Positions 1 to 64,000 of a stretch of 64,000 nt of DNA are shown piece after piece. Position numbers and translations under genes: made by a program. Under the pieces are notes generated by a model. That model was not told where the DNA came from and searched no databases. It saw only the letters and a program-made list of their open reading frames with translations. The stretch spans positions 1-64,000 of the forward strand of contig QHUZ01000020.1 in assembly GCA_003223395.1 (NCBI GenBank), given 5' to 3'. Origin of the DNA: Gemmatimonadota bacterium (GTDB lineage Bacteria > Gemmatimonadota > Gemmatimonadetes > Gemmatimonadales > GWC2-71-9). Within the stretch, counting starts at the first letter, position 1. The number at the start of each line of letters is the position of its first letter.

Positions 1-362
1 GGACGAGAAATGACGCATCCCGCGTAATCGAACCGCACCGAGTCCGGGACGCCGTCGTTGTCCGCGTCGGTGACCGGCGTGGGACTCCTTGCCGGAATGC
101 ATTGCGTTGCCGTGCTCGAACCGGCCGGCGCGGACGCATCGACGGGCGCTGTCGCCATGGCGCCGTTCGAGCCATCCATCGTCGCCGTCCCGATCTCCCC
201 GACGATATCCGCAACCACGGTCGTCGCGAGGCTCTCGGCCTGGGCTTGTGACAAGACGGACGTGGCGGGTGCGGTGCCCCCTTCGTTGTTACAGGCGGTA
301 ACGCCCACGACCGCGATGACGGCCGCTCCGAGCGCGAGGAGCGATGAGTGCAAGGTGCGCAT
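1..362 (-). CDS. Partial secreted lipoprotein (runs off left edge), N-terminus MRTLHSSLLALGAAVIAVVGVTACNNEGG, later DADNDGVPDSVRFDYAGC
   Basis: Manual reverse-strand translation from CAT at 360-362; lipobox-like VTAC; open to window edge, so absent from the ORF track. Confidence 0.75.
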   Translation of the reverse strand, partial: MRTLHSSLLALGAAVIAVVGVTACNNEGGTAPATSVLSQAQAESLATTVVADIVGEIGTATMDGSNGAMATAPVDASAPAGSSTATQCIPARSPTPVTDADNDGVPDSVRFDYAGCVISR

Positions 363-513
363 GAATGTATCCTCCGTAGGTCACACGTCAGGTGCGAATC
401 GCTGCGTCTGGGGTTTGGGACGCCTGGGGTCACGGCGTTGTTAAGCCGGCCGCAGCACCAATCCCCTCCATGCGGTGTACGATTTCGAAACCACCTGTCT
501 TCGCGGAGGTGCC

Positions 514-1599
514 ATGTTCCGCGCTCGCCTCGCCTTCGTTCTCATCGTAACCGCTGCAGCCTGCTACGACGCCGCTCGTCTCACCGCACCGCCCGAGGCG
601 GACCGTAGCGCCTCACTCGGCGCGATCGTTCCGGCCGGCGGCTCGATCCAGGCCGCCATCGACGCCGCGGCGCCCGGCGCCGTCATCAGGATCAGCCCGG
701 GCACCTACCACGAAGCCCTCACCATCGCCAAACCCCGGATCACGCTCATCGGACTCGGCAGCGTCGTGATCGAAAACCCCGGCGCCGCCGAGGACGGGAT
801 CACCGTGGGCGATGCGGGCGACGGCTTTGGCCTCGCGAATGTCACGGTGCGGGGCTTCGAAGAAAACGGCGTCCGCCTCGACCACGTGAACGGCTTTGTC
901 CTGTTACACGTCCGGGCCGAGAACGATGGTGAGTACGGCCTGTTTCCGGTGTTCTCGTCGCACGGCGCAATCGTGAACTGCTCCGCGAGCGGGCACAGCG
1001 ACACGGGGATCTACGTCGGCCAGTCGGAGTACGTCTCCATGCTCGGCAACGTCGCATCCGGGAATGTGAACGGGCTCGAGATCGAGAACTCCTCGCATAT
1101 CCTGGCGGCGGGCAACGAGGCGTTCGACAACGTCGCCGGAATCCTGGTCGTGCTGCTGCCGGGACTCGACGTCAAGACGTCCGCCGATGTCCTCGTGGCG
1201 CGGAACCGGGTGCACGACAACAATCACGTCAACTTCGCGACGCCGGGCGAGATCGAGTCGTTCGTGCCGAGCGGCTCGGGGATCCTCGTTGTGGGAACGG
1301 ATCGCACGACGGTGTCGGGCAACGTCGTCACGGGCAATCAGTTCACCGGTATCGCCGTCGGCAGCACGCTGCTGCTGGGCGCGCTCGCAGGGTTGCCGCA
1401 CGAGGCGTTTGCCGACATCGAGCCGAATCCCGATGGCGCGCGCATCGCGGGCAATACGGTCACCGGCAACGGCGGCGCGTCGCCGATTCCGTTCCTGCCG
1501 GCGGTGGACTTGCTGTGGGATGGATCGGGGGTCGGGAATTGCTGGCAGCGGAATCGGTTCGCGACGAGCGTACCCGATCCGTTGCCCGCGTGCCGTTGA
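514..1599 (+). CDS. Secreted right-handed parallel beta-helix (PbH1/NosD-like) lipoprotein
   Basis: ORF 475..1599; ATG 514 preceded by ggaggt; SIQAAIDAAAPGAVIRISPGTYHEALTI plus repeated GN.V/N.. turns. Confidence 0.85.
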   Translation: MFRARLAFVLIVTAAACYDAARLTAPPEADRSASLGAIVPAGGSIQAAIDAAAPGAVIRISPGTYHEALTIAKPRITLIGLGSVVIENPGAAEDGITVGDAGDGFGLANVTVRGFEENGVRLDHVNGFVLLHVRAENDGEYGLFPVFSSHGAIVNCSASGHSDTGIYVGQSEYVSMLGNVASGNVNGLEIENSSHILAAGNEAFDNVAGILVVLLPGLDVKTSADVLVARNRVHDNNHVNFATPGEIESFVPSGSGILVVGTDRTTVSGNVVTGNQFTGIAVGSTLLLGALAGLPHEAFADIEPNPDGARIAGNTVTGNGGASPIPFLPAVDLLWDGSGVGNCWQRNRFATSVPDPLPACR

Positions 1600-1629
1600 T
1601 CCGCGCCTCAGGGCCGGCTCGGCACTTCG

Positions 1630-2838
1630 CTACGACCTGGCCTTGATCTCCCGCGCCAGCAACTTCCCACTGGCGTCGACGATGGCCTTCACCTCCACCG
1701 TCTCCCCGGTGTGCAGGTCGGCGAGTGTGATAGGCGACTCGACTGACCCCTCCCGCTCGATCTCCGTACTGGCGTCGACCATGACCACGCGGCCGCTCAC
1801 CGTGATGTTGTCCGTGCCGATCGCATCGATCGTCCCGGTGAACTCGGCCTCGATTTCTTCATCTTCCTCGCGCTCGAACATGACCTCGGTCGCGCGGATG
1901 ACCGGAGCCTCGCCACTGCCCGACACCAGGACGCCTTCCCCCTCGGCGTCGATGTCCGGCGCCGGGGTCGCGGCACAGGCCGTCTTCACGTCGGCCAGGC
2001 TCAGATGTCCATCATCGTGTTCGTCCTCGCCTTCGATCTGCGTGTGCTCATCGACCATCACCTGAGCGCCACTCTTCAAGAAGAAGGAGGAGGCGTCGAT
2101 CGCCTTCGCGCAGTCCACCAGGCCTTCGAACTCCGCCTTCACGATGCCGGGATTCATGGCCTTCAGCTCGGTCTCGCTCGCAATCCCGACGGTTACGCCG
2201 AGCACCTTGAGGCAGCCGACGGGAGCGACGCCAAGCTTCGTCATCGTGCAGTCGCCGTTGCCGGTGGTGACGAGGTTTGCCTGGGTGACATTGATCTTGA
2301 GCTTTGGGTGCTCGACGTCGGGCTTGAGCTTGAGCTTGCTCGCGGGGAACGCGTCGGCCGGCCCGAGCGCGAGCGGACTCATTGTCGCGCGCTCGGCTCT
2401 GACGCCGAGGTTGACCGCCGGAGTCTGGCCTAGCGCCGCCTGGACGCGAGCGACGAATTGCTGGAACGTGAGGCTCATGTCGTCGCCGGTCTCGAACATG
2501 GTGCCGCTCGTGAACGTCACCCGAAAACCGGGAGCGAGGGTGAGCGTCCCATTGTCACCCGCGACGGTGAGCGCCGTGATCTCGCCGCGCACGGTTTCGT
2601 GGTCGTCGACTTCTTCGCGATCCTCGACGTTGACTTCACGCGCCACGAAGCCGGTCGGCGGGAGCTCGATCTCCGCTCGCGCTGCTCCGGTCGCGGGAAG
2701 GCCCTGCAGCTTGGTTTGCAAGTCGGGGAATGTGATTTGACGCGAGAACTGGGGGGGGGTGGCGCTCGGACCGCTGCCATCGCTGCACGCGGCCACTCCA
2801 ATGGCGACGAACGCCACCAGACCGTAAAAATTGCGCAT
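1630..2838 (-). CDS. DUF5666-type lipoprotein
   Basis: MRNFYGLVAFVAIGVAACSDG signal/lipobox; FTGTIDAIGTDNITVSGRVVMVDASTEI repeats typical of DUF5666. Confidence 0.75.
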   Translation of the reverse strand: MRNFYGLVAFVAIGVAACSDGSGPSATPPQFSRQITFPDLQTKLQGLPATGAARAEIELPPTGFVAREVNVEDREEVDDHETVRGEITALTVAGDNGTLTLAPGFRVTFTSGTMFETGDDMSLTFQQFVARVQAALGQTPAVNLGVRAERATMSPLALGPADAFPASKLKLKPDVEHPKLKINVTQANLVTTGNGDCTMTKLGVAPVGCLKVLGVTVGIASETELKAMNPGIVKAEFEGLVDCAKAIDASSFFLKSGAQVMVDEHTQIEGEDEHDDGHLSLADVKTACAATPAPDIDAEGEGVLVSGSGEAPVIRATEVMFEREEDEEIEAEFTGTIDAIGTDNITVSGRVVMVDASTEIEREGSVESPITLADLHTGETVEVKAIVDASGKLLAREIKARS

Positions 2839-2961
2839 GAGCTGGTCTCCTTTGCGTGTCGAAATGCGACCCTCGTTGAGTTGGGTAAGCACGTCAGTGA
2901 GACCCGCATAGCACGTGCCTGGGTGAAGTCTCGTCGATCACGGAAGTTTGGGTCACATGAC

Positions 2962-2989
2962 AAAGGCCGCGGATTTCTCCGCGGCCTTT
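2962..2989. terminator. 12-bp stem hairpin AAAGGCCGCGGA-TTTC-TCCGCGGCCTTT
   Basis: Perfect inverted repeat with 4-nt loop, A/T flanks on both sides; intergenic. Confidence 0.6.
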
Positions 2990-3011
2990 ACGATAGCTGG
3001 GCTGGTTGAGG

Positions 3012-3039
3012 GTAGGGGCGCAGCATGCTGCGCCCCTAC
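3012..3039. repeat. 28-bp perfect palindrome GTAGGGGCGCAGCATGCTGCGCCCCTAC (copy 1)
   Basis: Self-reverse-complementary; identical copy at 47741-47768. Confidence 0.95.
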
Positions 3040-3042
3040 ATT

Positions 3043-5004
3043 TCACTGCGCTCCGGTCGCCGGGTTCGACAACTCCGTCACCACTGCGGCGAGCTTCTGT
3101 ACCTTCGCCGCATCACTGGAGCCCGTCGCGTCCTGCCCCAGCGCGGTGGCCAGCAGCGTCAGCGCGTCGCGCCGCGCCTGGCCCTGACTCTTTTCGGCCC
3201 GCGACAGCTCCTGCCGCACCGCCTTCACCCGCTCGGCCGAGAGGCCGTTCGCGCGCTCGAGCTGATCGACGTACGCGCGCGCGACGACAAACGTCGCCGG
3301 CCACGTCATCTTGGGCTGATCCTGCGCGTTGAAGTAATCGAGGTGCACGAGCTTGGCGGCCGCGATCTCGTTGGCCGAGATCAGACCGCTCGGCGTGAGC
3401 TCCAGCACGTCGAGCCCGCGCCCGATCTCGGAGCTGTAGATGTGGCCGTTGTACCAGTACGCGGACCACGTCCCCGCGTTGCCCATCTGGGTCCCGTCGA
3501 TCGGGCCGCGATCGAAGAACGCGATCTCCTTGGGATGCGCCGGATCGGTCCAGTCGAAGATCGAGATCCCGCCCTGATACCACGACTGCACCATGATGTC
3601 GCGCCCGGGAATCGGAATCAGGGACCCATTGTGCGCGACGCAGTTCTCGTTCGCCGTTTGCGGCGCGAGCATCTTGTAATAGCTCTGGAACTGCATCTGG
3701 CCGTTCTCGAGCGTGAACAGCGCGTCCGCGCCCCAGTGCGGGTTGTCGTAGTCGCGGCACTTGGGCTGCCCGCCGCCGCCCCACTCGTCCGTGAACAAGA
3801 TTTGGGTGCCGGCGTTGTTGAACGTCGCGGAGTGCCAGTACGAGAAGTTCGAGTCGGACACCGCCCCGATGCGCCGCGGGTTTGCGGGGTCGCGGATGTC
3901 GAGCAGCAGCCCGTAGCCGCCGCAGGCGCCGCCTGCCAGTCCGATCGAGGGATAGACTGTGATGTCGTGGCACTGGTTCGGGCCGGTGCGCCGCCGCTGG
4001 TTCACCTGGAACAACCGGTCGAGGATACCCTGAAGGTTGTCGCGGAGCACCTGGCTGTCGGCCGCCGTCGCCGCGCCCGTGCCCCCCCGTGCCTTGACGA
4101 TGCTGTCGAGCATCGGCGTCACGAACCGGTTGCTGACGACCCGCTCCTGGCCGAACAGCCGGGCGACGTACCCACCGTGTGCCCGCGCCGAATCCACCAC
4201 GCGCTTGGCTTCGTCGATATCCTGCTGCATCTCGCCATGCTGCGGCGGCGGCGCGAGCGAATCGAAGATGCGCGGTGAGCTCACGATGGCGGCGGTCTGC
4301 GGCGCGGCGAGCGGCACCTTGATGACTTCGATGCGGAACAGCGAGCTGTTCGGGTTCGAATCGGGCGACTGCCGCACGCAGCCCGGCAGCTCCGTCGGCG
4401 ACCGGACCGGCGCCGAGCCGGAGACGTAGACGTAGACGTTGCTCGAGTCGTTGGGATCGATCACGACGGTGTGAGTGTGCGAGCCGCGGCACGTCTGCAC
4501 GTTCGCCAAGTACGTCGGATTGCTGATATCCGAGATGTCGAAGATGCGGATGCCGCGCAGCCGGTCATGCGACACCGAGTCGTGCACCCCGGCGCCGCTG
4601 CAGTCGAGCCGCCCGCCGGTGCCCTCACCAGAGACGAACAGCAGGTTCCTGAACACCGACACGTCGCTCTGCGACGCGGGGCAGTAGTACAACTTCTTGA
4701 GCGTCGGATGCGCGGGGTTCGAGATGTCCCAGACCTGGTAGCCGTCGTAGTTGCCCTGGATCGCGTAGTTCTTATAGAACGCGAGATCGGAATTGGTCGA
4801 GCTATCGAACGGGGACGGCGACGGGTTGTTCGAAACGAGCCGCATGTTCCACTGTGCCTGGCCGGCGTCGTAGCGCCCGGCCTTCAGGCCCACGCGCGGG
4901 TCGGGCGACGGTGCGACGGTCGAATTATAAACGCCACCCGAGGAGGCGCAGGCGGTGAGGGACGCGACGGCGACAGCATGGACCAACGCATGAAACGATT
5001 TCAT
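3043..5004 (-). CDS. LVIVD-repeat beta-propeller secreted protein
   Basis: YQVWDISNPAHPTLKKLYYC, RGIRIFDISDISNPTYLANVQTC repeats; lipoprotein signal LTACASS. Confidence 0.8.
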   Translation of the reverse strand: MKSFHALVHAVAVASLTACASSGGVYNSTVAPSPDPRVGLKAGRYDAGQAQWNMRLVSNNPSPSPFDSSTNSDLAFYKNYAIQGNYDGYQVWDISNPAHPTLKKLYYCPASQSDVSVFRNLLFVSGEGTGGRLDCSGAGVHDSVSHDRLRGIRIFDISDISNPTYLANVQTCRGSHTHTVVIDPNDSSNVYVYVSGSAPVRSPTELPGCVRQSPDSNPNSSLFRIEVIKVPLAAPQTAAIVSSPRIFDSLAPPPQHGEMQQDIDEAKRVVDSARAHGGYVARLFGQERVVSNRFVTPMLDSIVKARGGTGAATAADSQVLRDNLQGILDRLFQVNQRRRTGPNQCHDITVYPSIGLAGGACGGYGLLLDIRDPANPRRIGAVSDSNFSYWHSATFNNAGTQILFTDEWGGGGQPKCRDYDNPHWGADALFTLENGQMQFQSYYKMLAPQTANENCVAHNGSLIPIPGRDIMVQSWYQGGISIFDWTDPAHPKEIAFFDRGPIDGTQMGNAGTWSAYWYNGHIYSSEIGRGLDVLELTPSGLISANEIAAAKLVHLDYFNAQDQPKMTWPATFVVARAYVDQLERANGLSAERVKAVRQELSRAEKSQGQARRDALTLLATALGQDATGSSDAAKVQKLAAVVTELSNPATGAQ

Positions 5005-5012
5005 TGCCAATC

Positions 5013-5630
5013 CTATTTGGGTGTGGTTGGGGCGAAGATGTCGGCGACGAGCATCCGCTGCATCCGCTCGATTTCGCTCGTCTGATCGGCGTAGACGCTG
5101 CTGGCCATCTTGTAGACCGGCTCCTCTTCACCGTCGCCCGCTGCAAACAGTTGATTCACCATCGTGATCGCGCCCTGGTGATGCTGGATCATCAACCGCA
5201 GGAACAACGCATCGAAGTCCGGCCCGCGCGCCCGGTCGAGTTGGGCCAACTGGTCGGCGGACAGCATCCCCGGCATCATGTGCGTCGCATCCATCTCCGA
5301 CATCATCATGTGCGCGGGGTCGGGGCGCGGCACGGCTTCGCGGCGGGTGGCGAGCCAGCGCGACAGCAGGGCGATCTCGTCCGTCTGAGCGGCCACGATG
5401 CGCTCGCACAGCGTGCGCACGGACGGCTCGGCGTCGTGCGATGCCGCCCACCCCGCGATCAGGATCGCCTGCGCGTGATGGTAGATCATGCCCGACATGA
5501 AGTGCACGTCTGCGGGCGTGTAGCCACGGCGAGCGCTGTCGCCGACGGGAGGGGGGAACGCCTGAGCGCGAGCGGAGGAGACAGCGGCGGCGCAAGCCGC
5601 CGCGAGCAGCCATGGGATAAGGCGCCTCAT
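5013..5630 (-). CDS. DUF305 domain-containing secreted protein
   Basis: HFMSGMIYHHAQAI and RLMIQHHQGAITMV motifs; signal peptide. Confidence 0.88.
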   Translation of the reverse strand: MRRLIPWLLAAACAAAVSSARAQAFPPPVGDSARRGYTPADVHFMSGMIYHHAQAILIAGWAASHDAEPSVRTLCERIVAAQTDEIALLSRWLATRREAVPRPDPAHMMMSEMDATHMMPGMLSADQLAQLDRARGPDFDALFLRLMIQHHQGAITMVNQLFAAGDGEEEPVYKMASSVYADQTSEIERMQRMLVADIFAPTTPK

Positions 5631-5734
5631 GCTCCCGGATTCTACCACGTCCGCTGCCTACTGCAACGTCAGCATTTTGTAGCCCTCAACTCGCGCAGTT
5701 GCAGAAAGCACCGTAGTCTAAAGCAGGAGGCCCA

Positions 5735-6208
5735 ATGAGAATCGTCATTGCTATGGCACTGAGCCTCATGGTGATGGTGCTGTGCGCGTCCACGTTGCAA
5801 GCGCAGCGTTCCGCACGCCGGCCGGCTACCGCGGCGACAGCCGGCACGAAGCGTCCGTCGAGCAAAGCGCCGAGTGATTCGGAGCTGGCCTCGCTGAAGC
5901 CGGACGAAGGTCAGGTGTTTATGGAATCCGTGGTCGACGAGCGTCCCGAAGTCCTGTCGGGTCCGGCGCTCAGCTATCCTGATCTGTTGCGCCAGGCGGG
6001 AGTGCAAGGTCGCGTGCTCGTGCAGGCGATCATCGACACGAGCGGACGCACCGAGCCTCGGTCGGTAAGGATCATCCAGAGTCCCAATCCAGGATTCGAT
6101 GAGCCTGCCCGCGATTACGTCCTGGGTGCAATGTTTCGTCCTGCGCGAATCCACGGCCGGGCGGTGCGCGTGCTCGTAAACCTTCCGATCGACTACAAGA
6201 TCAGGTAA
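5735..6208 (+). CDS. Secreted TonB C-terminal domain protein
   Basis: YPDLLRQAGVQGRVLVQAIIDTSGRTEPRSVRIIQSPNPGFDEPARDYVLGAMFRPARIHG; signal peptide. Confidence 0.8.
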   Translation: MRIVIAMALSLMVMVLCASTLQAQRSARRPATAATAGTKRPSSKAPSDSELASLKPDEGQVFMESVVDERPEVLSGPALSYPDLLRQAGVQGRVLVQAIIDTSGRTEPRSVRIIQSPNPGFDEPARDYVLGAMFRPARIHGRAVRVLVNLPIDYKIR

Positions 6209-6218
6209 GAGAGCCTCG

Positions 6219-6689
6219 ATGAAATCGCTGATGACAACGGGTGTTTTGAGCGCCGCGCTCGTGCTGATGGCCCCTGCGTGTCGCCGCGCCGAGGTGGCCG
6301 ACTCCTCCGCGGATCGCGACGCGGTGAACGCCGCGCTCGAGCGCTATCGCCAGGCGTGGCTCCAGGGCGATACGGCGATTGCGTTGCGCGAGCTGTCCGG
6401 CGACGTGCGGTTCCTCTTCCCGGGCACGCCCGATCTGGACAGTGCAGCCGTGCACGCGCTGGTCATCGACGAGATGGCGAAATACCGCATTCCCTCGCTC
6501 ACGTTGAAACGCGCCGAGTTCTTCGTCGCCGGCGATCATGCGGTGGACGTCGGGACGTACGACGAGATTCAAGCGCCGAAGACCGGCGCGCCGATCCACG
6601 GCACCGGCCGCTACATGACGATCTGGCGCCGGGAGCCCGGCGGCTGGCGGATTTGGCGCTTCATGATCAACGAGCTGCCCAAAACTTGA
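6219..6689 (+). CDS. NTF2-like / DUF4440 family protein
   Basis: AVNAALERYRQAWLQGD...; GTGRYMTIWRREPGGWRIWRFMIN C-terminus. Confidence 0.75.
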   Translation: MKSLMTTGVLSAALVLMAPACRRAEVADSSADRDAVNAALERYRQAWLQGDTAIALRELSGDVRFLFPGTPDLDSAAVHALVIDEMAKYRIPSLTLKRAEFFVAGDHAVDVGTYDEIQAPKTGAPIHGTGRYMTIWRREPGGWRIWRFMINELPKT

Positions 6690-6693
6690 GAAC

Positions 6694-7362
6694 ATGACCA
6701 CCGTCCGCCTCGCGCTCCTTGTAGCCCTCGTCACGCCGTCCGCACTGTTCGGCCAGCGCAAGAGCTGCGGCGAAACGAAGTATCCCAAGAATCTTCCCGC
6801 GCCGCGTGAGATCATCGATTCCGCCGACGCCATCGCCAAGCTCAAGCTGTCTGGCCGGCTGGCGGCCAACATGCTCTTCAATCTCACGTACGCGGAAGGA
6901 GACTCGCTGCCGCTTGTTCGAGCGCTGGAGGGCGCCGATCCGCAGGCCGCGTTGCTCCTGTTTCGCGTCGTGCGGCCGCATAAGCCGTCCGGCATCTGGG
7001 CATTGCGGGTGCGCGTCGTAGGTGGTGACACGCCCGCGCTCACGCTCGAGCGATCGATCTATTGTCCCCCCGAGCCAGGGCCGGGGCTGCACCCCGAAGG
7101 CATTCCCGTGCGGGTCACGGTCGAGGCGCGCCCGGGTGACCGCCCGCCGCCAGCCAGTGGGCGCGTCAGGATCGACTTCGAGGTGCTGGTCGCCGCGGAC
7201 GGCACGCCGCTCCGCGTCCGAATGCTCCAGTCATCTGGCTTGAGCGACTTGGACGAGCAGATGATCCGCGAGTGGCAACAGCGGCAGTTCCAGCCCGCGC
7301 TGCTCGACGGTGCACCGATTCAAGGGTTGTATCGGACCGACGGGCTGACGCCCAGGCTGTAA
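6694..7362 (+). CDS. Secreted protein with TonB_C-like C-terminal domain
   Basis: GRVRIDFEVLVAADGTPLRVRMLQSSGLSDLDEQMIREWQQRQFQPALLDGAPI. Confidence 0.6.
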   Translation: MTTVRLALLVALVTPSALFGQRKSCGETKYPKNLPAPREIIDSADAIAKLKLSGRLAANMLFNLTYAEGDSLPLVRALEGADPQAALLLFRVVRPHKPSGIWALRVRVVGGDTPALTLERSIYCPPEPGPGLHPEGIPVRVTVEARPGDRPPPASGRVRIDFEVLVAADGTPLRVRMLQSSGLSDLDEQMIREWQQRQFQPALLDGAPIQGLYRTDGLTPRL

Positions 7363-7461
7363 CCAGCTCTCCTAGTTGCATTTTTTAACGCTTTTACGAT
7401 GTTGTACCGCTGAAACGCGCCCCTCCGTCTTTTTCCGCGCACCCCACTCGCTGGAGGTTGC

Positions 7462-8313
7462 ATGGCCGCGCGCTCGCTGATTTGTCGTCTCGCCGTCTGC
7501 CTCACCCTGCTGCCCGCGGCCGCCGCGGCGCAACTCGAGAAGATCCCGTGGGCCAAGGGCCCGACCAAGGGTCAGCTCGGCTCCGAGGCTTCGATCAACG
7601 TTCCCGTCAACTGTCTCTTCACCGGTGTGAACGGCGTCAGGGCGTTTATGGAGGCGACCCAAAACAACGCGTCCGGCAAAGAGCGCGGGGTCGTGCTCTG
7701 CCCCGGGAACGCGACCAGCGAGACCTGGTTCGTGCTCTTTTCCTATGATGAGAGCGGCTACGTGCGCGACGACGAGGGCTCGCACCTCGACGCCGACGCG
7801 ATCCTCGCATCGGTGCGCAGCGGCACGGAAGGGGGGAACCGTGAGCGCAAGCGGCGGGGCTGGGCGACGCTGACGGTGGAAGGGTGGGCCACGAAGCCGT
7901 TCTACGATCGCGCGACGAATAATCTGACCTGGGCGATCACCGCCCACGACAATGAAGGCGGCCGTACCGTCAACCACTCGGTGCGCCTCCTCGGCCGCGG
8001 CGGCGTGATGCACGCCGATCTCGTGACGACGCCCGACGCCCTCATCGCGCTCGTGCCCACGTTCAACGGCATGATCGGCGGCTTCAGCTACTCGCCGGGA
8101 AACAAATACGCCGAGTGGCGCAGCGGCGACAAAGTCGCCGCGTACGGCCTCACGGCGCTCGTGGCGGGCGGCGCCGGCGTCGCGCTCGTGAAGTCGGGCC
8201 TCCTGGTGAAGTTCTGGAAGCTGATCGTGATCGGGTTTGCGGCGCTGGTCGGCGCGCTGAAGCGGCTGTGGTCCCGCATCACCGGTAAAAGGAACGAGAT
8301 GCAGCCGCAGTGA
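7462..8313 (+). CDS. DUF2167 domain-containing membrane protein
   Basis: LGSEASINVPVNCLF, WFVLFSYDESGYVRDDEGSHLDADAIL, RLLGRRGVM-like, GNKYAEWRSGDKVAAYGLTALVAGGAG. Confidence 0.85.
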   Translation: MAARSLICRLAVCLTLLPAAAAAQLEKIPWAKGPTKGQLGSEASINVPVNCLFTGVNGVRAFMEATQNNASGKERGVVLCPGNATSETWFVLFSYDESGYVRDDEGSHLDADAILASVRSGTEGGNRERKRRGWATLTVEGWATKPFYDRATNNLTWAITAHDNEGGRTVNHSVRLLGRGGVMHADLVTTPDALIALVPTFNGMIGGFSYSPGNKYAEWRSGDKVAAYGLTALVAGGAGVALVKSGLLVKFWKLIVIGFAALVGALKRLWSRITGKRNEMQPQ

Positions 8314-9101
8314 CGATTGTTTTTCTCGCGCTGCTCACGCTGATCGAAGGTGTGCGGCGCGTGCCGCGCGGGTCCGTAGTGCTGCACCGCGTGTTGTTCG
8401 GGCAATGGACGGTCGAGCCGCCGGAAACAGGGGATCGAGTGCGACTCCTGTCGTGGTGGTCGCCGCTGGCGAGTGCCATCGTGCTCGCGCCGCGCGAGAA
8501 GTACCGGCGCACCGACGCTGACACAGTCCGCGCGCAGGTCGAGGGCCGCGATCTGTACACTGCGCTCTTCGACCTGCGCGTGCTTGGTATCGTGGAGCTG
8601 CTCGTGCTGGTGGTGGGCGTCTGGTTCGCGCTGCAGCGGTTTGGGACGCTCGGCTTCTTTGTCGCCGTCGGCGCAGTGTTGCTCCTCTGTGTGGTGATCT
8701 TTACCGCGCTCGCCTTCAGCGCGCACGGTCTCGGCAAACCGTGGCGCACCGCGCTGCGCTGGGCGTTCTCTTATCTGTCGCCGTTTGCCGCACCCCGCGC
8801 CGCCGATGCACTGCTCGAGGAGACGCTGCGCGACGTGCCGCCCGCGGTTGCGAGTGCCGCGCTGCTACCGGCGGACGAGTTTCAGCGCTGGGTTCGTCCG
8901 CTCGTGTACGACGCAACGAACGGTAGAGAAGTCGATCGTCGGCTGCTCGAAGGGCTCAACCTGAAACAGTTGAGCGCATCGCTCGCGTCGCACAATGGAG
9001 CGGGGCTGTGGTGCCCCCGTTGCGGTGCGACCTTCGTGCAGGGAGAATCCTGCTCCGAATGCGATATTCACCTCGTCCCTGCGGGAACCCCGTCCGCGTA
9101 A
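8310..9101 (+). CDS. Membrane protein with C-terminal CxxC...CxxC zinc-ribbon-like tail
   Basis: Hydrophobic segments; CPRCGATFVQGESCSECD; 4-bp overlap with DUF2167 gene. Confidence 0.7.
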   Translation: MTIVFLALLTLIEGVRRVPRGSVVLHRVLFGQWTVEPPETGDRVRLLSWWSPLASAIVLAPREKYRRTDADTVRAQVEGRDLYTALFDLRVLGIVELLVLVVGVWFALQRFGTLGFFVAVGAVLLLCVVIFTALAFSAHGLGKPWRTALRWAFSYLSPFAAPRAADALLEETLRDVPPAVASAALLPADEFQRWVRPLVYDATNGREVDRRLLEGLNLKQLSASLASHNGAGLWCPRCGATFVQGESCSECDIHLVPAGTPSA

Positions 9102-9112
9102 CGGAGACCGTC

Positions 9113-9820
9113 ATGCGCGCCCTACACCGGTTGACCCCGATCGTCCTCCTCTGCGTCGCCGCCTGTGGCAAAGGATCGAAGAGCGCGGCGCCCGCGGCAC
9201 CGCCCGGCGCGGCTCGTCCCAGCATGCCGGCGGCCCCCGCCGAGTACACCGTCATCGTCAAAAGCACCTGGACGAAGGTGTCGCACCCGTTCGAGTATCC
9301 GTCCGATGCGCATTTCTCCGGGATGATCGGCGCGTCGCACAACACGAAGTACTCGATCTTCGCGATCGGCCGCCGGCCCACACCGGGGCTCGAGCGGCTG
9401 TCGGAGGAAGGGAAGCATTCGCCGCTCGACACCGAGATTCGCACCGCGATCGATCAGGGCAACGCGCTGATGCTGTTCGAATCGGGCGGCATCAAGAACT
9501 GGAAAGACTCGATGGTCGCGACGGTGCGCGTCGATGCCGCGCACCCGCTCGTCTCCGTGGTCAACATGATCGCCCCCAGCCCCGACTGGTTCACCGGAGC
9601 GTCCGATGTCAACCTCGCCGACAACGGCGCGTGGATCACGCGCCGCACCGTGACGGTCTATGCCTACGACTCGGGCGGTGACGACGGCACGACCTACAAG
9701 GCGAAGGACAAGGACACCAATCCGAAAAAGCCGACGACCCGCGCCTCCACGCGGCATTTCGTGGTGCACGGCCGCGTGAAGCCGGTCGCGACGGTGACGT
9801 TCGTGCGAAAGGGCTCGTAG
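9113..9820 (+). CDS. Spondin (Spond_N) domain-containing lipoprotein
   Basis: VIVKSTWTKVSHPFEYPSDAHFSGMIGASHNTKYSIFAIGRRPTPGLERLSEEGKHSPL... and PSPDWFTG motifs; lipobox VAAC. Confidence 0.82.
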   Translation: MRALHRLTPIVLLCVAACGKGSKSAAPAAPPGAARPSMPAAPAEYTVIVKSTWTKVSHPFEYPSDAHFSGMIGASHNTKYSIFAIGRRPTPGLERLSEEGKHSPLDTEIRTAIDQGNALMLFESGGIKNWKDSMVATVRVDAAHPLVSVVNMIAPSPDWFTGASDVNLADNGAWITRRTVTVYAYDSGGDDGTTYKAKDKDTNPKKPTTRASTRHFVVHGRVKPVATVTFVRKGS

Positions 9821-11074
9821 CTACAGCGTCCTCAGGAATCGCAGCAACGCCCGCCGCTCAAACGGCTTCAGTCGCAGGAATCGATTGCGCGCGCGCACCG
9901 CCTCCCCTGCGTGCAGCTCGATCGCCTGACTGACCGTCGCGGCGCGGCCGTCGTGCAGAAACACGGTCGCGAACCGCAATCCCATCAACGGCTCGGTCCG
10001 GAACTCCGAGGGCTGGGCCTGCCCGAGGCAGATGTCCGCCAGATCGGGCCCCATGTCGTGCAACAAGAGATCGGTGTACGCCGATACGAAGCGGAATCGC
10101 AGTGCGGGCACCGGATTCGCCCCGGTGACGAGCGTCGGCACGTGGCAGGATGCGCACCCGATCTTCCGGAACGTGATCGAGCCGAGCGCGCTCGTGAAGT
10201 CGAGCGGCGCATGCGGGGGAGGCGCGAGGAAGCGCACGAAGGCATCGGCGGCGTCGAACTGCGCCGCGCTGATCTCCGGCTCAGGTAGCGGATCGATACC
10301 GGCGGGGAAGGGCAGTCCGCCGACGGTCTGCTCCGTCTGATTGAGGGGATTGGTGATGCCCATCTCCATGACGAACGCGTCTGCATTGAACTCGCGCAGG
10401 GTCGCCGCCTGCGCCTTGCGGCCGAACCGCCCCAAGCGGCCGTCGGCCGTGCGGTTGGGGCGGCCCGAAATGCCGTCGCCGTTGCGGTCGAGCGGATCGG
10501 CGCGCGCCAGGATCTCCGCATCGGGCACCGCGTCGAGCAGTCCGAAGCCGAAGAGATCGGGTGTGGTGCGGTGGCCGGAGTCGGTGGCCGCTGCGGGAAT
10601 CGGCTCCGCCGTGATGCCCAGAGCGTCACTCAAGGCGGGCGTGACCTGCTTCTGAATCACCTGGCCGCCGACGGCTGCCAGGTCATCGCAAGGGGCGCCC
10701 GCGCCGTGAAACGCCGTGGCATGGATCTCGATGTCCTCGCCGCCTTCCTTGGGATCGTTGCTGCCGCTGCCGCCGACGACGGGCTCCTCGTGGCAGTTAG
10801 CGCAGCCGACGGAGTTGAACAACGGGCCGAGCCCTGTTGCTGGCGTGAATACCGTTGCAAAGACGGCGCGGCCGGCCTCGAAGCGGGCGCGCTGCGCCGC
10901 ATCGAGACCTCGCAGCGCGGTGCCGAGCGATGCCGGCACGACCATGAATTCGGGTATGGGCACCGGCGCGGTCGAGGGGGGCGGGGGGGGCGCAGCCGTC
11001 GGCGCATTCCTATCGCAAGCCGCGACGCCGATGAGCGACACGAGTAGCAGACTTCTGGGATTCGCGTGAAGCAC
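9821..11074 (-). CDS. Di-heme oxidoreductase (DHOR/thiol oxidoreductase-like) lipoprotein
   Basis: Two CxxCH motifs (CANCHEEPVVGG, CASCHVP); GTG start 11074 with aggagg upstream. Confidence 0.82.
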   Translation of the reverse strand: MLHANPRSLLLVSLIGVAACDRNAPTAAPPPPPSTAPVPIPEFMVVPASLGTALRGLDAAQRARFEAGRAVFATVFTPATGLGPLFNSVGCANCHEEPVVGGSGSNDPKEGGEDIEIHATAFHGAGAPCDDLAAVGGQVIQKQVTPALSDALGITAEPIPAAATDSGHRTTPDLFGFGLLDAVPDAEILARADPLDRNGDGISGRPNRTADGRLGRFGRKAQAATLREFNADAFVMEMGITNPLNQTEQTVGGLPFPAGIDPLPEPEISAAQFDAADAFVRFLAPPPHAPLDFTSALGSITFRKIGCASCHVPTLVTGANPVPALRFRFVSAYTDLLLHDMGPDLADICLGQAQPSEFRTEPLMGLRFATVFLHDGRAATVSQAIELHAGEAVRARNRFLRLKPFERRALLRFLRTL

Positions 11075-11223
11075 GCAGCCCTCCTGGGGAACAGAGTGAG
11101 GGCGCACGGCCACCCTACGCCGTCCCGCGCAGGAGGCGTGGGTCATATGGGTTTTGTTCGGGAAATTCGCGCATGTGACCATTGACGCGCCGTGCTCGAT
11201 TGTGCTTGATTTCTTCTACTTTG

Positions 11224-11541
11224 ATGAAGAAACGACTGGCAGGCTTCGAAGAGCTCGTGCTCCTCGCCACAGGAAGTCTCGGGGAAGAGGCCTACGGGGT
11301 GACCGTGCAGCAGCGTCTCGAGGCAGAGACGGGCAGCGCCGTGGCGCTCGGCGCCGTCTACGCCGTGCTCGACCGGCTCGAGCGCAAAGGCTACGTGCGC
11401 TCGGCGTGGGGGGAAGCGACACCGCGGCGCGGTGGCCGCCGCAAGCGCATGTTCCGCGTCACGGCGCCCGGTGTCACGGCGCTGCGCGCGATGGGCCGGA
11501 TCCGGTCGCGGCTCGCGCTTCTACATCGCGATCAAACCTGA
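11224..11541 (+). CDS. PadR family transcriptional regulator
   Basis: LAGFEELVLLATGSLGEEAYGVTVQQRLE...GAVYAVLDRLERKGYV. Confidence 0.85.
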   Translation: MKKRLAGFEELVLLATGSLGEEAYGVTVQQRLEAETGSAVALGAVYAVLDRLERKGYVRSAWGEATPRRGGRRKRMFRVTAPGVTALRAMGRIRSRLALLHRDQT

Positions 11542-11553
11542 AGGGGGCATCGA

Positions 11554-12951
11554 GTGGTAACCGCGGCACTCTTCCTTGGACTGATGCAAGGCCCACCAGC
11601 CGAGACCACGGGCAGGATCGTCACGGCGCACCAGTGGGTCGAGCGCCTGGGCCGGACAATGGGCGATTCGATCTGGCCGGGCTTTCGCCCCGACACCATG
11701 CCGGTGGCCTACGTGGTGCCGGGCCAGGGGACGTTGCTCCTCAGCTGGCGCGGCGAGCTGCCGCAAGGATTTCTGCCCATCGCGGGACTCGCGGGCGGCG
11801 GTTGGCGGTCGTCGGCCGATCGCGGCGCGGCAAGCACCGGCACCGAGCTCGACGGCCGTCCGACGCCGCAGGTCGTCGTCAACGACTCGGCGGGTGTCGC
11901 CTCGCTCGTGGGGCTCACGACCCACGAGGCGTTTCACGTCTTCGAAGCGGCTTCGAAACGAGAGGGCAACCGCTTCGGCCGCGGCGAGAACTCCTTTTTG
12001 GTCACGAGTTATCCCGTCTTCGATCCGCAGAATGAGGCGGGCATGGCGCTCGAGGGGCGAATTCTTGCGGCGGCGGAGCAGGCGGAGACAAAAGCCCGCA
12101 AGCGCACGCTCGCGCGCCAGTTTCTCGCGGTCCGGGAATCGCGCCAGCGCGCGCTCGGCGCCGAGCTGGCCGACTTCGAGCAGCTCGCGGAACTGAATGA
12201 AGGGCTCGCGGAATACACGCTGGTGCGCGTAGTGGCGCTCGCGGCGCGGCAACGCGATTTCCCCGATCGCACCGGTGCCGCGCGACTCCAAACGGGCAAG
12301 CTCACCGGTCTGCACAAGCTCACCGAGGACGTGAAGCTCTCCATCCGCCTGCGCTACTACGCGACCGGTCCCGCACTCGGCCTGCTGCTCGACGCGCTCG
12401 AGGGGCCGTCGTGGAAGACGCGGTTGATCACCCAGAACCTCACCGTGCAGGAGGCGCTGGCCGAGGCGTCGGGCTACCGCACCCAGGAGGAAGGGCTGCG
12501 GCGCCAGGCGGAATCGACGTTCGTCATCGCAAAGCTGCGCAGCGCGGCCGATTCGGGGGTCGCCGGGCTGCGCGCCTACCGCCGCGCGCAGGTGGACAGC
12601 GTGCTCGCCGTACCAGGCGTCCAGCTGGTCGTTACGGTGGAAGGCCGCGCTCTCGGTCTGTGCGGGATCGATCCGCAGAATCTGCTGCAGGTCGAGCCCG
12701 GCGTCCTGCTGCACACGCGCTGGCTGCAGGCGTGCGCGGGCGACGCGTTTCAAGCCACGTTCAACACGCCGGTCGTGCAGGATCGGAATTCGCAGAGCCT
12801 GCGAGCCGTCGTCGGGGCCGATTCGAGCGTGACTGTGACGACGGGGGCGCAGGGCGACGTGCGGATCGAATCACCGGTCGTCTCCCTGCACGCGACGAAG
12901 GCCGAGGTCTCTCGCGACGGACGGGTGCTGACGGTTAAGATCAAGTCCTAG
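11554..12951 (+). CDS. Putative HEXXH metalloprotease-like secreted protein of unknown family
   Basis: THEAFHVFE (HEXXH at 11923-11937) followed by NEGLAEYTLVR. Confidence 0.6.
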   Translation: MVTAALFLGLMQGPPAETTGRIVTAHQWVERLGRTMGDSIWPGFRPDTMPVAYVVPGQGTLLLSWRGELPQGFLPIAGLAGGGWRSSADRGAASTGTELDGRPTPQVVVNDSAGVASLVGLTTHEAFHVFEAASKREGNRFGRGENSFLVTSYPVFDPQNEAGMALEGRILAAAEQAETKARKRTLARQFLAVRESRQRALGAELADFEQLAELNEGLAEYTLVRVVALAARQRDFPDRTGAARLQTGKLTGLHKLTEDVKLSIRLRYYATGPALGLLLDALEGPSWKTRLITQNLTVQEALAEASGYRTQEEGLRRQAESTFVIAKLRSAADSGVAGLRAYRRAQVDSVLAVPGVQLVVTVEGRALGLCGIDPQNLLQVEPGVLLHTRWLQACAGDAFQATFNTPVVQDRNSQSLRAVVGADSSVTVTTGAQGDVRIESPVVSLHATKAEVSRDGRVLTVKIKS

Positions 12952-13745
12952 TGGCCTCTTCCTACGACACGATTCCCGATTTCGGTCTCCTCTATGACAG
13001 CGTGCCGCTCTATGCGGCGCGCCAGGATATCGGGTTCTACGTAGACGAGGCGAAAGCGACGCGCGGCAATGTGCTCGAAGTGGGGTGCGGCACCGGCCGG
13101 ATCTTGCTGCCCATCGCGCGCGGGGGCTCCACCATCACAGGCATCGACGGCTCGAAGCAGATGCTCGAGCGGTGCCGCGCGAACCTCTCGGCCGAGCCGG
13201 CCGCGGTGCAACGGCGCGTCAACCTCGTGCTTAATGAGATGCGCACCTTCGACCTCGGCGCGACCTACTCCCTGATCATCGCGCCCTTCCGCGTCGTGCA
13301 GCATCTCACGACGATCGACGATCAGCTGCGGTTCCTCGCGATCGTCGCGCGCCATCTCGCCCCGCAGGGACGCCTCGTCTTCGACGTCTTCAATCCGCGC
13401 TTCGACAAGCTCGTCGGCGCGGATGGGGTGGAGCGCGAGGATACGCCCGAGCAGCGGCTTGCCGACGGACGCACGTTCCGGCGCACGTACCGCATCGTGC
13501 GCGTGCGCTGGCTGGATCAGGTGAGCGAGGCGGAGCTCGTCTACTATGTGGACGGCAAGCGCTTCGTGCAGGCGTTCGAGATGCGGTGGTATCTCGCCGC
13601 CGAGCTGCGGCATTTGCTCGCGCGCGCGGGCTTTCGCGTGCGCGAGATGTACGGCGACTTCGCGCGCGGGCCGTTGGTGGACGGGTGCCCGGAGCTGATC
13701 GTGGTCGCCGAGCGATCCGCTACGGCTGTATCTCCGTCAACGTAA
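12951..13745 (+). CDS. Class I SAM-dependent methyltransferase
   Basis: VLEVGCGTGRILLPIARGGSTITGIDGSKQML. Confidence 0.88.
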   Translation: MASSYDTIPDFGLLYDSVPLYAARQDIGFYVDEAKATRGNVLEVGCGTGRILLPIARGGSTITGIDGSKQMLERCRANLSAEPAAVQRRVNLVLNEMRTFDLGATYSLIIAPFRVVQHLTTIDDQLRFLAIVARHLAPQGRLVFDVFNPRFDKLVGADGVEREDTPEQRLADGRTFRRTYRIVRVRWLDQVSEAELVYYVDGKRFVQAFEMRWYLAAELRHLLARAGFRVREMYGDFARGPLVDGCPELIVVAERSATAVSPST

Positions 13746-14451
13746 TCGCGTTGGCGCGCGCGTTGACGGTGTGCTGTCTGAGCGTGTGCCCACTCGCCGT
13801 CGCCTGAACCGTCACGTTGCCCGGGCCGACGTTCGCGATATACGCGACGCCGTCCGCGGCTGTCGATGTCGCCGTCGAGCTCGGCAACCCACCCGCATTG
13901 TAGCGCACGGTACCAGTCGGCATGCTCGTCACGGTCGCCCCCGCGACCGACGTGCCCTGGCAGTTCCTCACGACCACGCCGATGAATCCGTCGCCCGCCA
14001 CGGGGTTGATGCCGGCCGCGCCCGCGAGCAGTGAGAATTCATTGCTCGAGACCATGAGTACGTTCTCGGTCACGTCGGCGGCAAGGGGAACGGCCGGATA
14101 CGCGTAGGTGTCGATGTGGTGACCGCTGTCCGAGATCGCGAGGTATCCGTTCACCGGGGTTCCATCAGTCGGGATCGCGAGGCTGTACTGGCCGGGGGTA
14201 TTGGTCGTATCGCCTGCCAGGTGTGTCGTGTCCCCGGTTCGGAATCCATACACGAATGCGTGAGGTACCGGACTCGGTGAAAGCACATTGGCGGTTACCA
14301 TCCCGGTCACATTGACTACGGTGGGCGCGGTCGTGGGAAGCGCCTGACCCAGACACTCGAATCCGGGGGCCGGTCCGTTTGAGTCACTGCCGCACGCGGC
14401 CAACACAGTGGCGACGAGGGCGATGGGGAGCGTACGCGTGGCGCGATGCAT
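13720..14451 (-). CDS. Lipoprotein with carboxypeptidase-regulatory-like/Ig-like domains
   Basis: MHRATRTLPIALVATVLAACGSDSNG; GVVVRNCQGTSVAGATVTSMPTGTVRY; GNVTVQATASGHT. Confidence 0.7.
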   Translation of the reverse strand: MHRATRTLPIALVATVLAACGSDSNGPAPGFECLGQALPTTAPTVVNVTGMVTANVLSPSPVPHAFVYGFRTGDTTHLAGDTTNTPGQYSLAIPTDGTPVNGYLAISDSGHHIDTYAYPAVPLAADVTENVLMVSSNEFSLLAGAAGINPVAGDGFIGVVVRNCQGTSVAGATVTSMPTGTVRYNAGGLPSSTATSTAADGVAYIANVGPGNVTVQATASGHTLRQHTVNARANAITLTEIQP

Positions 14452-14506
14452 GAATCCAACCTGTTGTGTGTGAGCGGAATCTACCCCCGAAACGCATCTT
14501 TGGAGC

Positions 14507-15118
14507 ATGACCGAGAGCCCCAGCCGCGTCGAAGCCTTCAGCGACGGGGTGTTCGCGATCGCGATCACCCTGCTGATTCTCGAGATCCGTGTCCCGCATG
14601 GGGAGCACGGGCTGTGGGACGAGCTGCTGGCACTGTGGCCGTCGTACATCGCATTTCTGATGAGCTTCGTCGTCATCCTGATCATGTGGGTGAATCACCA
14701 CGAGCTGCTGCGCATGGCGCGGGGCGTCACGTACCCGTTCCTGTTCGCCAACGGGTTCCTGCTCCTGACGGTGACGTTCGTTCCGTTTCCCACCGCCGTG
14801 CTGGCGCAGAACCTCGCGACCGCCGAGGCCAGGACGGCCGTCGCGTTCTACTGTGCGACGTTCGTCGCGAATGCCCTGTGCTGGAACCTGTTGTTCGCGA
14901 CGATGGTCCGCGGCGGATTGCTGCGCGCGGAGGTGACCGCAGAGGCCGTGAGCAAGGTGCGTCGCGCCTATTATTTCGGTGTCCTGGTCTACGCGGCGGC
15001 GACCGCGCTGGCATTCATTCGGCCAGTGCTCGGCCTGCTCCTCAATGTCTCGCTCTGGGGCGTATGGATCACACTCGGATATCGCGCGGAAGCGTCTGCC
15101 TCGTCGTTGCGCTCCTAG
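14507..15118 (+). CDS. TMEM175-like (DUF1211) integral membrane protein, putative K+ channel
   Basis: RVEAFSDGVFAIAITLLILEIRVP signature. Confidence 0.87.
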   Translation: MTESPSRVEAFSDGVFAIAITLLILEIRVPHGEHGLWDELLALWPSYIAFLMSFVVILIMWVNHHELLRMARGVTYPFLFANGFLLLTVTFVPFPTAVLAQNLATAEARTAVAFYCATFVANALCWNLLFATMVRGGLLRAEVTAEAVSKVRRAYYFGVLVYAAATALAFIRPVLGLLLNVSLWGVWITLGYRAEASASSLRS

Positions 15119-15561
15119 GCGGGGCCTGCAAGCGGTCTGACGCAGACTTCGCGGCGATGCAGGCGCGCGGGGCGCACGTCATGGGCGTCGATCAGTACAC
15201 GTCGGCGCACGTCTTCGAGGACCTGCCCGACGGCGGCCGCGTCGTGCTCGAGCGCGACGACGCCGGCGACCGCGCCGCGATCGCCGCGATTCGCCTGCAC
15301 ATGCGCGAGATTGCCGCGTCGTTCCGCGCGGGCGACTTCACGAAACCCTTCCAGGTCCACGCGCAGACGGTGCCCGGCACGGCAGTGATGCGCGACCGGC
15401 GCGCCGCGATCAGCTACGTGCCGATCGATCGCCCGCGAGGAGGCGAAGTGCGAATCACGAGCGCCGATACCATTGCCGTAGTCGCGATCCACCAGTTTCT
15501 CGAATTTCAACGGCAGCAACATCGGGCGGCAGGGCACGAGGGTGCGCTCCACCACAACTGA
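15064..15561 (+). CDS. Hypothetical secreted lipoprotein
   Basis: MDHTRISRGSVCLVVALLGGACKRSD signal; overlaps preceding gene. Confidence 0.55.
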   Translation: MDHTRISRGSVCLVVALLGGACKRSDADFAAMQARGAHVMGVDQYTSAHVFEDLPDGGRVVLERDDAGDRAAIAAIRLHMREIAASFRAGDFTKPFQVHAQTVPGTAVMRDRRAAISYVPIDRPRGGEVRITSADTIAVVAIHQFLEFQRQQHRAAGHEGALHHN

Positions 15562-15583
15562 CCGTCACGGTAGGGTCGGGTCT

Positions 15584-15606
15584 GCCCCGCGGCATGGCCG
15601 CGGGGC
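15584..15606. repeat. Hairpin GCCCCGCGGC-ATG-GCCGCGGGGC
   Basis: 10-bp perfect stem, 3-nt loop, intergenic. Confidence 0.8.
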
Positions 15607-15622
15607 TGACAAATCCTGCAGC

Positions 15623-15706
15623 TCATTCCAACCATGGCTGTCAGATGCAGTCATTCCATCCATGGGGCTCAGACGCAGGCCATTCCATCCATGGCTGTAG
15701 CACGAT
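15623..15706. repeat. Three tandem 28-bp imperfect repeats (tcattccatccatggctgtcagacgcag-like)
   Basis: Copies 15623-15650, 15651-15678, 15679-15706; each contains CCATGG. Confidence 0.85.
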
Positions 15707-15909
15707 GATGCTAGAGGACACGCTTTGGCCTGTCCAATAACAACTACGACGATCAGACCCAATCCCATTCTCACCCCTCGAAGTCAACGACACCTCAACG
15801 CAACCGTTGCAGCGCCGCAACGGCCGCGGGGACGGGAGTATCGCATTCATGCGGCGGCTGTGCGCACAATGTTTGCAATCCCCTCCGGCATCCCTCCCTT
15901 GGAGTTGCA

Positions 15910-16779
15910 ATGCGACCGTATCTGTTCCCGGCGGTGTGCGCGGCAATACTCGCCGGCGCGTGTACGAATGCCGAGCGGACCACGAGTGTGGCGCCGGGTC
16001 CGCGGTTCGCCGCGACCGGCAACATTCCCGACCTCGATGGCCTGCCCGATCTCACCGTCGACGCGAAGAAACTGGCCCACTCCTGGCTCATTCGCATCGA
16101 AGATGCGAGCCAGTGCAGCGTCGTCGAAGGCGGGGTGAGCCCCGGCACCCACCGTGTGCTGCGCTTTACGGCCACGACCCCGAACATCGGCACGGCCGAC
16201 GTGTTCGTGGGCGATCCGCTGGAGCACGTCGCTGCCAACGACGGCATGTTCGAGTATGCGCTCTGCCACGATCACTACCACTTCCGGCACTATGCGACGT
16301 ACGAGCTGATCTCGGTGGAGACCGGCGCCGTCGTCCAGGCGGCGAAGCGCGGCTTCTGCATGGTGGACGTCACGCCGGCGGCGGGCGGCCCGCCCGGCGG
16401 CAAGCGCACCTACGACAGCTGTGGCACCCGGTCCTCACCCGGCTTTCAGGGCATCAGCGCCGGTTGGGCGGATTCCTACAATCGGGTCCTAGACGGGCAG
16501 TTCTTCGTGCTGGACGAGCCCGCGACGCCTGTTCCGCCGGGGGATTACGTCCTGCGCGTTACGGTGAATCCTCCGTTCCCGTGTGGTGACGGCGACGCCG
16601 CGCGGCCGCGCGACGCCGCGGGCTTCTGTCACATGTTCGCGGAGAGCGATTACACGAACAACGTGGGCGAGGCCGCCATCACGATTCCGAGCGACGTGAA
16701 AAATGCATCCGGCCCCGGCTTGTCGGAGGCGCTCTCACCCGAGGAATTAACCGCGATCATGACGAAGACGCAGCACTGA
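15910..16779 (+). CDS. Lysyl oxidase family protein (bacterial LOX homologue), lipoprotein
   Basis: CHDHYHFRHYATYELI (Cu-binding HxHxH), AAKRGFCMVD, QGISAGWADSYNRVLDGQFF, PPGDYVLRVTVNP, ESDYTNNV. Confidence 0.9.
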   Translation: MRPYLFPAVCAAILAGACTNAERTTSVAPGPRFAATGNIPDLDGLPDLTVDAKKLAHSWLIRIEDASQCSVVEGGVSPGTHRVLRFTATTPNIGTADVFVGDPLEHVAANDGMFEYALCHDHYHFRHYATYELISVETGAVVQAAKRGFCMVDVTPAAGGPPGGKRTYDSCGTRSSPGFQGISAGWADSYNRVLDGQFFVLDEPATPVPPGDYVLRVTVNPPFPCGDGDAARPRDAAGFCHMFAESDYTNNVGEAAITIPSDVKNASGPGLSEALSPEELTAIMTKTQH

Positions 16780-16824
16780 CACTACAGAATGTCGCGCGTC
16801 GCCCGACGCGTTGTCACGACACGA

Positions 16825-16868
16825 GGCCGGTGCCCAAGCACGCGAGTGCTGGCACCGGCCTTGCCTTT
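16825..16868 (+). terminator. Intrinsic terminator-like hairpin GGCCGGTGCC...GGCACCGGCC followed by ttgcctttt
   Basis: 10-bp stem, T-rich tail, downstream of LOX gene. Confidence 0.65.
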
Positions 16869-16931
16869 TCTCCCGTTCGGTTTCGTGTAGCGAGTTCGCC
16901 ACATGCACAGCGAAAGGAACGGGACATTCTC

Positions 16932-17558
16932 ATGAACACGGCGAGACATCTCTCGCTGGCACTGGGTGCAGTCGCGGCTGTGCTGATTGCCGCGGCGTGC
17001 CATGATGCCGCGAGTCCGCAAGACACCATCACCGCGGGCATCCTGCCCGGGCACAACAAGGGAGGGAGTCAATGCGCCGACTTCCGGCTCACCGGCGGCG
17101 GACGCGTAGACAAACCCGAGCCGGAAACGGGTAAGAGCCCGCCATCGTCGCACGACTTCGCGACGTTTGGATTCCAGGCACGTCCGGACGCAGCCTGCCC
17201 CTTCAACATGGCTGGCAGCGGCAACATCGAGTGGAACGAGCATCTGGAAACGCAGTACGGCGGCGGCTTCGCGTTTCACGGCCAGGTGACCCTGTTCTCG
17301 ACTCCCAACGACGGCACCGAAACCAACCCACAGTGCGGGCGTTTCGGCGGTTTCGGCCGGCTCAACCCGCATAACGGCCCCACCGAAGAGGACGTCTCCT
17401 TCGAGGTGAATCATGCCTGCGACGTGGATGAGCCGGGCGTCGGGCAAGATCACATCTACATGCGCATCGGCCCGCTCGCGGACGGCTCCATTTATTTCCG
17501 GCACAGCCTGCTGTCGGGCGGCAACATTCAATGGCACCGGTTAACCGGTAACAACTGA
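16932..17558 (+). CDS. Post-COAP-1 domain-like secreted lipoprotein
   Basis: Lipobox IAAAC; FRLTGGGRVDKP...HDFATFGFQARP...GNIEWNEHLETQYGG. Confidence 0.6.
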   Translation: MNTARHLSLALGAVAAVLIAAACHDAASPQDTITAGILPGHNKGGSQCADFRLTGGGRVDKPEPETGKSPPSSHDFATFGFQARPDAACPFNMAGSGNIEWNEHLETQYGGGFAFHGQVTLFSTPNDGTETNPQCGRFGGFGRLNPHNGPTEEDVSFEVNHACDVDEPGVGQDHIYMRIGPLADGSIYFRHSLLSGGNIQWHRLTGNN

Positions 17559-17573
17559 GGGAGGAGAACGACC

Positions 17574-18188
17574 ATGACTACGAAAATCCTATTGGCGCTC
17601 ACCCTCCTCGCGGGAGCGGTGCAGGCGCAGACCGTGACCGGAAAGGCATTCGGCACGTATGTGAATGCCGCCGGCGTCACGTCGCAGTCCCCAGTCGCGA
17701 CGCTGCCCTCGTCGGGTGGGATGGCGACCGGACAAGCAGATGCGTTTGGCGTAGCCGGTGCCGTCGATGCATCACGGCTGAACGCCGTGACGACCGGTGC
17801 TGTGGATAACAAGAAGTCGGGCGCGGAGAGCACGTCGGAGCTCGAGCAGGTGAGCGTCGCGGGCGGCGCCATCACGGCCGACGTGGTGACCGCGGTCGCC
17901 ACCGCCTACTTCGGTCAGTTCACCGGTGGTAGCGACGGCGAGGGCTCAGGATTCGTGAACCTCGTCGTGAACGGTGAAGCCATCACCACCGAAGTTGCTC
18001 CCAACACCCGCGTCGATTTGCCGGGCGTCGGGTATGCCATTCTCAACGAGCAGATCCAGACGGGGAACGGCGTGACGTCCTGGGGCATGACGGTGAACAT
18101 GATTCACGTCGTGTTACAGGACGCGCTGACGGGGCTCACGACGGGCGAGATTATCATCGGATCGGCGAGTAGCTCTGTAGCGAGATAG
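17574..18188 (+). CDS. Choice-of-anchor P-like secreted protein
   Basis: GGAITADVVTAVATA..., LVVNGEAI, PNTRVDLPGVGYAILNEQ, MIHVVLQDALTGLTTGEIIIGSA. Confidence 0.65.
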   Translation: MTTKILLALTLLAGAVQAQTVTGKAFGTYVNAAGVTSQSPVATLPSSGGMATGQADAFGVAGAVDASRLNAVTTGAVDNKKSGAESTSELEQVSVAGGAITADVVTAVATAYFGQFTGGSDGEGSGFVNLVVNGEAITTEVAPNTRVDLPGVGYAILNEQIQTGNGVTSWGMTVNMIHVVLQDALTGLTTGEIIIGSASSSVAR

Positions 18189-18194
18189 GCAGGC

Positions 18195-18272
18195 GACGGT
18201 AGGGGACGGTAAAAGACGGTAACGGACGGTAGAGGTGGTGTTACCTTTACCGTCTCTTACCGTCTCTTACCA
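18195..18272. repeat. 10-bp-phased GACGGTA direct repeats (x4) followed by inverted TACCGTC repeats
   Basis: GACGGTA at 18195, 18205, 18215, 18225; TACCGTC at 18248, 18258; TACC at 18268. Confidence 0.95.
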
Positions 18273-18288
18273 TTTTCGCTGAGGTTAC

Positions 18289-19077
18289 ATGCCCACCCCC
18301 GTCGTCTTCATCCACGGCCTCTGGCTCCACGCCGATTCCTGGAAACCGTGGATCGAGCTGTTTCGCGCCGCCGGCTTCGATCCGATCGCGCCAGGCTGGC
18401 CTGGCGAACCAGCGACCGTCGCCGAGGCGAACGCGCATCCCGAGCGTCTGGCCAACGTCGGCATCGATGAAGTCGTCACGCATTACGCGCAGATCATTCG
18501 CACGCTGCCGGAAAAACCCATCGTGATCGGCCATTCATTCGGCGGGCTGGTGGCGCAGAAGCTGCTCGGGATGGGGCTTGCGGCGGGCGCCATCGCGCTC
18601 GATCCGGCGCAGATCCGCGGCGTGTTGCCGCTGCCGCTGGCGCAGCTCAAGAGCGCGTTTCCAGTCCTCAGCAATCCCTTCAACTACAAGAAAGCGATCT
18701 CGCAGACGCCGAAGCAGTTCTACTTCGGCTTCGGGAATGCCGTGTCCGAGCAGGAATCGAACGCGCTGCACGCGAAGTACCACATTCCCGCACCGGGCAA
18801 GCCTTTGTTTCAGGCCGCGCTCGCAAACTTCTTGCCGAACACGCCCGCGAAGGTGAACACGAAAGCTGCGCGCGGACCGCTGCTGATCACGGGAGGCGGC
18901 AAGGACCATACGGTGCCGGAGGTCGTGTCGCGGTCTGCGTACAAACTGTATCGCAAGTCGCCCAGCGTGACCGAGTACAAGGTGTTCCCCGACCGTGGCC
19001 ATTCGCTCACGGTCGACAGCGGATGGAATGAAGTGGCGAACGCGTCCCTAACGTGGCTCAAGAGCAAGGGGCTGTAG
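18289..19077 (+). CDS. Alpha/beta hydrolase
   Basis: VVFIHGLWLHADSW; VIGHSFGGLVAQ nucleophile elbow; PDRGHSLTVD. Confidence 0.88.
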   Translation: MPTPVVFIHGLWLHADSWKPWIELFRAAGFDPIAPGWPGEPATVAEANAHPERLANVGIDEVVTHYAQIIRTLPEKPIVIGHSFGGLVAQKLLGMGLAAGAIALDPAQIRGVLPLPLAQLKSAFPVLSNPFNYKKAISQTPKQFYFGFGNAVSEQESNALHAKYHIPAPGKPLFQAALANFLPNTPAKVNTKAARGPLLITGGGKDHTVPEVVSRSAYKLYRKSPSVTEYKVFPDRGHSLTVDSGWNEVANASLTWLKSKGL

Positions 19078-20300
19078 CCAGTCTGCTGTTGGTGTTGACG
19101 CTGGCGGTGGCGGCATGCCCACCGCCACCACCAGCTCTTGTCCCCACGCCCTACCAGCCCAGCGACATGTTCGACAGTGCGCTCGCGATCTTGAGCCGTA
19201 AGTACTACGACACAGCATTCGTTCATGAGCATCTCGACTCGCTGCGCGCCGAATTTCGAACCGCCGCAGTCGCTGCGGGCGACGACTCGCTCGAGCGCGA
19301 GGTGATTCGCCGGCTGCTCGAGCGTTTGCCTGCCTCACATCTCGCCCTCTTATCCGGACAGGAGCGCGACGACTTGTGGTATGATCTTGCGGGTGAAAGG
19401 CATCTGATGTTCGGCATGCAGCTCATCGAATTGAACGGCCGTTATTTCGCTTCGATGGTCTTGACCGGCGGCCCGGCGTATGCCGCCGGAATTCGCGACG
19501 GGGACGAGATCGCCGCCATCGACAGCTTGCCTCCCGCCCGCAGCCCCCATCGCGATTGGCGCGAGGACGACATCTATCTTCCCGACGAGCGCGATCCGCC
19601 TACGTATGGCCTGCGCGCGCGCTCCGCTCCGGCGCTCGCGCTGCGCGTCCTGCGCGCGCCCGGTGGTGACACCGCGACAGTCCGCCTCGCTCCCGGTTTC
19701 TATTCTGCCCTCGATGCGACCCGAGCCAGCATCCGCATCGTAACCCGCGACAGCATTCGGGTTGGCTACATCCGCTGGTGGTACATCCATTGGAAGGACC
19801 TGGTCGCCGGATTCCGGCAGGCGTTGCGAGGTCCGCTTGCGACGAGTCAGGCCCTGGTCCTTGATCTGCGTGGGCGTGGCGGCAGCGAATCGACGGTGCG
19901 GGATATCCTGCGGCTGCTCGCTCCAGGCTCCAGGCGGCGATTCCGCGGACCGATCGTGGCGCTGATCGATCGGCAGACCCGAAGCGCGAAAGAAGAGCTG
20001 GCCTACGAGCTCCGCGCGCAGGGACTCGCTCGGCTGGTGGGAGAGCCAACGGCCGGTGCGTTCCTCCCGATGGATTTCGCGAATTTGGGCGGCGGAACGG
20101 TGCTGGCGTTCCCCCTGCGCGGCAAAGTGCCGAACCGGTACACTCCCCTGATCGAAGGACATCCTGTGCAGCCGGATGTCGCGGCGCCGTGGGTCGGTCC
20201 ATACGCCGGTGGACAGGATCTGCTGATGGAAGCGGGGATCGCGGAAGCGGTTCGGCTCGTGCGGGGGGGAGGCGGGCTCGACTCTGTCAGGAATCGGTAG
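19053..20300 (+). CDS. S41 family peptidase with PDZ domain, lipoprotein
   Basis: GGPAYAAGIRDGDEIAAIDSL (PDZ); ALVLDLRGRGG; TRSAKEELAY catalytic region; start uncertain. Confidence 0.8.
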   Translation: MAQEQGAVASLLLVLTLAVAACPPPPPALVPTPYQPSDMFDSALAILSRKYYDTAFVHEHLDSLRAEFRTAAVAAGDDSLEREVIRRLLERLPASHLALLSGQERDDLWYDLAGERHLMFGMQLIELNGRYFASMVLTGGPAYAAGIRDGDEIAAIDSLPPARSPHRDWREDDIYLPDERDPPTYGLRARSAPALALRVLRAPGGDTATVRLAPGFYSALDATRASIRIVTRDSIRVGYIRWWYIHWKDLVAGFRQALRGPLATSQALVLDLRGRGGSESTVRDILRLLAPGSRRRFRGPIVALIDRQTRSAKEELAYELRAQGLARLVGEPTAGAFLPMDFANLGGGTVLAFPLRGKVPNRYTPLIEGHPVQPDVAAPWVGPYAGGQDLLMEAGIAEAVRLVRGGGGLDSVRNR

Positions 20301-20351
20301 GGGATGCGTGACTCCCTGGCGGTAACGCGTGGCGGCCGTAACTCTACACGG

Positions 20352-21101
20352 ATGAAGATCACCTTGGTTGCGATTCTGCTGCTGGGTATTGGGTCGGCGG
20401 CTCGCGCTCAAGCTCCCGGCAAGTGGCCCCCCGATTCGCTCATCAACGTCAAAGTCATTCCGAAGGCCACGCCCGTCATGCAGGTCGTCGGGATGATGCG
20501 CAACTTCGCCGGCGCCCTCGGCGTGCGCTGCCCGTACTGCCACGTGGGGCAAGAGGGACAGCCGCTCGCGCAGTTCGATTTCGCCAAGGACGAAAAGCGC
20601 ACCAAGCTGACGGCGCGTCAGATGATGCGCATGGTGGAAGAGATCAACCGGCGGGTCGATACGCTGCCCGAGCACGCGCAGATGACGAGTCACGTCGAGG
20701 TGACGTGCAATACCTGCCACCGCGGCGTCAGCCGGCCGATGTCGCTCGAGCAGCTGATCCAGGAGACGGCCCAGACCCAGGGCGCGGACTCGGCGGCGCG
20801 CGCCTACCGCGCGCTGCGCGAGCGCTACTACGGCCGGGCGGCTTACGACTTCGGCGAGCCCACGCTGGATGTCGCGGCGTTCCGCCTCGCCCGCGCGGGG
20901 AAATTCGCCGAGGCGTTCGCGATGCTCCGGCTCAACGAGGAGCAGTTCCCGGCGTCGTCGAACCTCGCGACGTTCCGCGCCAACATCAACCTGATGAAGG
21001 GCGACACCGCCGCCGCGATCGCCGCGTTCCGCGAAGCGGTGCGCCGCGATTCCACGAACGGCGAAGCGCAGGGACGGTTACGGCAGCTTACTCGACCGTA
21101 G
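20352..21101 (+). CDS. Secreted multiheme c-type cytochrome (reaction-centre cytochrome-like) with TPR-like C-terminus
   Basis: CPYCH and CNTCH motifs; VMRNFAGALGVRC-like; TPR-like C-terminus. Confidence 0.8.
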   Translation: MKITLVAILLLGIGSAARAQAPGKWPPDSLINVKVIPKATPVMQVVGMMRNFAGALGVRCPYCHVGQEGQPLAQFDFAKDEKRTKLTARQMMRMVEEINRRVDTLPEHAQMTSHVEVTCNTCHRGVSRPMSLEQLIQETAQTQGADSAARAYRALRERYYGRAAYDFGEPTLDVAAFRLARAGKFAEAFAMLRLNEEQFPASSNLATFRANINLMKGDTAAAIAAFREAVRRDSTNGEAQGRLRQLTRP

Positions 21102-21753
21102 CCTTGTTGATCTTGTCGAGCTTGGGGAACTGACGGGCGAGATACTTCTCGCCCTCGACATTGAGCCGATACTGTTCCGGGCCGCGTCCGCTGGGCGCGC
21201 CCTCGCCGTACCCGCCGTACAGCTTGTCTACCACATCCATCCCCTCGATGACCTGCCCGAACGGCGCAAAGCCGCTGCCATCGAGCCGCCGATTGCCGCC
21301 GTAATTGATGAAGATCTGGGTCGTGCGCGTGGCCGGGCCCGCGGTCGCGTACGTCACCATGCCGCGGCCATTGGTGGCGCGCACGGGATCGTCGGGAATG
21401 GTGCGCGGACGCCACGCCGCCGTCACCCCCGTGTCGCCGTGGATGCCGAACTGGGCCATGAAGCCGGGGATCACGCGAAAGAAGCGCACGCCGTCGTAGA
21501 AACCGGAGCGGACGAGGTTGTAGAAGCGATCGGTGCCGTGTGGCGCCCAGGCGCGGTGCACCAGGATCACGACATCGCCCTGCGTCGTGCTCAAGCGGGC
21601 GCGGAAACTGTCGGGCGCCTGCTGCGCGAAGGCGGGATCGGCGGGTTTATGGAAATCCGGGACGCCGCCGGCGGCCTGCGGCGCCGACTTTTTACAGGCC
21701 GCCACTGCGCACACAGTGAGGGCCATCACGGAGAAGAATGGGAAGGATCGCAT
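21088..21753 (-). CDS. Peptidylprolyl isomerase (cyclophilin type), lipoprotein
   Basis: GDVVILVHRAWAPHGTDRFYNLVRSGFYDGVRFFRVIPGFMAQFG. Confidence 0.92.
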   Translation of the reverse strand: MRSFPFFSVMALTVCAVAACKKSAPQAAGGVPDFHKPADPAFAQQAPDSFRARLSTTQGDVVILVHRAWAPHGTDRFYNLVRSGFYDGVRFFRVIPGFMAQFGIHGDTGVTAAWRPRTIPDDPVRATNGRGMVTYATAGPATRTTQIFINYGGNRRLDGSGFAPFGQVIEGMDVVDKLYGGYGEGAPSGRGPEQYRLNVEGEKYLARQFPKLDKINKATVE

Positions 21754-21821
21754 ATCGCTATGCTAGCCTGTCGAAAAGCCATTCGCTATAGTGTGCCGAC
21801 TCCTCGCCAGGGGGGATTCCG

Positions 21822-22850
21822 ATGGACAGCTGGATCGTCAAGCGCATTCGCACGACCTCGCTGCGTCGCGTCGTCGTCTGGAGTCTTGCCCTCGTCGGCG
21901 GGGTGCTGCTCGCCACGAGCGACCATCGCTACATCGCCAACTTCCTGCGCGGTCCGTACAGGCTGGCGCAGGCGGATCTCGATTCGATCCGCGATGTCAC
22001 GCAGACGCCGCGGTACTACGCCCGCGTCGCCGGCGACCGCGTCATCGACACCGGCATCCGCCAGTACACCATCCACACGCAAAACGGCATCGAGACGAGC
22101 CGCGAGGAGTCGGGAGCCTACAACGCGTTCGCGGTCGGCAACCGTTACCTCGTTGTCCGCACCGCCGGCGACGACTCGCAGATCGCCGAAGGGAAGCTCG
22201 CGCCGTGGCCCGAGGATCTCGAGCAGCAGCTGTTCGATACCAAGCAGATGCGCGCGCTCCGCAGCAACTTCTATCCCTTCTATCTGGACAGCGACTCGTT
22301 CCGGCGGCCTGGATTCGCGGTGATTGGTGTCGGCATTCTGTTTCTGCTCCTGTTCGCCTGGCAGGCATTGCCGGCCTTGCGTGCCTGGCGCGATCCGGAA
22401 CGTCATCCGCTGGCGAAACGCATCGCGCAGTGGGGGGACCCGATTGGCGTCGCGGCCGGGGCGGAGCAGGAGTTCGACCATCCGCTGCTGAAGGCCAAAG
22501 GCGGCTGGCGCCTGGGGAACAAGTATTTCACCCGTTCGACGTTCTTCACGTTCAACGTGCTGCGGTTTCAGGACGTGCTGTGGGGGTACAAGAAGATCAC
22601 GAAGCACAGCGTGAACTTCATTCCGACGGGCAAGTCCTACGAGGCGATCGTGGCCTGCTACGGCGCGACCGCCACGATTCCGGGCAAGGAAAAGAGCGTC
22701 AACGAGGTCCTCAACTTCGTGCAGCAACGCGCGCCGTGGGCGATCTACGGTTACAGCGACGACCTTGTGGCTGCGTTCAACAAGCGGCGCCAGGAGTTCG
22801 CCCGCACCGTGGAGCAGCGGCGGCAGGAGTGGGCGGATAAGCAGACGTAG
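21822..22850 (+). CDS. Membrane protein of unknown function
   Basis: Two hydrophobic TM segments; no recognised family. Confidence 0.65.
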   Translation: MDSWIVKRIRTTSLRRVVVWSLALVGGVLLATSDHRYIANFLRGPYRLAQADLDSIRDVTQTPRYYARVAGDRVIDTGIRQYTIHTQNGIETSREESGAYNAFAVGNRYLVVRTAGDDSQIAEGKLAPWPEDLEQQLFDTKQMRALRSNFYPFYLDSDSFRRPGFAVIGVGILFLLLFAWQALPALRAWRDPERHPLAKRIAQWGDPIGVAAGAEQEFDHPLLKAKGGWRLGNKYFTRSTFFTFNVLRFQDVLWGYKKITKHSVNFIPTGKSYEAIVACYGATATIPGKEKSVNEVLNFVQQRAPWAIYGYSDDLVAAFNKRRQEFARTVEQRRQEWADKQT

Positions 22851-22973
22851 CGTCGGACTGCCCGACGAGTGGTTCTGGGTCAAGGCGAGCCGGCTGACGC
22901 CCGCCCGGTAGCCCGCCTTTCTCACTGCGCAGTGACGCACCGCGTCGATTATAATCCCGAGACACTCTGCGGC

Positions 22974-24302
22974 ATGGACCCCATGCGTTTGGCGCTGTTG
23001 CTTCTGCTGGTGCCACAGATCGCCGCGGCCCAGCGGTCGGTGAACGGAACGGTCTACGACAGTCTGCGGCACGCCCCGCTGCGCGGCGCTGATGTCTGGG
23101 TGCGCGGCAGCGAGCGGCACACGGAGACTGATACGGACGGCCGCTTTCATTTAGACAGCATCCCTCCCGGCCGCTACACGCTGCTCGTGTCCCATCCCGG
23201 CCTGGACTCGGCCGGCCTCTTCACGCTCGCGGTGCCCGTGAACGCGGGGGATGGCGCACTGGTCCGGCTCGCGACGCCCTCGCTCGCCACCCTGTGGCAG
23301 CGCCGCTGCGGGCAGGAGCTCGGCACGCGGTCCGACAGCGGCATCGTGTTCGGTTTCGTGCAGGACGCCAAGACGCAAGCGCATCTCGCCGGCGCCGGCG
23401 TGCTGCTCAAGTGGCTGCGCATCATTCAGACCGATCCCGTCAACGTCTACACCCAGCCGCGCGACGTCACTGTGAAGACCGATTCGACGGGGACCTACTA
23501 CGCGTGCGGCGTGGCGAGCGACATGAAGATCGCGTTGCGCGCGTACGCGCAGCGCGATTCATCAGGCCTGGTCGATCTGCAGCTCGGCCCGCGCAGCATC
23601 GGGCGCCAGGATCTGACGGTGGCGCTCGCGCCCGACCGCCAGACCGGCGTGGTGCGCGGGCAGGCAATCACGAACGAACAAACCGCGGTATGGGGAGGCC
23701 GCGTCTCCGTGCGCGAAGGCGCGAGCACGATCATCAATGACAACGGCACGTTCCTCATTCGTGGCGTCGCGCCGGGAACCCAGTGGCTGAGCGTGCAGGC
23801 GATCGGCCGCGCGCCGGCAGGCCAGGCGGTGGATGTGCGGCCCGGCGATACGACGTCGCTCACCGTGACGCTCGGACCCCTGCCGGTCGCCCTTACGCCC
23901 GTGCGGGTGGTAGGGCAGGCGTCGCGCATGCTGAACGATTTCGAGCAGCGCCGGCGCTCGGGCAGCGGGCTCGGCTACTTCCGCGGCGAGGCGGAGATGG
24001 CGGACATGGCGTCGATGCGCTCGGTGCTCAGCAGCTTTCCCACGATTCAGTTGGTCAAAGGGCGTGGGAACACGGACTTCCAGGCGCTGCTTCCGAATCC
24101 CGGTATCGGCGGGCGCGGCTGGTGTGTACCGGCGCTCTATATCGATGGGTTCCTGGGTGATTGGGATCAGGTCCAAACCTACAAGCCCCAGGACCTCGTG
24201 GGGGTCGAGATGTACCCGCGCGCTGCGAGCGCGCCGCTACAATACCAGCAGGTGTCCACCGGCTGCGGTGTCGTGCTCATCTGGACCAAGTATCTGAAAT
24301 GA
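22974..24302 (+). CDS. Carboxypeptidase-regulatory-like / TonB-plug-like secreted protein
   Basis: VNGTVYDSLRHAPLRGADVWVRGSE; EMYPRAASAPLQYQQVSTGCGVVLIWTK. Confidence 0.8.
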   Translation: MDPMRLALLLLLVPQIAAAQRSVNGTVYDSLRHAPLRGADVWVRGSERHTETDTDGRFHLDSIPPGRYTLLVSHPGLDSAGLFTLAVPVNAGDGALVRLATPSLATLWQRRCGQELGTRSDSGIVFGFVQDAKTQAHLAGAGVLLKWLRIIQTDPVNVYTQPRDVTVKTDSTGTYYACGVASDMKIALRAYAQRDSSGLVDLQLGPRSIGRQDLTVALAPDRQTGVVRGQAITNEQTAVWGGRVSVREGASTIINDNGTFLIRGVAPGTQWLSVQAIGRAPAGQAVDVRPGDTTSLTVTLGPLPVALTPVRVVGQASRMLNDFEQRRRSGSGLGYFRGEAEMADMASMRSVLSSFPTIQLVKGRGNTDFQALLPNPGIGGRGWCVPALYIDGFLGDWDQVQTYKPQDLVGVEMYPRAASAPLQYQQVSTGCGVVLIWTKYLK

Positions 24303-27300
24303 CGACGTGGCGTTTCGCCGCCTGTCTCGCGCTCCTGCCGTGCGTTCCGCTGCATGCGCAGGCCGATCTGTCCCGCAAGCCCTACGTCATCGAGCGGTTG
24401 CATCGCGCCACCACCTTCCAGCTGGACGGCACCGGTAGCACCACGCTCGACATGCGCATTCGCATCCAGAGCACCGCGGCCGTAAACCGCTTTGGGCAGC
24501 TGACGATCGATTATTCCTCCGGCAATCAGCGGCTCGACATCGACTTCGTACGGGTGCTCAAAGCCGGTGGCGATACCGTCACCGCCCCCGCGACCGCCAT
24601 CCAAGATCTGACAGGACCGGTGGCGCGGGACGCTCCGATGTATTCGGACCTGCGCCAGAAGGTAGTGACGGTGCCTGCGCTCCAGCCCGGCGACACGCTC
24701 GAGTATCACGCCACGTGGACGACGCATACGCCGTTCGCGCCGGGGAATTTCTGGGACGAGGCGGAGTTCATGCGCGGCTCCATCGTGCTCGACGAGCGCA
24801 TCTCGTACGACGTGCCGCGCCAGACCCACGTGCAGGTCAAGACCGAGGGCGGCCCGGAACCGCGCATCACGGAAAACGGTAACCGCCGCACCTACATCTG
24901 GCAGCGCGCGAACCTGACGATCGACACCACCGGACGCCAGGCCACGTTCCTTTCGCGCGGCCAGCACCACAGCGTGTCACTCACCACGTTCCGCAGCTGG
25001 GCGGAGGTGGGCCAATGGTACCAGGGCCTCGAGCGCGATCGCGAGACCGTGACGCCCGAGATCCAGCAGCGCGCCGCGCAGTTGGTCCGCGGCCGGACGA
25101 CGCTCCGCGATTCGATCGCCGCGCTCTACGACTTCGTCTCGCAGCGCGTCCGCTATGTGAGCCTGCAATTCGGGTTGGGCCGCTATCAGCCGCATCCGGC
25201 CGCCGACGTGCTGTCCAATCAGTACGGCGATTGCAAGGACAAGCACGTCCTGCTGGCCGCGCTGCTGCGCGCGATCGGCGTTCCCTCGGCGCCGGTGCTG
25301 ATCAGCGCCGGTGAGCCGATCGACCCCGATCTCCCTTCGCCCGGGCAGTTCGATCACCTGATCACGTTCGTGCCGGCGCTCGACTCGGTCTGGCTGGACG
25401 CGACTCCCGGTGTCGCGCCATTCCAGTTCCTGTTCGTCACGATCCGGGGCAAGCAGGCGCTGGTGATTCCCCAGGACGCCGCGCCGCGGCTCGCGCGCGT
25501 TCCGGTAGCCCCGCCGTACCGCACCTACAACCGGCTCGATGCAACGGGCACGCTGAGCGACGCGGGGCGCTTGACGACGGCGGTCCGGTACGAGTCGCGC
25601 GGCGACGTCGAAGTCATCGTGCGCGGGATGTTTCAGCAGGTGCCTGAAGACAACTGGCACCTGTTCGCGGAGCGGCTCGCCGCGGTGGGTGACCTCGAGG
25701 GCACCGTGCAAAGCACGACGGCCGACGATCCGCTCGCGACACGCACCCCGTTCGCGTTCACGTTCCAGCTGGACAACCCCGGTGCCGTCACGTGGTCCAA
25801 TCAGCACGCCGACCTCGAGGTGCCGCTGCCGCGACTCGATTTGCCGGCGCCGGACAGTGTGCCGACCGACAGTCTGCTGGTCGCCGTCGTCGACGAGCTG
25901 ACCTACCACGCTCGCATTGTCCTGCCGCCGTCCGTGACGCCGCGTCTCCCCGGGGTTGTCAGCTTGACCCGCGATTACGCCACGTACCGCTCGCGCGCGG
26001 AGCGCCGCGGCGACACGTTGCTCGTGGAGCGCTCGTTGACCTTTGCGCGACGCGTGCTGCCGGTCGATCGCGCGGTTGATTTCCGATCCTTCCGGGACAT
26101 CGTGCGCGAGGACGAAAGGCGGACGATTTCCTTGACCCGCTCCGGTGATGCGCCCGCGATGCCGGCCGCCACCGCCGGCGATGCGGATGACCTGCACCGG
26201 CGCGGGATGGCGGCACTGGACGCGAACGACGCGCGCTCGGCGATCCGCGCCTTTCGTGCCGTCACGGAGCTCGTCCCGCGGCACCAGTATGCATGGAACA
26301 ATCTCGGCCGCGCGTACATGATGCTCGGGAAGACCGATTCGGCGTTACTCGCCTTCCACAAGCAGATCGAAATCAATCCGTACGACCAGTACTCGTACAA
26401 CAACATGGGCATGACGCTCAGGCGCGCCGGGCGCCGGGACGAGGCCGTCGCGGCCTTCCAAAAGCAGATCGAGGTGAATCCGCTCGACAGGTATGCCCAT
26501 GCGAACCTGGGGCGGCTGCTCGTGGACATGCACCGCGACTCCGCAGCCGCCGACGCGCTCGAGCACGCGGTCTCGATCGCTCCCGACGACACGGCGCTGC
26601 AGGTGCTGCTCGGTAGCGCGTGTGCGCGCCTCGGGCGCGGCAGCGACGCGCTCGCCGCGTTCGGGCGGGCTGTGGCACTCTCGCCGACGCCGGAGATGTG
26701 GAACAACGTCGCCTACGTCCTCGCGGAGCAACGCGTGGAGCTCGACAGCGCGGAAATGTATGCGCGCCGGGCGATCGACCAGGCCGAGGGGGTATTGCGC
26801 GGGCTTGCGCTCGAGGATGCCGGGCCGCGCGAGATGTTGGCCGTCGGCCGTCTCGGAGCGTTCTGGGATACGATGGGTTGGATCTATTTTGCCCGCGGCG
26901 ACCTCGCCAAAGCGGAGCGGTACGCACGGGCCGCGTGGCTGCTGAGCAACGAAAGCGTGATCGGCGAGCATCTCGGCCAGATTCAGCAACGGCTCGGCAG
27001 GCCCGCCGACGCCATCCAGACCTACGCCCTGGCGATGAATGGCGGGATGCCAAGCGAGTCCATCAGGCCGCGTCTCATCAAGCTGTTGGGCGGCAACGAA
27101 CGCGAGGCGGACCGCCGCATCGATCTGGCGAGCCCGGCGCTGATGGCGATGCGCACGATCAAGCTCGGGAAGCTGCTCAGCGCCGACGTGTCGGGCGAGG
27201 TCGAACTCCTCATCGGGCCCGGACCTCGGGTCGAAGCGGTCCGCGTCGCCAGCGGTCCCAGCCAATTGCAGCAGCTCACCGCCGCCATCCGCCGGGCGAC

Positions 27301-27466
27301 GGTCACCCTGACGTTCCCCGAGCCCGACGCCTCCGTCAAGCTGGTGCGGCGCGGGGTCGTGAGCTGCTCCTCCCCGAGCGGCAATTGCGCCCTGGTCTTG
27401 ATGCCGGTGGTGTCGCTCCGGTTCGAGCCGGCCACCCAGCGGGTGATCGACCGGATTCGGAATTAG
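24299..27466 (+). CDS. DUF3857 / transglutaminase-like / TPR protein
   Basis: QRVRYVSLQFGLGRYQPHPAADVLSNQYGDCKDKHVLLAALL; C-terminal TPR; ATGA overlap with previous gene. Confidence 0.85.
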   Translation: MTTWRFAACLALLPCVPLHAQADLSRKPYVIERLHRATTFQLDGTGSTTLDMRIRIQSTAAVNRFGQLTIDYSSGNQRLDIDFVRVLKAGGDTVTAPATAIQDLTGPVARDAPMYSDLRQKVVTVPALQPGDTLEYHATWTTHTPFAPGNFWDEAEFMRGSIVLDERISYDVPRQTHVQVKTEGGPEPRITENGNRRTYIWQRANLTIDTTGRQATFLSRGQHHSVSLTTFRSWAEVGQWYQGLERDRETVTPEIQQRAAQLVRGRTTLRDSIAALYDFVSQRVRYVSLQFGLGRYQPHPAADVLSNQYGDCKDKHVLLAALLRAIGVPSAPVLISAGEPIDPDLPSPGQFDHLITFVPALDSVWLDATPGVAPFQFLFVTIRGKQALVIPQDAAPRLARVPVAPPYRTYNRLDATGTLSDAGRLTTAVRYESRGDVEVIVRGMFQQVPEDNWHLFAERLAAVGDLEGTVQSTTADDPLATRTPFAFTFQLDNPGAVTWSNQHADLEVPLPRLDLPAPDSVPTDSLLVAVVDELTYHARIVLPPSVTPRLPGVVSLTRDYATYRSRAERRGDTLLVERSLTFARRVLPVDRAVDFRSFRDIVREDERRTISLTRSGDAPAMPAATAGDADDLHRRGMAALDANDARSAIRAFRAVTELVPRHQYAWNNLGRAYMMLGKTDSALLAFHKQIEINPYDQYSYNNMGMTLRRAGRRDEAVAAFQKQIEVNPLDRYAHANLGRLLVDMHRDSAAADALEHAVSIAPDDTALQVLLGSACARLGRGSDALAAFGRAVALSPTPEMWNNVAYVLAEQRVELDSAEMYARRAIDQAEGVLRGLALEDAGPREMLAVGRLGAFWDTMGWIYFARGDLAKAERYARAAWLLSNESVIGEHLGQIQQRLGRPADAIQTYALAMNGGMPSESIRPRLIKLLGGNEREADRRIDLASPALMAMRTIKLGKLLSADVSGEVELLIGPGPRVEAVRVASGPSQLQQLTAAIRRATVTLTFPEPDASVKLVRRGVVSCSSPSGNCALVLMPVVSLRFEPATQRVIDRIRN

Positions 27467-27548
27467 GGGTATGCGGGCAGGAAAGGGGCCGAAATCGGTG
27501 ATTTAGACCCCGCGCGGGGGCCCCTTAGGAGCATTATCTTAATCGCGC

Positions 27549-28013
27549 ATGGCTGATAGCGGTTTTACACCTCCGAATCGTCCCTCCCGCGGGTCGGGAT
27601 CTCTCACGGTTCACCTCGCCGACGAGCTCGACGTCTACTTCAATGAAGTCGCGCACGGCCGTCCGGTCGGCTTCGTCGCGTCCCCCAAGTGGAAGCCGCG
27701 TACCGACGTTTACGAGACCGACGCAGAGCTGATCGTCCACATGGACATCGCGGGGATGAAGGCCGACGACTTCAAGGTCGAGCTGGACGAAGGGATCCTG
27801 AAAATCGCGGGCGAGCGCACGCCCCGGCACCAGGGCCGCCGGCACTATCACTCGATGGAAGTGCAGATCGGACCATTCGAGCGCCGCTTCCGGCTGCCGG
27901 TAGTCGTCGATCCCGCGTCGATTCGCGCGACGTACGAGCACGGCTTCCTCGAGATCCGGCTCGCCAAACAGCCGCCGCGCTCGTCGGGCGCACAGTCGGT
28001 CCGAGTGACGTAA
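27549..28013 (+). CDS. Hsp20/alpha-crystallin small heat shock protein
   Basis: PRTDVYETDAELIVHMDIAGMKADDFKVELDEGILKIAGER. Confidence 0.92.
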   Translation: MADSGFTPPNRPSRGSGSLTVHLADELDVYFNEVAHGRPVGFVASPKWKPRTDVYETDAELIVHMDIAGMKADDFKVELDEGILKIAGERTPRHQGRRHYHSMEVQIGPFERRFRLPVVVDPASIRATYEHGFLEIRLAKQPPRSSGAQSVRVT

Positions 28014-30451
28014 TGGAGCGACTGCCGGTCCTTCCCCTGGGCCAGCTCGTCGTCTATCCCCACGTTGTCTTGCCGTTGGCCCTCACAGACCCCAAAGCCG
28101 TTCAGCTGATCGACGAGATCATCCAGGGTGAAAAGCGCCTCTTGCTCGGCGTCGTGAAGTCGATGGGCGGGATGGAGCCGCCCGAGGGCGCGGTGATGAA
28201 CACGCTGCCCCACCAGCTCTACGACGTCGGGACGCTCGGCACCATCGTGCGGATGCTCAAACTCGGCGACGGTTCGGTGCGCGTCATGGTGCAGGGATTG
28301 GAGCGCGCGCGGCTCAAGGACATCGCGCAGGGCGAGAAGTGGCTGATGGCGGAACCCGAGCCGCTGCAGGAGAACCTGCTCGAGGACTCCCGCACGGAAG
28401 CGCTGAAGCGGACCGTCATCGCGCAATTCTCGCGCGTGATCGACATCGCGCCATACCTCGGCGCCGAGCTGCACGAGGTGCTCGCCGGCATCACGGAGGC
28501 GGGAAAGCTCGCCGACTTCATCGCTGCGAACCTCGATCTCGCGCTGCCGGCCAAGGCCGAGCTGCTCGCGACGGACGACGTCACACACCGGCTCGAGCGC
28601 CTGGCGGATTTCCTGGTGCAGGAGCTCCAGGTGCTCGAAGTCGGGACCCAGATCCAGGAAAAGGTGAAGACGCGACTCGACCAGAATCAACGCGAGTACG
28701 TGCTGCGCGAGCAATTGCAGGTGATTCGGCAGGAGCTGGGTGAGGGGGAGGGCGATGACGAGCTCGAGGAGCTCGGCAAACGGCTCGAGGAAGCGCAGCT
28801 CTCGCCGGAAGCAAAAAAGGTGGCCGAGCGTGAGCTGAAGCGTCTGCGCCAGATGTCGCCGCAGTCCGCAGAGTACCAGGTCGCGCGGACGTATCTGGAC
28901 GTGTTCGCCGCCCTGCCATGGAGCCGCGTGACGCAGGACCGGCTCGACCTGAAGGCGGCGCGCGAAATCCTCGACCGCGACCACTATGACCTCAAGACGA
29001 TCAAGGAGCGCATCCTCGAGTACCTCGCGGTCCGGACCCTGAATCCCGAGGCGAAGGGCTCGATCCTCTGCTTCGTAGGGCCGCCCGGTGTGGGCAAGAC
29101 CTCTTTGGGCCAGAGCATAGCCGAAGCACTGGGCCGGAAGTTCACGCGCGTGTCGCTCGGCGGTGTGCGTGATGAAGCGGAGGTTCGAGGTCACCGGCGG
29201 ACGTATGTGGGCGCAATTCCTGGACGCATTATTCACGCATTACAACGGTGTGAGACGCGCACTCCTGTCTTGATGCTCGACGAAGTGGACAAGATGGGCT
29301 CCGACGTGCGCGGCGACCCGACCGCCGCGTTGCTCGAGGTGCTCGATCCGGCGCAGAACTCGACGTTCGTGGACCACTACCTCGAGGTGCCGTTCGACCT
29401 CTCGGGCGTGATGTTCATCGCGACGGCGAACAGCACGATGCCGATCCCCGATCCGTTGCTCGACCGCATGGAGCAGCTGACGCTCGTGGGGTACACGCCG
29501 TCGGAGAAGCTGCAGATCGCCAAGCGCTACCTCCTGCCGCGCCAGATGAAAGAGACGGGATTGGGGAAGGGTAAAGAGGAAGAGCGCGCCCATATCGTGG
29601 ATGGCGCCCTCGAGCGGCTGATCGCCGAGTACACGCGCGAAGCCGGCGTCCGGCAGCTCGAGCGCGAGATCCAAGGCGTGCTGCGCAAGGCCGCGTTGGA
29701 AGTGGTCGAAGGAAAGTCGACGATGGTGAGGGTGTCGTCGAAGAACCTCGAGAAGTACGCCGGCCAACCGACGGTGCAGAGCGAGGTCGCGGGCCGGGCG
29801 CCGGAAATCGGGGTGGCTACCGGGCTCGCGTGGACGCCGGTGGGCGGCGACATCATGTTCATCGAGGCGATTCGCATGCCGGGCAAGGGCCAGATCACGC
29901 TGACCGGCCAGCTGGGCGACGTCATGAAGGAATCGGCACAGGCGGCCTGGAGTCTGCTGCGGGCTCGCGCCAGCGCGCTCGGCATCCCGCTCGATGCGTT
30001 CACCCAGTCGGATGTGCACCTGCACGTTCCGGCCGGCGGCGTCCCCAAGGACGGCCCTTCGGCGGGCATCACAATTGCGGCGGCGCTCGCATCGCTGTTG
30101 TGCCGCAGGCCGGCGCGCCACGACGTGGCGATGACGGGTGAGCTGACCCTGCGGGGCAGGGTGCTTCCCATCGGCGGTTTGAAGGAGAAGCTGACGGCTG
30201 CGGCGCGGGCTGGAGTCACGTCCGTGCTCGTTCCCGCGCGCAACAAGAACGACCTTATTGACTTGCCTGAAGAGGTACAGAAGTTGCTCGATATCAAGCT
30301 CGTGGAGACGATCGACGACGTGCTCGCGTTGGCGCTGCTCGACCCCCCGCCCGAACGCCGCTCCGGCGGCATTCGTGTGGTGACGACGCCGCCCCCGCCG
30401 CCCGCGGCACCTCCGACGCCTCCGGTGCCTCCCGGTCAGGCCCGGCGATGA
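28013..30451 (+). CDS. lon: ATP-dependent protease Lon
   Basis: GPPGVGKTSLGQSIAEALGRKFTRVSLGGVRDEAEVRGHRRTYVGAIPGRI; catalytic DGPSAGITI; ATG 28013 overlaps Hsp20 stop. Confidence 0.97.
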   Translation: MERLPVLPLGQLVVYPHVVLPLALTDPKAVQLIDEIIQGEKRLLLGVVKSMGGMEPPEGAVMNTLPHQLYDVGTLGTIVRMLKLGDGSVRVMVQGLERARLKDIAQGEKWLMAEPEPLQENLLEDSRTEALKRTVIAQFSRVIDIAPYLGAELHEVLAGITEAGKLADFIAANLDLALPAKAELLATDDVTHRLERLADFLVQELQVLEVGTQIQEKVKTRLDQNQREYVLREQLQVIRQELGEGEGDDELEELGKRLEEAQLSPEAKKVAERELKRLRQMSPQSAEYQVARTYLDVFAALPWSRVTQDRLDLKAAREILDRDHYDLKTIKERILEYLAVRTLNPEAKGSILCFVGPPGVGKTSLGQSIAEALGRKFTRVSLGGVRDEAEVRGHRRTYVGAIPGRIIHALQRCETRTPVLMLDEVDKMGSDVRGDPTAALLEVLDPAQNSTFVDHYLEVPFDLSGVMFIATANSTMPIPDPLLDRMEQLTLVGYTPSEKLQIAKRYLLPRQMKETGLGKGKEEERAHIVDGALERLIAEYTREAGVRQLEREIQGVLRKAALEVVEGKSTMVRVSSKNLEKYAGQPTVQSEVAGRAPEIGVATGLAWTPVGGDIMFIEAIRMPGKGQITLTGQLGDVMKESAQAAWSLLRARASALGIPLDAFTQSDVHLHVPAGGVPKDGPSAGITIAAALASLLCRRPARHDVAMTGELTLRGRVLPIGGLKEKLTAAARAGVTSVLVPARNKNDLIDLPEEVQKLLDIKLVETIDDVLALALLDPPPERRSGGIRVVTTPPPPPAAPPTPPVPPGQARR

Positions 30452-30843
30452 GCGACGTCGCTACCCTCGAAACTGCACTCGCGGAGATTCGCCGTCGCGA
30501 CGGCAAATACAACGAGCGCGCCTACGTCTTCGTGCTCGCGGCGCTCGAATTCGCCCAGACGCGCCTCCCCGCGCGCCGCCATTTGAGCGGTGTCGAGCTG
30601 GCGTGGGCCTGCCGCGACTTCGCGCTGGAGCAGTTCGGGATGCTGGCGTCGGCCGTGCTGACGCATTGGGGCATCAAGACCACCGAGGACTTCGGGCAGA
30701 TCGTCTTCATGCTCATCGACGTGGGGTTGCTGGCGCGCCAACCCGCCGATCGTCTCGAGGACTTCGAGCGCGTGTATGAATTCGCCGACGTTTTCAAGGC
30801 CGGAGCCGGCTATCGCTGGCCGGGGGTCTCCTCGTCGGGCTAG
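30448..30843 (+). CDS. Minf_1886 family protein (unknown function)
   Basis: DGKYNERAYVFVLAALEFAQ...HLSGVELAWACRDFALEQFGMLASAVLTHWGI. Confidence 0.8.
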   Translation: MSDVATLETALAEIRRRDGKYNERAYVFVLAALEFAQTRLPARRHLSGVELAWACRDFALEQFGMLASAVLTHWGIKTTEDFGQIVFMLIDVGLLARQPADRLEDFERVYEFADVFKAGAGYRWPGVSSSG

Positions 30844-31673
30844 CAGTTCGTCCACCCGCGGTCAGCGGGCGGTTCTATCCGAAAGATCCCGCTGAACTGC
30901 GGGCGACAATCGCTACACTCCTTGCCGATGCTCGCCGGACCGTCGGGCCGTCCGGCCGTCCGGCCGTCGGGGTTATCGCGCCGCATGCCGGCTACATCTA
31001 TTCCGGACCAACCGCAGCCGCAGTATTTACGCGAATCACTATTCCTGGTCTCGTCATCATTCTCGCTCCTAACCACACCGGTATCTCCGAGGCCGAAGGT
31101 GGAGTGTCCCTCTGGGAGGAGGGCGCGTTCCGAACTCCGCTCGGCGATGTGCCGATCGATGCGGAGATGTCGAAGGCGCTCCTCGCGGTCTCCCGCGGTG
31201 TGGTGGGAGTGGACCATGACGCGCATCGGGCCGAGCATGCCGTCGAAGTCGAGCTCCCATTTCTGCAACTGCTGCGTGCCGACGTGCGCATCGTCCCGCT
31301 CGTGATTGCCTGGGACGCCTGGGACGCCGCGCGCCTGCTGGGGGAGATGCTCGCCGGGCTGGTCCAAGCCGCCGGCGAGCCGATGTTGCTGCTGGCGTCG
31401 AGCGACATGAATCACTATGAGCCGGCGGGCGTGACGGAGCAGAAGGATGCCCAGGCGCTCGACGCGATCTGCGCCCTGGATGGCGCGGAGCTGCTCGTGC
31501 GCTGCAAGCGCGAGCGGATCTCGATGTGTGGGCGCGGGCCCGCAGCGGTCGTCATCGCCGCCGCCCGGGCGCTGGGCGCCGAGCGAGCCGAGGTGGTAGA
31601 CTACCGCCACTCCGGGTGGGTGTCCGGCGACAATGCGCGGGTGGTGGGATACGCGGGGGTGGTGATTCCGTGA
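30816..31673 (+). CDS. AmmeMemoRadiSam system protein B / MEMO1 family (start reassigned upstream; non-canonical)
   Basis: In-frame translation from 30843: AVRPPAVSGRFYPKDPAELRATIATLLADAR...VGVIAPHAGYIYSGPTAAAVF...ILAPNHTG joins ORF 31104..31673; no ATG/GTG/TTG upstream, CTG 30816 is a candidate start. Confidence 0.8.
   Translation: MAGGLLVGLAVRPPAVSGRFYPKDPAELRATIATLLADARRTVGPSGRPAVGVIAPHAGYIYSGPTAAAVFTRITIPGLVIILAPNHTGISEAEGGVSLWEEGAFRTPLGDVPIDAEMSKALLAVSRGVVGVDHDAHRAEHAVEVELPFLQLLRADVRIVPLVIAWDAWDAARLLGEMLAGLVQAAGEPMLLLASSDMNHYEPAGVTEQKDAQALDAICALDGAELLVRCKRERISMCGRGPAAVVIAAARALGAERAEVVDYRHSGWVSGDNARVVGYAGVVIP
30936..30967. repeat. 8-bp tandem repeat x4 (cggaccgt cgggccgt ccggccgt ccggccgt) inside MEMO gene
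   Basis: Direct reading. Confidence 0.85.
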
Positions 31674-33190
31674 ATCCAATTCCGGTGCTCTCGGCGAGCG
31701 AGGCGGCAGCGTGGGATGCGGCGGCACGCACCCAGTACCGCGTGCCGAGCCGCGTGCTGATGGAGACGGCGGGACGGGCCATCGTCCAGGTGCTTGTCGC
31801 CGAGTTGTTCGATGCATCGACCGGCGGTGTGCTCGTCGCGGCGGGAGCCGGGAACAACGGCGGCGACGGCTGGGTGATCGCCCGCGCGCTGCACGCCGTC
31901 GGCATTCCCGTGTGGGTCGCCGCCGTCGATCCCAAGACGGACGACGCCATCGACAATCGTGCGCTCGCACGCGTCGATGGCGTCCGCGAGCTGGGCCGCG
32001 AAGAAACGTGGCCCAAGTCCGCCGTTGCGGTGGATGCGCTGCTCGGCACCGGCGCCGCCGGTCCCGCGAAGGGCGACGTGCTCGCGCTCGCGGAACGGCT
32101 CGCCGCCTACGGCGCTCCGATCCTGGCGGTGGACGGGCCGACGGGTCTCGATCTCTCGAGCGGCGAAGCCCACGGACCGGTGCGCGCGCAGCTCACGGTG
32201 ACGTTCGGAGCCCCGCGACGCGGGCATCTGCTGGCGCGCGAGTGGTGCGGCAAGGTCGTCGTCGTCGATATCGGATTCCCGCCGCCCGATGACGCATGGC
32301 CGCGCCTGGTCACGGACCGCTGGGCGGCGGAGCGACTCCCGCGTCTCGCGCCGCAAATGCACAAAGGCGATCGAGGCCGCGTCTGTGTGATCGGCGGCTC
32401 GGATGGTCTTACCGGCGCTGCACTCCATGCCGCCCGTGCCGCCCTGGCGGCCGGAGCCGGCGTCGTCAAGCTCGTGGCCACGCGCGAAACCATCGTCGCC
32501 GCCCAGGCCAGTTTGCCGGACGTACTGACCGTGGAATCGTCACTTGGTGACAACCTCGAGCCCGCGGTCGCCGAGGTGCTCGAGTGGGCCGACGCGGTCG
32601 TGATCGGTCCGGGGCTCGGCCGTGTGGACGTGCGCGAGCAATTCGTTGCCGAGGTCCTGGCGCGCCGCCCGGTGCCCACCGTGATCGACGCCGATGCGCT
32701 CCACTACTTCAACGGTCCGGCCAATCGGCCCGTCGTGTGCACGCCGCACCTGGGAGAATTCCGCGCGCTTGCCGGCGACGCATTGGCCGACGAAGCGGCG
32801 AACGACCGCTGGTCGGCCGCGGCGCGCGCAGCGGCGAAGCTCAAGTGCACCGTTCTACTAAAAGGCGTGCCGACCGTCATCGCCGATCTGCGCGGCCCCG
32901 AGCACGTCGTCGCAAGCGGCAATCCCGGGCTTGCGACCGGCGGCAGCGGGGATATGCTCGCCGGCTTCATCGGGGCATTCCTCGCCCGGGGAACCGCGCC
33001 CGCGGAAGCCGCGGCACTCGGCGCGCATGCCATGGGTCGAGCGGCGGAGCTCGGGGCCCGCCAATGGACCGCGCGGAGCTTGCGGCCCGCTGACGTCCTG
33101 GCCGCGTTGCCGGATGTGTGGAGGGCGTGGCGGGATGTGAAGCCGGGGCGGGCTCCAGTCCTGGTAGAACTGGAGGCTCCCGACGTCTGA
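31670..33190 (+). CDS. nnr: Bifunctional NAD(P)H-hydrate epimerase/ADP-dependent dehydratase
   Basis: VLMETAGRAIVQVL, GAGNNGGDGWVIAR (epimerase); HKGDRGRVCVIGGSDGLTGAA, GNPGLATGGSGDMLAGFIG (dehydratase). Confidence 0.93.
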   Translation: MNPIPVLSASEAAAWDAAARTQYRVPSRVLMETAGRAIVQVLVAELFDASTGGVLVAAGAGNNGGDGWVIARALHAVGIPVWVAAVDPKTDDAIDNRALARVDGVRELGREETWPKSAVAVDALLGTGAAGPAKGDVLALAERLAAYGAPILAVDGPTGLDLSSGEAHGPVRAQLTVTFGAPRRGHLLAREWCGKVVVVDIGFPPPDDAWPRLVTDRWAAERLPRLAPQMHKGDRGRVCVIGGSDGLTGAALHAARAALAAGAGVVKLVATRETIVAAQASLPDVLTVESSLGDNLEPAVAEVLEWADAVVIGPGLGRVDVREQFVAEVLARRPVPTVIDADALHYFNGPANRPVVCTPHLGEFRALAGDALADEAANDRWSAAARAAAKLKCTVLLKGVPTVIADLRGPEHVVASGNPGLATGGSGDMLAGFIGAFLARGTAPAEAAALGAHAMGRAAELGARQWTARSLRPADVLAALPDVWRAWRDVKPGRAPVLVELEAPDV

Positions 33191-33262
33191 CCCCCTGGGG
33201 CGTGGAACATGGGGTGATGACCCCGGTTAGGAAGGAGTAGTTTTACGGGTGATCCCCAACCG

Positions 33263-36508
<3,246 letters not shown>

Positions 36509-36518
36509 CGGAGGCACC

Positions 36519-37730
36519 ATGAACAGGCGTCGTAGGTTCGTGCGCGTTGCCGTCGCCGCGTTGCTCGCGGCCGCCGCGGCGTGCGGTGGAGACAGCACCG
36601 GGACCGGTCCACAGGCGGCCTCGGTCACCGGCATTGCCGGCGACAGCCAAACTGCACCCACGGGCTCGGTGCTCACGTTTCCGCTGAGCTTTGTGGCGCT
36701 CGGCTCGAACGGGCAGCCGGCCCAGGGCGTGCACGTGACCTGGAGCGCGACGCCCAGCGGCGGTGCGTCATTCACCCCAGCGACCGAGACCACCGACGTC
36801 AACGGCGCCGCCTCGACGACCGCAACGCTGGGCTCGGTTCTGGGAAACATCACCATCCACGCCGCTGTATCGGGTGTCTCGGATGTCGTATACCACGCCA
36901 CGGCACTCGATCCCTGCGCCTATCTCGCCCCCTATGCCCTCGGCGATACGGTTATCGGCGCCCTCAAGACGACCGACTGCAACTTCGGCCACTCGGGGTG
37001 GTACTACGATTTCTACGCGCTCGACCTGCCGGTCGGGCAGCAGAGCATTCGCCTCGCGATGAATTCGGCGACGTTCGATACGTGGGTGGACTTCTGGAGC
37101 GTCGACGGTCCGCTGTTCGGATTCGATGACGACGTCGCGCTGGGGACCGTGCAGAACTCACAGCTCGACATCATTCTCCCCGGCGGCAGCTATGTGATCG
37201 GCGCGAACTCGTTCAACCCGGGTACCACGGGCCCGTACTCGGTGTCGGCGACCACACGGCCTGCCGGCATGAACGGCTGCCGGCAAGTCTGGGTGGCGCG
37301 GGGCGTGACGATCAACGACTCGTTGACAGCGTCGGACTGTGCCGACAGCTCGGCAACGCCGCGTTACTACGACGTCGCGCGCATTCAGCTGGTCCTGGGC
37401 TCGGTGTTGACGATCTCGGCGCATTCGACGGCGATCAATCCCAGCCTGGCCCTGTATCAAATCATGGACCTGGTCACCTATCCGCGCTCGCTGGTGGCCC
37501 AGAACGACGACAGCTCGGCGGGGAATCCGACCGCGTTCATCAAATTCACCGTCGCGGCCAGCGGGCCATACGACATCCTGATCAGCAGCAGCGCGCCCGG
37601 CGAAACCGGCGCGTACACGTTCGATGTCTCATCGTCGACGGCCAGCCCTCGACCGGTTGTCCCGATTTCGCGTGGCCGTGAGGTGTGGAACGGGAGCGTC
37701 CTCGGATTGCCAAGGCGCGCGAAGCACTAG
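36519..37730 (+). CDS. Bacterial Ig-like domain lipoprotein with PPC-like domains
   Basis: LAAAAACGGDSTG lipobox; VHVTWSATPSGGASFTPATETTDVNGAASTTATLGS. Confidence 0.75.
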   Translation: MNRRRRFVRVAVAALLAAAAACGGDSTGTGPQAASVTGIAGDSQTAPTGSVLTFPLSFVALGSNGQPAQGVHVTWSATPSGGASFTPATETTDVNGAASTTATLGSVLGNITIHAAVSGVSDVVYHATALDPCAYLAPYALGDTVIGALKTTDCNFGHSGWYYDFYALDLPVGQQSIRLAMNSATFDTWVDFWSVDGPLFGFDDDVALGTVQNSQLDIILPGGSYVIGANSFNPGTTGPYSVSATTRPAGMNGCRQVWVARGVTINDSLTASDCADSSATPRYYDVARIQLVLGSVLTISAHSTAINPSLALYQIMDLVTYPRSLVAQNDDSSAGNPTAFIKFTVAASGPYDILISSSAPGETGAYTFDVSSSTASPRPVVPISRGREVWNGSVLGLPRRAKH

Positions 37731-39796
37731 TACTCCTCGCCTTCGCGGCGGGGATTTGTGAAGGACAGGTGGTGGGCGGGAGACCATGTGACCCGCCCAC
37801 CCCCCTCGGCCCCAGTCACGATCTCTATTGCATCGAGCTCGTCGCCGCTCCCGGGATCAACGGAGTCTCGGGACGCGTCGAGCTCGCGAGCCCTCCCGGG
37901 CCGTTCACGGTCGCCGTCACCGCCGACGGCCATGCGCGCTTCATCCCCGTCGTCCATCTCCGCGGACTCGCGCCGTCCCGCACGTACATCGCGTGGGCCA
38001 CCACGCCGCAGATGGATTCGTTGATCCGGCTCGGCGCCGTGAAGAACGGGCGCGTGACGCTGCGGCCCATCGAGTTCGACAAGTTCAACATTCTGATTTC
38101 CGCCGAGCGCAGCGCGCGTGTGCGTGAGCCGAGCGGTCGCATCATTCTGCGCGGCCAGTCGCCAAGCACGCGGCCGTTCCCGCCGGATCTGATGGAATTC
38201 TCGCTGGGCGCCGCGGGGTCCTCCCATGCAATGGATCAAGCCGAGCCCGACAGCTCCGGGTGGCCGATGGTGCCGACGCCGCCCGGCTTGATGATGCTGC
38301 CGTCGGAGATGGCGCTGCGACCTGATGTGACGCCCTTTCTCCCGACGGCAGAGACTCCCGTCCCCAAGGCGGAGCCGCACGAGGTCCTCTTTCTCAAGGA
38401 CGGCGACATCGTCGATCTCGATGCCGAGCTCGTCCGCCGCACGATCGATGGCCAGAGCTTCACGATGTACAGCTACAACGGCCAGTATCCGGGACCATTG
38501 CTCGAGGTCTCGCGTGGCGCCGAGATCATGGTGCGGTTTACGAATCACCTGTCGGATTCGACCAGCATTCATTGGCATGGGATCCGGCTGGAAAACGCGT
38601 TCGACGGAGTCGATGGGGTGGGGGTCAGCGACGCGTTCACATACAAGCTGCGGTTCCCGGATGCCGGGATCTACTGGTACCATCCGCACATTCGCGAGGA
38701 CATCCAACAGGCCCTCGGCCTGTACGGCAACATTCTGGTGCGCGACCCCGGCGCGAAAACCTTCGCCAATCGCGAACAGATCCTGATGCTGCAGGATCTG
38801 CTCATCGGCGATCCTGGACTCATCCCGTTCGGCCAGGAATCACCGACCCACGCGCTGATGGGGCGGTTTGGCAACGTGTTTCTCGTGAACGGTGAGCCGG
38901 GGTATCGCCTGGCGGTGCGGCGTGGTGAAGTGGTGCGCTTCTATCTCACGAACGCGTCGAGCACCCGCACGCTGAACCTCTCGTTCCCTGGAGCGCGCAT
39001 GAAGCTCGTCGCGGCCGACGCGGGACCGTTCGAGCGTGAGGCATGGGTCGAGAGCGTGGTGATCGCTCCTGCGGAGCGCTACGTGGTGGACGTCCGGTTC
39101 GACAGAGCTGGAGCCTTCCCGCTGGTCAATCAGGTCCGCGGACTCGACCACCTCTTCGGCCGGTTCATCCCACTCGTTGATACGCTCGGCGTCGTGACCG
39201 TCTCGCCTCGGCGTGTCTCGCCCGACTTCGGTGCAGCCTTTGCCGCCCTTCGCCGCCCTCCGCCGCCCTTCGCCGCCCTCGAACCGTACCGCCGGTATAT
39301 CGACCGAGCCCCCGACAAGACCCTCGTGCTCACGCTCCAGACGCACGGCTTGCCGTTCGTGACCGAGCGTCTGATGCAGCTCGACTCGATCTACTTTGCG
39401 CCCGTCGAGTGGGGTGGGACGATGCCGATGATGAACTGGGCGTCCACGGGCCGGCAGGTACGCTGGGTCCTGAAGGACCCGGCGACGGGGCGCGAGAACA
39501 TGGATATCGTGTGGCACTTCCGGCGCGGTGCGCCGGCAAAAATTCGTCTCGTCAACGAGCGCCGCGCGTTTCACGGCATGCAACATCCGATTCATCTGCA
39601 CGGCCAGCGCTTTCTCGTACTGGCCGTGAACGGCGTGCCCAACGAGGATCTGGCGTGGAAGGACACCGTGCTAGTGCCTGCCGGTGCGGTGGTGGATATT
39701 CTGCTCGACGCACAGAACCCCGGCGAGTGGATGCTGCACTGCCATATCGCCGAGCATCTCTCGTCCGGGATGATGCTGCACTTCACCGTCGATTAG
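37685..39796 (+). CDS. Multicopper oxidase with about 190-aa N-terminal extension
   Basis: HWHGI, YWYHPH, HPIHLHG, HCHIAEHLSSGMM copper ligands. Confidence 0.9.
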   Translation: MERERPRIAKAREALVLLAFAAGICEGQVVGGRPCDPPTPLGPSHDLYCIELVAAPGINGVSGRVELASPPGPFTVAVTADGHARFIPVVHLRGLAPSRTYIAWATTPQMDSLIRLGAVKNGRVTLRPIEFDKFNILISAERSARVREPSGRIILRGQSPSTRPFPPDLMEFSLGAAGSSHAMDQAEPDSSGWPMVPTPPGLMMLPSEMALRPDVTPFLPTAETPVPKAEPHEVLFLKDGDIVDLDAELVRRTIDGQSFTMYSYNGQYPGPLLEVSRGAEIMVRFTNHLSDSTSIHWHGIRLENAFDGVDGVGVSDAFTYKLRFPDAGIYWYHPHIREDIQQALGLYGNILVRDPGAKTFANREQILMLQDLLIGDPGLIPFGQESPTHALMGRFGNVFLVNGEPGYRLAVRRGEVVRFYLTNASSTRTLNLSFPGARMKLVAADAGPFEREAWVESVVIAPAERYVVDVRFDRAGAFPLVNQVRGLDHLFGRFIPLVDTLGVVTVSPRRVSPDFGAAFAALRRPPPPFAALEPYRRYIDRAPDKTLVLTLQTHGLPFVTERLMQLDSIYFAPVEWGGTMPMMNWASTGRQVRWVLKDPATGRENMDIVWHFRRGAPAKIRLVNERRAFHGMQHPIHLHGQRFLVLAVNGVPNEDLAWKDTVLVPAGAVVDILLDAQNPGEWMLHCHIAEHLSSGMMLHFTVD
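39242..39281. repeat. 10-bp tandem repeat x4 (gccgccctTc/Cc) in multicopper oxidase gene
   Basis: Direct reading; encodes AALRRPPPPFAAL. Confidence 0.9.
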
Positions 39797-39807
39797 CGAG
39801 GAGCCTC

Positions 39808-41208
39808 ATGTACGCGCTCACCCTCCTGCTCGCACTCACGGCACAGCGTCCCGATTCGCTCGCCGCACAAGTGCGCGAATACGTCGCCGTCGATACGTCG
39901 TTACTCGCGTTGACGCACGTCCTGTTGGTCGATGGAACGGGCGGCGCGCCCAAATCCGATCAGACGATCGTCATCCGCGCCGGCCGGATCGCGACCGTGG
40001 GCCCGGCGGCGGCGGTGCCGATCCCTGCGGGCGCACGCATCATGGACATGAATGGGTCCACCGTCATTCCCGGCATCATCGGCATGCACGACCATCTGTT
40101 CTATACCGCCGCCGGTGGCCGCGCCGTGCAGATGTCGTATACCGGACCGCGGCTGTATCTGGGGTCGGGGGTCACGACGATCCGTACCACCGGCAGCCGG
40201 GCGCCGTACGCCGAGATCAATCTGAAGGACGCGATCGACCACGGTTTGGCGCCGGGGCCGCGCATCCATCTCACGGCGCCGTACATCACGGGCGAACACG
40301 GCGGCGGCGCGATGGCGATCCTGAGCTCGCCGGAGGCGGCGCGCCGCTTTGTAGCGTACTGGGCGGCGGAAGGCGCGACGTGGATCAAGGCGTACACGGA
40401 CATTCGTCGCGCCGAGCTGGGTGCGGCAATTCAAGAGGCGCACCGGCGCGGCATCAAAGTCACCGGCCATCTCTGCTCCGTGAGTTTCCAGGAGGCGGTG
40501 TCGCTCGGCATCGACAACCTGGAGCATGGCATGCTGACCGCGTCGGACTTCACGACCGGGAGGCCGGCGGACGTCTGTCCGGTCAACCTGATGGCGCAGA
40601 TCAGCGCGTCGGACCCCAAGGGGAACGCCGGGCAGGCCACGATTCAGTCGCTCGTGCAGCACCACGTGTCGATGACCTCCACCCTGGCGGTCTACGAGCC
40701 GTTCGTAGCCGGTCGTCCGACGAGAGATGAGCGCACGTTGCAGGCGATGGATCCCGAAGTCCGCGACAACTACCTCAAGATGCGCCAGCAGATCGACTCG
40801 AGCGGCACCGGCTGGGTTTCCTTGCCGGCGTTCAAGAACGCGATGGCGTTCGAGCGCGAGTTCGTCGCCGCGGGCGGCCTCATGGCGGCCGGTGTGGATC
40901 CGACAGGCATCGGCGGCGCGCTCGCCGGATTCGGCGATCAGCGCAACTACGAGCTGTTCATCGAAGCGGGGTTCACGCCCGCTCAGGCGATTCAGATCAT
41001 GACGCTAAATGGCGCGAGGATTCTCGGTGTGCAGCAGACGCTTGGGACCGTCGAGTCCGGCAAGCTGGCGGACCTCGTGGTACTGCGCGGCGACCTGACG
41101 GCGGACCCGTCGGCGATCCGCAGCCCCACGATTGTTTTTAAGGATGGGGTCGGCTACGATTCTGCCAAGTTGATTGCCTCGGTGCAGGGCAGGGTCGGCG
41201 TCAACTAA
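39808..41208 (+). CDS. Secreted amidohydrolase family protein
   Basis: TVIPGIIGMHDHLFYT; GHLCSV, LEHGM; GRILGV-like AILGVQQTLGTVESGKLADLVVL. Confidence 0.9.
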   Translation: MYALTLLLALTAQRPDSLAAQVREYVAVDTSLLALTHVLLVDGTGGAPKSDQTIVIRAGRIATVGPAAAVPIPAGARIMDMNGSTVIPGIIGMHDHLFYTAAGGRAVQMSYTGPRLYLGSGVTTIRTTGSRAPYAEINLKDAIDHGLAPGPRIHLTAPYITGEHGGGAMAILSSPEAARRFVAYWAAEGATWIKAYTDIRRAELGAAIQEAHRRGIKVTGHLCSVSFQEAVSLGIDNLEHGMLTASDFTTGRPADVCPVNLMAQISASDPKGNAGQATIQSLVQHHVSMTSTLAVYEPFVAGRPTRDERTLQAMDPEVRDNYLKMRQQIDSSGTGWVSLPAFKNAMAFEREFVAAGGLMAAGVDPTGIGGALAGFGDQRNYELFIEAGFTPAQAIQIMTLNGARILGVQQTLGTVESGKLADLVVLRGDLTADPSAIRSPTIVFKDGVGYDSAKLIASVQGRVGVN

Positions 41209-41215
41209 GACGTGT

Positions 41216-41290
41216 GGCAGGGTAGCTCAGCCTGGTGAGAGCACGGCACTCATAATGCCGGGGTCGTGGGTTCGAATCCCACCCCTGCTA
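41216..41290 (+). tRNA. tRNA-Met (anticodon CAT), elongator-type
   Basis: Cloverleaf: acceptor GGCAGGG/CCCTGCT, D-stem GCTC/GAGC, anticodon arm CGGCA-CTCATAA-TGCCG, T-arm GTGGG-TTCGAAT-CCCAC; CCA not encoded. Confidence 0.93.
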
Positions 41291-41372
41291 TTTTCGAACA
41301 GTAGTGGCCTACCGCCCTTCGGCCCCGCGCATCAAATTGGGACCCTGCCATCTACCCCAAAAGGGGGCCGTC

Positions 41373-41894
41373 ATGACGTTTCGCGTCCTACTGCTCGTTG
41401 TCGGAGCAGCGTGTACCGCCGCATTTCCCGCGCGAGCCCAAAAACGAGGCTCGTTCGAGATCGGCGGGTTCGCTGCCTATCTCAACGCCGACAACTCTCT
41501 CCCTGTCGACAACGCGCTTGGCTTCGGTGGGCGCCTCGGCGTGAACCCGTTGTCGTTCCTCGCGGTCGAAGTGGACATCGCGAGCGCCTCGAAGAGCGGT
41601 GCTGGCTATCGGCCCCTGCACGTGTGGCTCGTCTACGACGTGCCGTCCACGAGTCGCGCCGAGGTGTTCGCGGGGATCGGGTTCGTGCGGAATACCTACA
41701 CCGGGGCGTACAAAGCGAACGACAGTGGCGTAGCGGGGCAGGTTGGTTTGCGGCAACGGTTCGGGAAGATTCTCGCGATGCGGCTCGACGGGCACGCGGA
41801 TTTCATGCCGAGCGCCGCGAACAAATCCTACCTGGTCAGCTTCAACGGCAACTGGGGGATTGGGATTGGTGTCAGCGCGTTGTTGAACCGATAG
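41373..41894 (+). CDS. Outer-membrane beta-barrel-like secreted protein
   Basis: Signal peptide; alternating pattern FEIGGFAAYLNADNSLPVDNALGFGGRLGVN. Confidence 0.7.
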   Translation: MTFRVLLLVVGAACTAAFPARAQKRGSFEIGGFAAYLNADNSLPVDNALGFGGRLGVNPLSFLAVEVDIASASKSGAGYRPLHVWLVYDVPSTSRAEVFAGIGFVRNTYTGAYKANDSGVAGQVGLRQRFGKILAMRLDGHADFMPSAANKSYLVSFNGNWGIGIGVSALLNR

Positions 41895-41906
41895 ATCACT
41901 TCGCAA

Positions 41907-41966
41907 CGAACGCCTGCAGGTTGCGTTCGGGTAGGGGCGCGGCAAGCTGCGCCCCTAGTTTTTTTT
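41907..41966 (+). terminator. Hairpin CGAACGC/GCGTTCG, palindrome variant and T8 run between convergent genes
   Basis: GTAGGGGCGCGGCAAGCTGCGCCCCTAG followed by tttttttt. Confidence 0.75.
41931..41958. repeat. Variant copy of 28-bp palindrome (GTAGGGGCGCGGCAAGCTGCGCCCCTAG)
   Basis: Same arms as 3012-3039 with changed centre and last base. Confidence 0.9.
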
Positions 41967-42554
41967 CCAAACCACCGGCTTGATGGTGCGCGACATCTCG
42001 GCGGCCACCTGCTGCGCCTCCTGGAGCTTTGCCTCGTACTCGACACGCCACTCCGCGGGCATGTTGGCGCGGAAATACGCCGCCGTGAGCAGCTCACCCC
42101 GCGCGTCGGCACCGGCCGCGGCGCCGGGCCCGACCGCGACCACATCACCCAGGAACAAGGTCGAGCTGCCGGTATCCATCACGTTGACGATGCGGCACTC
42201 GAAATGCGCGAAACATTCGTCGAGCACCGGCACGCCCAGGACGCCGCGATGGTGCGGCAGTCCCTCGAGCTTGTTGCGATCGCGTCCGCTGACGAAGCCG
42301 AGGCGCCGCACGACATCGAACTGCTTGGTATGCAGCAGATGCATGGCGAAGCGCCCCGTCTCGAAGATCATGTCGTGGCTGTAATTGAACTTGTGGATGT
42401 ACACGGATACCCGTGGAACGGACGGCACAATCGAGGCGCGGACCGCGGCATCGGAGATCATGCCGTTCTCCTTGCCGTTGCGCTCGGATGTGATGGCGAC
42501 GACCGGGGATGTGAGATTGCGCAGGAGTTGGTATGTCAGGCCGGGCTCAAGCAT
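41955..42554 (-). CDS. Flavin reductase family protein (FMN-binding split barrel)
   Basis: NLTSPVVAITSERNGKENGMISDAAVRASIVPSVPRVSVYIHK. Confidence 0.85.
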   Translation of the reverse strand: MLEPGLTYQLLRNLTSPVVAITSERNGKENGMISDAAVRASIVPSVPRVSVYIHKFNYSHDMIFETGRFAMHLLHTKQFDVVRRLGFVSGRDRNKLEGLPHHRGVLGVPVLDECFAHFECRIVNVMDTGSSTLFLGDVVAVGPGAAAGADARGELLTAAYFRANMPAEWRVEYEAKLQEAQQVAAEMSRTIKPVVWKKN

Positions 42555-42566
42555 ACTTCAAGATAC

Positions 42567-43946
42567 ATGACGACTAGTGCCTCGCTGCCGACGCGCGTGC
42601 TGGCGCACATCCGCGAGAATCGCCTCTTCCGCGAGCCTGGGGAGGCGCTCGTCGCGGTTTCTGGAGGAGTGGATTCCGTAGCCTTGCTCGATTTGCTGAG
42701 CGACACGGCGAGCGAGCTCGGATTGTCCCTCGTAGTCGCCCACGTCGATCATGGTATTCAGTCCGACAGTCCGACCGTCCGACAGTCCGTCGCCGCTCTG
42801 GCGGAGAAGTACGCACTGCCATTCGAGAGCACAGAACTCAAACTCGGGCCTGACGCCACGGAAACGGAAGCACGACGCGCACGCTACGCCTGGCTGCATG
42901 ACGTGCAGCGCCGCCGCGGCGCGAAATACATCGTAACGGCGCATCATGAAGACGATCAGGTCGAGACGATCCTGCTGCGCGGGCTGCGCGGCAGCGCGCC
43001 CGCCGGTCTCGCAGGAATTTCCCCGCGCGGTCGTGGCGGGCTGGTGCGACCGCTGTTGCCGTTCACGCGCAGCGAGCTCGTCGCCCACGTCGCGGAGCAC
43101 GGCCTGCCCGTCTACGAGGATCCTGCGAATCGCGACCCCCGGCACCTCCGCTCCTGGGTCCGCACGACGCTGCTGCCGTTACTGAACGAGCGCCTCGGCG
43201 CACGGCTGCGGCGCGATCTGCTGGAGCAGGGTCGTCATGCGGCCAGCGATCGTCGTGCCTGGGATCGCATGTTGGATATCGTGCCGGAGTTAGCGCTCAG
43301 CGTGCAGGGAACGACGTTCACCGTTGCCCGCGCGAGTGTGTGCGGCTATGATAACGCATTGTCTGTCGCGCTGTTGCGCGCCGCGGCCCGCAGAGTAGGA
43401 CTCGTGCTGGGGCCGACGCGAGCGCGGCAGCTCGTGGCATTCGCGCAACGCCCCTCCGGCCGCCGTCTGCCGTTGGGCGACGGGTGGTCGGCCGAAGTGG
43501 CGTTCGATCAGTTGCGAGTCGGTCGCGCCGCGGCCCACGCGGTCGATTGCGCGCTCGAGCGGGTTTGGCCGAGTGGCGAGCGGGGCAGCGCGCGGTTCGG
43601 TGAGTTCGAGATTGCCTGGGCGCCCGCGTCGGCGCCCGCGCAGATCGAGCGCGCGACGTGGACGACGTGGCTGGACAGCGCCGCGTGGGAACTGCGGCGG
43701 CCGGCGCGCGGGGATTCGCTGGTGCCGCTGGGCGGTGTAGGACATCGGCCGCTCCGGCGCTTATTAATGGAAGCGCGGGTCCCGCGCAGCGCGCGGCCGA
43801 GCTATCCCGTGGTGAGTAGAGGGGCGACCATTCTCTGGGTGCCCGGCATCTGTCGCAGTGCGGCAGGCGTGCCGGCGCCTGGAACTCGAGCGGTGAGGTT
43901 GGATGTTATCGAGTGCGGCTCGGCTGAATCAGACGGGGGGGCGTGA
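42567..43946 (+). CDS. tilS: tRNA(Ile)-lysidine synthase
   Basis: VAVSGGVDSVALLDLL; HVDHG; ARYAWLHDVQRRRGAKYIVTAHHEDDQVETILLRGLRGS. Confidence 0.95.
   Translation: MTTSASLPTRVLAHIRENRLFREPGEALVAVSGGVDSVALLDLLSDTASELGLSLVVAHVDHGIQSDSPTVRQSVAALAEKYALPFESTELKLGPDATETEARRARYAWLHDVQRRRGAKYIVTAHHEDDQVETILLRGLRGSAPAGLAGISPRGRGGLVRPLLPFTRSELVAHVAEHGLPVYEDPANRDPRHLRSWVRTTLLPLLNERLGARLRRDLLEQGRHAASDRRAWDRMLDIVPELALSVQGTTFTVARASVCGYDNALSVALLRAAARRVGLVLGPTRARQLVAFAQRPSGRRLPLGDGWSAEVAFDQLRVGRAAAHAVDCALERVWPSGERGSARFGEFEIAWAPASAPAQIERATWTTWLDSAAWELRRPARGDSLVPLGGVGHRPLRRLLMEARVPRSARPSYPVVSRGATILWVPGICRSAAGVPAPGTRAVRLDVIECGSAESDGGA
42761..42792. repeat. 8-bp tandem repeat (gtccgaca gtccgacc gtccgaca gtccgtcg) inside tilS
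   Basis: Direct reading. Confidence 0.9.
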
Positions 43947-44457
43947 ACTCAAGCGCATCGTCTTCGATGAGGAGGCGATCGCGGAGCGAGTGCAGAGCCT
44001 GGGCCGCGAAATCACGGCGGCGTACCCCGATGGCGAGCTGCTGGTGCTGGGCCTCCTCAAGGGCAGCTTCATCTTCTTGAGCGATCTCGTGCGAAAGATC
44101 GATCGGCCGTTGCAGGTCGATTTCATCGTTGCATCGAGCTACGGCGAAGGAACGGTGTCGAGCGGGAACGTCCGGCTGGTGTATGATCCGGAAACGGAGC
44201 TGGCCGGCAAGCACATCCTGCTGGTGGAAGACATCGTCGACACCGGCAAGACGCTGAACAAGCTGGTCGCGCTGCTCACGCAGCGGCGGCCGCGCAGTCT
44301 GGAGATCTGTGCGCTGTTGCACAAACATGTGGCTCAACACTTGGAGCTGGAGGCGAAATTCCTGGGATTCGACGCCCCGACGCTGTTCCTGGTCGGCTAT
44401 GGGCTCGATCACGCGGAAAACTTCCGGCACCTTCCTTATATCGCGAGTCTGACGTAG
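43903..44457 (+). CDS. hpt: Hypoxanthine phosphoribosyltransferase
   Basis: [37 protein letters not shown]; overlaps tilS end. Confidence 0.95.
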
Positions 44458-46442
<1,985 letters not shown>

Positions 46443-46446
<4 letters not shown>

Positions 46447-47717
46447 CCGCCTCTCCTCCAGCCGCCGACCTCTCCAAGCTCCGGATCAATCGCGACGACC
46501 CGCCGCCCGCGGTGAAGCGGGCGCTGCGTCGCGTACTCTGGTTGGTGGGCGCTGCTGTCCTGATCGTCGCCGTCGTGGTGGTTATTGGGCGACGTGGCGG
46601 CGCGGTGCCGGTGCAGGTCGTCACCGTAACTACGGCGGCGCATGGCGGCGAGGGGGCGGCGGGGGGCGGCAACAGCGGCTCCGTTGCCGTCGTGGCGAAC
46701 GGTTACGTGGTCGCGCGCACGAAGGCCGCCGTGTCCGCGAAAATCCCCGGTCGGCTCGCCGTGCTCAACGTCAGCGAAGGCTCGCGCGTGGAGAAAGGCG
46801 CGATCATCGCCCGGCTCGACAACGCCGACTACGCCGCGGCAGTCGGCCAGGCGGAAGCCGAACTCGCGAGCGCCAAAGCGACGCTGATCGAAACGCAATC
46901 CGACCGCGATCAGCTGCAGCGCGAATTCGTTCGAGTTCGCGATATCCGTGCTCAGAATCCCAATCTCGTCTCGCCGCAGGATGTCGAGAACGCCGACAGC
47001 AAGGCGCGCCAGGCGGACGCGCGGGTCAGCGCGCAGCAGGCGCGTGTGGATGCCGCGGGCGCGGGACTGCGTGTCGCGCAGGCGAATCTCGAGAACACCT
47101 ACATCCGCGCGCCGTTCGGCGGCACCGTGCTGCGCAAAGAGGCGGAGGTCGGGGAAGTCGTCGCGCCATCGGTGGGCGGTGGGTTGACGCGCGGCGCCGT
47201 CGTCACGATGGCCGACCTCGCGACGCTCGAGGTGGAAGTGGACGTCAACGAGGCCTACATCGCACGCATTCAGGGCGGGCAGCAGGCGCGCATTACGCTC
47301 GACGCGTACCCCGATACGTCATTCCGTGGCACGGTGCGGCAGGTCGTGCCGACCGCCGATCGCCAACGCGCGACGGTGCAGGTGAAAGTCGCGATCGTCG
47401 ATCGCGATCCGCGCATCCTCACCGAAATGGGCGCGAAGGTCGAGTTCCTCGAGGCGCCGCGCGCCGCTCCGGCCGGATCCCCGCCGGTGGTCGAGCGACC
47501 GCGGATCATGGTGCCGGCCGCGGCCGTCCGTTCCGAGGACGGCCGCCCCGTGGTCTGGCTCGTCCGTGACGGACGGTTACAGAAGCGTGACGTTGACGCA
47601 GGTCCGGTCAGCGGTAATTTCCGCGAGATTCGTTCCGGTCTCTCTGGTGGCGAGCAGCTATTGGTCGGTGGTGTTGAAACTCCGCGTGAAGGTCAACGCG
47701 TTAAGATCGGGCAGTAA
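46443..47717 (+). CDS. Efflux periplasmic adaptor (membrane fusion protein, MacA/RND-type)
   Basis: GYVVARTKAAVSAKIPGRLAVLNVSEGSRVEKGAIIARLDNADY; ENTYIRAPFGGTVLRKEAEVGEVVAP. Confidence 0.9.
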
Positions 47718-47740
47718 TTCGGGCATGAGATCCGTTGTTT

Positions 47741-47768
47741 GTAGGGGCGCAGCATGCTGCGCCCCTAC
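47741..47768. repeat. 28-bp perfect palindrome (copy identical to 3012-3039)
   Basis: GTAGGGGCGCAGCATGCTGCGCCCCTAC. Confidence 0.95.
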
Positions 47769-47797
47769 CCATCAGCAATCCTGAAACCGGGCACACC

Positions 47798-48499
47798 ATG
47801 GCGCTAGTCGAAATCCGCGACGTCTACAAGTCATTCCAGCGCGACACCCAGCGCATTGACGTCTTCACCGGCCTCACCATCGACATGGAGGCGGGTAGCT
47901 TCACCGCCCTGATGGGGCCGTCGGGCTCCGGGAAGTCGACGCTGCTCAACCTCATCGCCGGGCTGGACAAGCCCACGAGCGGCGTGGTGCGCGTGGCCGG
48001 CGCGGAGGTGAGCGCGATGAGCCCGGGCGAGCTCGCCGCCTGGCGGGCGCGCAACATCGGGTTCGTGTTCCAGTCGTTCAACTTGCTGCCGGTGCTGACG
48101 GCCTATCAGAACGTGGAGCTACCGCTGCTGCTCACGCATCTGTCGGGGAAAGAGCGCGTCGAGCGCGTCCGCATCGCGCTCGACGTCGTGGGGCTCGGAG
48201 ACCGCGGCGATCACTATCCGCGCCAGCTGTCGGGTGGCCAGGAGCAGCGGACGGCGATCGCGCGGGCCATCGTCGCCGATCCCACCGTGATACTGCTCGA
48301 TGAGCCGACGGGGCAGCTCGACGCCAAGAGCTCGCAGGAAGTGCTGACGCTGCTGCAGCGGCTCAACAAAGAGTTCAACAAGACGATTGTGATCGTGACC
48401 CACGACGCGCACGCCGCCGAGCGGGCGAAAATGACGCTGCACCTCGAGAAGGGCGATCTCGTCGAGAAGCGCGCAGCGGTGAGCGGGGCGGCGCGGTGA
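47798..48499 (+). CDS. ABC transporter ATP-binding protein (MacB/LolD type)
   Basis: MGPSGSGKSTLLNLIAGLDKPTSG; QLSGGQEQRTAIARAI. Confidence 0.95.
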   Translation: MALVEIRDVYKSFQRDTQRIDVFTGLTIDMEAGSFTALMGPSGSGKSTLLNLIAGLDKPTSGVVRVAGAEVSAMSPGELAAWRARNIGFVFQSFNLLPVLTAYQNVELPLLLTHLSGKERVERVRIALDVVGLGDRGDHYPRQLSGGQEQRTAIARAIVADPTVILLDEPTGQLDAKSSQEVLTLLQRLNKEFNKTIVIVTHDAHAAERAKMTLHLEKGDLVEKRAAVSGAAR

Positions 48500-49641
48500 A
48501 GTACTGGCACCTGGTCACCGCGAATCTGCGGCGTCACAAGCTCCGGACGGCCCTCACGATCCTCAGCGTCGCGCTGGCGTTGTTTCTGTTCGCCTCGCTC
48601 CGCTCGGTGGTCACGACTCTGCACACGAATTCCCAGTTCGGGGGCGCGCGCCGCCTCGTGGCGATGAACAAGACCGGCATCGTGTTCATCCTGCCGGTTT
48701 CGTATGCCAACAAGATCAAGGGCTTGAGAGGCGTGCGCAGCGTCAGCTGGGCGAACTGGTTCGGCGGCAAGTATGGCGAGAACGCCCGGGACTTCTTCCC
48801 GAAGTTCGCGATCGATCCTGAGTCGTACCTCGGCATGTATCCGGAGATCAAACTCCCAGAGGATCAGAAGCAGGCGTTTCTCCGCGAACGCACCGCGGCG
48901 CTCGTCGGGAAGGGCATCGCCGACAAGTTTGGCTGGAAGGTCGACCAAAACATCACGATTCAGGGAACGATCTTCCCCGGCGACTGGACGTTCACGATCC
49001 GCGGCATCTACGAGCCCAGCGATCCCGCGATCGGTGACAACGTGATGTTCTTCCATCACGAGTACTTCGACGAGCGGCTCGGACACGCGGGCATCGCGGG
49101 GTGGTTCGTCGTCGAGATCAACAACGCCGACAGCGCTGCCGCTGTCGCCAAAGAGATCGACGACCAATTCCAGAATTCGAGCGCGGCCACGAAGACCGGT
49201 ACGGAAAAGGAGTTCCAGGCCGGTTTCGCGACCATGCTCGGGAACGTCAGCCTGCTGATGGGCGCGATCGGCACCGCGGTCGTCTTCGCGATCCTGCTCA
49301 TCACCGCGAACGCGATGATGATGAGCGCCAGCGAACGCACCGGCGAGGTCGCCGTGATGAAGACGATCGGGTTTTCCAACCGTACCGTCTTCACCCTGGT
49401 GCTGGTCGAAGCGGGGGTGATCGCGCTCGCCGGCGCGGTGATCGGGCTTGGCGTAGCCAAAGGTTTCTATCCGTTGATCAAGTTCCAGGGCTTCGGCTTC
49501 CTCCCCGGCTTCAACGTCACGCCGCTGACCATGCTCTGGGGCCTGCTCCTCGCCCTTGGCCTGATGCTGGCGAGCGGACTGGTGCCGGCCATGCGCGCGG
49601 CGCGCCTGCCCATCGTCCAGGCACTGCGGAGAGTCGAATGA
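48496..49641 (+). CDS. ABC transporter permease (FtsX/MacB family)
   Basis: NLRRHKLRTALTILSVALALFLF; four-TM MacB topology. Confidence 0.9.
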   Translation: MKYWHLVTANLRRHKLRTALTILSVALALFLFASLRSVVTTLHTNSQFGGARRLVAMNKTGIVFILPVSYANKIKGLRGVRSVSWANWFGGKYGENARDFFPKFAIDPESYLGMYPEIKLPEDQKQAFLRERTAALVGKGIADKFGWKVDQNITIQGTIFPGDWTFTIRGIYEPSDPAIGDNVMFFHHEYFDERLGHAGIAGWFVVEINNADSAAAVAKEIDDQFQNSSAATKTGTEKEFQAGFATMLGNVSLLMGAIGTAVVFAILLITANAMMMSASERTGEVAVMKTIGFSNRTVFTLVLVEAGVIALAGAVIGLGVAKGFYPLIKFQGFGFLPGFNVTPLTMLWGLLLALGLMLASGLVPAMRAARLPIVQALRRVE

Positions 49642-50798
49642 TTCCGCTGGTCTACAACGCGCGCAGTATGATGCAACGGCCCGTCTCGACGACGTTCACG
49701 GCCGTGGGGATCGCGCTGGTCGTGGCCGTTTTCATCGGCATGCTCGCGTTGGGGCAGGGGTTGCGGGCGGCGCTCGCCCGCACCGGCTCCGACCGCAACG
49801 CGCTCGTACTTCGCAAGGGCGCCGATTCCGAGCTGGCGAGCGGCATTGGGCGCGACGCCGCGCGGGTACTCGCCGCATCGCCACACGTCGCGACCGGGAC
49901 GGACGGCCGGCCGCTGCTGAGTCCGGAGGTGTACGTGTTGGTCCCGCTCCCCCGGCCCAACAACCCCACGGCCGTCGCGAACGTCGTGGTCCGCGGCGTC
50001 AGCGACCAGGCCTGGTCGGTGCGCTCCAACATTCAGCTCGTCGCGGGCAATCGGCCGACCTCGGGACGCATGGAAATTTGCGTCGGTCGCAAGTTGCTCG
50101 GCCGGTTCGAGCACCTCGACATCGGAGCGTCGCTCCACTTCGCGGGGCGCGACTGGACGGTGGTGTGCCATTTCTCTGCCGCGGGGTCGGCGTTCGAGTC
50201 CGAAATCTGGGCCGAGAACGAGCAAGTCATGCCGCTGTTCCGCGGAGAAGTGTTCCAATCGATCACGTTCCGGCTCAAGGACGCCGGCGCATTCGACGAC
50301 GCGAAGCGCGCGCTCGAGGCCGATCCCCAGCTGGGGGTGGATGTCCACCGCGAGTCCGACTTCTACGCGAAGCAGGTCGGCATTCTGGGTATCATGCTGA
50401 GCGTGCTCGCGTTCGGCGTCACCGGGATCATGGCGGTGGGCGCGATCTTTGGAGCCGTGAACACGATGTACGCCGCGGTGGCCGCGCGCACGCCGGAGAT
50501 CGCCGTGTTGTTGACCGTCGGGTTCCGGCCACGCCAGGTGTTGTTGAGCTTCCTGGCGGAATGCTTGTTGATCGCCACCGTCGGCGCGGTCTTGGGTGCG
50601 TTACTCGCACTCCCCGTCAACGGCATCGTGACGAGTACGACCAACTGGACGAGCTTCAGCGAGATTGCCTTTAGCTTCCGCGTAACCCCCCTCCTGTTGC
50701 TGCTCGGCATCGCATTCGGCGTCGTGATGGGAGTTGTCGGAGGTTTCTTCCCAGCGTGGCGGGCGTCCCGTCTGCGCGTCATACAAGCCCTGCGGTAG
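49638..50798 (+). CDS. ABC transporter permease (FtsX/MacB family)
   Basis: YNARSMMQRPVSTTFTAVGIALVVAVFIGMLALGQGL; C-terminal PAWRASRLRVIQALR. Confidence 0.9.
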   Translation: MIPLVYNARSMMQRPVSTTFTAVGIALVVAVFIGMLALGQGLRAALARTGSDRNALVLRKGADSELASGIGRDAARVLAASPHVATGTDGRPLLSPEVYVLVPLPRPNNPTAVANVVVRGVSDQAWSVRSNIQLVAGNRPTSGRMEICVGRKLLGRFEHLDIGASLHFAGRDWTVVCHFSAAGSAFESEIWAENEQVMPLFRGEVFQSITFRLKDAGAFDDAKRALEADPQLGVDVHRESDFYAKQVGILGIMLSVLAFGVTGIMAVGAIFGAVNTMYAAVAARTPEIAVLLTVGFRPRQVLLSFLAECLLIATVGAVLGALLALPVNGIVTSTTNWTSFSEIAFSFRVTPLLLLLGIAFGVVMGVVGGFFPAWRASRLRVIQALR

Positions 50799-50805
50799 TC
50801 GTTCC

Positions 50806-51990
50806 ATGAAAATCACCGCGCTCGCCGCGCACACACCGGAAGCGGTGCGCGCGGCGCTCGCGGCGCGGGGATGGGAGACACAGCCGGCCTGGTTCGCCGC
50901 GGTCGGCATCCAGCCGTTCGTTGCCCTCATCGAAGACATCAGCGAATCAGAGCGTGAGGCGCTCGTGCATTGGGGCACCAAGTCGGGCGCCGACGTGCTG
51001 ACTGGGGGTTCGGGGCTCGGGACTGGGGGCTGGGCGCTCGTGACTGGGTCTACCAGCCGTATCGCTCCACTCGCGCGTTACGACCGAGTACCCCCCGAAC
51101 TGTCGCGCTTTGCTCCCGAACTCGGGAAGCTGCTCGCCGCTCGAGCCGAGCCGCCGCGTTCGTGGCCGATCCGCGGCGCGGAGCTGTCGCTCGAGAAGCC
51201 CGTAATCATCGGGATCATTAACGTCACCCCGGATTCTTTCTCAGACGGTGGACACCTCACGTCAGTAGCAGCAGCGATCGAACACGGCGCACGGCTCACG
51301 GCGCACGGCGCACGCCTCTTAGATGTCGGCGGTGAGTCGACGCGTCCAGGCGCCACACCGGTGCCCCCGGACGAGGAGATCGCCCGGGTGGTGCCCGTGA
51401 TCGCCGGCCTGATCAAGCGGGGTCTGGGTCCCGTGTCGGTGGACACCCGCAAGGCCGCGGTCGCACGGGCCGCGCTCGATGCCGGGGCCGCGGTCGTGAA
51501 CGACGTGTCGGGACTGCAGTACGACCCGGCGCTGGCGGCCCTGTTGGCCCGCGCGGACGCCGGCGTGATCCTCATGCACATGCGAGGGACGCCGGCCACG
51601 ATGGACGATCTGGCGACATACGCCCATGTCGCTCCCGAAGTCGCGGCGGAGCTCGCGGCGACCGCCGAAAAGGCCGAACGGGCGGGCATTGCCCGCGAGC
51701 GCATCGTCATCGACCCAGGGTTTGGCTTCGCAAAAACAGCAACCCAGAACTTCAGACTGCTCGATGAACTGGCAACGATCGTCGCCCTTGGCTATCCTGT
51801 AGCGGTCGGCTTGTCGCGGAAGCGGTTTTTGGGCGCCGCGACGGGCCGGCCGGTAGCAGACCGCGATCGCGCCACGGCCGTCGCCTGTGCCCTCGCCTGG
51901 GAGCGCGGAGCGCGATTGTTCCGGGTCCACGACGTCGCAATGACACGCGAAGCCCTTGCACTGGCGGGCGCTACGACCAATCCACCGTGA
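50806..51990 (+). CDS. folP: Dihydropteroate synthase with N-terminal extension
   Basis: IIGIINVTPDSFSDGG; LLDVGGESTRPGATPV; SVDTRKAAVA; DPGFGFAKT. Confidence 0.95.
   Translation: MKITALAAHTPEAVRAALAARGWETQPAWFAAVGIQPFVALIEDISESEREALVHWGTKSGADVLTGGSGLGTGGWALVTGSTSRIAPLARYDRVPPELSRFAPELGKLLAARAEPPRSWPIRGAELSLEKPVIIGIINVTPDSFSDGGHLTSVAAAIEHGARLTAHGARLLDVGGESTRPGATPVPPDEEIARVVPVIAGLIKRGLGPVSVDTRKAAVARAALDAGAAVVNDVSGLQYDPALAALLARADAGVILMHMRGTPATMDDLATYAHVAPEVAAELAATAEKAERAGIARERIVIDPGFGFAKTATQNFRLLDELATIVALGYPVAVGLSRKRFLGAATGRPVADRDRATAVACALAWERGARLFRVHDVAMTREALALAGATTNPP
51000..51062. repeat. 21-bp (7-codon) imperfect tandem repeat x3 in folP
   Basis: gactgggggttcggggctcgg / gactgggggctgggcgctcgt / gactgggtctaccagccgtat; TGGSGLG-TGGWALV-TGSTSRI. 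Confidence 0.8.
51284..51318. repeat. 7-bp tandem repeat x5 (acggcgc acggctc acggcgc acggcgc acgcctc) in folP
   Basis: Direct reading. Confidence 0.9.
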
Positions 51991-52787
51991 ACGTCGACGC
52001 CATTAAGTTCCTCGCGCCGCGGCTCTGGCCGGATCTTTTCGAGATCCTGCTGGTGTCGTTCGTCATCTACCGCTTCCTGCTGTTCCTCGTCGGGACCCGC
52101 GCGATGCAGATCGTGATCGGCCTCGTGATCCTGTCCTTGACCTACTTCGTGGCCTTGTTTGCCAAGTTCACGATCATCTATTCGCTGCTGGGTGTGGTGT
52201 TCATCTATGGCCCGTTCGCGGCGATCGTCGTCTTCCAGCCGGAGCTGCGCAACGCGCTGGCGCGGCTCGGGCAATCACGCTTGATGCGCGCCTTCTCACG
52301 CAGCGACCGTCAATCGGTGGCGGAGGAGATGGCGGAGGCGCTGGACCGGCTGTCGCGCGCGGGCACCGGCGCGCTCCTCGCCGTCGAAGGCGATATCGGA
52401 CTCGAGGAATTCATCACGACGGGTGTGCCGATGGAAGCGAAGGTCTCGGCGGATCTCCTGACCACGATCTTCACGCCGTATTCACCGCTGCACGACGGCG
52501 CGGTCCTGATCCGCGGCGACCAGATCATCGGCGCCGGGTGCGTGCTGCCGCTCACGCAGTTCAAGGTCGCCGACAAATCGCTCGGCACACGCCACCGTGC
52601 GGCGCTCGGGCTGTCGGAGGAGACCGACGCGACGGTGCTCGTCGTGTCGGAGGAGACGTCCACGATCTCCGTCGCGAGTCACGGACTGCTGTACCGGCAT
52701 CTCACCCCGCAACAGGTGCGCGATCTCCTCTCCGGCGCCGTCTCCCATCTCGAGGGCGGCGAGCGCGTGAGTCAGCCTGCCACCTAA
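51987..52787 (+). CDS. cdaA: Diadenylate cyclase (DisA_N/CdaA-type membrane enzyme)
   Basis: TM segments; PLHDGAVLIRGDQIIGAGCVLPLTQ; LGTRHRAALGLSEETDA. Confidence 0.95.
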   Translation: MNVDAIKFLAPRLWPDLFEILLVSFVIYRFLLFLVGTRAMQIVIGLVILSLTYFVALFAKFTIIYSLLGVVFIYGPFAAIVVFQPELRNALARLGQSRLMRAFSRSDRQSVAEEMAEALDRLSRAGTGALLAVEGDIGLEEFITTGVPMEAKVSADLLTTIFTPYSPLHDGAVLIRGDQIIGAGCVLPLTQFKVADKSLGTRHRAALGLSEETDATVLVVSEETSTISVASHGLLYRHLTPQQVRDLLSGAVSHLEGGERVSQPAT

Positions 52788-55092
52788 ACCTCCGTACCGG
52801 GAGGCGGCGGCCGTCGCGCTCCTGGTCCTCATCGGTTTTGTGATCACCCTCGCGCCCACCGTCACGCTGTGGGACGCGGGTGAATTCATCACCGCCGCCA
52901 AAGTGCTCGGCGTGCCGCATCCGCCCGGCACACCGCTGTTCGTCCTCCTGGGCAACGTCTGGGGCGGCATCGTCCGCGTCGGCGCGTATGCCTGGCGCCT
53001 GAATCTGATGAGCGCCTGCTTCTCCGCCGCGGGCGCCGGCTGTCTGTTTCTCGTGGCGCATCGGCTGCTGCACGGCGAGGCGCCCTGGCTCCGAATCGGC
53101 GGTGCCGCGGCCGCGGCGATCCTGTCCGCGTTCACGTTCACCGAGTGGCAGAACAGCAATGAGACCGAGGTCTACACCGTCGCGACGTTCAGCATCGCGG
53201 CGATTTGCTGGCTGTGCCTGCGGTGGCGCGATGTGCGGAGCACGTCCCGCGCATCACACATTCTGCTGCTCATCGTCTACATCGCCGCGCTGTCGATCGG
53301 GAATCACCTGCTCGCGCTGCTCGTGGGGCCCGCGGTGTCGCTGTTCATCGCGTACACGCTGTACACGCAGCCAGCCGCGGATCCCGCCGAGCGGAACATG
53401 GAACGGGCGGAGTGGTGCTCACTCACGGCGTTGTGGTTCGTACTGGTTGCGGTCGGGTTGGGAAGCACACCGCTGCTGGTCGTGGGCGGTGTACTGGTCG
53501 CGGCAGCGATCGTCGCGTGCATGATGACCGGCTCGCGCGCGTTTCCGATCATTGCGATCGCGGCCGCCGCGGCCGGCGTCTCGATCTACGCTTTCCTTTA
53601 TATCCGCGCCGGTCTGCACCCCGTGCTCAACGAGGCCGATCCGGAGAACTGGCGCAACCTGCTCGCGGTCATCCGGCGCGAACAATTCGGCAGCCGCTGT
53701 CTCCTCGATAACCCGATGTTCTATCCCGGTCCGGACAATCCCGGCCGGACGCTCAAGATCTTTGGGCAACAACTTCTCAACTTCTTCCAGTACTGCTCGT
53801 GGCAATGGGGTCGGTCGCTGCCCACGGCCGTGATGGTGGGCGTCGCGCTCCTGTTCGTTTCCCTCGGAGTGTTCGGATTCGAGTTCACGCGCCGCCGCGA
53901 CAGGGGCATCGCGTTTCTTCTCGGCGCGCTCTGGCTGGTCACCGGCATCGGTCTCGTGGTCTACATGAACTTCAAGGCGGGGTTCTCGCTCTTCTGGGAC
54001 CAGTACCCATCGATCGATCAGCACGAGGTGCGCGAGCGCGACTACTTCTTCGTCGTGAGTTTCCAGATCTGGGGTGTGTTCGCGGCGCTGGGGCTGGTTC
54101 GGGGACTGGCCGTCGTGACGAAAACGGGAACGCTCGGCATCGGCCGTTTCGCGATTGCCGGATCCACGGTGATCGCGTTGCTTCCGTTCGCCGCCAACTT
54201 CACAGCAGCCTCCCGCCGCCACGGTCCCGATGCGACAGTCGCGCGCGACTTCGCGTACAATCTTGTGCAATCGGTCGAGCCGTACGGTGTGCTGTTTGCG
54301 TACGGCGACAACGACACATTCCCGGTGTGGTATCTGCAGGAAGTGGAAGGCATCCGGCAGGACGTTACGCTCATCAACCTCTCCCTTGCCAATCTCGATT
54401 GGTACTTGAGTCAGCTCGGCTCGCGGCCCACCAGGCCGTTCGATCCGGCGCACGCGCCCGCGATCTACCGGACCCTCGCGCCCCCAGAGCGGCCGTCCGG
54501 TCCGGTCTTGCGCATGACTCCCCAGGACATCGCGGGGATGCAGCCCATGCAGGTGAGCGACGACGCCGTCTTCCGCGCGGGAACCTTCGAGCTCCCGGTG
54601 CGCAAGGGACAGATTCTCCGGACGTCGGATCAGGTGATCTTCTCCACGATTGCGCAGGATCTGGCGACGCGCCCGATCACGTTCGGGGTGTCGTCGGGTC
54701 GCGGCTCGTGGCTCGGCCTCGATCCCCATCTCGTCTTCCACGGCCTGGTCTTCAAGGTCGCCCCGCAGGCCGATACCACGCGTCGGTTCCTGCGCGGCGT
54801 TCAGGGGACGATGGTGGATTCCACCCGGACCCGGCTGCTCGTCGACTCCGTGTTCTCATGGGGCAAACTGTTCGAGCCCGATACCCTGGTCCTCGAGCCC
54901 GCTGCCCAACAGGTCGCGACGTCGTTTTCGGTGCCCTTCCTGGAGCTCGGGAACGCCGCCGTGCTGCGCGGCGATCAGCGCCAGGCGCTGTACTATCTGC
55001 GGCGCAGCTATCACTTGAGTCCCAGCAAGGCGCTCTCCGCCGTCATCCGCCGCATCGAGACGGAGGGCGTACAGAGTCTGTTTCGTCGCTAG
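52777..55092 (+). CDS. DUF2723 membrane protein (PMT/glycosyltransferase-like); start reassigned upstream
   Basis: In-frame PPKPPYREAAAVALLVLIGFVITLAPTVTLWDAGEFITAAKVLGVPHPPGTPLFVLLGNVW; first canonical start is only at 52840, inside TM1. Confidence 0.85.
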   Translation: MPPKPPYREAAAVALLVLIGFVITLAPTVTLWDAGEFITAAKVLGVPHPPGTPLFVLLGNVWGGIVRVGAYAWRLNLMSACFSAAGAGCLFLVAHRLLHGEAPWLRIGGAAAAAILSAFTFTEWQNSNETEVYTVATFSIAAICWLCLRWRDVRSTSRASHILLLIVYIAALSIGNHLLALLVGPAVSLFIAYTLYTQPAADPAERNMERAEWCSLTALWFVLVAVGLGSTPLLVVGGVLVAAAIVACMMTGSRAFPIIAIAAAAAGVSIYAFLYIRAGLHPVLNEADPENWRNLLAVIRREQFGSRCLLDNPMFYPGPDNPGRTLKIFGQQLLNFFQYCSWQWGRSLPTAVMVGVALLFVSLGVFGFEFTRRRDRGIAFLLGALWLVTGIGLVVYMNFKAGFSLFWDQYPSIDQHEVRERDYFFVVSFQIWGVFAALGLVRGLAVVTKTGTLGIGRFAIAGSTVIALLPFAANFTAASRRHGPDATVARDFAYNLVQSVEPYGVLFAYGDNDTFPVWYLQEVEGIRQDVTLINLSLANLDWYLSQLGSRPTRPFDPAHAPAIYRTLAPPERPSGPVLRMTPQDIAGMQPMQVSDDAVFRAGTFELPVRKGQILRTSDQVIFSTIAQDLATRPITFGVSSGRGSWLGLDPHLVFHGLVFKVAPQADTTRRFLRGVQGTMVDSTRTRLLVDSVFSWGKLFEPDTLVLEPAAQQVATSFSVPFLELGNAAVLRGDQRQALYYLRRSYHLSPSKALSAVIRRIETEGVQSLFRR

Positions 55093-55142
55093 CACTTAGC
55101 CGCTTCGTCCCTTAGTCTTTCAGCGCCTTATATTCACCGGCT

Positions 55143-55829
55143 ATGGGTTTCGAGGCCCTCCCGGAGCGTCTGGCCCAGGTGAGGGCCGAGCTTGCGCGAC
55201 GTGCCCCACAGCAGATCACGATCGTCGCGGTGACCAAAGGGTTTGGGACGGATGCGATTCGCGCGGCACTGGACGCCGGTCTTGCGGACATCGGTGAGAA
55301 TCGCGTCCAGGAAGCCGTGCAGAAGCAAGAGGAGTTAGGAGCTCGGAGTCAGGAGCTGGGGATTCGTTGGCACCTCATCGGGCACTTGCAGCGCAACAAA
55401 GCCCGTGTCGTCCCCGGCCGGTTCGAGATGGTGCAGTCGGTGGATTCGTTGGACCTTGCAAAAGAGCTCGATAAGCGGGCTGCCGGTTTGCGAGTGCTAT
55501 TACAAGTGAACGTGGCGCGCGAGTCGCAAAAGAGCGGCTGCGCGCCGGAGGAGGCGAGAACCCTGGCGCGAGACATTGCGGCGCTCGGGAATCTGCGCCT
55601 CGAGGGATTGATGACGTTGGCTCCGTTTACGGACGACGTGGAGGTGCAGCGGCGGACCTTCCGTGGCTTGCGCCTCTTGCGGGATACGATCAAGGAGGAG
55701 GAAGGGGTATGGCTGCCGACCCTCTCGATGGGGATGTCAAGCGACTACGCTTCAGCGGTTCAAGAGGGAGCAACGGTGATCCGATTGGGTACCGCCCTCT
55801 TCGGTCCGAGGGCGGGGGAGACGCCGTGA
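55143..55829 (+). CDS. YggS family PLP-binding protein
   Basis: TIVAVTKGFGTDAIRAALDAGLADIGENRVQEA; WHLIGHLQRNK; LSMGMSSDYASAVQEGATVIRLGTALFG. Confidence 0.95.
   Translation: MGFEALPERLAQVRAELARRAPQQITIVAVTKGFGTDAIRAALDAGLADIGENRVQEAVQKQEELGARSQELGIRWHLIGHLQRNKARVVPGRFEMVQSVDSLDLAKELDKRAAGLRVLLQVNVARESQKSGCAPEEARTLARDIAALGNLRLEGLMTLAPFTDDVEVQRRTFRGLRLLRDTIKEEEGVWLPTLSMGMSSDYASAVQEGATVIRLGTALFGPRAGETP
55331..55365. repeat. 7-bp tandem repeat x5 (ggagtta ggagctc ggagtca ggagctg gggattc) in yggS
   Basis: Direct reading. Confidence 0.85.
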
Positions 55830-56302
55830 ACGACGACGCCTTCAACCTGACACCGCTCGATATTCGCAAGCAGGACTTCCGGAAGACCCTGCGCGGCTAC
55901 GACACGCTGGGCGTGGAAGATTTCCGGATGCGCGTCGCCGACGCCCTGGAGCGCGCGATGCGCGAGCGCCAGGTTCTGGAGGAGCGCGTCTCTGCGCTGA
56001 CGGAGCAGCTGCGCGTATTCCGCGAACGCGAAAAAGCGATGAACGAAGCGCTCGTCGCCGCGCAGCAGCTGCGCCAGGACACGCGCGCCGCCGCCGAGCG
56101 CGAGGGCCAGGTGATCGTGCGCGAGGCGGAAGCCGAAGCGAAACGGCTGCTCGACGCAGCGCGCAGCGCCCAGAACACGGTGCAGGCGAAGATGGCGGAG
56201 ACCGAGCGGCAGTTTCAGCAGTACATGGGTGGCTTCCGCGCGTTGCTCGAGCGCCAGCTTGCCGAGCTGCGCGCGCTGGATGGAGGGAGCCAGAAAGCTT
56301 GA
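55826..56302 (+). CDS. DivIVA domain-containing protein
   Basis: FNLTPLDIRKQDFRKTLRGYDTLGVEDFRMRVADALE; coiled coil; GTG start overlaps yggS stop. Confidence 0.9.
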   Translation: MNDDAFNLTPLDIRKQDFRKTLRGYDTLGVEDFRMRVADALERAMRERQVLEERVSALTEQLRVFREREKAMNEALVAAQQLRQDTRAAAEREGQVIVREAEAEAKRLLDAARSAQNTVQAKMAETERQFQQYMGGFRALLERQLAELRALDGGSQKA

Positions 56303-57114
56303 GCGGAGTTTCGGTCGTAGACGCGGTCCGCGCCGTGAAGACGCGGACCGCAATCGTTCCGGACGTCGCGGTCATTCTCGGCACGGGACTCGGGGCATTG
56401 GCCGACGAGCTGAAGGCCGACGTCACGATCCCGTACGCCGAGATTCCCGGCTTCCCCCGGCCGACGGTGGAGACGCATGCGGGCCGCCTGTTGTTCGGCA
56501 CGCTGGGGCGCACGCGTGTGGCGATGATGCAGGGCCGCTTTCACCGGTATGAGGGGTACACGCTGGCGCAGGTCGCTTTTCCCGTCCGCGTGTTGCGTGC
56601 CCTGGGCGCGAAGACGTTGATCGTCTCCAACGTGTCGGGCGGCATGCATCCGCTCTGGTCCACCGGCGATCTCGTCCTCATCTCCGATCACATCAACCTG
56701 CTCGGCGACAATCCGCTGGTGGGGCCGAACGTCGACACCGAAGGCCCGCGCTTTCCCGACATGTCGGCCGCGTACGATCCCGACCTGCGCCAGCTGGCGC
56801 GCACCGTCGCGCTGGAGCACAAGATCGTGCTGCGCGAGGGTGTCTACGTCGCAGTGCCCGGTCCGAACCTCGAGACGCGCGCCGAGTATCGCATGCTGCG
56901 CGCGCTCGGCGCCGACGTGGTCGGGATGAGTACCGTGCCGGAAGTCATCACCGCGGTCCACCAGGGCATGCGAGTGCTCGGCCTGTCGATCATCACGGAC
57001 AACTGCCTCCCCGACGCCCTCGAGCCGACGTCGGTCGAGCAGATCATCGCCGTCGCGCGCGGCGCCGAGCCCAAACTCGCGGCCGTCGTGCGTGGCGTGC
57101 TGGAGCAGCTCTAG
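56299..57114 (+). CDS. Purine-nucleoside phosphorylase
   Basis: AVILGTGLGALADEL; QGRFHRYEGYTLAQVAFPVRVLRALGAKTLIVSNVSGGMHP; GPNLETRAEYRMLRALGADVVGMSTVPE. Confidence 0.95.
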   Translation: MSGVSVVDAVRAVKTRTAIVPDVAVILGTGLGALADELKADVTIPYAEIPGFPRPTVETHAGRLLFGTLGRTRVAMMQGRFHRYEGYTLAQVAFPVRVLRALGAKTLIVSNVSGGMHPLWSTGDLVLISDHINLLGDNPLVGPNVDTEGPRFPDMSAAYDPDLRQLARTVALEHKIVLREGVYVAVPGPNLETRAEYRMLRALGADVVGMSTVPEVITAVHQGMRVLGLSIITDNCLPDALEPTSVEQIIAVARGAEPKLAAVVRGVLEQL

Positions 57115-57117
57115 TTG

Positions 57118-60100
57118 ATGCCGTATCCGCCTTCGGACGCGACGCAATCGATCGACGAGCTGGAAAAGCACCTGCTCGCGACGTGGAAGCACGAGCGCCT
57201 GTTCACGCGGGTGAGCGAGGCGACGCGCTACGGGCCGCCTTTCATCTTCTATGAGGGACCGCCGACCGCGAATGGGCGCCCCGGGATTCACCACGTCTTC
57301 TCGCGCACGCTCAAAGATCTGATCTGCCGCTTCCATACGATGCTGGGGCAGGGGGTCACGCGCATCGCGGGGTGGGACACCCACGGCCTGCCCGTGGAGA
57401 TCGAAGTCGAGAAGGCGCTCAACATCAACGGCAAGCGTGAGATCGAAGCGTATGGCATCGAGCGCTTCAACAAGCTCTGCCGCGAGAGCGTGTTCAAGTA
57501 CAAGGCCGACTGGGAAGCGCTGTCGGACCGCATCGGCTACTGGCTCGACTACGAGCATCCGTACGTCACCTACACCAACAACTACATCGAGACGGTGTGG
57601 TGGTTGCTGAAGCGGCTGCACGAGAAGGCGCTGTTGTATCGGGGACACAAAGTCCTGCCGTACTGCCCGCGCTGCGGCACGGCGCTGTCGTCGCATGAAG
57701 TCGCGCAGGGCTATGAGACCGTGCAGACGAATTCCGTCTACGTCGCGTTCCCGCTGCTCGCGCGGAAAGGCGATGCGGCGCGCGAACTCGTGATCTGGAC
57801 GACCACGCCCTGGACCCTCGTATCCAACGTTGCGGTCGCCGTGCATCCCGATCTCGAGTACGGCGAGTATGCGCTCGCCGACGCGGCGGGCAAGGTCACC
57901 ACCTACATCGTCGCGACGGCGCGCGTCGCCGACGTCCACATCCACGGCCGGCCGCTGGTGCAAGGCGAGCGGATCAAGACCTTCCTGGGCCGCGAGTTGG
58001 TCGGGAAGAAATACGCGCGTCCTCTCGAGGTGGTCCCGCTGCCGTCGGAAGGTCAGCGCGCCGTTGTGATCGCCGGCTCGTTCGTGACGGCGGACGAGGG
58101 CACGGGACTCGTGCACATGGCGCCCGCATTCGGCGCCGATGACTACGCCGCGGGTCAGCAAAACGGTCTCGCCTTCGTGAATCCCGTCGCCCCCGACGGC
58201 ACGTTCCGGGGCACGACGTGGCCCGAGATCGAGGGCAAGCTCGTCACCGATAAGGAAACGAACCGCCTGATCATCGAGCGGTTGAAGCACGACGGCCGCT
58301 GGCTCGAGACCAGGGCCTTCTCGCACAGCTATCCGCACTGCTGGCGCTGCGATTCGCCGCTCATCTACTACGCCCGCAGCTCGTGGTTCGTCCGTACCAC
58401 CGCGGTGAAAAAGCGGATGCTCGAGATCAACGCCGAAGTGGACTGGCATCCACCCGAGGTGGGGAGCGGCCGCTTCGGCGAATGGCTCGAGAACAACGTT
58501 GACTGGGCGCTGTCGCGCGACCGCTACTGGGGTACGCCGCTCAACGTGTGGGAGTGCGACGCCGACCGCGAGCACCGCGAGGTGATCGGATCCTTCGAGG
58601 AGCTGGCAAAGCGGTGGGGCAAGGCACTGCCCGCGGATTTCGACCCGCACAAGCCGTCCATCGACGCATACACGTGGGCGTGCCGCGACTGCAAAGGCAC
58701 GATGCGGCGGGTGAACGAAGTCATCGATGCGTGGTTCGATTCGGGCTCGATGCCGTACGCCCAGTGGCACTATCCGTTCGACCATCAGGCCGACTTCAAG
58801 GCGCATTTCCCGGCGGATTACATCTGCGAAGGCGTCGATCAGACGCGCGGCTGGTTCTACTCCCTGCTCGCGATCGGCGTCACGGCGTTCGACTCGCTCG
58901 TCTACAAGCACGTGATCGTAAATGAGCACGTGCTCGATGTGCATGGGCAGAAGATGTCGAAGACCCGCGGCAACGTGGTCGATCCGTGGAAGGTGATCGG
59001 CGTTCACGGCGCGGACGCGGTGCGGCTCTACCTCCTCGGTCAGAGTCAGGTCTGGCTGCCGAAGCGCTTCGATGAAAAACAGATCCCGGAGGTGTCGGGC
59101 GGATTCTTGAACACGCTGCGGTCCACGTATGACTTTTTCCGCCGCTACGCTCAGGAGTGGAATCCGCCCGCCGAGGAAGACGCAACGCCGCCGAGCCAGC
59201 GGCCGGCAGCGGACCGCTGGCTCCTCGCCCGGCTCGATGAAGTGGTCGCGAGTGTCAAGCAGTCGTGGTCCACCTACGACGCCACCGCCGGCGTCCGCGC
59301 CATCATGGATTTCGTCGGGGAAGACCTCTCGCGCTGGTACATCCGGCGGAACCGGCCGCGCTTCTGGGCGCCCGACCGGGCGACCGATCCCGTCGCGCTC
59401 GAAACGCTGCACGTGGCGCTGGTCGCCGCCGTCCGGATGCTCGCGCCTGCGGCCCCCTTCATCTCCGACTGGGTGCACCGGGCCCTCACCGGCACCTCCG
59501 TCCACCTCGCCCCGTTCCCGGCGGACCGGGGGCACCGGGAACCCGAGCTCCTGGCGGCCATGAGCACGATCCGCCGCCTGGCCTCACTGGCCCGCGCGGC
59601 CCGGGAATCGCGTAACCTGCGGGTCCGCCAGCCCCTGGCCCGTATGCAACTGGCCGTTCCGGCCGCCGCCCAGGGCCCGGCCTTGTCAGACCTGTTAGAT
59701 ATTCTGGCTGCCGAAGTCAACGTAAAAGCCGTCCAAGTGGTCGCATCGGACCACGATCTGGTGCGGCTGCGCGGCAAGGCGAATTTTCGGAGCCTCGGGC
59801 GTCGGTACGGCAAGGACACGCCGCGGGCGGCGACGGCCGTGGCGGACCTCACGGCCGAGGATCTGCAGACGTTAGAACAGGGCGGCGTTGTCCGCAGCGG
59901 TGACTTTGAGTTTCAGCCGGAAGACGTGACCGTCACGCGCGAGGTCGCGAGCGAGTGGCTGGTGCAGGCCGATGGCCCGTACGTCGTGGCGCTGGATCCG
60001 GCGTTGAGCGACGATCTGGTGCAGGAAGGATTGGCGCGCGAGGTGGTGAATCGCGTGCAGCGTCTCCGCAAAGAGGCGGGATACGAATACACGACGCGCA

Positions 60101-60312
60101 TTGAGTTGAGCGTCGCCGGCGCCGAGGATGTGGTCGCCGCGACGCGCGCGTTTCAGGGGTTCGTGGAAGGGGAAACGCTCGCGCGCCGGATGGTGTTGGG
60201 AGCGGGCGCAGCGCTCGACGAACCCGACTTGCAGCGTGAAGTGGACATCGAGGGGCGCCGGGTTACGATTGCGCTCCGGCGTCACGACGGAAGAAAGGGC
60301 GGTACCCGATAA
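57118..60312 (+). CDS. ileS: Isoleucyl-tRNA synthetase
   Basis: EGPPTANGRPGIHHVFSRTLKDL; GWDTHGLPVEIEVEK; KMSKTRGNVVDPW (KMSKS-like). Confidence 0.97.
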   Translation: MPYPPSDATQSIDELEKHLLATWKHERLFTRVSEATRYGPPFIFYEGPPTANGRPGIHHVFSRTLKDLICRFHTMLGQGVTRIAGWDTHGLPVEIEVEKALNINGKREIEAYGIERFNKLCRESVFKYKADWEALSDRIGYWLDYEHPYVTYTNNYIETVWWLLKRLHEKALLYRGHKVLPYCPRCGTALSSHEVAQGYETVQTNSVYVAFPLLARKGDAARELVIWTTTPWTLVSNVAVAVHPDLEYGEYALADAAGKVTTYIVATARVADVHIHGRPLVQGERIKTFLGRELVGKKYARPLEVVPLPSEGQRAVVIAGSFVTADEGTGLVHMAPAFGADDYAAGQQNGLAFVNPVAPDGTFRGTTWPEIEGKLVTDKETNRLIIERLKHDGRWLETRAFSHSYPHCWRCDSPLIYYARSSWFVRTTAVKKRMLEINAEVDWHPPEVGSGRFGEWLENNVDWALSRDRYWGTPLNVWECDADREHREVIGSFEELAKRWGKALPADFDPHKPSIDAYTWACRDCKGTMRRVNEVIDAWFDSGSMPYAQWHYPFDHQADFKAHFPADYICEGVDQTRGWFYSLLAIGVTAFDSLVYKHVIVNEHVLDVHGQKMSKTRGNVVDPWKVIGVHGADAVRLYLLGQSQVWLPKRFDEKQIPEVSGGFLNTLRSTYDFFRRYAQEWNPPAEEDATPPSQRPAADRWLLARLDEVVASVKQSWSTYDATAGVRAIMDFVGEDLSRWYIRRNRPRFWAPDRATDPVALETLHVALVAAVRMLAPAAPFISDWVHRALTGTSVHLAPFPADRGHREPELLAAMSTIRRLASLARAARESRNLRVRQPLARMQLAVPAAAQGPALSDLLDILAAEVNVKAVQVVASDHDLVRLRGKANFRSLGRRYGKDTPRAATAVADLTAEDLQTLEQGGVVRSGDFEFQPEDVTVTREVASEWLVQADGPYVVALDPALSDDLVQEGLAREVVNRVQRLRKEAGYEYTTRIELSVAGAEDVVAATRAFQGFVEGETLARRMVLGAGAALDEPDLQREVDIEGRRVTIALRRHDGRKGGTR

Positions 60313-60737
60313 TGCCGACGAAGTCGACGAAGCTGAAGGCCAAAGGCGGCGGCCTCAATAAAAAACAGCTGACCCATCTCGAGAAGCGGCTGCTCGAAGA
60401 GCGCGGCCGCGTCATCAAGGAGCTGGGCCACTACGGTGAGTCGTTCAACTCGAGTCTCCAGGCGTCCGACGGGGACCTCTCGAGCTACTCCTTCCACATG
60501 GCCGATCAGGGCACCGACGCGATGGAGCGCGAGAAGGCGTTTCTGTTCGCGTCGCAGGAGGGGCGGTACCTGTGGCATGTGAACGAGGCGCTGCGCCGGC
60601 TGTACAGCTCGCCCGAGCGCTTCGGGCGCTGCGAGCAGTGCGGCGAGCCGATCGGGTTCGACCGTCTCGATGCGCTCCCACACGCCCGTCTCTGCATCAA
60701 GTGCAAGGCCAAAGAGGAAGATGGTAAACGCCGCTGA
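60312..60737 (+). CDS. DksA/TraR-type RNA polymerase-binding protein
   Basis: YSFHMADQGTDAMEREKAFLFASQEGRYLWHVNEALRRL; CEQCGEPIGFDRLDALPHARLCIKCK. Confidence 0.9.
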   Translation: MPTKSTKLKAKGGGLNKKQLTHLEKRLLEERGRVIKELGHYGESFNSSLQASDGDLSSYSFHMADQGTDAMEREKAFLFASQEGRYLWHVNEALRRLYSSPERFGRCEQCGEPIGFDRLDALPHARLCIKCKAKEEDGKRR

Positions 60738-61236
60738 GCGCCGGCTGTTCTGGGGAACGGCGACCGCGGTCGTCGTTTCCGATTTCGTCACCAAACTGAT
60801 CGCGGAATCGTTCCTGGCGCGGCGCCTGCCGCTCCGGGTCATCGGCGACGTCGTGCAGTTTCGGCTCGTCTACAACGAAGGCGCGGCGTTCGGCCTGCAT
60901 GTCGGCGACAACTCGCGCTGGATCTTCATGGCCCTCGCCGTCATCGCGCTGTTCGTGCTCGCCTCGCTGGTGCGCGGCACGCGGCCCGGTGACCGCTTCC
61001 GCCTGATCGCGCTGGCGCTGGTCTGCGGCGGCGCGGTCGGCAATTTGATCGACCGGATTCGCAGCGCGCAGGGCGTCGTCGATTTCGTGGACGTCGGCAT
61101 CGGCGCCTGGCGCTGGCCGACCTTCAACGTCGCCGATTCCGCCATCACGATCGGGGCGATCGCACTCGGACTCTCGCTGTGGCAGGAAGGCCGCGCGCAG
61201 CAACGGGCGAAGGAGGCGCGCGCGGCAGAACCTTGA
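60721..61236 (+). CDS. lspA: Signal peptidase II
   Basis: VSDFVTKLIAE; FRLVYNEGAAFGLHVGDN; ALVCGGAVGNLIDRIRSAQGVVDFVDV. Confidence 0.95.
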   Translation: MVNAAERRLFWGTATAVVVSDFVTKLIAESFLARRLPLRVIGDVVQFRLVYNEGAAFGLHVGDNSRWIFMALAVIALFVLASLVRGTRPGDRFRLIALALVCGGAVGNLIDRIRSAQGVVDFVDVGIGAWRWPTFNVADSAITIGAIALGLSLWQEGRAQQRAKEARAAEP

Positions 61237-62249
61237 ACATCACCTTCTGTGTCGTTGCTCCGACTGAACGTCTAGACCGTTTCCTCGCTGACCAGCTCGC
61301 CCTTTCTCGTACCCAGGCCGGACGCCTCATCGCCGACAAGCGCGTGACCGCGGGCGGGAAAGCGCTGCGCGCCTCGACGGTCCTGGAACGTGCGATGCTC
61401 GTAACGGTCGAGCTGCCCGACGAAGCACCTCCGCGCAGTTACACGCCGTTCCACGCCTCGCTGAATTTCGTCTATGAGGACGAACACCTCGCGGTGCTCG
61501 ACAAGCCCGCGGGACTCGTCGTCCACCCCGGTCCCGGCCACTGGAACGACACGCTCGTGAATGTGTTGGTTGGGCGGGGTACGGAGCTGTCGGGCGGCGC
61601 GGCCGCGGAAGCGGGCCGCCCCGGCATCGTGCATCGGCTCGACCGCGACACCTCCGGGCTGCTCGTGGTCGCGAAGAGCGACCTGGCGCACCGGCGGCTC
61701 GCGGGTGCTATCGAGCGGCGCGCCGTCAAGCGCGTGTACGCGGCGCTGGTGTGGGGCCATCTGCGCAAGAGTCCGGTGGACATCGAGGCGCCGATCGCGC
61801 GACATCCGAAGGAACGCAAACGCATGACGGTCGCGCAGGGCGGACGGCACGCGACGACACACGCCGCCGTCGTCGCGCGCTTCGCGCACGCCGACCTGCT
61901 CCGCGTCCGACTCGGCACCGGTCGCACCCACCAGATTCGTGTCCACCTGGCGCACATCGGCTGCCCCATCGTCGGCGACCGCGAGTACACGTTTGGGGGC
62001 AGTCGTCGCGTGACACCGTCGGCACGGAAGGAAGCGGAGCGCCTCGAGACGTTGGCGCCGCGCCAGCTGTTGCACGCGGCCGCGCTTTCGTTCACCCATC
62101 CGGTGACCGGTGTCACGCTGTCGCTCACGTCAGAGTGGCCCGAGGACTTGCGTCCTGCACTCGCTGAAGCGGCAGGGGGGGATGGCGCAAATTTGCTTGC
62201 TCAGCCTAACCCCCTGCAGTATCTTGGCTTCTTCGCATCCGATGACTGA
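61233..62249 (+). CDS. RluA/RluD family pseudouridine synthase
   Basis: GIVHRLDRDTSGLLVVAKSDLAHRRL; TGRTHQIRVHLAHIGCPIVGD. Confidence 0.95.
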   Translation: MNITFCVVAPTERLDRFLADQLALSRTQAGRLIADKRVTAGGKALRASTVLERAMLVTVELPDEAPPRSYTPFHASLNFVYEDEHLAVLDKPAGLVVHPGPGHWNDTLVNVLVGRGTELSGGAAAEAGRPGIVHRLDRDTSGLLVVAKSDLAHRRLAGAIERRAVKRVYAALVWGHLRKSPVDIEAPIARHPKERKRMTVAQGGRHATTHAAVVARFAHADLLRVRLGTGRTHQIRVHLAHIGCPIVGDREYTFGGSRRVTPSARKEAERLETLAPRQLLHAAALSFTHPVTGVTLSLTSEWPEDLRPALAEAAGGDGANLLAQPNPLQYLGFFASDD

Positions 62250-62763
62250 AGGAAGCCTCGTCTCCGCCCGATTGCTGGTGTTCCGCGTGGGAACATTGGC
62301 CTGCGCGGCCGACGTGGACCAAGTGCGGGAGATTCTCCCGCGCCTCCCAACGACGCGTATCCCGGGCGCGCCCCCGGTCGTGGCGGGGCTCGTGAATGTC
62401 CGCGGCACACTGGTGACGGTCGTGGAAGGGTGGCGCGCACTGGGCCTCCCGCCGCTCTCCCCAACCCCATCCCCAGACGCAGGTGTCATCGGCTCGACGA
62501 TCATCCTCGAACTGGGCAAGGGCGAGGAGCCAGGGAACGGGGGCGGCGGGGGCGGCGGGGGCGGCGGGGAAGCGGGAAAGTTGATCGGCTTTACGGTGGA
62601 CGAGGTGGTGGACATGCTGGCGAGCGGCGAGACCACGCTGGAAGATCGGAAGGGTCTGCCCGGCGTCGATCCGACGCTGGTGCGCGCCGTCGGCCGGCGC
62701 AATGGTGAGTTGTTCATCGTCCTGGATGTCGCGGCGCTGTTGGGCCCGATTCTGCCTTCGTAA
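62242..62763 (+). CDS. cheW: Chemotaxis protein CheW
   Basis: LLVFRVGTLACAADVDQVREILP...GLVNVRGTLVTVV; IGFTVDEVVDML. Confidence 0.9.
   Translation: MTEGSLVSARLLVFRVGTLACAADVDQVREILPRLPTTRIPGAPPVVAGLVNVRGTLVTVVEGWRALGLPPLSPTPSPDAGVIGSTIILELGKGEEPGNGGGGGGGGGGEAGKLIGFTVDEVVDMLASGETTLEDRKGLPGVDPTLVRAVGRRNGELFIVLDVAALLGPILPS
62539..62569. repeat. 9-bp G-rich tandem repeat (gggggcggc)x3+gggg in cheW
   Basis: Encodes poly-Gly; potential G-quadruplex. Confidence 0.9.
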
Positions 62764-62773
62764 GGAGCGAGCG

Positions 62774-63136
62774 GTGAGCCACACGGTTCTCGTCTGTGAC
62801 GACGCCATCTTCATGCGCACGATGATCACCGACATCCTGGCGCAAGCCGGATTCGAGGTCGTCGGCGAGGCGGAAACCGGCACGCAGGCCGTCGAGAAGT
62901 ATCGGCAGCTCAAGCCGGACTTGGTCACCATGGACATCGTGATGCCCGACATGGGCGGCATCGACGCGGTCCGCGAGATCGTCAAACACGACCCCGACGC
63001 CAAGATCCTGATGTGCAGCGCCATGGGCCAGCAGGCGCTGGTCGTGGAAGCCATCCAGGCGGGCGCCAAGGATTTCGTCGTCAAGCCGTTCCAGCCCTCC
63101 CGCGTGCTCGAAGCCGTCCAGCGCGTGCTCGGCTAG
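62774..63136 (+). CDS. cheY: CheY-type response regulator
   Basis: VLVCDDAIFMRTMITDIL; DLVTMDIVMPDMGGIDAVREI; KDFVVKPFQPSRV. Confidence 0.95.
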   Translation: MSHTVLVCDDAIFMRTMITDILAQAGFEVVGEAETGTQAVEKYRQLKPDLVTMDIVMPDMGGIDAVREIVKHDPDAKILMCSAMGQQALVVEAIQAGAKDFVVKPFQPSRVLEAVQRVLG

Positions 63137-63138
63137 TC

Positions 63139-64000
63139 ATGGATCTTTCGCAGTACGCCGAGCTGTTCCTGGCCGAAAGCCGCGAGCACTTGAGCGCCTG
63201 CAATCAGCTGTTGCTCGAGTGGGAGCGGAATCGCGCCTCGCCCGAGCCGGTCAGCGGCCTGTTCCGCGCGGTCCATACGATCAAAGGCATGGCGGCGACG
63301 ATGGGCTACGGCCGCGTCGCCGATCTCGCGCACCGGATGGAGAATCTGCTCGACCATCTGCGCCGCAGCGGCCGCGCGCCCGCCGACGAGATCATCCAGC
63401 TGCTGTTCCGCGCGACCGATGCGCTCGAGAAAGCGGTCGGGCTCGCCGTGGCAGGCCGCGAGCGCGAGGCGGACCTCTCGGTTCTCACCGACATCGATCA
63501 CGCCGCGATTCAGACGAAGCCGGCGCCGCAACCCAGCGCGCTCGCGCGCCACTTCGCGCCCGAGCCGGCGGAAGACCAAAGCCTCCCTGCGGCGTCCGTT
63601 GCGTCTGGTGCGTCAGCGGCTCGGATCATCGACGTCGTGATACGGTCGGAAGCGCCGCTCAAGGGCGGACGCGCGATGCTCGCCGTTCGCAAGTTGCAGA
63701 CGCTGGGCAAGGTGGAGCGCGTGCAGCCGTCGGTTGCCGTGTTCGAGTCGGATGATTTCGATGGCCGGTTCGTGTGCGAGCTCGCCACGGCCGCGGCGCC
63801 CGCCGCGATCGAGGCCGCCGTACGGTCGGTGGGAGACGTCGAGCGCGTCACGGTGACCGGCGGTGCGGCGGCCGACGAGGTCCAGGTCAATCCGGCCGAG
63901 AGCGTGGCCGGTGGTGGACGCACTCGCCACATCCGCGTCGATCTCCGCCGGCTCGACACCCTCATGGACCTGATCGGCGAGCTCGTGACGGAGCGCGGCC
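63139..64000 (+). CDS. cheA: Chemotaxis histidine kinase CheA (partial, runs off right edge)
   Basis: ATG 63139; MDLSQYAELFLAESREHLSACNQLLLEWE...VSGLFRAVHTIKGMAATMGY (HPt His); TRHIRVDLRRLDTLMDLIGELVTERG; open to window edge. Confidence 0.93.
   Translation, partial: MDLSQYAELFLAESREHLSACNQLLLEWERNRASPEPVSGLFRAVHTIKGMAATMGYGRVADLAHRMENLLDHLRRSGRAPADEIIQLLFRATDALEKAVGLAVAGREREADLSVLTDIDHAAIQTKPAPQPSALARHFAPEPAEDQSLPAASVASGASAARIIDVVIRSEAPLKGGRAMLAVRKLQTLGKVERVQPSVAVFESDDFDGRFVCELATAAAPAAIEAAVRSVGDVERVTVTGGAAADEVQVNPAESVAGGGRTRHIRVDLRRLDTLMDLIGELVTERG

Follow-up and report, generated by a model that had tools for sequence, protein, structure and literature searches.

Which role does a lysyl oxidase play in a bacterium, and on what would it act? 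The question is raised by a gene at positions 15910–16779 on the forward strand of a 64,000-nucleotide stretch of DNA from a Gemmatimonadota bacterium, to which we refer as the window. Animal relatives of its product (LOX) build the extracellular matrix, where they cross-link collagen, whereas our search brought up no bacterial lysyl oxidase whose physiological substrate has been reported. The window LOX, a compact single-domain protein with a predicted envelope anchor, and its soluble-looking relatives form a clean pair for addressing questions of site of action and substrate. Our analysis makes it likely that the gene encodes a genuine lysyl oxidase, probably active as a copper amine oxidase, and that this protein is exported and held in the envelope by an N-terminal lipid.

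Family membership and residues of the active site

The gene consists of a single open frame of 289 codons terminated by a stop, whose product contains a signal peptide followed by a LOX domain alone. It matches the Pfam profile PF01186 (Lysyl_oxidase) with 67.4 bits (E 1.8e-18), above the curated cut-off of 20.4 bits, and human LOXL2 (5ze3) is its sole sequence match in a phmmer search of the PDB (E 3.3e-10). LOXL2 is also recovered by Foldseek (E 2.6e-11, with a moderate TMq of 0.53) from an AlphaFold2 model based on a 49-row alignment (pLDDT 85.6, pTM 0.81), with no further fold match in the PDB and none in a viral fold library at E ≤ 0.001. The NCBIfam profiles gave no match to a LOX model. 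Membership in the lysyl oxidase family is thus secure, and the initial annotation, which had recognized a homologue of this family and proposed the Pfam search as a check, agrees with the profile, sequence and fold searches, which returned no other significant match. The low dN/dS of about 0.06 in a comparison with the congener G194 (176 codons) identifies LOX as a constrained gene under strong purifying selection.

The residues on which catalysis depends in the family are retained under this constraint. The copper ligands H120, H122 and H124 of the motif HDHYH (16267–16281), directly preceded by C119, align with H626, H628 and H630 of LOXL2, and Lys146 (16345–16347) and Tyr190 (16477–16479) with K653 and Y689, the precursors of the lysine tyrosylquinone cofactor (LTQ). 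All five are located at precisely the codons to which they had been assigned initially, and they are invariant in 46 close and 25 distant homologues, counting only sequences with letters at the five columns. The copper site and both cofactor residues, initially described as apparently retained, are therefore present throughout the family members compared, and the motifs PPGDYVLRVTVNP and ESDYTNN, which had been named as well, are both found in the translation. The latter (16642–16662) contributes E245, D247, N250 and N251 to the equivalent of the LOXL2 calcium site, with E245 and D247 corresponding to E722 and D724. This site also includes D47 (16048–16050), which, from a shared PDL motif and the LOXL2 sequence, we take to be the counterpart of D549. 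Many close homologues (such as L008 and L012) carry an insert of the form DPNGDGxxxDxDG directly before the copper site that resembles a calcium-binding loop; the window protein has only the shorter AANDG in its place.

The pattern of cysteines sets the protein apart from its human relative. C119, C150 and C171 align with LOXL2 C625, C657 and C673, and C69 probably corresponds to C573, whereas C685 and C695 are replaced by W186 and G196, so that likely about two of the five LOXL2 disulfides are kept. Since neither SRCR nor propeptide regions are found either, the protein falls outside the animal-type LOX/LOXL group, which is defined by these regions and by five conserved disulfides. Confined to its close clade is a pair of cysteines that precedes the ESDYTNN loop (the column of residue 231 and C240), the first of which is displaced in the window protein to C225/C226 of the sequence PFPCGDG, placing an extra C226/C240 pair near the calcium-site loop. 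LTQ is not built by AlphaFold. The distance between the lysine and the tyrosine in a model, which had been suggested initially as grounds for rejecting the assignment, turns out to be an unsafe guide since both are 16.6 Å apart in the crystal structure of the human LOXL2 precursor itself (PMC9694262).

A point that counts against activity concerns the absence of residues equivalent to LOXL2 H623 and H652, whose mutation lowers LTQ to less than 50% (PMC9694262); thus two of the six histidines that are conserved in human LOX proteins and affect LTQ yield are missing. The first histidine of the copper 'talon' is, according to a 2015 survey by Grau-Bove et al. (PMC4448552), absent from bacterial LOX generally, and its equivalent in human LOX, H289, is described there as dispensable for copper binding and activity. 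The prokaryotic proteins of that survey resemble the window protein in this respect and in their lone LOX domain with signal peptide, the histidine triad and the LTQ lysine and tyrosine. Lysyl oxidases with conserved copper and LTQ residues are reported there for Gemmatimonadetes, and an archaeal homologue is active (PMC6452851). The window gene therefore belongs to a known family, within which it is ordinary, in line with the initial statement that the family is not new. The consulted part of the survey lists the phylum but contains no mention of lipid anchoring or of the clade-specific cysteine pair. Our work adds these two features, the first as a phylum-linked lipobox-like cysteine, together with the loss of some animal disulfides, the placement in a soil-bacterial clade, the patchy occurrence of the gene and its location in a variable segment of about 2.7 kb in the window genus.

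Predicted lipid anchor and distribution of the family

The N-terminus (15910–15963) reads as a signal peptide ending in a lipobox-like A-G-A-C, with Cys18 (codon 15961–15963) as predicted site of lipidation. These assignments of export and lipobox reflect a reading of motifs, and the lipobox of the window protein is weak at position -3. The description of the protein as lipid-anchored is thus the loosest point of the initial annotation, but all other Gemmatimonadota homologues with a readable N-terminus carry a lipobox-like cysteine about 20–25 residues from the start, mostly in the pattern L/V/I/F-A/V/S/T-A/T-C. In contrast, LOX proteins from Acidobacteriota and other soil bacteria (such as L035 and L046), which share about 47–56% identity, the same catalytic residues and the cysteine pair, contain a Sec-type N-terminus without lipobox cysteine near the mature start. 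In the close Acidobacteriota homologues the N-termini are hydrophobic and mostly devoid of a cysteine at this position, with isolated matches to the lipobox pattern within or near the hydrophobic stretch in L033, L045 and L053. Proteins of the Acidobacteriota type without this cysteine are therefore probably soluble. Because lipobox-like cysteines are also kept in a Gemmatimonadota branch that groups with Acidobacteriota (L036, L043 and L051), the sequences suggest that the anchor follows the phylum of the host.

The source genome contains one LOX gene, and its occurrence is patchy, with LOX present in 21 of 395 genomes of the phylum and in 13 of 102 of the family. A scan of species genomes has identified 60 LOX loci, and the close clade of 39 rows, a soil-bacterial group in which the window LOX is placed, includes besides the window 19 rows from Gemmatimonadota, 14 from Acidobacteriota and one or two each from Myxococcota, Eisenbacteria, Chloroflexota and Pseudomonadota. 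Several changes of phylum label are required within this clade, and transfer between phyla is likely, although many rows are metagenome bins, where misbinned contigs could account for single odd labels (with L061 and L064, which show end branches of zero length, as possible examples). We have also considered the tree as a source of information on the origin of animal LOX and discarded it for this purpose, since the human LOXL2 fragment joins long branches only and its position is thus uninformative. Tandem LOX genes are found in some Gemmatimonadota (L009/L024 and L014/L023, in G379 and G311), and Sorangium proteins (L079–L082) contain a second, partial LOX-like domain.

The locus and its variable segment

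Upstream of LOX, a gene for a small lipoprotein ends at 15561, and the next gene downstream starts at 16932. About 40 bp past the LOX stop, a strong hairpin on the same strand (16822–16863, -35.8 kcal/mol, z -6.8) is succeeded by the T-rich tail TTGCCTTTTC (up to 16870). These features would likely serve as intrinsic terminator, and LOX thus probably forms its own transcription unit; a promoter scan returned none on the LOX strand. The downstream gene (16932–17558, forward strand) encodes a secreted lipoprotein with a weak match to post-COAP-1 (NF041523, 20.7 bits, below cut-off), and 15 bp further begins a gene for a choice-of-anchor P (COAP) family protein (17574–18188, forward strand; NF040603, 146.7 bits).

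LOX and these two genes reside in a segment of about 2.7 kb (15562–18288) that three congeners lack. In G002, G395 and G255 the genes on either side of it, for the lipoprotein and an alpha/beta-hydrolase, are present and about 66–722 bp apart; in G266, the left flanking lipoprotein is absent as well as the segment. In G002 and G395, the site is filled by 722 bp encoding a Y1 transposase, and one end of this filler matches window positions 15714–15758 (80%, E 2e-5), which points to a history of mobile elements at the LOX site. The element (L105:1706-2427 and L106:1114-1835) carries an IS200-like/RAYT-type Y1 transposase gene and flanking REP-like hairpins, and a 45-bp remnant of one of its ends is found upstream of LOX at 15714–15758. 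In a comparison of the window with G194 (L109), the post-COAP-1-like and COAP genes (16932–18188) show a synonymous divergence of only 0.03 and 0.11, compared to 0.50 in LOX and 0.42 in the hydrolase gene, which suggests a probable recent recombination, with later exchange of the downstream pair. LOX and the pair thus do not share a recent history, which argues against a tightly coupled cassette.

Other features of the region include three direct copies of CATTCCATCCATGG at a spacing of 28–29 bp upstream of LOX (15618–15698), a long near-perfect hairpin of GACGGTA-type repeats between the COAP and hydrolase genes (18186–18290, -51.8 kcal/mol), and a gene for a TMEM175-family potassium channel (14507–15118, 98 bits). 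An S41-peptidase/PDZ gene adjoining the hydrolase (19053–20300) is apparently missing at the same place in G002, G395, G255 and G266, and its region appears to constitute a second variable segment.

Proposed function and competing explanations

The closest experimental guide to function is HTU-LOX of the archaeon Haloterrigena turkmenica, which, by its description, shares with the window protein the family, the catalytic residues and the export from the cell, and which differs in its archaeal origin, its demonstrated activity and its relaxed specificity. When refolded with Cu2+, it oxidizes peptidyl lysine as well as many small amines, and 3-aminopropionitrile inhibits it (PMC6452851). This breadth underlies our reading of the window protein as an envelope-anchored Cu/LTQ oxidase of primary amines and peptidyl lysine. 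By analogy to animal and archaeal proteins, Cu2+ bound to H120, H122 and H124 would, after export, oxidize Tyr190, which would then cross-link to Lys146 to form LTQ, and the mature enzyme would convert primary amines, whether free or in the lysine side chains of surface proteins, together with O2 into aldehyde, NH3 and H2O2. Its biological use is most likely dispensable and niche-specific, and at the cell surface the enzyme would either oxidize available amines or introduce aldehyde cross-links into proteins of the envelope or a biofilm. Counting against this proposal, we found no assay of a Gemmatimonadota LOX in the literature, LOX is absent from most relatives, and the clustering of open reading frames from 38 homologous loci and the window has, among the matches listed, revealed no partner beyond Gemmatimonadota synteny.

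An active LOX might alternatively serve a catabolic or defensive role, acting on small amines or amine-bearing antibiotics as a surface oxidase of low specificity rather than as cross-linker, a possibility that we take seriously without favoring it. The Haloterrigena enzyme oxidizes taurine, glycine, aminoglycosides and polymyxin (PMC6452851), and a solitary gene with its own terminator, patchy occurrence and no conserved structural-protein partner would suit such a role, but no amine-metabolism genes were recognized among the neighbors scanned, and membrane anchoring by itself does not favor it over cross-linking. Collagen-like proteins were considered as substrate and rejected, with Collagen matches in 3 of 13 LOX genomes compared to 20 of 89 others in the family and none in the source genome in a search with the Pfam profile. 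The adjacent post-COAP-1-like lipoprotein and COAP protein appear unlikely as substrates or partners that LOX would cross-link at the surface, even though the three genes share the variable segment. Genes of the three kinds also recur in another genus (G145, L039), within about 5 kb and with order and strand unchanged, but an opposite-strand TonB-receptor gene intervenes there. COAP is found in 10 of 13 LOX genomes compared to 15 of 89 others in the family (p 3e-5), but this co-occurrence disappears within the genera carrying these genes (10 of 13 compared to 15 of 20, p 1.0). Most LOX genes are unlinked to COAP, the terminator-like hairpin lies between LOX and the pair, the synonymous divergence of LOX and the post-COAP-1-like gene differs about 18-fold, and both proteins of the window contain few lysines. 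There is no statistical support for either collagen-like proteins or the COAP pair as partners of LOX.

The more general proposal of a surface cross-linking module, in which a lipid-anchored LOX would oxidize lysines of secreted partners such as the neighboring COAP and post-COAP-1 proteins, is the least probable of the explanations weighed here; if true, it would imply an extracellular layer cross-linked through aldehydes, in analogy to the matrix that LOX cross-links in animals. Hardly more probable is a catalytically dead surface protein that has merely retained the LOX fold. The missing equivalents of H623 and H652 and the reduced number of disulfides would be in line with such a protein, but the invariance of the five catalytic residues across the clade, the strong purifying selection and the activity of the archaeal homologue all argue for an enzyme.
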